NCBI GenBank assembly: GCA_029863385.1
Contig: JAOTVU010000025.1
Coordinates: forward strand, 1 to 39,946
Direction of reading: 5' to 3'
Length of the DNA: 39,946 nt
Source of the DNA: Acidimicrobiia bacterium
GTDB taxonomy: Bacteria > Actinomycetota > Acidimicrobiia > Acidimicrobiales > SZUA-35
The notes beneath the pieces were generated by a model. It made no database searches. It was given only the letters and a program-made list of their open reading frames with translations, and was not told the DNA's origin. Of this stretch, positions 1 to 39,946 are shown piece after piece; positions within the stretch are counted from its first letter, which is position 1, and each line of letters starts with the position of its first letter. The translations under genes and the position numbers were made by a program.

Positions 1-1
1 C

Positions 2-889
2 CACTTCATCCAGCAGCGGTCACCTCACGAGAACGCCCTGCCCCTGGTGATGACCCACGGCTGGCCGGGATCGATCGTCGAGTTCCACAAGGTGATCGAG
101 CCGCTGACCGACCCGACCCGGTTCGGTGGCGACGCGGCCGACGCCTTCCACGTGATCTCGCCGTCGCTGCCCGGCTTCGCCTTCTCCGGCAAGCCGACCG
201 AGCCCGGCTGGGGGGTGGAGAAGATCGGGGAGCTGTGGGCGCAACTTCTGGCTCGGCTGGGCTACGACCGCTACGTGGCCCAGGGTGGAGACTGGGGATC
301 GGCCGTCACCTCGGCACTGGCCGCCCATGATCCCGACCACTGTGCCGCCATCCATCTGACATTGGCCATGTCGGCCCGTCCGACCGGGGAGCCGTCGACC
401 CCGGAGGAGGAACACGCACTGTCCCGCATCAAGCACTATCGCGATTGGGATTCCGGCTACTCCACCCAGCAGAAGACCCGTCCGCAAACCGTCGGCTACG
501 GACTGCACGACTCGCCGTCGGGCCAGGCGGCTTGGATCCTGGAGAAGTTCCAGGCCTGGACCGACTGTGACGGTCACCCCGAGAATGTGCTGGGCCGTGA
601 TGAGTTGCTCGACAACATCATGCTCTACTGGGTGACCGGCTCGGCCACGTCGTCGGCCCGCATCTACTGGGAGAGCTTCGGCCGGGCCAAACGCCCGAAG
701 GTGACCGTGCCCACCGGATTCGCCGTCTATCCACGTGAGATCGTGCCACCGGTCCGGCCGTGGGTCGAGGCCCTCTACCCCAACATCGTGCATTGGGCCG
801 ACCACGATCGGGGCGGCCACTTCGCCGCCTTCGAGGTGCCCGACACGTTCGTCGCCGACATCCGGGAGTGCTTCCGGCCCTACCGCTGA
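2..889 (+). CDS. Epoxide hydrolase, alpha/beta-hydrolase fold (5' end outside window)
   Basis: The reading frame is open from the first bases of the window, so the N-terminus is missing. The visible protein is the catalytic part of a microsomal/juvenile-hormone-type epoxide hydrolase, which opens epoxides to vicinal diols through an ester intermediate. An HGWPGS oxyanion-hole motif lies near the left edge. The nucleophile elbow GGDWGS follows, with the Asp codon at 290-292. The C-terminal GGHFAAFEVP segment carries the catalytic base His at 818-820. Family members are about 380-400 residues, so roughly 100 residues, mostly the EHN N-terminal domain, lie off the window. No signal peptide can be judged. 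The gene stops 55 bases before the DUF2510 gene on the same strand. The family assignment is firm; the substrate is unknown. Confidence 0.88.
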   Translation, partial: HFIQQRSPHENALPLVMTHGWPGSIVEFHKVIEPLTDPTRFGGDAADAFHVISPSLPGFAFSGKPTEPGWGVEKIGELWAQLLARLGYDRYVAQGGDWGSAVTSALAAHDPDHCAAIHLTLAMSARPTGEPSTPEEEHALSRIKHYRDWDSGYSTQQKTRPQTVGYGLHDSPSGQAAWILEKFQAWTDCDGHPENVLGRDELLDNIMLYWVTGSATSSARIYWESFGRAKRPKVTVPTGFAVYPREIVPPVRPWVEALYPNIVHWADHDRGGHFAAFEVPDTFVADIRECFRPYR

Positions 890-944
890 TCACCGCCCGC
901 GGCCGCGGCGTTCCGAAGGCGCCGGTCAACTACGATGCGCCGTG

Positions 945-1838
945 ATGAACTCGGGCACCACACCCTCGCCGTCACCCGCTTCGGGCTGGTATCCCGACCC
1001 GCTCGATCCGGCGTCGGAGCGGCTCTGGGACGGTGAGCGGTGGACCGAGCAGACCCGCCCGGCGGGGGCGGGTTCGACACCACCCGCACCGCCGCTGCGA
1101 CCTCCGGCTCCTGAACCGATCTCGACGCGACCGAAGCGGGAACGCTCGGGATCCGGGTGGTCGACGGAGTCGATTGTGGGAATCGGCTGTGGGCTGGTGG
1201 CGCTGCTGTCGGTCGGCGGATGTGTGGTTCTGGCGGGTGTGGTTCCGCTGATTGCCGTCCGCAGCCAGGAAGCCTTCGTCGAGGAGGCGGAGATCGCCGT
1301 CGAGGCGCAGACGACGATGGTTCCGATGACCGTTCCACCGGAGCCGATGGAGGAGTTCCCCCCGACGACGGCCGGCGCCGATGTGGCACGGTTCGGATCG
1401 TCGACGGAGATGGTCGCCGTTCTCGACAACGGTGAAGCGGCCGCCTTCGAGGTCACCGTCGAGGAATCGGTTGACGTCACCGAACCGGTCGTTGCCGCCG
1501 GTGGGCCCGCTCTCGAGCCGGGGGACGATCGTGTTCTCGTCGGGGTTGCCGCCTCCTTGGAGCTCCATGAGTCGACGGTCGAACCACTTCCGGCTTCGGG
1601 CTTGTTCGGGTGGACGATCGTCGGTGGTGCAACCGGCACCACGTACCCACCGGTCGTGGCCGGTTCGGTGGGCTGCGATCTCATCGACGCCGACTTGACC
1701 ACCGTTGAGCAATTCGGTATCGGGGAGGAGCAGCGGGGCGTCGTCTGCTTCCTGGTCCCGTCGGCGGACTTCGAGCATCCCGAAACCCAGGTCGTGCTCG
1801 AGGTGGCCGGCGGCGCACCGATCACCTGGATTCGGTAG
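945..1838 (+). CDS. DUF2510 membrane protein with extracytoplasmic C-terminal domain
   Basis: This 297-residue protein has a short N-terminal DUF2510 motif (GWYPDP...RLWDGERWTEQTR, residues 14-38). A Pro-rich linker follows, then one transmembrane helix at about 77-105 and a Thr/Pro/Glu-rich stalk. The C-terminal beta-rich domain of about 130 residues resembles DUF4352-type immunoglobulin-like domains. I expect a membrane-anchored protein with the DUF2510 part inside and the C-terminal domain outside. The motif begins only 13 residues after ATG 945, which argues against the longer upstream frame; GTG 942 directly before it is an alternative start. DUF2510 is common in actinobacterial membrane proteins, but no biochemical role is established, so none is assigned here. 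Confidence 0.8.
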   Translation: MNSGTTPSPSPASGWYPDPLDPASERLWDGERWTEQTRPAGAGSTPPAPPLRPPAPEPISTRPKRERSGSGWSTESIVGIGCGLVALLSVGGCVVLAGVVPLIAVRSQEAFVEEAEIAVEAQTTMVPMTVPPEPMEEFPPTTAGADVARFGSSTEMVAVLDNGEAAAFEVTVEESVDVTEPVVAAGGPALEPGDDRVLVGVAASLELHESTVEPLPASGLFGWTIVGGATGTTYPPVVAGSVGCDLIDADLTTVEQFGIGEEQRGVVCFLVPSADFEHPETQVVLEVAGGAPITWIR

Positions 1839-1885
1839 TTGGTGATTCGGTCGTCGGTCGGCCTCGGTCAGCCGTCGACAGGAGT

Positions 1886-1933
1886 GAACCGTGCGCCCTC
1901 CACCCGGGATGCGGGGCCGAGGACGCACGGTTC
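1886..1933. terminator. Likely bidirectional terminator hairpin
   Basis: A perfect 10-base inverted repeat, GAACCGTGCG (1886-1895) and CGCACGGTTC (1924-1933), encloses a 28-base G+C-rich loop that can itself pair (CCC with GGG). It lies between the convergent ends of the DUF2510 gene (1838) and the amino acid dehydrogenase gene (1962). There is no U-tract, which is usual in high-G+C actinobacteria. The role is inferred from position. Confidence 0.45.
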
Positions 1934-1961
1934 CGAACGTGCTGCTCGGCCACCGGCGTTA

Positions 1962-3011
1962 TCAGGTCGATGCCGTCTCGGACCGCTCTTCAGCGAGCAG
2001 CGCACGGACCCGGTCCCGGGCCACGTCGTCGGTCGGGCGCTGACTGGAGATCGCCTCGGTCAACACATCCAGCGTGGTGGAGAAGATGGCGTCGAGCATG
2101 GCGTCGCGCTGGGTCTCGGTGAGGAATCCGAGTTCGCAGCTCCCGGCGATGGCGCCTCCGGCGCTGACCACGTAGTCGGGAGCCCATAGGATGCCTCGTT
2201 CGGCCAGGGCAACGCCGTCGGCAGAGCGGGCGAGCTGGTTGTTGGCCCCACCACAGATGGCCGTCGCCCGGATGGTGGGGATGGTGTCGGCATCGAGGAC
2301 GCCGCCGACGGCGTTCGGGGACAGGATGTCGACCTCCGCGCTCAGTATCTCGTCGGGGCCGACGACTGTCGCCCCGTGACGCTCGGCGACCGCTTCGGCC
2401 TTGGCCGGGTCGACGTCGGCCACAACCACGTCGGCCCCGGCCTCCACCAGGTGTCCGACCAGATGCGACCCGACACCGCCGGCCCCCTGAACCGCCACCC
2501 GCCGCCCATCGAGTGTTTCGCGACCGTAGGCTGCGGCGGCCGTGGCCCGGATGCCGTTGAACACGCCGACAGCGGTCGGGGGAGCGGTGCTGCCGGCGCC
2601 GGAAGCCCGCCCGGCCACGTGCTCGGTGACCTCGGCCAGGATCTCCATGTCGTCGGCATTGGTACCGACGTCGGGCCCGGCCGTGTAACGGCCGTCGAGT
2701 GATGCGATGAAGCGACCGAAGGCCTGCAGCAACGCCGGTGTCTTGTCGGTCGCCGGGTCCCCGATGATCACGGACTTGGCGCCGCCCATCCGCAACCCGG
2801 CCAGCACCATCTTGTAGGTCATCGCCCTCGACAGCCGGAGCACATCGGTCAGGGCGTCGTCCACCGTGGCGTAGGGGCGGAACCGAACCCCACCGCCGGC
2901 CGACGGTCCACGGAGGTGATGGATCGCCACGATGGCCTCGAGCCCCGTGTCATCGTCGGAAACGAAGGTGACCTGCTGATGACCGTCGAACTCGGGATGA
3001 TCAAACACCAT
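1962..3011 (-). CDS. Branched-chain amino acid (leucine/valine) dehydrogenase
   Basis: This is a 349-residue member of the Glu/Leu/Phe/Val dehydrogenase family. Such enzymes oxidatively deaminate a branched-chain or aromatic amino acid to its 2-keto acid and ammonia with NAD. The substrate-binding and catalytic lysines sit in TYK (K67) and GGAK (K79), at the positions expected for leucine dehydrogenase. The glycine-rich nucleotide motif GAGGVGSHL marks the Rossmann domain in the middle of the protein. Length matches leucine/valine dehydrogenases (about 350-365), not the longer glutamate dehydrogenases. ATG 3011 is chosen because AGGAGG lies about 8 bases upstream; an in-frame extension further upstream has no such site. 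It follows azlD by 30 bases on the same strand. Leu versus Val preference cannot be read from sequence. Confidence 0.9.
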   Translation of the reverse strand: MVFDHPEFDGHQQVTFVSDDDTGLEAIVAIHHLRGPSAGGGVRFRPYATVDDALTDVLRLSRAMTYKMVLAGLRMGGAKSVIIGDPATDKTPALLQAFGRFIASLDGRYTAGPDVGTNADDMEILAEVTEHVAGRASGAGSTAPPTAVGVFNGIRATAAAAYGRETLDGRRVAVQGAGGVGSHLVGHLVEAGADVVVADVDPAKAEAVAERHGATVVGPDEILSAEVDILSPNAVGGVLDADTIPTIRATAICGGANNQLARSADGVALAERGILWAPDYVVSAGGAIAGSCELGFLTETQRDAMLDAIFSTTLDVLTEAISSQRPTDDVARDRVRALLAEERSETAST

Positions 3012-3041
3012 GACGAGCCTCCTGTTCACGTCGACCGACGT

Positions 3042-3347
3042 TCAAGCTAGCAGTCGCACCAGCGCGGTGGCCGCGGCGGCGGCGATGACGACAACGGTCA
3101 GCGGGGCTTTCCGCCACACCATCACCGCGGCGACGAGCAACCCGACGGCTCGGGCGTCGAGCGTCAATCGGGCGTCGGACACGAAGGTCAATTGTGCAAT
3201 GACCCCGGCGATGACCGCAGCAGGAAGCAGGTCGCCGAGATGGCTCAACGTCGGCCGCCGGGCGAGAACAGGACCGGCCCAGAACATCCCGACCAGTCGT
3301 TGACCGGCCACGCCCGCCGACATGGCGACGATGGCCCACCAGCTCAT
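3042..3347 (-). CDS. azlD: AzlD-type branched-chain amino acid transport subunit
   Basis: A 101-residue hydrophobic protein with about four membrane segments, typical in size and pattern of AzlD (MSWWAIVAMSAGV...GDLLPAAVIAGVI...). AzlD is the small partner of AzlC. Together they form an exporter for branched-chain amino acids (AzlCD in Bacillus, BrnFE in Corynebacterium). Its ATG overlaps the azlC stop by four bases (ATGA), implying translational coupling. A larger in-frame ORF extends upstream across azlC, but that part is only the antisense-type shadow of azlC. The neighbouring branched-chain amino acid dehydrogenase supports this substrate class. Confidence 0.85.
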   Translation of the reverse strand: MSWWAIVAMSAGVAGQRLVGMFWAGPVLARRPTLSHLGDLLPAAVIAGVIAQLTFVSDARLTLDARAVGLLVAAVMVWRKAPLTVVVIAAAAATALVRLLA

Positions 3348-4045
3348 GCCCGGTCCTCGGTCACCGGTCCGGGCCCCGACCTGCCGGCCGGTCCCCGGGT
3401 GAACGTCAGCACGGCCACCACGGCCCCGAGCGCACTGGCCAGTATCGGCAGCCCGCCGGGGGCGACCGGAATCAGCAGGCAACAGATGCCGGCCCCGACC
3501 ACGGCGGCCGTCAATCCATCGCGGCGGCGTACCAGTGCGCCGATGATGGCCATCAACGTCGCGGGAAACACGGCATCGAGGCCCCAGGCCCGACCGTCGC
3601 CGATCACATCGCCGAGGAAGACACCCACCAGGCTGCCGATCCACCATCCGATCATCAGCGCCGCCGTGACCCGCCAGAACACCCGGCGAAGTTCTGAGCG
3701 ATCGGCTTGCTGGACGGCGAGGCCCACATTCGGATCGAACGAGTTGATCGCCGCCGCGGCACGTTCCAGCGTCGGCGCCTGGTATCGGGCTCCGAGACTG
3801 AGGGCCAACAGACCGAACCGCGACGCCACCAACCACCCGCTCAACACACCGATCGCCGCCGAGCCGCCGGCGTCCCTCACGGCGAGGAAGGCCAGCTCGC
3901 TGGTGGCCGAGTAGATCACCAGCGCCGCCCCGAGCGTCGTCGGAATCGAGATACCTCGCTCGATCATGGCCACGCTCACCGTCACCCCGACCGCGAAGTA
4001 GGTGAAGGCCAGGGCGAGATAGTCGGCCGGACGGGGAGCGGTCAA
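3344..4045 (-). CDS. azlC: AzlC-type branched-chain amino acid permease
   Basis: A 233-residue integral membrane protein with repeated hydrophobic segments, the normal length for AzlC, the large subunit of the AzlCD/BrnFE exporter. The segment GAALVIYSATSELAFLAV matches the family's conserved first-half region. The start must be TTG at 4045: no ATG or GTG precedes the first membrane helix in this frame, and the first internal Met would delete that helix. Its ribosome binding site is weak. It begins 15 bases after the DinB gene, so it is probably read as part of the longer kbl-tdh-dinB-azlCD transcript. Export of valine, leucine or isoleucine is inferred from the family and from the downstream dehydrogenase. 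Confidence 0.85.
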   Translation of the reverse strand: MTAPRPADYLALAFTYFAVGVTVSVAMIERGISIPTTLGAALVIYSATSELAFLAVRDAGGSAAIGVLSGWLVASRFGLLALSLGARYQAPTLERAAAAINSFDPNVGLAVQQADRSELRRVFWRVTAALMIGWWIGSLVGVFLGDVIGDGRAWGLDAVFPATLMAIIGALVRRRDGLTAAVVGAGICCLLIPVAPGGLPILASALGAVVAVLTFTRGPAGRSGPGPVTEDRA

Positions 4046-4060
4046 CGAAGCATCGACTTG

Positions 4061-4597
4061 CTAGCCGGCGGTGTCGCCGTCGATCGACTCCCGGATGAAG
4101 TCGGCGTGGCCGCAGTGACGAGCGTACTCCTCGATCATGTGGACCATGATCCACCGCAGATTCCAGGTCTCGCCAGTCCGGGGGTGTGATCGCTTCGACG
4201 CCTGATCCAGCGTTTCGGCGGCTGCCTCGCGGGCTCGGGAGTCCTCGCACGCGGCTTCGAACGAGGTGGTCAACTCGTCGATCGAAAGCGACTGGGCGTG
4301 GGTCATCTCGGCGTCGGGGTCGGCGTCGAAGTCGAACGATGCCGACCGCTCGCCGAAGTCCTCACCGTCGAACCGGACTCGGAACCAGTGTTCCTCGACG
4401 AGGGTCATGTGTCCGATCAGGCGGGAGAGGGTCAAGGTCGACGGCGGCTGGGCGATCTGCAGTTGTTCGGCGGTGAGCCCCCAGGCCCGGTCGATCAGTG
4501 CCGCCCGGTGGAAGTCGAGGAACTGCCGCAGCATCTCCCGCTCACCGGCATGGGTGTCGATCGAAGGAGGAGCGGGACGATCTTCAGGCCAGGACAT
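4061..4597 (-). CDS. DinB/DUF664-family protein
   Basis: A 178-residue protein of the DinB-like four-helix-bundle superfamily, DUF664 branch. Putative metal-ligand histidines sit in the two usual places: GHMTLVEEHWF in the first half and HMIEEYARHCGHADF near the C-terminus. Related proteins include metal-dependent thiol transferases that use mycothiol or bacillithiol, but most DUF664 members are uncharacterised. I do not assign a reaction. ATG 4597 is chosen; a TTG two codons upstream is possible. The gene sits 40 bases after tdh and 15 bases before azlC on the same strand, so it appears to belong to the amino-acid transcription unit. Confidence 0.75.
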   Translation of the reverse strand: MSWPEDRPAPPSIDTHAGEREMLRQFLDFHRAALIDRAWGLTAEQLQIAQPPSTLTLSRLIGHMTLVEEHWFRVRFDGEDFGERSASFDFDADPDAEMTHAQSLSIDELTTSFEAACEDSRAREAAAETLDQASKRSHPRTGETWNLRWIMVHMIEEYARHCGHADFIRESIDGDTAG

Positions 4598-4637
4598 GGG
4601 CAAATGCTACCCTGGCCCACCGCGGGCCGCCCGGTGT

Positions 4638-5708
4638 TCACGTCGGCTGGTCCCAGGTCATCAGAACCTTGGCCGCGTCGCCGCTCTCCACCGACTCGAA
4701 GGCGTCCTCGAACTCGCTGACGTGATAGCGCCGACCGATGATCGGATGCACGTCCAGTCCCTCCGACAACAGTGCGGCCGCCTTGTACCAGGTGTCGAAC
4801 ATCTTCCGGCCGTAGATGCCCTGGAGGGTCAGGCCCTTGAAGATGACGTCGCTCCAGTCGACGGCGGTGCCGTCGGGGACCAGCCCCAGGAGCGCTATCC
4901 GTCCGCCGTGGTTCATCGTCTTGATCATGGAGGCGAGCGCGGCGGGCGCACCCGACATCTCGAGCCCCACGTCGAACCCCTCCTGCATGCCCAGTTCGGC
5001 CATCACGTCGGTCAGCCGTTCCCGTCCGACGTTGACCACCCTGGTTGCGCCCACCTCTTCAGCGACCTTCAACCGGTTGTCGTTCAGGTCGGTGACGACG
5101 ACGTGGCGGGCCCCGGCCCGCTGGGCGATCGGTGCCGCCATCAGCCCGATCGGGCCGGCGCCGGTGATCAGCACGTCCTCACCGACGAGGTCGAAGGTGA
5201 GCGCCGTGTGAACCGCATTGCCGAGCGGGTCGAGAATAGCGGCGGTGTCGTCATCGATGTCGTCGGGAATCTCGTAGACGTTGAAGGCTGGTACGACGAC
5301 GTACTCGGCGAAGGCGCCGTCTCGCTGTACACCTATGCCGACCGTGTTGCGGCAGAGGTGGCGACGGCCGGCTCGGCAGTTGCGGCAATGTCCGCAGGTG
5401 ATGTGGCCCTCGGCCGAGACCCGGGTTCCGACGTCGACCCCCCGCACGTGGTCCCCGACCTCGGCCACTACGCCCATGAACTCGTGACCAAGGGTCAGCG
5501 GTGGCGGCACAGTGGCCGCGGCCCAGTCGTTCCACTGGTGGATGTGGAGGTCGGTGCCGCAGATGGCCATGCGTTGAACCTGGATGAGCACGTCATCGGA
5601 GGCGACGGTGGGCCGCTCGATCTCGCACAACGTCAATCCCGGTGCGGCCTCGACCTTGCGCAACGCCTGCATGGTCGTCGGATTTCGGCCCTGGCCGTCG
5701 TCGCTCAT
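4638..5708 (-). CDS. tdh: L-threonine 3-dehydrogenase
   Basis: A 356-residue zinc-dependent medium-chain dehydrogenase. TDH oxidises L-threonine with NAD to 2-amino-3-ketobutyrate. Catalytic zinc ligands are Cys50 (CGTDLH) and His75-Glu76 (GHE). The structural zinc lobe has Cys105, Cys108, Cys111 and Cys119. The Rossmann motif [10 protein letters not shown] follows the catalytic domain. The NAMxT-type stretch seen as [11 protein letters not shown] is typical of TDH rather than generic alcohol dehydrogenases. The start codon overlaps the kbl stop by one base (TGATG), so translation is coupled. The pairing with kbl makes the threonine-to-glycine plus acetyl-CoA route nearly certain. Confidence 0.93.
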
Positions 5709-6916
5709 CAGGCCACCACCTCCAGCTCACGGCCGACCGCGATGAAGGCCTCGATGGCCCGGTCCAACTGATCCGTGGAATGGGCTGCGCTCATCTGGGT
5801 GCGGATGCGGGCCGTGTCGCGGGGCACGACCGGGAACGAGAACGCGGTGACATAGACGTCGCGGTCGAGGAGCCGCCGGGCGAACTCGGCGGCCAGCACG
5901 GCGTCGCCGAGCATCACCGGGATGATGGGATGGCCCTGACCGGCGAGCGTGAATCCGGCCGCCCCCATGGCCGACCGGAAGTGGGCCGCGTTGGCGCTGA
6001 TCCGGTCCCGCAGGTGGTCGCCGGCCCGGGCCAACTCGATCGCCTTGATCGCCCCGGCCAGCAGCGGGGGAGCGACGGCGTTGGAGAACAGGTAGGGCCG
6101 GGCCCGCTGACGGAGCAGGTCCACGATCTCTGAACGAGCGGCGACGAACCCGCCCATCCCGCCACCCAGCGCCTTGCCGAGCGTGCTAGTGACGATGTCC
6201 ACCCGATCGGCCACCCCTTGTAGCGCCGGGGTGCCCCGTCCTTCCGGGCCGATGAAGCCGCTGGCGTGACAGTCATCGACCATCACGAGGCAGCCGTGCC
6301 GATCGGCGATCTCACAGATCCCAGCGACATCGGCGGTCACACCGTCCATCGAGAACACGCCGTCGGTGACGATCAGGATCGTGCGCGCCCCCGCCGCCCG
6401 GGCCTCGGTGACCTTCGCCTCCAGGTCGCCGAGGTCGCCGGTCGCGAACCGGTGGCGGGCAGCCTTGCACAGGCGAATACCGTCGATGATCGAGGCGTGG
6501 TTGAGGGAGTCGGAGACGATGGCATCCTCCGGCCCGAGCAGCGGTTCGAACACGGCGCCGTTGGCGTCGAAGCAGGCGGCGAAGGTGATGGCGTCGTCGG
6601 TGCCGAGCCACTCGGCGATCAACCGTTCGAGCTGCCTGTGGAGATCCTGGGTGCCGCAGATGAACCGCACCGACGCCATCCCGAAGCCGTGGCTGTCGAT
6701 GGCTTCCTGCGCGGCCGCCATGATCTCCGGATTGTCGGCCAGGCCGAGGTAGTTGTTGGCGCACAGGTTGAGCACCGACCGCCGGACTCCGTTCTGCTCC
6801 ACCTCGATCTCGCCTCGCTGGGGAGAGACGATGATCCGCTCGGCCTTCCACAGGCCGTCGGCTTCGATCTCCCGCAGCGACTCGGCCAACCGTTCGTAGA
6901 ATGCCGTTCGGCTCAT
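5708..6916 (-). CDS. kbl: Glycine C-acetyltransferase (2-amino-3-ketobutyrate CoA ligase)
   Basis: A 402-residue PLP enzyme of the alpha-oxoamine synthase family, the usual length for KBL. It cleaves 2-amino-3-ketobutyrate with CoA to glycine and acetyl-CoA, the second step of threonine catabolism after Tdh. [11 protein letters not shown] lies at 50-60 and [10 protein letters not shown] at 214-223. The Schiff-base lysine is K248 in [11 protein letters not shown] strong GAGGAGG ribosome binding site lies about 7 bases before ATG 6916. It is the first gene of the run and has its own leader with a 19-base inverted repeat and a TATGAT box. The alternatives, 5-aminolevulinate synthase and BioF, are excluded mainly by the coupled tdh. 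Confidence 0.93.
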
Positions 6917-6934
6917 GACGGACCTCCTCGTGAA

Positions 6935-6980
6935 GCCGATCCTCCGGATCGGCGACCAGGAGCCAAATCATAGAGCCAAA
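6935..6980 (-). promoter_or_regulatory. kbl-tdh leader: inverted repeat and -10 candidate
   Basis: Reading on the minus strand, a -10-like TATGAT (6972-6967) lies between two copies of TTTGGCTC (6980-6973 and 6967-6960). About 14 bases downstream is a perfect inverted repeat, GCCGATCC-TCC-GGATCGGC (arms 6935-6942 and 6946-6953). The repeat falls between the expected transcription start and the kbl ribosome binding site. It could be an operator or a 3-base-loop RNA hairpin. I see no convincing -35. Confidence 0.45.
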
Positions 6981-7042
6981 CATCGGAACCATGTGCCGTC
7001 GGCGACCCGGTAACGGGTTGTGGTAAGTACGAACTTCGGGCG

Positions 7043-7594
7043 TCAGGGCCGGAGATCGATACGGCGCAGCAACTCGGCCAGGGCGGCCAGCGCTCCCCGG
7101 GCCTGACCGATGGCTTTCATCTCCTGCCAGTGACCGAGCAACATCACGGCGATGAGGGCCGCAAGCTCCCACCAGAAGTCGTGCTCGCCGAACCCGAGTG
7201 ACGACGCCAGTGATGAGAGGTAGGCGACGGTGATGGCCAGGGCGGTGAGCAACGTCATCGCCGGCTGACGGTTGCGGACCTCGGCCACGCCACCGGACAG
7301 GAACGGTCGACCGCCCCACGGGTAGATGACGGTTCCCACCACCGGCGCCACCCAGGACGCCCAGGCCCCTTCGATCGTACAGCCGAACCACTCCTGGATC
7401 TGAGCCGAAAAGACCAGTACGGGGACGGCGAGCACGAGATTCCACCAGAACAACCGACGGAAGATCTCCGGATCGTGGCCGGCGTGCTCGGTGTGGTCGT
7501 CGTGCTCGGTGTGGTTGCCATCCTGACCTCGATGGTCTGACGCGAGCTGGTTCACGACCTCCAGCCGAGACCTTCCATTCGGCTGGAAGGTCAA
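7043..7594 (-). pseudogene. Truncated copper-type P1B-ATPase (N-terminal remnant)
   Basis: The frame encodes 183 residues that match the start of CopB-like heavy-metal P-type ATPases. A His/Asp-rich N-terminus (about 20-41) is followed by FRRLFWWNLVLAVPV, GTVIYPWGGRPFLSG, RQPAMTLLTALAITVAYL and the helix WELAALIAVMLLGHWQEM. It then stops after LAALAELLRRIDLRP. The actuator TGES motif, the CPH/CPC membrane motif, the DKTGT phosphorylation site and the nucleotide domain are all missing, and I do not find them in other frames before kbl. The annotated TTG start lies inside a terminator-like hairpin, so the original start was probably a GTG near 7555. It cannot pump ions as it stands. Most likely a decaying gene; a retained metal-binding membrane fragment is less likely. 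Confidence 0.8.
7560..7592 (-). terminator. Two mutually exclusive 9-bp hairpins after the BKACE gene
   Basis: A perfect 9-base inverted repeat, GACCTTCCA (7569-7577) with TGGAAGGTC (7584-7592), closes a 6-base loop seven bases after the BKACE stop. A second perfect 9-base pairing, TCCAGCCGA (7560-7568) with TCGGCTGGA (7579-7587), uses overlapping bases, so the two cannot form together. The first is a plausible terminator for the dioxygenase-BKACE transcript, without a U-tract. Confidence 0.5.
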
Positions 7595-7598
7595 GGCA

Positions 7599-8501
7599 TC
7601 ACGGGGATGCCAGCTCCAACTGGTCTCGGACCGCCTCGGGGCCGAGCACGGTGATGTTCATCGCCTCCAGGATCTGCACCGCCCGGTGGACGAGATCGGC
7701 GTTCGACGCAAGGTTCCCCCTCGACAGATAGAGGTTGTCCTCCAACCCGACCCGGATGTTCCCCCCGACCAGCGCAGCCGCCGCCACGTAGGGAAGTTGA
7801 TCGCGGCCGATGGAGAAAGCGGAGAAGGTCCAGTTGTCGGGAAGGTTGTTGACGAAGGCCATGAGCGAGTTCATGTCGTTCGGTGCGCCCCAGGGGATGC
7901 CCATGCACAGCTGCACCATGACCGGGTCGACGACAAGACCCTCGGCGACGAGCCACCGGGCGAAGCTCAGGTGGCCGAGGTCGAACAACTCGAGTTCCGG
8001 ACGGACGCCGAGGTCCCGAACCTGACGGGCCATCTCGGTGAGGGTGGCCGGCGAGTTGGTCATGATGTAGTCACCCTCACCGAAGTTCATCGTCCCGCAG
8101 TCGAGCGTGCAGATCTCGGGCCGCAGCTCACGCACGTGATCGAGCCGCTCGGTGGCACCGGCCATGTCGGTCCCGGCCTCGTCGACCGGGAAGGGCATCT
8201 CGGCCGACCCGAAGGTGAGGTCGCCGCCCATGCCGGCGGTGAGGTTGATGACCACGCCGGTTCCGGACTCACGGACCCGTTCGACCACCTCGCGGTAGTA
8301 GTCGACCTCCCGGGCCGGGGCGCCGGTGATCGGATCGCGGACGTGGATGTGGACGACGGCCGCCCCGGCCTTCGCCGCCTCGATGCAGTCGCGGGCGATG
8401 TCTTCAGGCTTGAACGGCACCTTGTCGGACTTGTTCACGGTGTCGCCGGAACCGGTGACGGCGCAGGTGATGAACACCTTGCGGCTTGGTGATCGGGTCA
8501 T
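7599..8501 (-). CDS. Beta-keto acid cleavage enzyme (BKACE, DUF849)
   Basis: A 300-residue BKACE-family protein. These zinc enzymes condense a beta-keto acid with acetyl-CoA, releasing acetoacetate and a new CoA ester. Members act on 3-keto-5-aminohexanoate (Kce), dehydrocarnitine and other beta-keto acids. The zinc ligands are visible as His51 and His53 (VVHIHVRDP) and Glu254 (RVGLEDNLYL). ATG 8501 overlaps the stop of the upstream dioxygenase gene by four bases, so the two are translated together. Generic annotation would be 3-keto-5-aminohexanoate cleavage protein. Because its partner is gamma-butyrobetaine-dioxygenase-like, a dehydrocarnitine-type substrate is the better inference. No lysine-fermentation genes are nearby. 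Confidence 0.9.
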   Translation of the reverse strand: MTRSPSRKVFITCAVTGSGDTVNKSDKVPFKPEDIARDCIEAAKAGAAVVHIHVRDPITGAPAREVDYYREVVERVRESGTGVVINLTAGMGGDLTFGSAEMPFPVDEAGTDMAGATERLDHVRELRPEICTLDCGTMNFGEGDYIMTNSPATLTEMARQVRDLGVRPELELFDLGHLSFARWLVAEGLVVDPVMVQLCMGIPWGAPNDMNSLMAFVNNLPDNWTFSAFSIGRDQLPYVAAAALVGGNIRVGLEDNLYLSRGNLASNADLVHRAVQILEAMNITVLGPEAVRDQLELASP

Positions 8502-9781
8502 GGGGCGACAACCTCCTGGCTGCTGGGGGAGTGGTCGGGTGAGGTCGTGGCTGATGGCACCATCGAGCCGACACGGGCTCTGGCCAGAACCCGAATCCGG
8601 GAGTAAACCTCATCATGGTCGACGTAGGTGCCGCGTAGGTGGCGGACCCCGCCACCGGGGTCGAAGGCGTCGCGGCCGTGGAGCATCCGCCGGTTGTCGA
8701 AGCCGACGAGGTCGCCGGGACGGAACGGATAGCCGATCTGGAACCGGGGATCGGCGCCGAGCTGATGAAATCGTTTGGCCGCCCGGTAGGCGCGTGGGAC
8801 ATCGTCGGAGTCCATGGCCGGGAAGCCCCGCACCGGGTAGAAGGCTCGGATCGTGAGCGGTGAGCCGGGTGCACCGTGATCGATCATCGGTCCAACCCAA
8901 CGGTGGTCGTGGTCCCGGGACCGGTTGAAGAACACCCAGTCGAGGGACGTCAGCGCCTCGAAGGTATCGGGTTCGTTGGCTTCCAGGTGGGCGACCAGTG
9001 CCGCCCCGTCGGTCATCCGGCTCCAACCGCCGCCGACCGAATTGGCCACACAGTGGAGGAACTGGAAACCGGGTGGGATCTCGCGGGTCGGGAGATCGGC
9101 GTGGGGGCCGAGACGGAGACCGGTGTTGGCGGTCGAGTTCTCGAAGTCTCCGGAGATCTCGGCCTTGACGCTCCAGACGGGCCCGAAGTTCGTGTCGCGC
9201 CGGACGCCGATGAGATCCGTGACCGCGACCAGGCCCTCAATAGCTGAATCCCGGTGGCCCGAGGCCCGGGCGGGAACGTCGGTCAGGCGGGCAAGGCCGT
9301 GCACGACCATCGCGTTGAGGAACGACAGCAGCTCGTTGTGGTCGCCACCGAGGACGGCGGCCCCGTTGAACGTCGGCGGCTCGGAGAGCGTTTGGGTCGT
9401 CCACGCGATCGGGTCGGGGATGACTGCGCCGGGCCGGTGGGTGCCGGTGGCGACGTGGTGAAGCCAACCGGGGTGGAGTACACCCGCGAACCCGTCGCTG
9501 AAGCCGACCCGCAGGGCACCGGTGGTGTCGAGTTCGACGTCGGTCACCGAGAGCGAGTCGTCGAAGTCGGCAGGATCGATGGTGCACTCCCGGGTGTTCG
9601 GATCGGTGGCGCCGTCGGCCACGATCGATTCCCGAAGCCACCAGGAGTAGGCCGACAGGCTGTACCCGTCGGCCCAGGTGAGCTTCACGAAGTCACCGTC
9701 GATCGTGGCGGTGGACAGCGGCCTCCACGGATAGTGATAGAAGTCGGGGGTGAGAACCGTCGATGGCTCCGAACCGGTCAC
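8498..9781 (-). CDS. Gamma-butyrobetaine dioxygenase-like 2-oxoglutarate/Fe(II) oxygenase
   Basis: A 427-residue protein with the two-part architecture of the gamma-butyrobetaine/trimethyllysine dioxygenase family. An N-terminal DUF971-like beta domain (about 20-110: DGDFVKLTWADGYSLSAYSWWLRE) is followed by a TauD/TfdA catalytic domain. Iron ligands are His227-x-Asp229 (GPHADLPTRE) and His368 (NRRMLHGRDAF), with C-terminal arginines for 2-oxoglutarate nearby. The N-terminal Cys zinc ligands of some homologues are not obvious. GTG 9781 is preceded by GAGGAG six bases upstream; the same frame runs further upstream antisense to iclR and is not coding. Its stop overlaps the BKACE start. Known members hydroxylate gamma-butyrobetaine to L-carnitine. 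That reaction here is inferred. Confidence 0.85.
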   Translation of the reverse strand: MTGSEPSTVLTPDFYHYPWRPLSTATIDGDFVKLTWADGYSLSAYSWWLRESIVADGATDPNTRECTIDPADFDDSLSVTDVELDTTGALRVGFSDGFAGVLHPGWLHHVATGTHRPGAVIPDPIAWTTQTLSEPPTFNGAAVLGGDHNELLSFLNAMVVHGLARLTDVPARASGHRDSAIEGLVAVTDLIGVRRDTNFGPVWSVKAEISGDFENSTANTGLRLGPHADLPTREIPPGFQFLHCVANSVGGGWSRMTDGAALVAHLEANEPDTFEALTSLDWVFFNRSRDHDHRWVGPMIDHGAPGSPLTIRAFYPVRGFPAMDSDDVPRAYRAAKRFHQLGADPRFQIGYPFRPGDLVGFDNRRMLHGRDAFDPGGGVRHLRGTYVDHDEVYSRIRVLARARVGSMVPSATTSPDHSPSSQEVVAP

Positions 9782-9855
9782 GTTTGCTCCTCGGTCCCGC
9801 TGCGAGCCGACTGGTTCGGCGACTTCGGCGGGGCGGGACGCTGGCCCCGCATCTT

Positions 9856-9906
9856 GTCCCATTGTCTGTCGATCGTCCCACCCAATGGGACGTCCTGTGA
9901 TATGGT
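9856..9906. promoter_or_regulatory. Probable IclR operator in the divergent promoter region
   Basis: Between the divergent starts at 9781 and 9915 there are three copies of the half-site GTCCCA or its complement. CGTCCCA (9874-9880) and TGGGACG (9886-9892) form a perfect palindrome with a 5-base spacer. GTCCCATTG (9856-9864) is the reverse complement of CAATGGGAC (9883-9891). TATGGT (9901-9906) is a possible -10 for iclR, placing the palindrome over its -35 region. IclR proteins typically bind such palindromes, so this is the likely site controlling both directions. Confidence 0.6.
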
Positions 9907-9914
9907 ACGAGTGT

Positions 9915-10676
9915 ATGGTCGATCGAAGTGCTGCGTCAAGCGTTGAGTCGGGGCCGATCGAACGCGCCTTCACCATGTTGCAGGCGGTGGTGGCGGCCGA
10001 GGCGCCGATCGGAGTCCGGGAGTTGGGTCGACGGACGGGTTTACCTCGGTCCACCGCCTCGCGGCTCGTCGGCCAGCTCAACGCGATCGGCATGGTGGAG
10101 CGAACCGCCGATGGTCTGGTCGTACCCGGCAGCGCGTTGGCCACGCTGGCGGTTGACGGGTCGACGCCGCTGCTTCGCGATCGCCTCCGGCCATTGCTGG
10201 TGGTGTTGGCCGACCGCTTCGGTGAGACGGCGACGCTGGCCGTCGACGACGGTGATGCCCTGCTGTACATCCTGCAGATCGACGCCGACAACGCCGTCAC
10301 CGCACCCGATGTCGAGGCGGAGCGCCACCCGTTCCACGTGGTTGCCCATGGTCTGGTGTTGATGGCCCACTGGCCGAACGAGAGACTCGACGACTATCTG
10401 TCCGCTCCTTTGGGCGCGCCGACCGATCGCTCGATGGTCGACCCGAAGGCGATCCGGGAGCGGCTCAGGAGGATTCGTCGCGACGGCTATGTCTGGACCG
10501 AGGAGGAGTTCGACGTCGGCGTGAACGGACTGGCCGCACCGATAATCGCCGACGAGGAGGTGGTCGCCTCGATCGGGCTCTACGGCCCTTCATACCGCCT
10601 GTCGCCGGCGGCGCTTCCGTCGCTGGCCGAAGCAATGATCGACACGGTTGCCCGGCAGACCGTTGGACTGTTGTGA
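9915..10676 (+). CDS. IclR-family transcriptional regulator
   Basis: A 253-residue regulator with an N-terminal winged helix-turn-helix (about 15-75: PIGVRELGRRTGLPRSTASRLVGQL) and a C-terminal IclR effector domain (LVVLADRFGETATLAVDDGDALLYI...GVNGLAAPIIADEEVVASIGL). IclR proteins sense small metabolites, often carboxylic acids, and usually control adjacent catabolic operons. ATG 9915 is chosen because the HTH begins shortly after it and the upstream part of the frame is the intergenic operator. It is divergent from the dioxygenase-BKACE pair and directly upstream of the second dioxygenase. It therefore probably controls all three enzyme genes and itself. The ligand is unknown. Confidence 0.9.
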   Translation: MVDRSAASSVESGPIERAFTMLQAVVAAEAPIGVRELGRRTGLPRSTASRLVGQLNAIGMVERTADGLVVPGSALATLAVDGSTPLLRDRLRPLLVVLADRFGETATLAVDDGDALLYILQIDADNAVTAPDVEAERHPFHVVAHGLVLMAHWPNERLDDYLSAPLGAPTDRSMVDPKAIRERLRRIRRDGYVWTEEEFDVGVNGLAAPIIADEEVVASIGLYGPSYRLSPAALPSLAEAMIDTVARQTVGLL

Positions 10677-10720
10677 CCGGCCCGACGATCACAGAGAGCA
10701 TGAGCACGAAGGATCCCTTC

Positions 10721-11854
10721 ATGGCCTCCTCGATCACCGTCACCGACCACGGTCTGGAGATTCACCTCCCCGGCTTCGACCGGTCCGCGTCGATTTCCTG
10801 GCACTGGCTCCGGGACCACGACGAAAGCGAGGCGGGCCAGGACCCGGTCACGAAACAGCGCCGGGTCGACACGTTCTCGCTGGGCGAGGTCCACCCGGGG
10901 ACGGTCTGCCTCGACGACGGGAAGGCGACCGTCACCTGGGCCGACGGCGCGGTGGCGATGTGTTCGCGACACCTGCTCGAGTCGGTGGCGGCAGAGTGCC
11001 TGGCCACCGACTGGTCCCGGCGGCCCGACGTGGAGCCGAGCCTGCCCGTCGATGCCGTGCTGTGGCCCGACCCGTCGATTGGGCCCGACGAGATCGAGCT
11101 CGATGCCTTCCTCGATCCGGTGTCCGACGAGGCGTTGACGAGGGGTGTCGATCTCCTCAGCCGGTATGGCTACCTGGTGTTGCGCGGCGCTGTGCTCGAC
11201 CGCGATCGGGCCGGGGCGTTCGCCCGTCGCCTCGGCTATGTCCGCCACACGATCTTCGGTGGCATGTGGGATCTTGCGCCCGATCTGACCGACCACGCCG
11301 ACACCGCCTACACCACCGTGTACCTGGCGCCTCACACCGACGGCACCTACAGCCACGACGCTCCCGGCCTCCAGTTCTTTCTCTGCCTGCAGGCTGCGCC
11401 CCAGGGCGGGGAGAGCCTCCTGGTCGACGGGTTCGCCATCGCAGCCCAACTGGCTGCCACAGACCCGGAAACCTTCGTCACGCTGGCCTCGGTACCGGTT
11501 CCCGGACGCTACATCGAACCGGGCGTGCACCTACGGGCCGAGCGACCCGTTTTCCGATCGACCGCCCGCGGCGTGCTCGACCAGGTCAGCTTCAACAACT
11601 ACGACCGGGCTCCGTTCCTGCTACCACCGGAACTGGAACGTCGCTTCAACCGGGCCTACCGGCGCTTCGCCGAACTCGCCGCCGATCCGGCTCGTCGTGT
11701 GGCGGTCGGGCTGACGGCGGGTGACATCCTGATCTTCGACAACTGGCGGACGTTGCACGGCCGCAACGCCTTCGTCGGCCCCCGGCACTATGTCGGCGCC
11801 TACCTGAATCACGAAGATCTCGAGAGTAAGCGACGGGTTCTATTCGGATCCTGA
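10721..11854 (+). CDS. Trimethyllysine dioxygenase-like 2-oxoglutarate/Fe(II) oxygenase
   Basis: A 377-residue protein with an N-terminal DUF971-like domain (about 5-95) and a TauD/TfdA-type catalytic domain. The stretch ADTAYTTVYLAPHTDGTYSH closely follows the trimethyllysine dioxygenase pattern. Iron ligands are His205-x-Asp207 and His346 (NWRTLHGRNAF). Trimethyllysine dioxygenase makes 3-hydroxytrimethyllysine, the first step of carnitine synthesis; gamma-butyrobetaine dioxygenase does the last. ATG 10721 has AAGGA eight bases upstream; GTG 10673, overlapping the iclR stop, and ATG 10700 are alternatives. Cotranscription with iclR is likely. The 3' end overlaps the convergent membrane-protein gene by 15 bases. 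Substrate is inferred from subfamily resemblance only. Confidence 0.82.
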   Translation: MASSITVTDHGLEIHLPGFDRSASISWHWLRDHDESEAGQDPVTKQRRVDTFSLGEVHPGTVCLDDGKATVTWADGAVAMCSRHLLESVAAECLATDWSRRPDVEPSLPVDAVLWPDPSIGPDEIELDAFLDPVSDEALTRGVDLLSRYGYLVLRGAVLDRDRAGAFARRLGYVRHTIFGGMWDLAPDLTDHADTAYTTVYLAPHTDGTYSHDAPGLQFFLCLQAAPQGGESLLVDGFAIAAQLAATDPETFVTLASVPVPGRYIEPGVHLRAERPVFRSTARGVLDQVSFNNYDRAPFLLPPELERRFNRAYRRFAELAADPARRVAVGLTAGDILIFDNWRTLHGRNAFVGPRHYVGAYLNHEDLESKRRVLFGS

Positions 11855-12751
11855 GAACTCCGGTTCCAAACCCGGCTCGTCCGGGGCAACCCGAAGACTG
11901 TCCCGGCCCCAGTGCTCGACCGTCTGGGCCACCCAGAAGGCGGCGAACAGGGTGATCTCGGTGATCTCCAGCACCAGCACCATGTGGGACCAGCCCCGGA
12001 GGGCGGCCAGGAAGACGATCCCGACGCCAACCATGAGTGCCGAGATCACGGCGTAGATTCCTGCATAGCGGCGGTGCTTCGGTATGTGGCGCCGCTCCCA
12101 GGCGTTGACGCCGATGCCGAGGGCGAGAAACAGGAACATCAGCACGGCGGCCCAGCCGTGAGCCTGCGTCGGGAAGGCGTCCCACCAGCGGTGCAGCCCC
12201 CAACCGATCAGCAGCACGGCCATGGTCACGATCAAACCGATCTGACGATCGCGGGGGGCGGAGCGGGCAGCGGTCACGGGATCGTCGTAGACGACGGCGG
12301 CGATGATGCCGACGGCGAGCATGCCGACGATGCCGGCCAGGAGCAGCGCCTGGATGTTGTTGTCGATGTTGGCGATGACCCAGGGGGCGAGATTGCCCTC
12401 GCCGTCGGTCGGCAGTGGCGTCGGCTCGAGCGACCAGCATTCTCCGACCGACGACGTCGGCACGACCCCGACGACCGGGGCCAGGATGCCGGCGATGTTG
12501 AACAGGACGTCTTCGCGTCGGGTACTGCCCTTGATCACCAGCAGGCTGGCTCCGATGGCCATCAAACCACCGACGAACACCGCCCTGACCGGCGTGTAGT
12601 AGTAGCTGCTGATGGACGTCTGCCAGCAGTCGACCTCGAGCCGTTCGAGGAGAATGGAGACCGCCAGGGCGACTACCAGCCCGACCATGCCCATGCGGAG
12701 ATAGCGGTAGGTCTTGAGCGCAAGGTCGCGGTCCGGGATCGGTGTGAACAT
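11840..12751 (-). CDS. Multi-pass membrane protein of unknown function
   Basis: A 303-residue protein with about eight hydrophobic segments (VGLVVALAVSILL, AVFVGGLMAIGASLLVI, IAGILAPVVGVVP, ALLLAGIVGMLAVGIIAAVVY, LIVTMAVLLIGWGL, VLMFLFLALGIGV and others). The motif SISSYYYTPVRAVFVG at about 47-62 recurs in uncharacterised membrane proteins of other bacteria, as far as I recall. A further loop with Cys and Glu/Pro residues (SSVGECWSLEP) is probably extracytoplasmic. ATG 12751 is fixed by AGGAGG about eight bases upstream; the longer frame lacks such a site. A 7-base inverted repeat (12763-12769 with 12798-12804) abuts the ribosome binding site. No function can be assigned. Confidence 0.72.
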   Translation of the reverse strand: MFTPIPDRDLALKTYRYLRMGMVGLVVALAVSILLERLEVDCWQTSISSYYYTPVRAVFVGGLMAIGASLLVIKGSTRREDVLFNIAGILAPVVGVVPTSSVGECWSLEPTPLPTDGEGNLAPWVIANIDNNIQALLLAGIVGMLAVGIIAAVVYDDPVTAARSAPRDRQIGLIVTMAVLLIGWGLHRWWDAFPTQAHGWAAVLMFLFLALGIGVNAWERRHIPKHRRYAGIYAVISALMVGVGIVFLAALRGWSHMVLVLEITEITLFAAFWVAQTVEHWGRDSLRVAPDEPGLEPEFSGSE

Positions 12752-12827
12752 GATGATGCCTCCTGTATCCATCGATGACGCTTGGTTCCGGTTCGTTGAT
12801 ACAGTTTCGCCGGGCGTCGAGGGACGC

Positions 12828-14267
12828 TCAGCCCTGATCACGCTCCCAGAGGCGGTGCGCCAGGACACCGTTTGCCGTCTCGATGGCCTCCAGCGCGTCG
12901 CAGACGACATCCTCACGAAAGTACCGGCCGACGAGCTGCACGGCCGCCGGACGGTCCTCGACCAGATCCATGCCGATGATGCCCGCCGGCAGGCCGAGGT
13001 AGTTGATGCCGGTGGAGTAGATCGCCGAGGCGAACAGGTCGGCGACGGCGTCCAGCCCGATGGTGTCGTAGTCCCAGTCGAACATCGGTCGCATCAGAAA
13101 CGGTGTGATCACGAGGGGATGGTCGACGAGGAACCGGTTCCAGTCGCGCATCAGCGCCGTTCGAGCGGCGATCGTGGTGATGTAGCCGTCGAGATCGAGG
13201 AGGTCCGACAGCATGAAATACCAGTCGAAGATCTGAACGATCGTGGCGGACCCGTACATTCGCAGCGGCTGATCGAACGTCGTCTTCATCTCGGTGGTGG
13301 CGGCCGAGAACCAGCCCCGGGCGGCTTCGATCACCGGTGGCGGGTCGGCCTCGACGACCCGGTACCCGGCATCGGACAGCAGGCCGGCGGCCCGGTCGAT
13401 CAGGTCGGCGATGCCGGGATGCATGTCGTAGCCACCGGTGACCTTGGTGACGGCGACCGTGATCGGCGCACCATCGCCGGTGATCGCCGGTCCGTCCCAC
13501 GGCACCGGCGGCGAGATCGGATCCCGGGGATCCGGTGCGATCATCAGCCTGGTCGCCGCCCGAACATCGGCTGCATGGCGGGCGATGACCCCCTGGACCG
13601 ACATGACCTGAGCCAGTGGGCCACGCTCGACCGCCGCCGTCGAATTGAACACCGGCACCCGGCACGACGACGGTTTGAGCGAGGTGACGCCGTTGGCGAA
13701 CGACGGGAATCGCAGCGAGCCGCCGATGTCGTTGCCGTGGTGAATCGGACCCATCCCGGCGGCGGCGGCGGAACCGGCTCCGCCGGAGGATCCACCGGGG
13801 GAGATGTCGTCACCCCACGGGTTGACCGTGCGTCCCCTGAGTGGGTTGACGGTGGTGGCCCTCATGGAGAACTCGGGAGTGTTGGTCCTGCCGACGATGA
13901 TGGCGCCGGCCGCCGTCAGCCGATCGACCAGCGGGGCGTTCTCGGTCGCCAGGAGATTCTCGAAGGCCCGAATCCCGTTCGTCGTCGGTTGACCGGCGAC
14001 ATCGACATTCTCCTTGACGGTCACCGGCACGCCGAACAGTGGAGGCAGATCGGCGCCAGAGGCCGTGGCGAGTCTGTCGTCCGCCTCGATCGCGGCGGCC
14101 ATCGCCTGTTCGGTCAGATCGAGCGTGATGGCGTTGAGCGAAGGGTTCATCGTCTCGATCCGGCTCACCACCGAGCTCATCCACTCCGACGGTTTGATCT
14201 CCCGGCGGGCGACCCGGTCGGCGCCGTCGACCGCGCTCACCGTCCACAGTTCCTCGGTACCTTCCAC
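12828..14267 (-). CDS. Amidase signature-family hydrolase
   Basis: A protein of about 479 residues with the amidase signature triad. Lys85 is in VTVKENVDV, the cis-Ser is in PGGSSGG (about 158-163), and the nucleophile Ser184 is in NDIGGSLRFPS. The family hydrolyses amides, including fatty amides, aryl amides, and carbamates; GatA is a relative but is excluded by lack of gatB/gatC context and by the divergent C-terminal half. GTG 14267 is preferred because GGGAG lies about nine bases before it; a GTG at 14327 would add 20 residues. The gene lies 76 bases upstream of the membrane-protein gene on the same strand and is divergent from the VOC gene. The substrate is unknown. Confidence 0.85.
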   Translation of the reverse strand: MEGTEELWTVSAVDGADRVARREIKPSEWMSSVVSRIETMNPSLNAITLDLTEQAMAAAIEADDRLATASGADLPPLFGVPVTVKENVDVAGQPTTNGIRAFENLLATENAPLVDRLTAAGAIIVGRTNTPEFSMRATTVNPLRGRTVNPWGDDISPGGSSGGAGSAAAAGMGPIHHGNDIGGSLRFPSFANGVTSLKPSSCRVPVFNSTAAVERGPLAQVMSVQGVIARHAADVRAATRLMIAPDPRDPISPPVPWDGPAITGDGAPITVAVTKVTGGYDMHPGIADLIDRAAGLLSDAGYRVVEADPPPVIEAARGWFSAATTEMKTTFDQPLRMYGSATIVQIFDWYFMLSDLLDLDGYITTIAARTALMRDWNRFLVDHPLVITPFLMRPMFDWDYDTIGLDAVADLFASAIYSTGINYLGLPAGIIGMDLVEDRPAAVQLVGRYFREDVVCDALEAIETANGVLAHRLWERDQG

Positions 14268-14361
14268 AGCCGGTGACTCCCTGATCGAGATCTTCTGATT
14301 CCGCCTGTTCAGCCTAATTCGCGCCACCGATCGAATCGAGCCCGAAACGCTGGCGGTGGTG

Positions 14362-14390
14362 CTGACTCGACCCCTGCGCTATGCCATAGT
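14362..14390 (+). promoter_or_regulatory. Promoter candidate for a leaderless VOC transcript
   Basis: CTGACT (14362-14367) and CATAGT (14385-14390) resemble the -35 and -10 elements and are separated by exactly 17 bases. Transcription would begin about seven bases further on, at the GTG 14398 start codon. That would make the mRNA leaderless, as is common in actinobacteria. Consistently, no ribosome binding site is visible. Confidence 0.45.
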
Positions 14391-14397
14391 GGTCCCT

Positions 14398-15108
14398 GTG
14401 TTGAGACTTAGACAGGTCGTATGGGTTGCATCCGATCTCGACGCGGCCGAGGGCACGATTTCCGGCCTCCTCGGATTGAGGATCGCCTACCGGGATCCGG
14501 GAGTGGCGGAGTTCGGTCTGTCCAATGTGGTCATGCCGTGCGGTGATCAGTTCGTCGAGGTCGTCTCACCCACCGAGGACGGGACGACCGCCGGCCGGCT
14601 GTTGAAGAAGCGGTTCGGCGACGGCGGCTACATGATTCTTCTGCAGACCGACGACCTGGACTGGGTTCGCGTCAGAGCCGACGAACTCGACATGCGAATC
14701 GTGCACGAGGCAGAGCAGCACGCCGGAGGACCGGCCATTGTCGGACTGCACATTCATCCGTCCGACGTCGGCGGCACGCTCCTGTCGATCGACGCCTGCG
14801 AGGAGCCGGGAGAGTGGCCGTGGGCCGGACCCGACTGGCGCGAGGCGGTCGACACCTCGGTGGTCGACGCCATCGTCGGCATAGAACTGCAGGCGCTCGA
14901 TCCCGATGACGTGGCCCAGCGATGGTCGGCGCTGCTCGATCGCCCGGTCGAGAACGGGCTCTTGAAGCTCGACGACGCCGATCTCCGTTTTGTGCGGGCG
15001 AACGACGGGAGGGGAGACGGTCTTCGAGCCCTCGACTTCCGGGCCCGGGATCGAACCCGGGTTGGTGACCAGCTGATCATCCACGGGGTCATCGTCAACC
15101 TTCGCTGA
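14398..15108 (+). CDS. Glyoxalase-like/VOC-superfamily protein
   Basis: A 236-residue protein made of two glyoxalase-like (VOC) modules. The first is about residues 1-125 (LRQVVWVASDLDAAEGTI...YMILLQTDD). The second is about 155-236, shorter and less conserved, ending IIHGVIVNLR. The pattern is closest to glyoxalase-like domain proteins (Glyoxalase_3/PF13468 type) with no assigned reaction. Start GTG 14398 fits the conserved beta-strand and the promoter spacing; the upstream part of the frame is the promoter. The G+C-rich stretch at 15041-15062 looks like a tRNA T-arm but is part of this coding sequence. The function could be lyase, isomerase or dioxygenase. Confidence 0.75.
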   Translation: MLRLRQVVWVASDLDAAEGTISGLLGLRIAYRDPGVAEFGLSNVVMPCGDQFVEVVSPTEDGTTAGRLLKKRFGDGGYMILLQTDDLDWVRVRADELDMRIVHEAEQHAGGPAIVGLHIHPSDVGGTLLSIDACEEPGEWPWAGPDWREAVDTSVVDAIVGIELQALDPDDVAQRWSALLDRPVENGLLKLDDADLRFVRANDGRGDGLRALDFRARDRTRVGDQLIIHGVIVNLR

Positions 15109-15196
15109 TACCCGACATAGCGGTTGTGGGAGCGGGCCGGACAGGCTTTACCCCGGCCTTATATGCGGTTCGCCATGATGGAGGTCAGAACGAACC

Positions 15197-15319
15197 GCCT
15201 ACGGGGAGTATCCCTCCAACTCGCGTCGTCGTCAGTACGGAGCAATCCCGGCGACGCTGGCCGCCATCACAGGATGTGGTGCGGCGGGAGAGACCGAAGG
15301 CCTTGCTGAAAGGCTCTTC
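15197..15319 (+). promoter_or_regulatory. Probable yybP-ykoY (manganese) riboswitch leader
   Basis: The 120-base leader has the layout of the yybP-ykoY class. Conserved GGGGAGTA (15203-15210) lies at the 5' side and GAGACC (15290-15295) at the 3' side. They are closed by a P1 helix, GCCTACGG (15197-15204) with CCGAAGGC (15294-15301): seven pairs with one A-A mismatch. An internal arm pairs GCGTCG (15222-15227) with CGACGC (15252-15257), and a second pairs CCATCAC with GTGGTG near 15264-15281. A switching hairpin, GCCTT (15300-15304) with AAGGC (15310-15314), would cover the GAAAGG ribosome binding site (15308-15313). P1 and this hairpin share bases, giving a ligand-on translational switch. 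Class recognition is from memory of the consensus; the pairings are seen directly. Confidence 0.68.
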
Positions 15320-16282
15320 ATGCGTCCGACCATTCGACTCGGCACAGTATCCGGGATAGACATCGGCCTCCATTGGTCGATTGCCGTCATCGGATTCGTG
15401 ATCGTCAGTGCCCTCACCGGAACGGTCCTGCCTGACCTCGTCCCCGGCATGACCGGCGGCGCCTACCTCATGGCCGCTCTGGCCACGTCGCTGCTGTTCC
15501 TCGGATCGATCATCGCCCACGAGTTGGGCCACTCGATCGTCGCCCAACGCAACGACATCAAGGTTCGCAGTATCACGTTGTTCGCGCTGGGTGGTGTCGC
15601 CGCGCTCGAGCGTGAGCCTGATGATCCCGGCGCCGCCGCCCGAATTGCGCTGGCCGGGCCGGCCGTCAGTGTCGCCATCGGCGTTGTCGCGGTGGCCGTC
15701 TCCAACCTCATGGCTTCGATGGGCTTCGGTGAGTTGATCATTGCTGCATTCTTCTGGCTGGGCGTCATCAATCTCGTTCTGGCCGTCTTCAACATGATCC
15801 CCGCCCTCCCCCTCGACGGCGGTCGCGTGTTGCAGGCCGTGCTCTGGAAGCGCAGCGGCGAGCGGCATCAGGCCACGATTTCGGCCGCCAAGCTGGGACG
15901 CTTGTTCGGCTGGGCCATCGTTGCCATCGGTGTCTGGCAATTCGCCCAGACCGGCACCGGTTTGTGGACGGCTCTGATCGGTTGGTTCGTCGTGATGTCG
16001 GCCAAGGGCGAGAGCTTCCGGGCCCGCTGGGCGCTGACGCAGGAGCAGGCGGAAAAGGCCGGCTCCACCGACACGCCGTGGCCCTTCGCCCATCTCTATT
16101 CGCCCCCTCGGGGTCGGCCCTCATCCGGTCCCGGCTTTGATCCCGACCCCGGTCCGCGTCGGCCCCCCACCCCGACCGGCGCCGACTCGGAGGTCATCGA
16201 TGTGACTGGCCGCCCGGTTTCTGACGATCCCACCGGGCGGTCGGTCGACCAACGCTCGGACGACCGTTCACCGGTCGGCTGA
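15320..16282 (+). CDS. Site-2 protease family membrane metalloprotease (M50)
   Basis: A 320-residue intramembrane zinc protease. HELGH (His67, Glu68, His71) gives two zinc ligands and the catalytic Glu. NMIPALPLDGGR supplies the third ligand, Asp166. About six membrane segments fill residues 15-240, beginning with the typical IGLHWSIAVIGFVIVSAL. There are no CBS domains and no PDZ domain, unlike SpoIVFB-CBS or RseP types. The C-terminal 70 residues are a hydrophilic, Pro/Asp/Arg-rich, probably disordered tail. Site-2 proteases cut membrane-anchored regulators such as anti-sigma factors, but none is adjacent. ATG 15320 follows GAAAGG by six bases. The gene sits behind the riboswitch-like leader, so a link to metal homeostasis is inferred. 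Confidence 0.88.
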   Translation: MRPTIRLGTVSGIDIGLHWSIAVIGFVIVSALTGTVLPDLVPGMTGGAYLMAALATSLLFLGSIIAHELGHSIVAQRNDIKVRSITLFALGGVAALEREPDDPGAAARIALAGPAVSVAIGVVAVAVSNLMASMGFGELIIAAFFWLGVINLVLAVFNMIPALPLDGGRVLQAVLWKRSGERHQATISAAKLGRLFGWAIVAIGVWQFAQTGTGLWTALIGWFVVMSAKGESFRARWALTQEQAEKAGSTDTPWPFAHLYSPPRGRPSSGPGFDPDPGPRRPPTPTGADSEVIDVTGRPVSDDPTGRSVDQRSDDRSPVG

Positions 16283-16312
16283 GCACGGACAGAATCGCGT
16301 CGGAGCCCCCGA

Positions 16313-16326
16313 CGCCGCCGGCGGCG
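16313..16326. terminator. Possible bidirectional terminator palindrome
   Basis: The perfect palindrome CGCCGCCGGCGGCG lies in the 57-base gap between the convergent site-2 protease gene and histidine kinase gene. It can form a hairpin with a CCGG loop. Its position fits a shared terminator; there is no U-tract, and short C+G palindromes arise by chance in such DNA. Confidence 0.3.
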
Positions 16327-16339
16327 CTGCATCTGGCCC

Positions 16340-17731
16340 CTACTCGCCAGATCGGCCGGACCACCCTGGCCCCATGCCCTCACCCCAGGGACCGGCCCGC
16401 AGCGTCGTCGGTTCGTTCCCGCCGAGGTGAAGGGTGACCCTAGCGCCGCCATCCGGGGCGTTTCCGATCTCGAACGTCCCGCCGTGCACGTCGGCGACAC
16501 GCTGAACGAAAGCCAGCCCGAGGCCCGATCCGGTTGACGAGGCGCCCCGTTCGAACGGACGGCGGATTCGCTCCCGGTCGGCTTCGGGAATCCCGGGACC
16601 GTTGTCCTCCACGGTGATCGAGCCATCGGCGGTCACGGTGATGTCGATGCGAAGAGGGGAACCGTCGACGGGCCTGCCGTGACGAACGGCGTTGCGAATC
16701 AGATTGACGATGGCGAGGCGAACGCCGTCGGCCCAGACCCGATGCCGGTGACCTTCCGGCCCGTGGATATGAACGCCTGCCGCAGACCCTTCGGCCGCCA
16801 CCAGACCAACGGCCTGATCGGCGAGGTCGCCGAGATCGGCGTCGGAGAACATGTCGTCGTCGACGAGATCGACCTCGGAAAGGAGGCGCACCGCATCCAG
16901 GGCGTTGCCCATGCGATCGAGTTCGGCTCTGGCCCTGATCACCTGCGGTGTGGGCTCACCGAGCATCGCCACATCAAGGTTGGTCATCGCGCTTTGAAGC
17001 GGGGTTCGCAGTTCATGTGACGCCGACGAGGCGAACGATCGGGCAGCCGCGAGTGCCTCCTCCCGACGGCGGGAGGCCTCGGCCAGCCGATTCAGGGTCG
17101 TGTTGAGGGCGGTCGAGATGTCCTCGACCTCCGGTGTCGAGTCGTCGATCCGGATCGCCCAGCTCTCCGGCGGTCCGGCATCGAGGCTGCGCACCTGGGC
17201 GGCCAGTCTGGTCAACGGACCGGCAACCTGACGGCCTGCGATCAACGCCAAGCCGGCCATCACGGCGGCGACGATGCCGCCGATCGTGTAGACCCTGCGC
17301 CGCAGGATCCGACGCTGCGCGGTGATGTCACCGAGCGGCTCGACGAACTCGACCAAAGTCACGTCGCCAGGCGCGGGGACGTCGAGAATTTCGACGGCAT
17401 AGAGCCGCCACGACTCCCCGTCGGCACGAACGGTCCGCAAACCCGGCTTCCTCAAGACCGGGAGATCTTCCTCGGGCAACCGACCGATTTCGATGACCCG
17501 GGTGTCCGTGACGATTCGGGTTCCGTCGACGATCCTGCTCAGCTCCGAGTTCTCGATGCGGTCCCCAACGGCGGCCAGAACGGCGGCATCGCGGGACCGT
17601 TCCTCGAGTTGCTCGTCGATGCGCCCGCTCACACTTCGAGAAAACAGGATCGATCCAACCGCCGTGACGAGTACGACGGCCACCACACCGGACAACCAGG
17701 CGGCCAGGGCAATCCGGCTGGCCAGTTTCAC
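16340..17731 (-). CDS. Two-component sensor histidine kinase
   Basis: A 463-residue membrane kinase. It has TM1 (about 7-31), an extracytoplasmic sensor loop (about 32-145), TM2 (about 148-168), a HAMP region (about 169-222) and a HisKA domain with His239 in SASHELRTPLQ. The HATPase domain shows NLIRNAVRHG (N box), DNGPGIP (G1) and GSGLGLAFV (G2). It would autophosphorylate on His239 and pass phosphate to the adjacent response regulator. GTG 17731 overlaps the regulator stop by four bases (GTGA). The sensor loop is small and contains no cysteines, and resembles no named sensor fold that I can see. The signal may involve the two exported proteins encoded upstream. Confidence 0.93.
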   Translation of the reverse strand: MKLASRIALAAWLSGVVAVVLVTAVGSILFSRSVSGRIDEQLEERSRDAAVLAAVGDRIENSELSRIVDGTRIVTDTRVIEIGRLPEEDLPVLRKPGLRTVRADGESWRLYAVEILDVPAPGDVTLVEFVEPLGDITAQRRILRRRVYTIGGIVAAVMAGLALIAGRQVAGPLTRLAAQVRSLDAGPPESWAIRIDDSTPEVEDISTALNTTLNRLAEASRRREEALAAARSFASSASHELRTPLQSAMTNLDVAMLGEPTPQVIRARAELDRMGNALDAVRLLSEVDLVDDDMFSDADLGDLADQAVGLVAAEGSAAGVHIHGPEGHRHRVWADGVRLAIVNLIRNAVRHGRPVDGSPLRIDITVTADGSITVEDNGPGIPEADRERIRRPFERGASSTGSGLGLAFVQRVADVHGGTFEIGNAPDGGARVTLHLGGNEPTTLRAGPWGEGMGPGWSGRSGE

Positions 17732-18438
17732 GGTGCTGAGACCCGTGGCGAGTCGATCACGAAACCGACACCTCGAACAGTCCGGATCACGTCGGCGGCG
17801 CCGGCCGCAGCGAGTTTTCGCCGGAGATAACCGACGAACACATCCACGACGTTGGTCTCGACGTCGAAGTCGTAGCCCCACACCTTTTCCAGGAGGGTGA
17901 AACGCGATAGAACCAGATCGCGGTTGCGGGCCAGCACCGTCAGCAGGTCGAACTCCCGCCGGGTCAGTTGGAGATCGACTCCGTTCACCGCGGCCGTCCG
18001 GCGGTCCACGTCTATCGCGAGTTCACCGACGCGCAGCGTGTTCTGCTCCGAACCAAGTGCGTCGAGGAGTTCGGAACGGCGATGCAGAGCGTGAAGCCTG
18101 GCCACGAGTTCCGCAAGGGCGAACGGCTTTACGAGGTAGTCGTCGGCACCGGCCGCGAGCCCGGCAACCCGGTCGGTCACCGCATCCCGGGCCGAGAGGA
18201 TGAGGATGGGCAGGAGGCCGTCGTCGGCGCGCAGCCGGCGGCAGAGGTCGAGGCCCGACATGTCGGGCAGGCCGATGTCGAGCACGACGAGATCGACCCG
18301 TGATCGCTCGACGTGGCGCCGGCCATCCTCTGCGGTTTCGACCGCCGCCACCTCGAAACCGCTGGCCGAGAGACCGTCGGACACCGCCGACCGCACGGGC
18401 TCGTCATCCTCGACGACGAGAACGGTGGCTCGGGACAT
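17728..18438 (-). CDS. OmpR/PhoB-family response regulator
   Basis: A 236-residue regulator with a receiver domain (1-120) and a winged-helix DNA-binding domain (about 135-230). The phospho-acceptor is Asp54 (VVLDIGLPD), the acidic pocket is Glu10-Asp11-Asp12, and the switch Lys is K104 (VKPF). The C-terminal domain shows LTRREFDLLTVLARN and VDVFVGYLRRKL...TVRGVGFVI. ATG 18438 has GGAG six bases upstream; GTG 18441 is the alternative. It overlaps the kinase gene by four bases and follows the lipoprotein gene by 76 bases. The direct repeat at 19144-19163 upstream of the operon is its likely binding site. Confidence 0.93.
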   Translation of the reverse strand: MSRATVLVVEDDEPVRSAVSDGLSASGFEVAAVETAEDGRRHVERSRVDLVVLDIGLPDMSGLDLCRRLRADDGLLPILILSARDAVTDRVAGLAAGADDYLVKPFALAELVARLHALHRRSELLDALGSEQNTLRVGELAIDVDRRTAAVNGVDLQLTRREFDLLTVLARNRDLVLSRFTLLEKVWGYDFDVETNVVDVFVGYLRRKLAAAGAADVIRTVRGVGFVIDSPRVSAP

Positions 18439-18514
18439 CACGGGCTCCAGTCAAGCACGGTTCGTCGTACGAAGACGGCAATCGTTGCCGCCGGGGCTGG
18501 GCCGACCCGCCGGG

Positions 18515-18718
18515 TCAGTCGCCGTCGAAGGCACGCTCGGCGTCCGACAGCAGCCGATCGATTTCGTCGAGCTGCCGTTCGAGATCCTCGATTTCCACGC
18601 TGTTCGACGACGGCTCGGCCACGGTGGCCGTTCGATCGTTGCCGAGCCGGCATCCGGTCAGACCGGACGACACCACCAAGAGCGCCACCGTGGCGCGCCC
18701 CGGGAACCCCCGCCTCAC
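18515..18718 (-). CDS. Small lipoprotein with a predicted coiled coil
   Basis: A 67-residue protein read from GTG 18718, which overlaps the stop of the upstream secreted-protein gene by four bases (GTGA). Arginines at the N-terminus and a hydrophobic stretch end in the lipobox LTGC with Cys23. The mature part is only 45 residues. Its second half, VEIEDLERQLDEIDRLLSDAERAF, is an acidic amphipathic helix with Leu/Ile heptads and probably forms a coiled coil. I expect it to sit on the outer face of the cytoplasmic membrane. Its place between a secreted protein and a two-component system suggests an accessory to the sensor. It is short, but the lipobox, overlap and operon context support it. Confidence 0.65.
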   Translation of the reverse strand: MRRGFPGRATVALLVVSSGLTGCRLGNDRTATVAEPSSNSVEIEDLERQLDEIDRLLSDAERAFDGD

Positions 18719-19098
18719 CGGCCGATACCAGCCGCTTCGCAGCGTTCTCCGAGATCGGCGAGGGTGACGAGGCGCAGCTCGAACACCTCGATCGACGCTT
18801 CCCGCACGGCCTGCCGGTTTGTGAGGAATTCGACCCAGCCTTCGCGTCCGATCTCCTCCGCGTCGGCAATACGGTCGTCGAGCCACAGGAGCGATCCGGG
18901 GGCGTCGGCGTCGCCATTGATCCGTGCAAGGACGTTCTCGGTTCTCATGGTCAGGTTGGGGATCCGGAGGCAGGCCCGCTCGACCCGGGGCGGAACGTGG
19001 GATGAGGACCCGGTCGCTGCGTCGGCCGCCCCGGCGCCGAGCACCGTTGAAGCGAGGACGGCGGTGGCCAGACCGGCCGCTCGGAATGAGGTTCTCAT
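18715..19098 (-). CDS. Small secreted helical protein, first gene of a two-component operon
   Basis: A 127-residue protein with a clear Sec signal peptide (MRTSFRAAGLATAVLAS...), probably cut after ADA at residue 27. The mature 100 residues are predicted mainly helical (RTENVLARINGDADAPGSLLWLDDRIADAEEIG...NRQAVREASIEVFELRLVTLADLGERC). They contain two cysteines, Cys43 and Cys120, that could form a disulfide. AAGGAGAA lies about eight bases before ATG 19098. It heads the operon secreted protein-lipoprotein-regulator-kinase. I do not recognise a named family. By analogy with CpxP and similar proteins it could modulate the kinase, but that is inference only. Confidence 0.78.
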   Translation of the reverse strand: MRTSFRAAGLATAVLASTVLGAGAADAATGSSSHVPPRVERACLRIPNLTMRTENVLARINGDADAPGSLLWLDDRIADAEEIGREGWVEFLTNRQAVREASIEVFELRLVTLADLGERCEAAGIGR

Positions 19099-19143
19099 GT
19101 CGGTTCTCCTTTGTCGGGGTTGGTACCGTCATGGTCCAATCCG

Positions 19144-19163
19144 ACTCTGTGAGAACTCTGTGA
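19144..19163 (-). promoter_or_regulatory. PhoB-box-like direct repeat upstream of the two-component operon
   Basis: ACTCTGTGA occurs twice (19144-19152 and 19155-19163) with an 11-base period; on the minus strand it reads TCACAGAGT-TC-TCACAGAGT. OmpR/PhoB-type regulators bind exactly this kind of 11-base tandem repeat. It is 46 bases upstream of the secreted-protein start, the position expected for an activator site replacing a -35. Autoregulation by the operon's own regulator is inferred. It could also serve the divergent 5-oxoprolinase gene. Confidence 0.55.
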
Positions 19164-19238
19164 TCGGGGTGTGCCGTTCGTCACAACTGCCGATGCCTTG
19201 AGCGGGGCTCGGCACCTGGCCACATCTACGCTGGAGTC

Positions 19239-22955
<3,717 letters not shown>

Positions 22956-22976
22956 CATGGAGGCGGTGATCGTCTG

Positions 22977-23954
22977 ATGGCTGATGAGTCCACGAGCTCG
23001 ATTCCCGTGATCGACCTGAGCCGAGCCCCGACAGCGGTTGCCGCCGATCTCCTGACCGCCTACGGCGAGGTCGGGTTCGCGTACCTTGTGGGTCACGGCG
23101 TCGACGATCGGTTGGTGGCCGAGACGTTTGACGCCGCCTACCGGTTCCATGCCCTGCCGGTCGAGGCGAAGCTCTCCGTCGAACTCGACGATCGCCATCG
23201 TGGCTACATCGCGATCAACACCTCGACCGACCGCAACACCGAGCTGGCGACCGTGACCAAACCGAATCAGAGTGCGTCGTTCATGATGATGCGGGAGGCG
23301 GGTCCCGACGATCCCGCCGTCGCGGCCGGCCACTATCTGGCGGGCCCGAACCAATGGCCGGAGCTGTCGGGATTTCGGGCCACCCTCGAGCGCTATCACG
23401 AGGCCCTCAGCCGCCTCGGCGCCCGTGTCATGGCGTTGTTCTTCGATGCGCTGGGCGCAGAAGACGCCTCGGCATTGGTCGACCGGTGGTTCGAGCCGGC
23501 AACCACCTGGCTCCGGCTCCTTCACTATCCACCTCAGGAACCACAGCCCGACCTCTACGGCTCGGCTCCGCACGTCGACTACGGGGCGATCACGATACTG
23601 GCCCAGGACGAGGTCGGCGGCCTGCAGGTCAAGGCCTCCGACGGCACCTGGCTCGACGTGCCGTATCGCGACAACTCGTTCGTGCTCAACACCGGTTCGA
23701 TGATGGTCCGATGGAGCAACGGTCGCCTGAAGGCAACGCCTCACCGGGTCATCAACCGGTCGGGCCGGGAACGCTACTCGATCCCGTTCTTCTACGATCC
23801 GGATGTCACGACCGTTGTCGAACCGCTGTCGTGCTGCGTCGATGACAGCCGTCCGGCCCGCTTCGGGCCGGAGCTGTTCGGCGATTTCCTCCGCCGGGAA
23901 TTGACGGCGGGCTACGACCGCCACGCCTCATCGGACACGTCAGCGGGAGCCTGA
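22977..23954 (+). CDS. Isopenicillin N synthase-like 2-oxoglutarate/Fe(II) oxygenase
   Basis: A 325-residue oxygenase with the DIOX_N region (IPVIDLSRA at 9-17, GFAYLVGHGV at 33-42) and the catalytic double-stranded beta-helix. Iron ligands are His199-x-Asp201 (PHVDYGAITIL) and His256 (ATPHRV). The 2-oxoglutarate-binding Arg266-x-Ser268 (RERYSIPFF) is present. Because it keeps the RxS motif it probably uses 2-oxoglutarate, unlike true isopenicillin N synthase. It starts 21 bases after the 5-oxoprolinase gene on the same strand, so the two are probably cotranscribed. This suggests that it oxidises an amino acid, a gamma-glutamyl compound or a heterocycle. The substrate cannot be predicted from sequence. 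Confidence 0.87.
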   Translation: MADESTSSIPVIDLSRAPTAVAADLLTAYGEVGFAYLVGHGVDDRLVAETFDAAYRFHALPVEAKLSVELDDRHRGYIAINTSTDRNTELATVTKPNQSASFMMMREAGPDDPAVAAGHYLAGPNQWPELSGFRATLERYHEALSRLGARVMALFFDALGAEDASALVDRWFEPATTWLRLLHYPPQEPQPDLYGSAPHVDYGAITILAQDEVGGLQVKASDGTWLDVPYRDNSFVLNTGSMMVRWSNGRLKATPHRVINRSGRERYSIPFFYDPDVTTVVEPLSCCVDDSRPARFGPELFGDFLRRELTAGYDRHASSDTSAGA

Positions 23955-23966
23955 CCGTCACGTCCC

Positions 23967-23980
23967 ACGACGATCGTCGT
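23967..23980. terminator. Possible terminator palindrome
   Basis: The palindrome ACGACGATCGTCGT fills half of the 29-base gap between the convergent oxygenase and gamma-glutamyltransferase genes. A short hairpin with a GATC loop is possible. Position suggests termination in both directions, but the stem is only five pairs. Confidence 0.3.
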
Positions 23981-23983
23981 CCG

Positions 23984-25462
23984 TCAGCCCTCCACGATCA
24001 CGGCCGCGCCGTCGCGGCGGGGGTCGCCGTGGGCCTGCAGCACGCCGTCGGCGCCACGCCGAGCAGAGTGCACGCCACCGTAGAACAGATCCCTCTGCGG
24101 CCACGCCAGGTGGTCGACGAAACGCTCACGGAGCTGGTCCGTCGTATCGTCGTCGAGTAGGTCCTCGAAGTCGAGATGTTCGCCCTCGACGTGGAGCCGG
24201 GGAGCCTCGACCGCGGCTACGAGATCTGCGTCGTTGAAACACAGTTGGGCCACGACCTGGCTGATGGCGGTCCGAATCCGGTTGGAACCTCCCGAGCCGA
24301 GGGCAATCAGCCCTCCGTCGGGTTGCTCGATGAGCGTCGGGCACATCATCGACGACATCCGGGTCCCGGTGGGCCAGACGGCCGGCCCGGCCGGATTCAG
24401 ATCGTCTTCGCCCAAGATGTTGTTGAGCATGAAACCGTAGCCGTCGACCAGCTCACCGTTGCCCGAACCGTTGGAGACGGTCACCGAGCAGGCGTTCCCG
24501 TCGGCGTCGATGACCGAGATGTGGCTGGTGCCTTGCGATCGGAGCAAGGCCGGGTCGAGGCGACCGAGCGAATCGGTGGCCGCGGCGCGGGCCCGCGCTG
24601 TGGCGAGAAAGGCCTCGGCCAGTTCGTTCGGATTGGCGGATTCGATCTGTCGTAGCGAATGGTCGATCAGGATCCCGCCGGCCGCCGGATAGGGGTTGAG
24701 GTGCACGAGCGATTGCCCCACCTTCACCGTGAGCGGCGTCCGCTCGACCGCTTCGTAGCCTTGGAGATCGTCGTCGGTCAGGTTGCCCTCGGCCCGCTGT
24801 GATTCGAGGATGGCGGCCATGACCGGGTTGTCGATCGGGTCGGATTCGGCCAGCACGGTGAACGCCTCGGCCAGACCGGGGTTGACCATCGTCGCTCCCT
24901 CGGCCAGCATCTTGCCGTCGGGGGCGAAGAGAGCGGCTGTGGCCTCGGTGGCGGTCAGAATCGGCCTGACGACCGTCGACAGGAAGTGGGCGAAGCGACT
25001 GACGGGGACGCCGGATCGAGCGGCGGTGATGGCTGGATCGAACAGCTCGGCCAACGGCATGCTTGCGCCCCGCCCGGCCATGGCGTGGACACCGGCCACG
25101 AAACCCGGCGTGGCGACGGTGGCCGGTCCGATACGGAATGCCTGGATGGCGGTCCCGAAGTCGGCGTGGATGACTTGGGTGCCGTCGGTGCCGGATTGCC
25201 GGCGTTCGATGGGTGTCTTCGGGAAGAAGTCGATGAGCGACAACCTTGTGTCGGCGCCACGGATCATGGCGAACCCGCCCCCGCCGATCGAGGCCAGCAC
25301 CGGCTCGCACACGCACGCCATCGCCATCGCCGCGATGGCGGCATCGATGGCGTTGCCGCCACGGCGTAGGATCTCGGCTCCGGCCGAGGCTGTCAGCTTG
25401 TGCCCGGCAGCCACCACCCCTTGGTGGCCGTGGTGGTTCCCGGGCGGAGACGAGGAACCCAT
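23984..25462 (-). CDS. Gamma-glutamyltransferase family protein
   Basis: A 492-residue N-terminal-nucleophile hydrolase. The precursor would cut itself before Thr312 (SQ-G-TSHISVIDADGNA) to give large and small subunits, with Thr312 then acting as nucleophile. The small subunit carries GFMLNNILGEDDLNP, TRMSSMMCPTL and the glycine-rich oxyanion segment LGSGGSNRI. GGT cleaves the gamma-glutamyl bond of glutathione or other gamma-glutamyl compounds by hydrolysis or transfer. There is no signal peptide, so it is probably cytoplasmic, unlike E. coli GGT. It is about 70-80 residues shorter than secreted GGTs. Mycothiol rather than glutathione is expected in actinobacteria, so the substrate may be another gamma-glutamyl amide. 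It is convergent with the oxygenase and divergent from the aminotransferase. Confidence 0.88.
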   Translation of the reverse strand: MGSSSPPGNHHGHQGVVAAGHKLTASAGAEILRRGGNAIDAAIAAMAMACVCEPVLASIGGGGFAMIRGADTRLSLIDFFPKTPIERRQSGTDGTQVIHADFGTAIQAFRIGPATVATPGFVAGVHAMAGRGASMPLAELFDPAITAARSGVPVSRFAHFLSTVVRPILTATEATAALFAPDGKMLAEGATMVNPGLAEAFTVLAESDPIDNPVMAAILESQRAEGNLTDDDLQGYEAVERTPLTVKVGQSLVHLNPYPAAGGILIDHSLRQIESANPNELAEAFLATARARAAATDSLGRLDPALLRSQGTSHISVIDADGNACSVTVSNGSGNGELVDGYGFMLNNILGEDDLNPAGPAVWPTGTRMSSMMCPTLIEQPDGGLIALGSGGSNRIRTAISQVVAQLCFNDADLVAAVEAPRLHVEGEHLDFEDLLDDDTTDQLRERFVDHLAWPQRDLFYGGVHSARRGADGVLQAHGDPRRDGAAVIVEG

Positions 25463-25553
25463 GCACCTTGTCTATCGGTCAAATCGTTCGGGCCAAACGA
25501 ATCGGCGCAACAGCGATTCCTCCAGTGTCCGATCTCACCGGTACGGTGGCCGG

Positions 25554-26813
25554 ATGACAAGCCTCGACGTCGAGTTCGTTCGATCCCAGTTCCCCGCGTT
25601 CGCCGAACCCACCCTCGACGGCTGGGCCTTCTTCGAGAACGCCGGCGGCTCCTACACCTGCCGCCAGGTCATCGATCGCCTCACCCACTTCTACACCAGA
25701 ACCAAGGTGCAGCCCTACGGCCCGTACCCAGCGTCGATCGCCGCCGGCGAGGCCATGGACGAGTCGTATCGGGCGTTCGCCGGCTATCTCAATGTCGCCG
25801 ACGACGAGGTGCACTTCGGGCCGTCCACCAGCCAGAACACCTACGTGCTGGCCAACGCTCTCCGTCCGATGTGGTCCGACGGCGACGAGATCGTCGTGTC
25901 GAACCAGGATCACGAGGCCAACGCCGGTGTATGGCGCAGGCTGGCCGATCGAGGCCTCGTGATCCGTGAATGGACGGTCGACGCCGACAGCGGCCGACTT
26001 GATCCCGACGATCTCGACGCCCTGCTCACCGACCGAACCCGCCTCGTGGCCTTCCCCCACGCCTCAAACGTCGTCGCCCACGTCAACCCCGTGGCCGACA
26101 TCACCGCACGAGCCCGGGCCGCCGGGGCCGTCACCGTGGTCGACGGCGTGTCCTACGCTCCTCACGGTCTGCCCGACGTCGGGGCTCTTGGTGCCGACAT
26201 CTACCTGTTCTCGCTCTACAAGACCTGGGGTCCCCACCTCGGCTTGATGACGATCAAACGGGACCTGCTCGACCGGATGACGAACCAGGGTCATTTCTTT
26301 AACGCCGGCAACCCCCGCAAGGTCGTCACACCAGCCGGGCCCGATCACGCTCAGATCGCCGCTGCCGCCGGAGTGGTCCACTACCTCGACCTGCTGCACG
26401 CTCATCACATCGCTGCGCCGCCCTCGGATCAGCTCGGCGATGAACCCGGCCCGGCCGAGCGGGCCAGACGCGTGGCCGGCCTGATCCAGCGCCACGAAGA
26501 GCTGCTCCTGGCCCCGCTGCTGGCGTGGCTCCGTGATCGCAACGACGTCCGTCTCATCGGTCCCGACAACCCGGCGGTTCGGGCTCCAACGGTCTCGATC
26601 GTGCCCACCCGCAAGCCGATCCCGGAGGTCGTCCGCATCCTGACCGAGCACAAGCTCATGGTGGGTGCCGGCGACTTCTACGCCGTCCGCCCGCTCGTCG
26701 GTATGGGTGTCGCCCTCGACCCCGGTGTGTTGCGCCTGTCGTTCGTGCACTACACCTCGGCTGCCGAGGTGGAGCAGCTGATGGCCGGACTGTCCGCGGC
26801 CCTCGAATCCTGA
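25554..26813 (+). CDS. Class V aminotransferase, cysteine-desulfurase-like (VC1184 type)
   Basis: A 419-residue PLP enzyme of fold type I. The Schiff-base lysine is K223 in FSLYKTWGPHLG, the PLP Asp is in TVVDGVSYAPHG (about 194-205), and the N-terminal FFENAGGSYT segment is typical. It resembles the 'cysteine desulfurase-like' group (TIGR01976). The SufS/NifS active-site Cys loop is not evident, so desulfuration is unlikely; a lyase, aminotransferase or epimerase-type activity is possible. ATG 25554 is chosen because the upstream frame runs through the divergent GGT gene. The 91-base divergent region with GGT may hold a shared promoter, but I see no clear elements. Confidence 0.85.
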   Translation: MTSLDVEFVRSQFPAFAEPTLDGWAFFENAGGSYTCRQVIDRLTHFYTRTKVQPYGPYPASIAAGEAMDESYRAFAGYLNVADDEVHFGPSTSQNTYVLANALRPMWSDGDEIVVSNQDHEANAGVWRRLADRGLVIREWTVDADSGRLDPDDLDALLTDRTRLVAFPHASNVVAHVNPVADITARARAAGAVTVVDGVSYAPHGLPDVGALGADIYLFSLYKTWGPHLGLMTIKRDLLDRMTNQGHFFNAGNPRKVVTPAGPDHAQIAAAAGVVHYLDLLHAHHIAAPPSDQLGDEPGPAERARRVAGLIQRHEELLLAPLLAWLRDRNDVRLIGPDNPAVRAPTVSIVPTRKPIPEVVRILTEHKLMVGAGDFYAVRPLVGMGVALDPGVLRLSFVHYTSAAEVEQLMAGLSAALES

Positions 26814-26822
26814 TCTGGGCCG

Positions 26823-27239
26823 TCAGGAACGGCGCCAGCCGATCGCCTTGATCAGGCCGATGTCGGCCACCATCACCGTCTGCCCGGCGATCATCCACTG
26901 GCCGACGGTGGACGTGACGTCGGCGGCCAACACGATGGCGGCAACCGAAGCGATCACCCACAGGGCATCGCCGACGGCGCTGAGGCGGGCCGATGCGCCG
27001 TCATGAGCCCCGTCCCGTACAACGGTGTGCAGCATCCACGCATACGGGATGAAGCCGACACCGATGGCCAGCACGATCCAGGTCGGCCAATCGAGAAGGC
27101 GGGCGATGGGTACCGAACCCAGGGTCAACGCCACCGCCGAAACCGAGACCGTCAGCCGGTCGAGGGCGAAGATACGGGCCAGGATGGTGGAACCGGCGGT
27201 GCCGGTGTCGGGATTGGTCAATGTCGTGGAAGTACTCAT
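26823..27239 (-). CDS. Small four-helix membrane protein linked to an MmyB-type regulator
   Basis: A 138-residue protein with about four membrane segments (LTVSVSAVALTLGSVPIARLL, PTWIVLAIGVGFIPYAWML, ALWVIASVAAIVLAADV, WMIAGQTVMVADIGLIKAI). I do not recognise a named domain. Similar small membrane proteins occur beside XRE/MmyB regulators in other actinobacteria, from memory. ATG 27239 is the simplest start; TTG 27275 would add 12 residues but lies inside the operator. It is divergent from the regulator and shares its palindrome, so it is the likely regulatory target. The physiological role is unknown. Confidence 0.65.
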   Translation of the reverse strand: MSTSTTLTNPDTGTAGSTILARIFALDRLTVSVSAVALTLGSVPIARLLDWPTWIVLAIGVGFIPYAWMLHTVVRDGAHDGASARLSAVGDALWVIASVAAIVLAADVTSTVGQWMIAGQTVMVADIGLIKAIGWRRS

Positions 27240-27274
27240 GGGTTCGACTTTGCGTGCCTCCGGTAGACATTCCA

Positions 27275-27291
27275 ATTACCTCACAGGTAAT
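27275..27291. promoter_or_regulatory. Perfect operator palindrome between the membrane-protein and XRE genes
   Basis: ATTACCT-CAC-AGGTAAT is a perfect 7+3+7 inverted repeat, and it is A+T-rich against the surrounding G+C-rich DNA. It lies 36 bases from both divergent start codons (27239 and 27327). This placement suggests the binding site through which the XRE regulator controls itself and the membrane protein. The assignment to this regulator is inferred. Confidence 0.65.
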
Positions 27292-27326
27292 GGTGGCCGA
27301 TCCGGGGTTGACGCTACGTTCGTGGC

Positions 27327-28169
27327 ATGACGGCAACCACATCCCCGTCCGCCGCACCCACCGCACCGCCGCCCGAGTTCGGAGCCCGCCTGCGGTGGTG
27401 GCGTACCATCAGGCGCTACAGCCAGCTCGATCTGGCCAACGAGGCCCAGGTCTCGAGCCGCCACCTCTCTTTCCTGGAGACCGGGCGGTCGAGGCCGAGT
27501 CGGGAGATGGTGATCCATCTTGCCACCGTGCTGGAGCTGCCGTTGCGCGACGGGAACGGCCTGCTCGCCGCCGCCGGATTTGCACCGGCCTACTCGGAGA
27601 TCGATCTCGATGCCTCCGAGATGGCCGGGATCCGCACGGTGCTCACCATGATCCTCGAGGCCCACCTGCCCAACCCGGCTGTGGTGGTCAACCGCCTCGG
27701 TGATCTCGTCGACGCCAACCCGGCGGCCCTCCGGCTCATGGCGGCGGCCGTGCCCGCCGGTAGCAAGGCGCTCGAGCCGAAACCGAACCTCCACCGCCTC
27801 GTCTACCATCCCGACGGCATCCGAGACCGCACGAGAAACTGGGTTGAACTGGCATCGGCGCTGCTGCTGCGGCTCGAGCGGGAACGTAACCATCGCCCGG
27901 CTGATGAGGCGCTGGTCGCGCTGGTTGAGGAGATGGTGTCGTATCCCGACGTGGCCGAGCTCCGATCGAGGCCGCCGGTACCCGTCGGTTCGGAACTGCT
28001 GGTGCCGATGGTGATCGAACTCGACGACGGCGGGGAGCTGTCACTGCTCACCACCATCTCGACGATCGGTTCGCCGCATGACGTGACCCTCGACGAGCTG
28101 CGTCTGGAGACGTTCTTCCCGGCCGACGATGCGGGACGGGAGCGACTGGCTACCTGGTCGGCGAGCTGA
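27327..28169 (+). CDS. XRE-family regulator with MmyB-like ligand-binding domain
   Basis: A 280-residue regulator. An N-terminal XRE helix-turn-helix (about 19-75: FGARLRWWRTIRRYSQLDLANEAQVSSRHLSFLETGRSRPS) is followed by the MmyB-like domain (about 105-275: NPAVVVNRLGDLVDANPAAL...HRLVYHPDGIRDRTRNW...). MmyB was first linked to methylenomycin cluster control in Streptomyces; the C-terminal domain has a PAS-like fold that can bind fatty-acid-like ligands. This is an ordinary length for the family. ATG 27327 follows a short upstream region without a ribosome binding site, so the mRNA may be leaderless. The operator at 27275-27291 implies autoregulation together with the divergent membrane protein. 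Confidence 0.88.
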   Translation: MTATTSPSAAPTAPPPEFGARLRWWRTIRRYSQLDLANEAQVSSRHLSFLETGRSRPSREMVIHLATVLELPLRDGNGLLAAAGFAPAYSEIDLDASEMAGIRTVLTMILEAHLPNPAVVVNRLGDLVDANPAALRLMAAAVPAGSKALEPKPNLHRLVYHPDGIRDRTRNWVELASALLLRLERERNHRPADEALVALVEEMVSYPDVAELRSRPPVPVGSELLVPMVIELDDGGELSLLTTISTIGSPHDVTLDELRLETFFPADDAGRERLATWSAS

Positions 28170-28266
28170 GGCGGTACTCGAGGAACGTCTGCGGCTCGAA
28201 CACGTCGGTCATCGTAGAGGTTGGCATCTGCCGGTCGGGCTGGACGGATCAACCCGCAAAAAGCCG

Positions 28267-28296
28267 TTGACAAAGAGAGTGCTCTCTCTTTAAAGT
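28267..28296 (+). promoter_or_regulatory. TetR promoter with operator between -35 and -10
   Basis: A consensus -35, TTGACA (28267-28272), and TAAAGT (28291-28296) are 18 bases apart. The spacer is the palindrome AAAGAGAG-TGCT-CTCTCTTT (28272-28291), a perfect 8+4+8 repeat. A repressor bound there would block RNA polymerase directly. The start point predicted from the -10 coincides with GTG 28304, so the transcript is probably leaderless. Confidence 0.78.
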
Positions 28297-28303
28297 GGAA
28301 CAC

Positions 28304-28969
28304 GTGGCAACCCAGGCAGAACGACGGAAGCAGACCCGCACGAGATTGCTCGAGGCGGGCACCGCCGTTCTGCTTGATCAGGGAGCCGCAGGCTTTTCGA
28401 CGGTGGCCGTGGCGGAAACGGCGGAGTTGAGCAATGGCGCGGTGTTCAATCACTTCGACACCCGCCTTGATCTTCTTGCGGCCACCGTCGAATTCGCCCT
28501 GGCCGAACTGAGGGAGGGTTTCGCCCGGTCCTTCTCCGTCGTGGGAGCCGATGCCACTGCCACCGAGCTGCTCACCATCCTGTGGGAGTGCATGAGCCGA
28601 CCGGAGCAGACGGCGGTCGTCGAGGTTTTCGCCCAGGCTCGCACGAATCCCGAACTTCGCGACCTGCTGACTCCGATCGTCGAGGATCATCATCGTCACA
28701 TCAAGACGTTGGTTTCGTTCCTGGCCGAGGTACAGGTGGAGGGCGCACAAGCCCGCGGCGGCGGTGAGGGGGGTGATCCCCCGGTCGCAGCCGAACGGGG
28801 GATCACCCCTGACTTCGTGTCCCGGATGTCGTTTCTCTTCATCTACGCCATGGTCGGCCTCACCATCAACAACGAGGCCGGGGCCGCCATCGGAACCCAC
28901 GAGACGTTGATCGCCCTGGGCCAGGACCTGTTCGACGCCGTCGACGAGCGGGGACGCCGATCACGATGA
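28304..28969 (+). CDS. TetR-family repressor
   Basis: A 221-residue TetR-type protein. The N-terminal helix-turn-helix is TRTRLLEAGTAVLLDQG...STVAVAETAELSNGAVFNHF (about residues 12-55). The C-terminal ligand domain is helical and contains a glycine-rich insertion (ARGGGEGGDPP), probably a disordered loop. GTG 28304 is chosen because it lies at the predicted transcription start; GTG 28295 overlaps the -10 and is unlikely. ATGA overlap joins it to the fatty-acid-hydroxylase-like gene. The operator inside its own promoter implies negative autoregulation of the two-gene unit. A lipid-like inducer is possible given the partner gene but is not shown. Confidence 0.9.
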   Translation: MATQAERRKQTRTRLLEAGTAVLLDQGAAGFSTVAVAETAELSNGAVFNHFDTRLDLLAATVEFALAELREGFARSFSVVGADATATELLTILWECMSRPEQTAVVEVFAQARTNPELRDLLTPIVEDHHRHIKTLVSFLAEVQVEGAQARGGGEGGDPPVAAERGITPDFVSRMSFLFIYAMVGLTINNEAGAAIGTHETLIALGQDLFDAVDERGRRSR

Positions 28970-29724
28970 CACGGGAAACAACGACCATCACCCCGCCCCG
29001 TCCGATTGCGGCCACCGCCTCCCGTCTGACAGGGCTCGTCCGGCAGACCCGCAGCGAACTCCCCGCTCGAACGACCGACATCACGAACCTGCCGGAGGCG
29101 CTCGCCGTCTATCTCAGCGCCGACTCGGCCCGGGTCATCCTGGCCGGTTCGGCGGCGGCATCCGTTACCCGAATCTTCGTCGGGCAGTTCGGGTGGCACG
29201 ACGTCGTTGCCGTGGCCGGCGTCGTCGCCGCCACCGGCACGGTCGAGTGGGTGATCCACAAGTTCGTCCTGCATGCTCCCGAGACGTCCTGGCGAACTCG
29301 AAGGCTCGACACGTCAACCGCCCACCGCCGCCACCACGAGGACCCGACCGACCTCCGGCACGTGTTGCTCATCCCGGCCTACGCAGCAGGATTTCTGCCG
29401 GCCATCGGCGTGTTCACCGCATCCTGGTCGGTTCCTCTGGTTCTGGCCACCGGCTGGCCGTTCATCCCGACGTTCCTCACGGGGCTCGCCGCCTCCTGGT
29501 GGACGCTCGCCCACTACGAGTGGGTGCATCTGGCCGTCCACACCCGTCATCGATTCCGGAACCGGTTCTATGCCCGGCTGGCTCGAAACCACCGTCTTCA
29601 TCACTACCGGAACGAGAACTACTGGCTCGGCGTCACCTCCAATTCCGGTGACCGACTGCTGGGCACACTCCCAGCTTCCAAGTCGGACGTGCCCCTCTCG
29701 GAAACCGCCCGATCCCTCGCCTGA
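28966..29724 (+). CDS. Sterol desaturase/fatty acid hydroxylase-superfamily protein
   Basis: A 252-residue membrane di-iron enzyme candidate (PF04116 type). Histidine clusters appear in order: His98/His103 (VIHKFVLH), His120/123/124 (AHRRHHED), His183/188/192 (HYEWVHLAVH) and His209/212/213 (NHRLHHYRNENYWLGV). These are the expected iron ligands on the cytoplasmic side. Membrane segments lie at about 78-97, 134-155 and 157-180. Family members hydroxylate or desaturate lipids, sterols or carotenoids (for example CrtZ); no carotenoid genes are nearby. Translation is coupled to tetR by an ATGA overlap, so it is probably the regulated target. The substrate is unknown. Confidence 0.83.
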   Translation: MTRETTTITPPRPIAATASRLTGLVRQTRSELPARTTDITNLPEALAVYLSADSARVILAGSAAASVTRIFVGQFGWHDVVAVAGVVAATGTVEWVIHKFVLHAPETSWRTRRLDTSTAHRRHHEDPTDLRHVLLIPAYAAGFLPAIGVFTASWSVPLVLATGWPFIPTFLTGLAASWWTLAHYEWVHLAVHTRHRFRNRFYARLARNHRLHHYRNENYWLGVTSNSGDRLLGTLPASKSDVPLSETARSLA

Positions 29725-29737
29725 CGTTCCCCTGGTC

Positions 29738-31735
29738 TCAACCGTCGGCGAAACGGGGCCGGCCCACACCCACGACCTCCACCGTGGCCTCGACAAAAAC
29801 CTCGCGCCCCTCGACGGTGGCCGTCCTCACCTCCACGGAATCCGACAGGGACAACACGCCGGCGCCGGCCCGTTCGGCTTCGGACCGGACGTGGTGCCGC
29901 AGTGCGTCGAGGGCGTTGTCGACGGCGGGCTGTCGATCCCCTCGGTCCTCGAGGCCCGGCCAGTGGATGCGGTACTGGCCCTTCGAGGGCTGCGAGATTG
30001 TGCACTGGGCAGCGATCCGCACCTGTCCCACCACGGCCCCGACGGCATTGGCCACCTGGGCGTGGGGCGGAATGATCGGGTTGGCACCGACCACCTTGGC
30101 CACCGACGGATAGTAGGTGGCGGCCGAGGCGCCCAAACCGACGAGGTCGACCTGGGCCCCGACATGGATCCGGGCCACCGACGGTGGGGTGGTGAGCGCC
30201 CGCTGCACCAGCTCGTGGGAGACGGCCCCGGGGTCCATCCCATCGGCTCGAAACGCCACCGCCAGCACCGCCTCGGCCGACTGGTGAACGAGCTGGTCGA
30301 TCACCCAACGGGAGAAGGCGGCGCCGTCGACCGCCAGCGGCTCCCAGCGATTGTCGTTGATCCCGGCCAGGATGCCGGCCGCCTTCGCCGCCGCCTCAGC
30401 GTCCCACCCGTCGTGGAGGCCGAGCACGTGGCAGGCGTCGGACGGCGTGAATCCTGCGATCTGAGCCAACCCTCGGGCCACCAACGACCGGAGTGCCGTG
30501 GTTTCCATGCTCGAGGCGACGAGTTGGTCCATCGGTCTCCAACCGGGTCCGTCGTCGAGCAGCTTGTCGAGCAGACGCTGATCCCGGGTTCCGATGACTC
30601 CTCGACGGCCCGTCGGCCGGGCGAACAGGACGTGGTCCTCCCGGAATGGAGGACGCCGCCGGTCGAGTGTCCGGTGGACGACGTCGGGGTCATCGATGGC
30701 GGCCAGGGCGATCGGGGTGAGACGGCGCGGACCCAGTCGAACCGACGGTGGTGTCCCACGATCGATGTGTATCTCCGAGTCACCGCCGAGGCCGACGGTG
30801 AACATGTCGACCGCCTCGACCATCGTGTGGTGGCCGCCGACCACTGCGCCGTCCGGACTGATCGTCGGCCGCCCATCACGGATCAGCCCGATGTCGGTGG
30901 TGGTGCCGCCGATATCGGACACCATCACCACCGGTCCGGTGCGGTCCCGGGCGTCGTCCAGGAGATGACCGGCACCGACGACGCTGGCCGCCGGGCCCGA
31001 CAGGATCGTCTCGATCGGGCGGCTCAGGGCGAACTCGGCCGAGACCAACGAACCGTCGCCCCGGACCAGCATCAACGGTGCCGTGATCGAGAACTCCGCC
31101 ATGATCGTCGCCGCCGCCCGGCAGAGATCGTCGATCATCGGGAGAAGTCGGGCGTTGAGCAGACAGGTGAGAGCCCTCTTGGGGCCGTTCAGCTTGGCCG
31201 ACAACTCGTGGCTGCAGGCAACGGGCGCTCCGGTGCCGGCCAGTAACTCCCGAGCCGCCAGTTCATGCTCCGGGTTCCTGACGCTGAAATGGGAGGCCAC
31301 GGCGAACGCATCGACCTCCAGACCATCGACTGCGGCGGCCAGCGAGTCGAGGTCGACCGGTTTGGCCTCCACGCCGTAGGAGTTGTGTCCGCCGTCGATC
31401 GTCACCAGCGGATCGGATCCGAGCGCCGCCGCCAGCCCGGCTCGTTCGACGGCCTCGTCATCGAAGCCGATCAGCACCAACGCCACCCGCCCGCCGACAC
31501 CCTCCACCAGGGCGTTGGTGGCGAGTGTGGTCGACAGCGACACCAGGGACACCTCGGCCGGATCGGGGTCGAGTTGCTCCAACGCCTCCCGGATACCGAT
31601 CGTGAGGTCGGGTCGGGTTCGGGTCTTGGCCCATGCCACCACGCCCGGTGCATGGGGGCTTGGGCCATCGAGCACCGCCTCGTCGAAAAGAACGGCGTCG
31701 GTGTAGGTACCGCCGGTGTCGATACCTATCAGCAC
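29738..31735 (-). CDS. Hydantoinase/oxoprolinase family protein, stand-alone HyuA type
   Basis: A 665-residue ASKHA ATPase with phosphate-1 motif IGIDTGGTYTDAV (3-15) and phosphate-2 motif VSDIGGTTTDIGLI in the middle. The GHHTMVEAVDMFTVGLGGDS stretch is typical. HyuA proteins form the ATP-using half of hydantoinases, 5-oxoprolinases and acetone/acetophenone carboxylases. No HyuB partner is adjacent, and the only HyuB domain in the window is fused inside the 5-oxoprolinase. Lone HyuA-type proteins of this length occur elsewhere and their activity is uncertain. GTG 31735 begins two bases after the stop of the PGPGW-like gene on the same strand, so the two are probably cotranscribed. Confidence 0.83.
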   Translation of the reverse strand: MLIGIDTGGTYTDAVLFDEAVLDGPSPHAPGVVAWAKTRTRPDLTIGIREALEQLDPDPAEVSLVSLSTTLATNALVEGVGGRVALVLIGFDDEAVERAGLAAALGSDPLVTIDGGHNSYGVEAKPVDLDSLAAAVDGLEVDAFAVASHFSVRNPEHELAARELLAGTGAPVACSHELSAKLNGPKRALTCLLNARLLPMIDDLCRAAATIMAEFSITAPLMLVRGDGSLVSAEFALSRPIETILSGPAASVVGAGHLLDDARDRTGPVVMVSDIGGTTTDIGLIRDGRPTISPDGAVVGGHHTMVEAVDMFTVGLGGDSEIHIDRGTPPSVRLGPRRLTPIALAAIDDPDVVHRTLDRRRPPFREDHVLFARPTGRRGVIGTRDQRLLDKLLDDGPGWRPMDQLVASSMETTALRSLVARGLAQIAGFTPSDACHVLGLHDGWDAEAAAKAAGILAGINDNRWEPLAVDGAAFSRWVIDQLVHQSAEAVLAVAFRADGMDPGAVSHELVQRALTTPPSVARIHVGAQVDLVGLGASAATYYPSVAKVVGANPIIPPHAQVANAVGAVVGQVRIAAQCTISQPSKGQYRIHWPGLEDRGDRQPAVDNALDALRHHVRSEAERAGAGVLSLSDSVEVRTATVEGREVFVEATVEVVGVGRPRFADG

Positions 31736-31737
31736 CC

Positions 31738-32136
31738 TCAGATTCCCGTTGTGTCCCGGATCCAGCCGGTGACCTGGCTGCCGTAGAGAAGGCTGGCAAC
31801 GACGCCTACGGCCATGAGCAGGCCACCGATCAGGTAGTAGCGCCGGGGGATCGGGCCCTCGTCGGGGACGACGGGCAGCCGCTTCCGGAGCCAGGGCACG
31901 ACCGGGTTGTCGGGCCAGATCATGTTGAGACCGACGAGGATGACAGCCCAGCCCGGACCGGCCAACGGGATCATCGGGATGCCGACGGCGACCAGGAAAA
32001 TGCCGAGAATGATCTGCAGCAGCCGGTGTGAGGCGGCCCGCCGTTCCCGTTCCGACAGCCCGGGGCTCAGGTCCGCGAAGTCAGCCTCGACACCGTGGAT
32101 GTCGTAATGTTTGGATGCCGGTCGGTCGGTGCTCAT
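31738..32136 (-). CDS. PGPGW-like small membrane protein
   Basis: A 132-residue protein with a hydrophilic N-terminus and three hydrophobic segments. The segments are LLQIILGIFLVAVGIPMI, GPGWAVILVGLNMIW and YYLIGGLLMAVGVVASLLYG. The AGPGWAVILVGL stretch resembles the PGPGW/TIGR02611 family of actinobacterial membrane proteins, which have no known function. ATG 32136 has TTGGAGT just upstream; TAGAAT (32151-32146, minus strand) is a possible -10. The stop is two bases before the HyuA-type gene. Confidence 0.72.
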   Translation of the reverse strand: MSTDRPASKHYDIHGVEADFADLSPGLSERERRAASHRLLQIILGIFLVAVGIPMIPLAGPGWAVILVGLNMIWPDNPVVPWLRKRLPVVPDEGPIPRRYYLIGGLLMAVGVVASLLYGSQVTGWIRDTTGI

Positions 32137-32185
32137 ACTCCAATGATTCTATCGTTGGATGTGGATGAGGCCGGTTCAGGACGGG

Positions 32186-33118
32186 TCATGTTCCGGCGAG
32201 TTCGGCCACGATCGGGGCGAAGGCATCGACCTCGGCCTGTCCGATCACCACGTAGCTGAAGCCGAAACGCTCGCGACGCTCCCGGATCGTGTCGATGATC
32301 TGGCCCGTGGTTCCGACGAGGGCGAGCGGAGATTCGAGGGCCTGCTCGGCACTCAGCCCGACGCCCGAGGCCATGGAGCCCAGCAGCTCGTCACGATTGT
32401 CGGTGACGACGGGGAAGAACACGCGAATCTGGAGTTCGATGTCGCCGAAACGATCGCCGGCCCCCTCCCTGACCCAGGTCAGTTTCTCCTCGTAGCGTTC
32501 GGCGGTGGCGTCGGATCCGGTGCCGGCGTCGATCACGCCGGCCGCCAGATTGGGGTTGATGCCGACGATGTCGGCCAAGCGCCCGGCGAGGCGGAGGAAT
32601 CGAGGTCCGCCGCCACCGATGAGGAACGGCGGATGGGGTCGTTGCACGGGCTTGGGGGTGCCGTTGAGCTTGGTGATCGTGTAGTGCTCGCCCTCGAAGC
32701 TGAAGGGTTCGTCGGCGAACAGGCCCCGCAGGATCTCCACCGACTCGACCATCCGATCGATGCGGACGCCTGGCCGGTCGTAGTCCATACCGGCCTCCGC
32801 GTAGTCGGACTTCATCCACCCCGCCCCGATGCCGAGCTCCAGACGACCGTCGGACAGCAGATCCAGCGTCGCCGCCTCCTTGGCGAGCACCACGGGGTGG
32901 CGGTAGTCGTTGCACCAGACGAGTGCACCGACCCGCAGGGTGTCCGTCGCTTCGGCCGCTGAGGTGAGGGCCACGATCGGCGCCAACTGGTCGTCGAAAT
33001 GATCGGGGATCGTCATCGTGGAGTAGCCCAGGTCCTGGATCCTGCGGGCCAGCTCCACCCACTCGGTTCGGGACGACGCGGACTTGCACTGCACACCAAA
33101 GCGGAACGGTCGGGTCAT
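32186..33118 (-). CDS. LLM-class F420-dependent oxidoreductase
   Basis: A 310-residue luciferase-like TIM-barrel protein (MTRPFRFGVQ...GYSTMTIPDHF...LRVGALVWCNDYRHPVVLAKEAATLDLLSDGRLELGIGAGW). The subgroup is consistent with TIGR03621-type F420 enzymes of actinobacteria, which use coenzyme F420 rather than FMN. ATG 33118 is chosen because the conserved RFGVQ strand begins directly after it. The gene is transcribed towards the PGPGW-like gene with a 49-base gap and is divergent from the DUF6687-like gene. The substrate is not predictable. Confidence 0.88.
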   Translation of the reverse strand: MTRPFRFGVQCKSASSRTEWVELARRIQDLGYSTMTIPDHFDDQLAPIVALTSAAEATDTLRVGALVWCNDYRHPVVLAKEAATLDLLSDGRLELGIGAGWMKSDYAEAGMDYDRPGVRIDRMVESVEILRGLFADEPFSFEGEHYTITKLNGTPKPVQRPHPPFLIGGGGPRFLRLAGRLADIVGINPNLAAGVIDAGTGSDATAERYEEKLTWVREGAGDRFGDIELQIRVFFPVVTDNRDELLGSMASGVGLSAEQALESPLALVGTTGQIIDTIRERRERFGFSYVVIGQAEVDAFAPIVAELAGT

Positions 33119-33229
33119 GGCCGCCAGTCTAGGTGGCACCACCTTCTCGCGAAATCTGCCGTTCAGGTAACGCCGGTTGTCGCCTGACTCGCGCCGAACG
33201 GAAGGTGACGCCCGTTCTAGAGTTGGGAC

Positions 33230-34243
33230 ATGATCGAACAGGCCTGTCGCTACATCGGATACGAAGCAAGCCGGGGCGAGCCCAACATCGTGGTCGACGG
33301 GTCGCCGAACGAGACAACGGTGCTCACGCTGACCCACTGGCCCGGCTACGTGGTCGAGCGGGAGTTGTGGGGTGACCTGTCGGCTCACATCGTGTTCAAC
33401 TATCTCGATCGCCTGATGGACAGCGGCGAGCCTCCGGCCGCACCGGCCGTCACCAACAACCATTTCGATCAGGACGGCTTGGTCGGCATCCACACGCTGG
33501 TGAAGCCCGAGGAGTCGCTGGCCAATCGAGATCTGCTCATCGACCTCGCCGCAGCCGGTGATTTCGCCACCTACCGGGATCGTCGGGCGGCTCGGGCGTC
33601 GATGGTTTTCTCGCGTCGGGCCATTGGTGGCGAGGACTGCACCTACGACGAGTTCACCGATCGTCTCTACGAGGAGTGCCTGCCGCTGGTGCTACCCGTC
33701 CTGCTCGACGGCGACCGCTACCGCGACGAGTGGGCCGAGGAGGATGCCGAGCTGTCCCGCTGTGAGGCTGCAATGGCCGAAGGCGTGGTGACCGTCGACA
33801 TCGACGAGGCGCTGGATCTGGCGGTGTTGACGGTGCCCGAGACCTTCGTCGCCAAGGGCGGTCACCGGTTCGGGGGGCAGCATCTTGCCGGGCTGCATCC
33901 GATGGCGGTCAACAACGGCGTCGACCAGTTCCGGTTGTTGACCGTCCACGGTCACCGTTATCACTATGTCGATCGCTATGAGACGTGGGTCCAGTACCGG
34001 TCGAGGCGACCGCTACCCCGAATCGACCTTCGGCCGCTGGCCGAGGAACTGACGGCGGCCGAGCCCGGTGCGGTGATCTGGACGGCCTCGGAACCGGGTT
34101 CGCTCACGCCCGAGATGAGACACGACGGCGAGTCCGGCATCGATGCCGAGATGATGGTCTCGCTCGTCCGCCGCCATCTGTCATCACAGCCGGCGGCCTG
34201 GGATCCCTACCCCGCAAGCCCACGAAACCTGCAGCGGACGTGA
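33230..34243 (+). CDS. DUF6687-like protein
   Basis: A 337-residue cytoplasmic protein without membrane segments. The N-terminal part (PNIVVDGSPNETTVLTLTHWPG) and the motif NNHFDQDGLVGIHTL at about 75-89 match an uncharacterised actinobacterial family that I believe is DUF6687. The H-x-D-x-D-G pattern recalls the first metal motif of DHH/DHHA1 phosphoesterases, but later DHH motifs are not evident, so this is only a hint. Another conserved patch is GGHRFGGQHLAGLHPMAVNN in the C-terminal half. It lies 67 bases upstream of lhr on the same strand. Confidence 0.7.
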   Translation: MIEQACRYIGYEASRGEPNIVVDGSPNETTVLTLTHWPGYVVERELWGDLSAHIVFNYLDRLMDSGEPPAAPAVTNNHFDQDGLVGIHTLVKPEESLANRDLLIDLAAAGDFATYRDRRAARASMVFSRRAIGGEDCTYDEFTDRLYEECLPLVLPVLLDGDRYRDEWAEEDAELSRCEAAMAEGVVTVDIDEALDLAVLTVPETFVAKGGHRFGGQHLAGLHPMAVNNGVDQFRLLTVHGHRYHYVDRYETWVQYRSRRPLPRIDLRPLAEELTAAEPGAVIWTASEPGSLTPEMRHDGESGIDAEMMVSLVRRHLSSQPAAWDPYPASPRNLQRT

Positions 34244-34310
34244 CATTCGTTGTGACCTCTCCCGCGCAGAAGGTCGGGTTGATGTCGGAGGGCACCCGTA
34301 GGCTGGATGG

Positions 34311-37300
34311 GTGAGCTACGACGACGAGGTGCTCGGCGGGTTCAGTCCGGCCGCGGCGGAATGGTTCTCCACCACGTTTCCGGAGCCGACAGCGCCGCAG
34401 GTCAAGGGGTGGCCGGTCATAGCCGCCGGCGATCACACCCTGATCCTCGCCCCCACCGGATCGGGCAAGACCCTCACCGCGTTCTTCTGGGGCCTCGACC
34501 AGCTAACCACCAGGCCCAGACCGGACGACACCAACCACCGCACCCGCATCCTCTACATCTCGCCGCTGCGGGCCTTGGCCGTCGACGTCGAGAAGAACCT
34601 GCGAGCCCCGCTGCAGGGTGTGAGGCTGGCCGCACAGCGTCTGGGTGAGCCGTTTCACGAGCCGGCGGTCGCCCTCCGCACCGGGGACACGTCGGCCGAG
34701 GAGCGGCGCAAGCTGGCCAAGGACCCGCCCGACCTGTTGATCACGACCCCGGAATCGTTGTACCTGATGCTCACCTCCCGGATCCGGGAGACGCTGGCCG
34801 GCGTCGAGACCGTCATCATCGATGAGATCCACGCCCTGGCCGCCACCAAGCGGGGCGCCCACCTCGCGTTGAGCCTCGAACGCCTGGAGCGGATCACCGA
34901 TCGCCCACCCCAGCGGATCGGTTTGTCGGCCACCCAGCGTCCGCTGGACGAGATCGCCCGCTTCCTCGGCGGCTACCACGATGGCCGTCCCCGTCCGGTC
35001 ACCATCGTCGACTCCGGGATCACCAAGCAGCTCGACATCGAGGTCATCGTGCCGGTCGAGGACATGGGCCGACTCGGCGAGGTCGTCGAGAAGGGGCCCG
35101 AGGGCCTGCCCGTGTCGGCGCCCGAGGCCGCCACACTGGCGAGACGGTCGATCTGGCCGTCGATGCATCCCCGGCTGCTGGAGCTGGTGCAGGAGAACCA
35201 GTCGACGATCGTGTTCGTGAACGCCCGCCGCCTGGCCGAACGCCTGGCCACCCGGCTCAACGAGCTGGCCATCGACGGCGAGAGCCGGGGGGCGGAGGCC
35301 GAGGGGACGCCGCCCGAGACCAAGCCGGGCCAGGAGTTGGTCCTGGCCCACCACGGATCGCTCAGCCGGGAGCGCCGGCTCGACATCGAGGATCGCCTGA
35401 AGCGGGGAACGCTGAAGGGCCTGGTCGCCACTTCGTCGCTGGAGCTGGGCATCGACATGGGTGCCGTCGACCTGGTGGTCCAGGTCGAGTCGCCCGGGGC
35501 GGTGGCCCGCGGCCTTCAGCGGGCCGGGCGGGCCGGCCACCAGGTCGGCGTGCCCAGCCGGGCCAAGTTCTTCCCCAAACACCGGGCCGACCTGGTCGAG
35601 TCTGCCGTCGTCGTCGACCGGATGCGCCGTGGTCTCATCGAGGAGACCCGCTATCCCCGCAACCCGCTCGACGTCGTGGCCCAACAGATCGTGGCCGCCG
35701 CGGCCATGGACGACTGGCCGGTCGACGATCTCCTCGACATGATCCGGGGCGCCGCCAACTTCGCCGAGATCTCCGACGAGGCCCTGTTCGCCACCCTCGA
35801 TCTCCTGGCCGGACGGTACCCGTCCGACGAATTCGCCGAACTCCGCCCCCGCATCCTGTGGGACCGGGTCGAGCAGGTGATCCGGGCCCGCCCCGGAGCC
35901 CAGCGCCTCGCCGTGACATCCGGTGGCACCATCCCCGACCGCGGGCTCTACGGCGTGTTCCTTCCCGACGGCACCCGGGTCGGTGAGCTCGACGAGGAGA
36001 TGGTGTACGAGTCGCGTCCCGGCGAAACGTTCCTGCTGGGCGCCAGCACCTGGCGGATCGAGGACATCACCCACGAGCGCGTCGTCGTGACCCCGGCCCC
36101 CGGGCAGCCGGGCAAGATGCCGTTCTGGCACGGCGACGGTCCGGGCCGCCCGCTCGAGCTGGGACGGGCGATGGGTGAGTTCATGCGGGAGATCCGGAGG
36201 CTCGATCCGGTCGAAGCCCGGGAGCGGCTCCTCGATCGGCACGGCCTCGACGAGCTGGCCGCGGCGAACCTGTTGCTGTTCCTCGACGAACAGGTCGAGG
36301 CCGCCGGATTCATCCCCGACGACCGGACCATCGTGGTCGAGCGGTTCCGCGACGAGATCGGCGACTGGCGGATCTGCGTGCTCAGCCCGTTCGGTGCCCA
36401 GGTCCACGCCCCGTGGGGGATGGCGCTGCGCAACCGGCTGGCCACCGAGTGGGACTGGGACGTCGAGTTGATGTGGTCCGACGACGGCATCGTCATCCGC
36501 CTCCCCGAAGCAGTCGATCGCCTCCCGGTTGACGAGCTCCTCCTCGATCCTGACGAACTCGACGAGCTGCTGATCTCCCAGCTTCCCCAGACGGCTCTCT
36601 TCGCCTCCCGCTTCCGGGAGTGCGCCGCCCGCGCCCTGCTGCTGCCCCGCCTCCGCCCGGACAAGCGCACGCCGCTGTGGCAGCAACGACAGAAGGCGGC
36701 CGACCTCCTGGCCGTCGCCGCGAAGTACCCGAGCTTCCCCATCCTGCTGGAGGCCAGCCGGGAGTGTGTCAACGACGTGTTCGACGTCCCGGCGCTGCGT
36801 TCGGTCCTGACCGATCTCCGGAGCCGCAAGATCAAGGTCCGCCAGGTCGACACCGACACCGCATCACCGTTCGCCCAGTCGTTGATGTTCGGCTGGATCG
36901 CCCAGTACATGTACGAGGGCGACGCTCCTTTGGCCGAACGTCGGGCGGCTGCCCTGTCACTGGACCGGGACCTGCTGCGGGATCTGCTCGGGGCCGAGGA
37001 GTTGCGGGAGCTGCTCGATCCCGAGGTGATCGCCGACCTCCAGGCCGAGCTGCAGCGAACGGCCGAGAAGTGGCGGGCCCGCACGATCGATCACGTCGAG
37101 GATCTGCTGCGCTGGCTCGGTCCGCTCACGATGACCGACCTCGACCTCCGGACCGACGCCATCGACCCTGTTGAGGCCGTCGAGCAGCTCCGCGCGGAAC
37201 GTCGGATCATCGACGTGGTCGTGGCCGGTGAGCCGATGGTCGCCGCACCCGATGACGCATCCCGCCTGCGCGACGCCCTTGGAGTGGCGCTACCTCCCGG

Positions 37301-38900
37301 TTTGCCGGCGGCGTTCACCGACTCGGTCGCCGACCCGACGGGCGACCTCGTGTCCCGCTACGCCCGTACGAACGGCCCGTTTCTCGTCAACGAGCTGGTC
37401 GACCGGGTCGGCCTCGACCTCGATCGGGCGACCGATTCACTCCTGGCCCTGGAACGTGAGGGGCGGGTGGTGCGTGGCGAGTTCCGTCCCGACGGCCACG
37501 AGCGGGAGTGGTGCCACGTCGAGGTACTGCGAACCCTGCGGCGACGATCGCTGGCCGCCCTCCGTAGGGAGGTCGAACCGGTCGAACAGGACGTGCTCGC
37601 CCGGTTCCTGCCCGACTGGCAACACGTCGGAACCCGACGGCGGGGTGTCGAGGCCCTGGCCGAGGTCATCACCACGTTGCAGGGGGCGGCGCTACCGGCC
37701 TCCACGCTGGAAAACGACATTCTGCCCGCCCGCATGGGCAGCTACGAACCCTCCGAGCTGGACACACTGCTCACGGCCGGTGAACTGGTCTGGGTCGGAG
37801 CGGGCGGGATCGGTGTCGGCGACGGCCGCCTCCGGCTCGTCTGGCGGGATCAGGTTCCGCTGCTGGTACCCGACCCGTCCGCCGCCGACGACGAGGACCG
37901 CCCCAACGACCCGATTCACAAGGCCCTGCGCGACGGGCTGGACCGGTCCGGCGCCTCGTTCTGGTCGGACCTGGTGGCCATGGCCCAGACCGCCGGTTGC
38001 GACTACGACGACCAGTCGGTCCTGGCCGGCCTCTGGGATCTGGTATGGGCCGGCGAGGTCACCAACGACTCGTTCACCGCCCTGCGGTCGTTGCTGGCGG
38101 GGGCGACCCCGTCGACTCCGAACCGGCGCAAGGCCAAGAGGGGCGCCCGTCGCGGGCCAACCCGTCCCAACCTGCGGGCCCTGTCCCGGCTCGGCCCGCC
38201 TTCGGCCACGGGGCGATGGTCGCTCGTCCAGCCGTTGCTTGCGCCGCGGGCGTCGGCCACCGAACGGGCAACCACACGAGCACTGCAGCTACTGGAACGC
38301 TACGGGGTTCTCACCCGCGAGATGGCACTGGCCGAGGGGGCCGACGGCGGCTTCGCCGGCGTGTATCCGATTCTCAAGGAACTGGAGGATCGGGGTCAGG
38401 TTCGTCGAGGCTATTTCGTGTCGGGTCTGGGAGCAGCACAGTTTGCGCTCCCGGGTGCCGTCGATCGCCTCCGCGATCATCGCCCCACCGAACTCGGCGG
38501 GACGGACCACCACGACCAGGACGTCGGTGAAGACCTTGTCGTCCTCGCCGCCGTCGACCCGGCCCAGCCCTACGGGGCGGCGCTGCCGTGGCCGGAAACC
38601 CCCGGTCGGCCGGCCCGTGCCGTCGGCGCCTACGTGGTACTGAACCGAGGTCGCCCGCTCGTGTATCTCGAGCGCGGCGGGAAGAGCCTCGTCACCTTCC
38701 CGTCGATCGACGGTCCGACGGCCACCGACGACGGCCGTTGGGTCACGGCCCTCAAACGGCTCGTCGATGAGGGACGTCTGCCGTCTCTGATGATCGGCAA
38801 GGTGAACGGAGCACTGATACTGGAGGAGCCGCTGATCAAGGACACCTTGTTGAGCGGCGGTTTCTCCGACGGCTATCGGGGCCCGGTCTACCGGCGTTGA
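34311..38900 (+). CDS. lhr: Lhr-type ATP-dependent DNA/RNA helicase
   Basis: A 1529-residue superfamily 2 helicase, the full size of actinobacterial and E. coli Lhr. Walker A is APTGSGKT (47-54) and motif II is DEIH (171-174). The second RecA domain shows TIVFVNARRLAERLATRLNEL, TSSLELGIDMG and QRAGRAGHQVG. The winged-helix and Lhr core domains follow, then the long Lhr C-terminal domain with its tandem winged-helix fold. Lhr is a 3'-5' translocase implicated in DNA repair. GTG 34311 is chosen just before the conserved N-terminus. It is intact, with no frame disruption. It is convergent with pgi, with only 13 bases between the stops. Confidence 0.95.
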   Translation: MSYDDEVLGGFSPAAAEWFSTTFPEPTAPQVKGWPVIAAGDHTLILAPTGSGKTLTAFFWGLDQLTTRPRPDDTNHRTRILYISPLRALAVDVEKNLRAPLQGVRLAAQRLGEPFHEPAVALRTGDTSAEERRKLAKDPPDLLITTPESLYLMLTSRIRETLAGVETVIIDEIHALAATKRGAHLALSLERLERITDRPPQRIGLSATQRPLDEIARFLGGYHDGRPRPVTIVDSGITKQLDIEVIVPVEDMGRLGEVVEKGPEGLPVSAPEAATLARRSIWPSMHPRLLELVQENQSTIVFVNARRLAERLATRLNELAIDGESRGAEAEGTPPETKPGQELVLAHHGSLSRERRLDIEDRLKRGTLKGLVATSSLELGIDMGAVDLVVQVESPGAVARGLQRAGRAGHQVGVPSRAKFFPKHRADLVESAVVVDRMRRGLIEETRYPRNPLDVVAQQIVAAAAMDDWPVDDLLDMIRGAANFAEISDEALFATLDLLAGRYPSDEFAELRPRILWDRVEQVIRARPGAQRLAVTSGGTIPDRGLYGVFLPDGTRVGELDEEMVYESRPGETFLLGASTWRIEDITHERVVVTPAPGQPGKMPFWHGDGPGRPLELGRAMGEFMREIRRLDPVEARERLLDRHGLDELAAANLLLFLDEQVEAAGFIPDDRTIVVERFRDEIGDWRICVLSPFGAQVHAPWGMALRNRLATEWDWDVELMWSDDGIVIRLPEAVDRLPVDELLLDPDELDELLISQLPQTALFASRFRECAARALLLPRLRPDKRTPLWQQRQKAADLLAVAAKYPSFPILLEASRECVNDVFDVPALRSVLTDLRSRKIKVRQVDTDTASPFAQSLMFGWIAQYMYEGDAPLAERRAAALSLDRDLLRDLLGAEELRELLDPEVIADLQAELQRTAEKWRARTIDHVEDLLRWLGPLTMTDLDLRTDAIDPVEAVEQLRAERRIIDVVVAGEPMVAAPDDASRLRDALGVALPPGLPAAFTDSVADPTGDLVSRYARTNGPFLVNELVDRVGLDLDRATDSLLALEREGRVVRGEFRPDGHEREWCHVEVLRTLRRRSLAALRREVEPVEQDVLARFLPDWQHVGTRRRGVEALAEVITTLQGAALPASTLENDILPARMGSYEPSELDTLLTAGELVWVGAGGIGVGDGRLRLVWRDQVPLLVPDPSAADDEDRPNDPIHKALRDGLDRSGASFWSDLVAMAQTAGCDYDDQSVLAGLWDLVWAGEVTNDSFTALRSLLAGATPSTPNRRKAKRGARRGPTRPNLRALSRLGPPSATGRWSLVQPLLAPRASATERATTRALQLLERYGVLTREMALAEGADGGFAGVYPILKELEDRGQVRRGYFVSGLGAAQFALPGAVDRLRDHRPTELGGTDHHDQDVGEDLVVLAAVDPAQPYGAALPWPETPGRPARAVGAYVVLNRGRPLVYLERGGKSLVTFPSIDGPTATDDGRWVTALKRLVDEGRLPSLMIGKVNGALILEEPLIKDTLLSGGFSDGYRGPVYRR

Positions 38901-38913
38901 TCCCAGCGTCGGC

Positions 38914-39945
38914 TCAGGTCGCTCGGCGCCGAGCCCGGTACCAGGTGATCAGGTCGTTGGTCGACGAGTCGTGATCGAGGTCGGCGTCGGAGGTGAGCTC
39001 CGGTTCGATCGAGGTGGCCAGCACCTTGCCGAGCTCCACGCCGAACTGGTCGAACGAGTTGATTCCCCAGACCGCACCCTGGGTGAAGACCTTGTGCTCG
39101 TAGAGCGCGATCAACCGACCCAACGTCGCTGGATCGAGGCGCTCGGCCATGATCGTCGTGGTCGGCCGGTTCCCGGTGAACCGCCGCTGCGGATCCTCGT
39201 GATCCTGGCCAAACGCGAGTGCCTCGGTCTGGGCGAAGAAGTTGGACATCAGGAGGTCGTGGTGGTTGCCGATCGGGTCGGTTGCCTCCGCGAACCCGAT
39301 GAAGTCGGCCGGTATCAGCCGGGTCCCCTGGTGGATGAGCTGATAGAAGGCGTGCTGACCGTTGGTGCCGGGTTCGCCCCAGACGATCGGGCCGGTGTCG
39401 ACCTCGACCGGTCGACCGTGGCGATCAACACCCTTGCCGTTGCTCTCCATGTCGAGCTGCTGGAGGTAGGCGGGGAAGCGCGACAGATGGTCGGAGTAGG
39501 GGAGAACGGCCATCGATTGGGCGTGGTGGAGGTTGCTGTACCAGACACCGATGAGAGCCATCATCACCGGGAGATTCTGATCGAGCGGTGCCTCCTGGAA
39601 GTGACGGTCCATCTCGTGCATTCCGCCCAGGAACGCCCGGAATCCGTACGGACCGATGGCCAGCATCAACGACAGGCCGACCGCTGAGTCGACCGAGTAC
39701 CGCCCACCGACCCAGTCCCAGAAGCCGAACATGTTGGCGGTGTCGATACCGAACTCCTCGACCCGTTCGGCGTTGGTCGACACGGCGACGAAATGACTCG
39801 ACACGGCCTCGGCCCCGAGCGCGTCGGTCAGCCAGGTGCGAGCCGACCGGGCGTTGGTGAGCGTCTCGATGGTGCCGAACGTCTTGGACACGATGACGAA
39901 CAGGGTGGTTGCCGGATCGACGCCCTGGAGGGCCTCGAACAGATC
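38914..39945 (-). CDS. pgi: Glucose-6-phosphate isomerase (N-terminal part outside window)
   Basis: The frame continues past the window edge, so about 200 N-terminal residues of the usual ~550 are missing; 343 residues are visible. PGI interconverts glucose-6-phosphate and fructose-6-phosphate in glycolysis. Visible motifs are [13 protein letters not shown], the signature [22 protein letters not shown] split across the sugar-phosphate site, and [20 protein letters not shown] with the catalytic histidine. [15 protein letters not shown] near the C-terminus carries the conserved lysine. A GTG at 39891 lies inside SKTFGT and is not a real start. Confidence 0.95.
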
Positions 39946-39946
39946 G

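Follow-up and report, generated by a model that had tools for sequence, protein, structure and literature searches.

A divergent yybP-ykoY-type leader, probably a manganese riboswitch, directly upstream of an actinobacterial M50 site-2 protease gene

The window analyzed here, i.e., the whole stretch of 39,946 nucleotides, corresponds to contig C218 in genome G000, an assembly of 5.04 Mb in 293 contigs with a completeness of about 92%. It carries an M50 gene preceded by a structured leader, with a glyoxalase-like gene on the upstream side and a histidine kinase gene on the downstream side (Table 1). Because the histidine kinase gene is on the other strand, no downstream gene is likely to belong to the M50 transcript. 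Judged from its sequence, the M50 product is a site-2 protease with intact catalytic motifs and a predicted activity in intramembrane proteolysis. Indeed, HELGH and PALPLDGG, matching the HExxH and PxPLDGG that we take to be the site-2 protease motifs, were invariant across 10 aligned orthologs. The best relative of solved structure was the MJ0392 S2P (3b4r, E=1.7e-30), and the protein was also related to SpoIVFB (8vjl, E=9.4e-8). When nine loci were compared, the M50 gene alone was common to all, the upstream gene being additionally common to L020. Since the neighboring genes are not conserved, save for this one upstream gene, the leader goes with the M50 gene. The control of a neighbor gene instead of M50 is thus not supported.

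Table 1. Features of the M50 locus (positions in the window).
Feature	Positions	Strand	Basis or remark
Glyoxalase-like gene, below Pfam cut-off	14356..15108	+	upstream of M50
Upstream 8-base inverted repeat, probably outside the switch	15165-15172/15191-15198	+	exact in window, not conserved
yybP-ykoY-type (Mn2+) aptamer, divergent, without P2 hairpin	15197..15302	+	R1 match 37.9 bits, E=1.5e-7 in 148 kb
P1 5' strand GCCTACGG	15197..15204	+	sequence; P1 covariation across 28 aptamers
L1 core GGAGTA	15205..15210	+	in 11 M50 leaders (GGGGAGTA also the extraction pattern); alignments A2, A3
P1.2 5' strand TCCC, partner 15286-15289	15211..15214	+	L028 has TCTC with GAGA
P3a 5' strand GCGTCG	15223..15228	+	covariation, 0/20,000 permutations as good
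L3 loop TCGTCAGTAC including A15234	15229..15238	+	kept in 11 + 4 further M50 leaders
P3a 3' strand CGACGC	15252..15257	+	P3a covariation
P4 arm	about 15260..15284	+	free fold; 28-aptamer alignment
P1.2 3' strand GGGA + GAGACC core	15286..15295	+	M50 leaders, 28-aptamer alignment
P1 3' strand CCGAAGGC; 15296-15301 common to switching hairpin	15294..15301	+	sequence, 28-aptamer alignment
Expression platform hairpin, 15296-15304 with 15310-15314 + 15316-15319	15296..15319	+	excludes P1
Putative Shine-Dalgarno GAAAGG, 6 nt before ATG	15308..15313	+	GAAAGG in 11/11 M50 leaders, 6 to 14 nt before start
M50 site-2 protease gene, 320 aa, HELGH + PALPLDGG	15320..16282	+	PF02163 86.3 bits (cut-off 27.2), 2.4e-24
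Histidine kinase gene	16340..17881	-	downstream of M50

In the window leader, GGGGAGTA lies at 15203-15210 and GAGACC at 15290-15295, while P1 is formed by GCCTACGG with CCGAAGGC, i.e., seven pairs and one A.A mismatch. The sequence therefore agrees with the layout given in an earlier note on this DNA, namely a yybP-ykoY arrangement with P1 of seven pairs around GGGGAGTA and GAGACC and two internal arms. The conserved L1 GGGGAGUA and the RAGACC of the yybP-ykoY class are both present, GGGGAGTA having served as an extraction pattern too. Under free folding of the leader, P3 and P4 were present and P1 was absent (z -2.37). Eight nucleotides separate P1.2 from P3 in the window and no P2 is drawn there; L028 does have P2. 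In the wider set of 28 aligned aptamers, the P2 columns were gaps in 17 to 26 of the 28 rows. Because they are gapped in most rows, exporter leaders included, P2 seems dispensable in the actinobacterial branch, and a three-way junction would therefore result in the window and in most rows. In L3, A15234 (in GUCGUCA) aligns by its UCA motif with A41 of L. lactis and A48 of X. oryzae, which contact Mn2+ in crystal structures according to an excerpt of PMC6754395. All 11 M50 leaders have this adenosine (GTCGTCA belonged to the pattern used to extract them), and so do 4 further ones found without the pattern.

RF00080, the Rfam model of the class, matched nothing in the window when its cut-off was applied and nothing in genome G000; 15100-15400 stayed without a match even at E<=10. 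A search of 396 phylum genomes gave matches at E<=1 in 44, one of them above the cut-off. An RF00080 score is a matter of detection threshold and no property of the molecule; the model (Rfam 15) scored E. coli mntP at 41.6 bits against its own cut-off of 45. At E<=1, it matched neither E. coli alx, nor the 11 M50 leaders, nor the exporter-linked leaders L079, L082, L084, L086, and L095. In the RF00080 consensus line, P1 is not drawn as a helix. Besides, when the leader was compared with E. coli genomes by megablast, no match was obtained.

A covariance model, R1, was built from 13 actinobacterial leaders found by RF00080 in the phylum, none of them before an M50 gene. Nineteen sequences of the RF00080 survey were considered and 16 were used (not L055, L061, and L063); L054, L065, and L073 were aligned, then excluded because they aligned poorly or had a different form, which left 13. 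L066-L072 and L074-L077 were outside the selection or looked at by motif only. Downstream genes were typed by tblastn against reference proteins, 17 of these being Pfam-confirmed. The 13 leaders preceded 11 exporter genes, i.e., 7 TerC (that of L058 a partial match), 3 UPF0016, and 1 CaCA (351 nt away), while L049 and L057 had no target class and none of the 13 preceded M50. The window leader obtained 37.9 bits with R1 (E=1.5e-7 in 148 kb) and was the model's only match in genome G000, a resemblance that exceeds chance. As a positive control, R1 scored E. coli mntP at 40.6 bits and alx at 30.1 bits, both named Mn-sensing riboswitches in an excerpt of PMC9603457. All 11 aptamer-bearing M50 leaders, window included, were found (E 1.8e-8 to 3.4e-4), whereas 20 M50 loci without the motif scored at most 15.7 bits and the best score elsewhere was 16.6 bits. 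The RF00080 search suggested in the earlier note gave no score, which taken alone speaks against the reading proposed there. The independent model R1 does find the leader, however, and since alx was also missed and mntP fell below the cut-off, the silence of RF00080 is not decisive. The reading of that note, a yybP-ykoY-type candidate directly before a site-2 protease, is supported by the R1 match and by PF02163.

Searches with R1 were extended to 198 genomes of the class, of which 24 had a match at E<=0.1, i.e., the window, 16 strong matches, and 7 weak ones (L096-L102, 20.5 to 24.7 bits, without the motif). Apart from the window, the 17 R1 matches with E<=8.3e-6 that were classified (the 16 strong class matches and L103) all preceded UPF0016, TerC, P-ATPase, or CaCA genes. 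Of 40 relatives searched, 9 gave a match at E<=0.01, and M50 leaders accounted for 4 of these (G000-G003). Another, L107 in family f1 (25.7 bits), lacked every motif and was discarded as a false match. The same search of the 40 relatives missed the true leaders of G004, G005, G011, G012, and G013. Hence, some leaders are lost by the genome search with R1.

The leader was then followed among M50 loci. DNA and protein searches of relatives gave 18 M50 loci (L018-L035), of which up to 260 upstream bases were read, in addition to L007. Ten of these 18 loci, as well as L007, carried the signature GGGGAGTA ... GTCGTCANYACGG ... RAGACC. Among the closest M50 orthologs, 10 of 14 had the signature, L021, L022, L027, and L031 being without aptamer. 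In the 11 M50 leaders, the start codon lay 26 to 50 nt past the CC of RAGACC (the start of L026 being taken as TTG). Three of the loci without aptamer (L021, L022, and L031) had another upstream stretch in common, ATTACAGCATTACAAC, which might be a protein-binding site. Among the best 80 of at least 213 M50 relatives in named genomes, some with short upstream stretches, L108, L109, and L110 alone exceeded 21 bits with R1 or with the second model R2 described below; they are contigs of G004, G002, and G013. In a tree of 53 M50 proteins, from which L007, whose protein is partial, and L132, short ahead of a stop, were left out, the 14 aptamer-bearing proteins fell in one 20-row group (support 87/82) that contains an open fork. 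The aptamer label required 4 changes on this tree vs 12.6 in shuffles, which therefore points to an early gain with losses, or to a few gains, of the aptamer.

Covariation was assessed at two scales. In the 28-row alignment, which was fitted to R1 and is hence biased towards the R1 structure, 90.2% of the cells were paired, 25 of 29 pairs changed on both sides, and covariation reached 0.468 vs 0.139 in shuffled alignments (0/500 as high) and at most 0.098 in slid ones. Covariation of P1, P1.2, P3, and P4 was supported in this wider set. Within the 11 M50 leaders, where the near-identical L018 and L019 are counted separately in this and the hairpin test, P3a was paired in 72 of 77 cases and none of 20,000 permutations was as good, the alignment being anchored on sequence alone. 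P3a is the sole helix of the aptamer (P1, P1.2, P3, P4) supported by these 11 leaders alone. There was no excess covariation in P1.2 (1,819/20,000 permutations as good) nor in P1 (8,746/20,000) within the 11 M50 leaders, because both vary little there.

Downstream of the aptamer, a predicted hairpin may act as the expression platform. In the window, GAAGGCCUU pairs with AAGGC and CUUC (-11.9 kcal/mol), so that 4 of the 6 GAAAGG bases are paired, and P1 and this hairpin compete for 15296-15301. This bears out the claim of the earlier note that a hairpin hiding the ribosome binding site shares bases with P1. In all 11 leaders, the predicted hairpin draws in part on the P1 3' strand. Of the 6 Shine-Dalgarno bases, it pairs between 1 and 6, i.e., at least 4 in 7 leaders and 3, 2, 1, and 2 in L023, L025, L028, and L030, respectively. 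The hairpin strands covary, with a mean of -10.5 kcal/mol for own strands vs -8.0 for mixed ones, and none of 20,000 permutations was as low. Against simple shuffles, 7 of the 11 hairpins were below 0.05 and those of L020, L023, L024, and L025 were not. Compensatory changes, a check proposed beforehand, were thus found for P3a, for the switching hairpin, and for P1 in the 28 rows, and not for P1 within the 11 M50 leaders. In the energy model, which includes no ligand or tertiary terms, forcing P1 is about 7 kcal/mol less favorable (-54.2) than the hairpin state (-61.1). The platform is consistent with a translational ON switch that would be OFF by default, a direction that we infer. A simple scan of 15000-15420 gave no transcription terminator and no consensus sigma-70 promoter, and a terminator as platform was thus rejected. 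Upstream of the aptamer, an 8-base repeat had been proposed to compete for the P1 5' strand. Its two arms match exactly in the window, but in G003, the nearest relative and 95% identical in the leader, the 5' arm differs. Because of this change, the repeat is not supported as a working part and was rejected as a competing element.

Riboswitches of the yybP-ykoY class are known to respond to Mn2+ and to increase exporter production. For Mn efflux, an excerpt of PMC13274385 lists CDF, MntP, UPF0016, and P-type ATPases as the main types. The targets of the aptamer across the order were surveyed with R2, a model from 28 aptamers, 11 of them M50 leaders. Out of 397 genomes of the order, 87 contained matches at E<=0.001, 113 in total. 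For each of the 113 places, the target was assigned from the best match to a reference protein on the aptamer strand, up to about 1.4 kb downstream. The targets were P-type ATPase (35, of which 4 lie 670-970 nt from the aptamer and may not be the first gene), TerC (29), UPF0016 (28), M50 (7), and CaCA (2, one of them a weak assignment at 1.1e-6), with no reference class in 12. The M50 cases were found in G000, G012, and G013 (f1), G732 (f40), G079 (f42), G900 (f19), and G767 (f27), i.e., in five families, and among the seven leaders those of f1 alone were in the R2 training set. R1, which contains no M50 leaders, finds 3 of the 4 leaders outside f1, and not L307; the proteins of all four are M50 by Pfam. 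Because the current Rfam model largely misses this actinobacterial yybP-ykoY branch, its targets are probably under-counted.

Some genomes combine the protease with exporters under the same type of aptamer. G732 (listed as 88% complete and 5% contaminated) has six aptamer matches on six contigs, before M50, UPF0016, P-ATPase, TerC, and two unclassified genes. TerC was found in 13 of 15 relatives and UPF0016 in 5 of 15. When R1 was run on 15 exporter loci (10 of the 16 TerC matches and UPF0016 in 5 genomes), a single aptamer emerged, before UPF0016 in G013 (39.7 bits), so that in G013 the aptamer precedes both UPF0016 and M50. In G000, the TerC gene is without aptamer and no UPF0016 gene was found; within this genome of about 92% completeness, the protease gene is the only one found with an aptamer.

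Other genes were seen behind aptamers. L221, L222, L233, L256, and L267 precede genes like those of cation efflux (CDF) proteins (PF01545 at 8.5e-16 for L221, the others alike by eye). L212 and L240 (R1 49.1 and 42.2 bits) precede small Zn_ribbon_TFIIB proteins (PF13453), an unexpected target, and L219 and L263 precede PGPGW membrane proteins (PF09656). L243 stands before a weakly baeRF-like protein, below the Pfam cut-off, with an ORF similar by eye further down in L263, and L287 before a protein whose C-terminal domain is of the GreA/GreB type (PF01272, 5.5e-9).

Taken together, the leader is likely to be a divergent actinobacterial yybP-ykoY Mn2+ riboswitch controlling M50 translation, with a protease that acts in response to excess manganese. 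The observations behind this reading are the likeness to the class, the covariation, the strand common to P1 and the hairpin, the place directly before M50 genes in five families, and the intact catalytic motifs. Speaking against it are the RF00080 result, the lack of excess covariation in P1 and P1.2 within the 11 M50 leaders, the hairpin state favored by the energy model, the hairpins that do not surpass shuffles or that pair few Shine-Dalgarno bases, the four close orthologs without aptamer, and the failure of R1 to report L307. We infer Mn2+ as ligand, the direction of switching, and a proteolytic output in metal homeostasis. With little Mn2+, the P1 3' strand would join the hairpin 15296-15319, which would partly cover the Shine-Dalgarno sequence, and little protease would be made. 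In excess of Mn2+, the metal would dock L1 and L3 around the conserved L3 adenosine and P1 would close, the hairpin would be blocked, and translation would start. This suggests that cells make the protease when manganese is in excess. The protease would then cut a membrane protein as part of the excess-manganese response; as a guess, the substrate may be a divalent-metal importer or a membrane-bound regulator. At the scale of the order, the chances are about even that Mn2+-switched site-2 proteolysis is a regular arm of homeostasis, removing an importer or freeing a regulator, either on its own or together with exporters under riboswitch control, for which G732 and G013 are examples.

A working Mn2+ switch could also have been derived from an exporter gene, so that protease production follows manganese without a role in metal homeostasis. 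The small share of M50 among the targets (7/113) and the close M50 orthologs without aptamer are in line with such an inherited leader, but the aptamer is kept across five families and the platform covaries in f1, and we consider this unlikely. The yybP-ykoY fold might instead sense another divalent ion (for example Co2+, Ni2+, Cd2+, or Zn2+), with a protease answering a different metal. An excerpt of the review PMC7266159 expects yybP variants of altered ion specificity. Across the order, the L3 form of M50 leaders, TCGTCANYACGG, is common to P-type ATPase and TerC leaders, and UPF0016 leaders mostly have TCGACAYGCTGG. However, L1, the L3 adenosine, and RAGACC are all kept, and in two genomes M50 and UPF0016 both stand behind this type of aptamer, which makes another ion slightly less probable still. 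Lastly, a chance resemblance of a GC-rich leader with few motifs in common and no riboswitch function, to which the silence of RF00080 would correspond, is hardly credible given the R1 E-value of 1.5e-7, the single match in the genome, the covariation, and the constant place before M50.

If the Mn2+ riboswitch reading is true, regulated intramembrane proteolysis joins the outputs of the manganese riboswitch, and a handle is provided on the role of M50 site-2 proteases. The riboswitch class is known and the M50 target is apparently new. Indeed, the literature searched gave no yybP-ykoY or Mn2+ riboswitch with an M50 or site-2 protease target, although Dambach 2015 or Price 2015 may mention one; in PMC8131098, "riboswitch" and "site-2 protease" occur only in the references. 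The window leader shares with yybP-ykoY (RF00080; E. coli mntP and alx) the L1 GGGGAGUA, the conserved L3 adenosine, RAGACC, and P1/P1.2/P3/P4, and one covariance model, R1, finds both this leader and the E. coli ones. A translational mode is reported for mntP in an excerpt of PMC11647493. The window leader differs in being missed by RF00080, in having a protease rather than a transporter as target, and in the absence of P2, which would give a three-way junction instead of the four-way junction of yybP-ykoY described in an excerpt of PMC6754395. M. jannaschii MJ0392 and SpoIVFB have HExxH and PxPLDGG in common with their sequence relative, the M50 protein, but unlike it no tie of theirs to a manganese riboswitch was found in the literature searched. 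A parallel would exist with the rhomboid YqgP of B. subtilis, an intramembrane protease that is tied to manganese stress, as proposed here for the M50 protease, and that links this stress to the cleavage of a magnesium transporter (excerpt of PMC7231995, which also mentions the mgtE riboswitch). YqgP differs in being a rhomboid and not an M50 protease, and manganese is sensed there by its own cytosolic domain instead of a riboswitch on the gene (PMC7231995, same excerpt).
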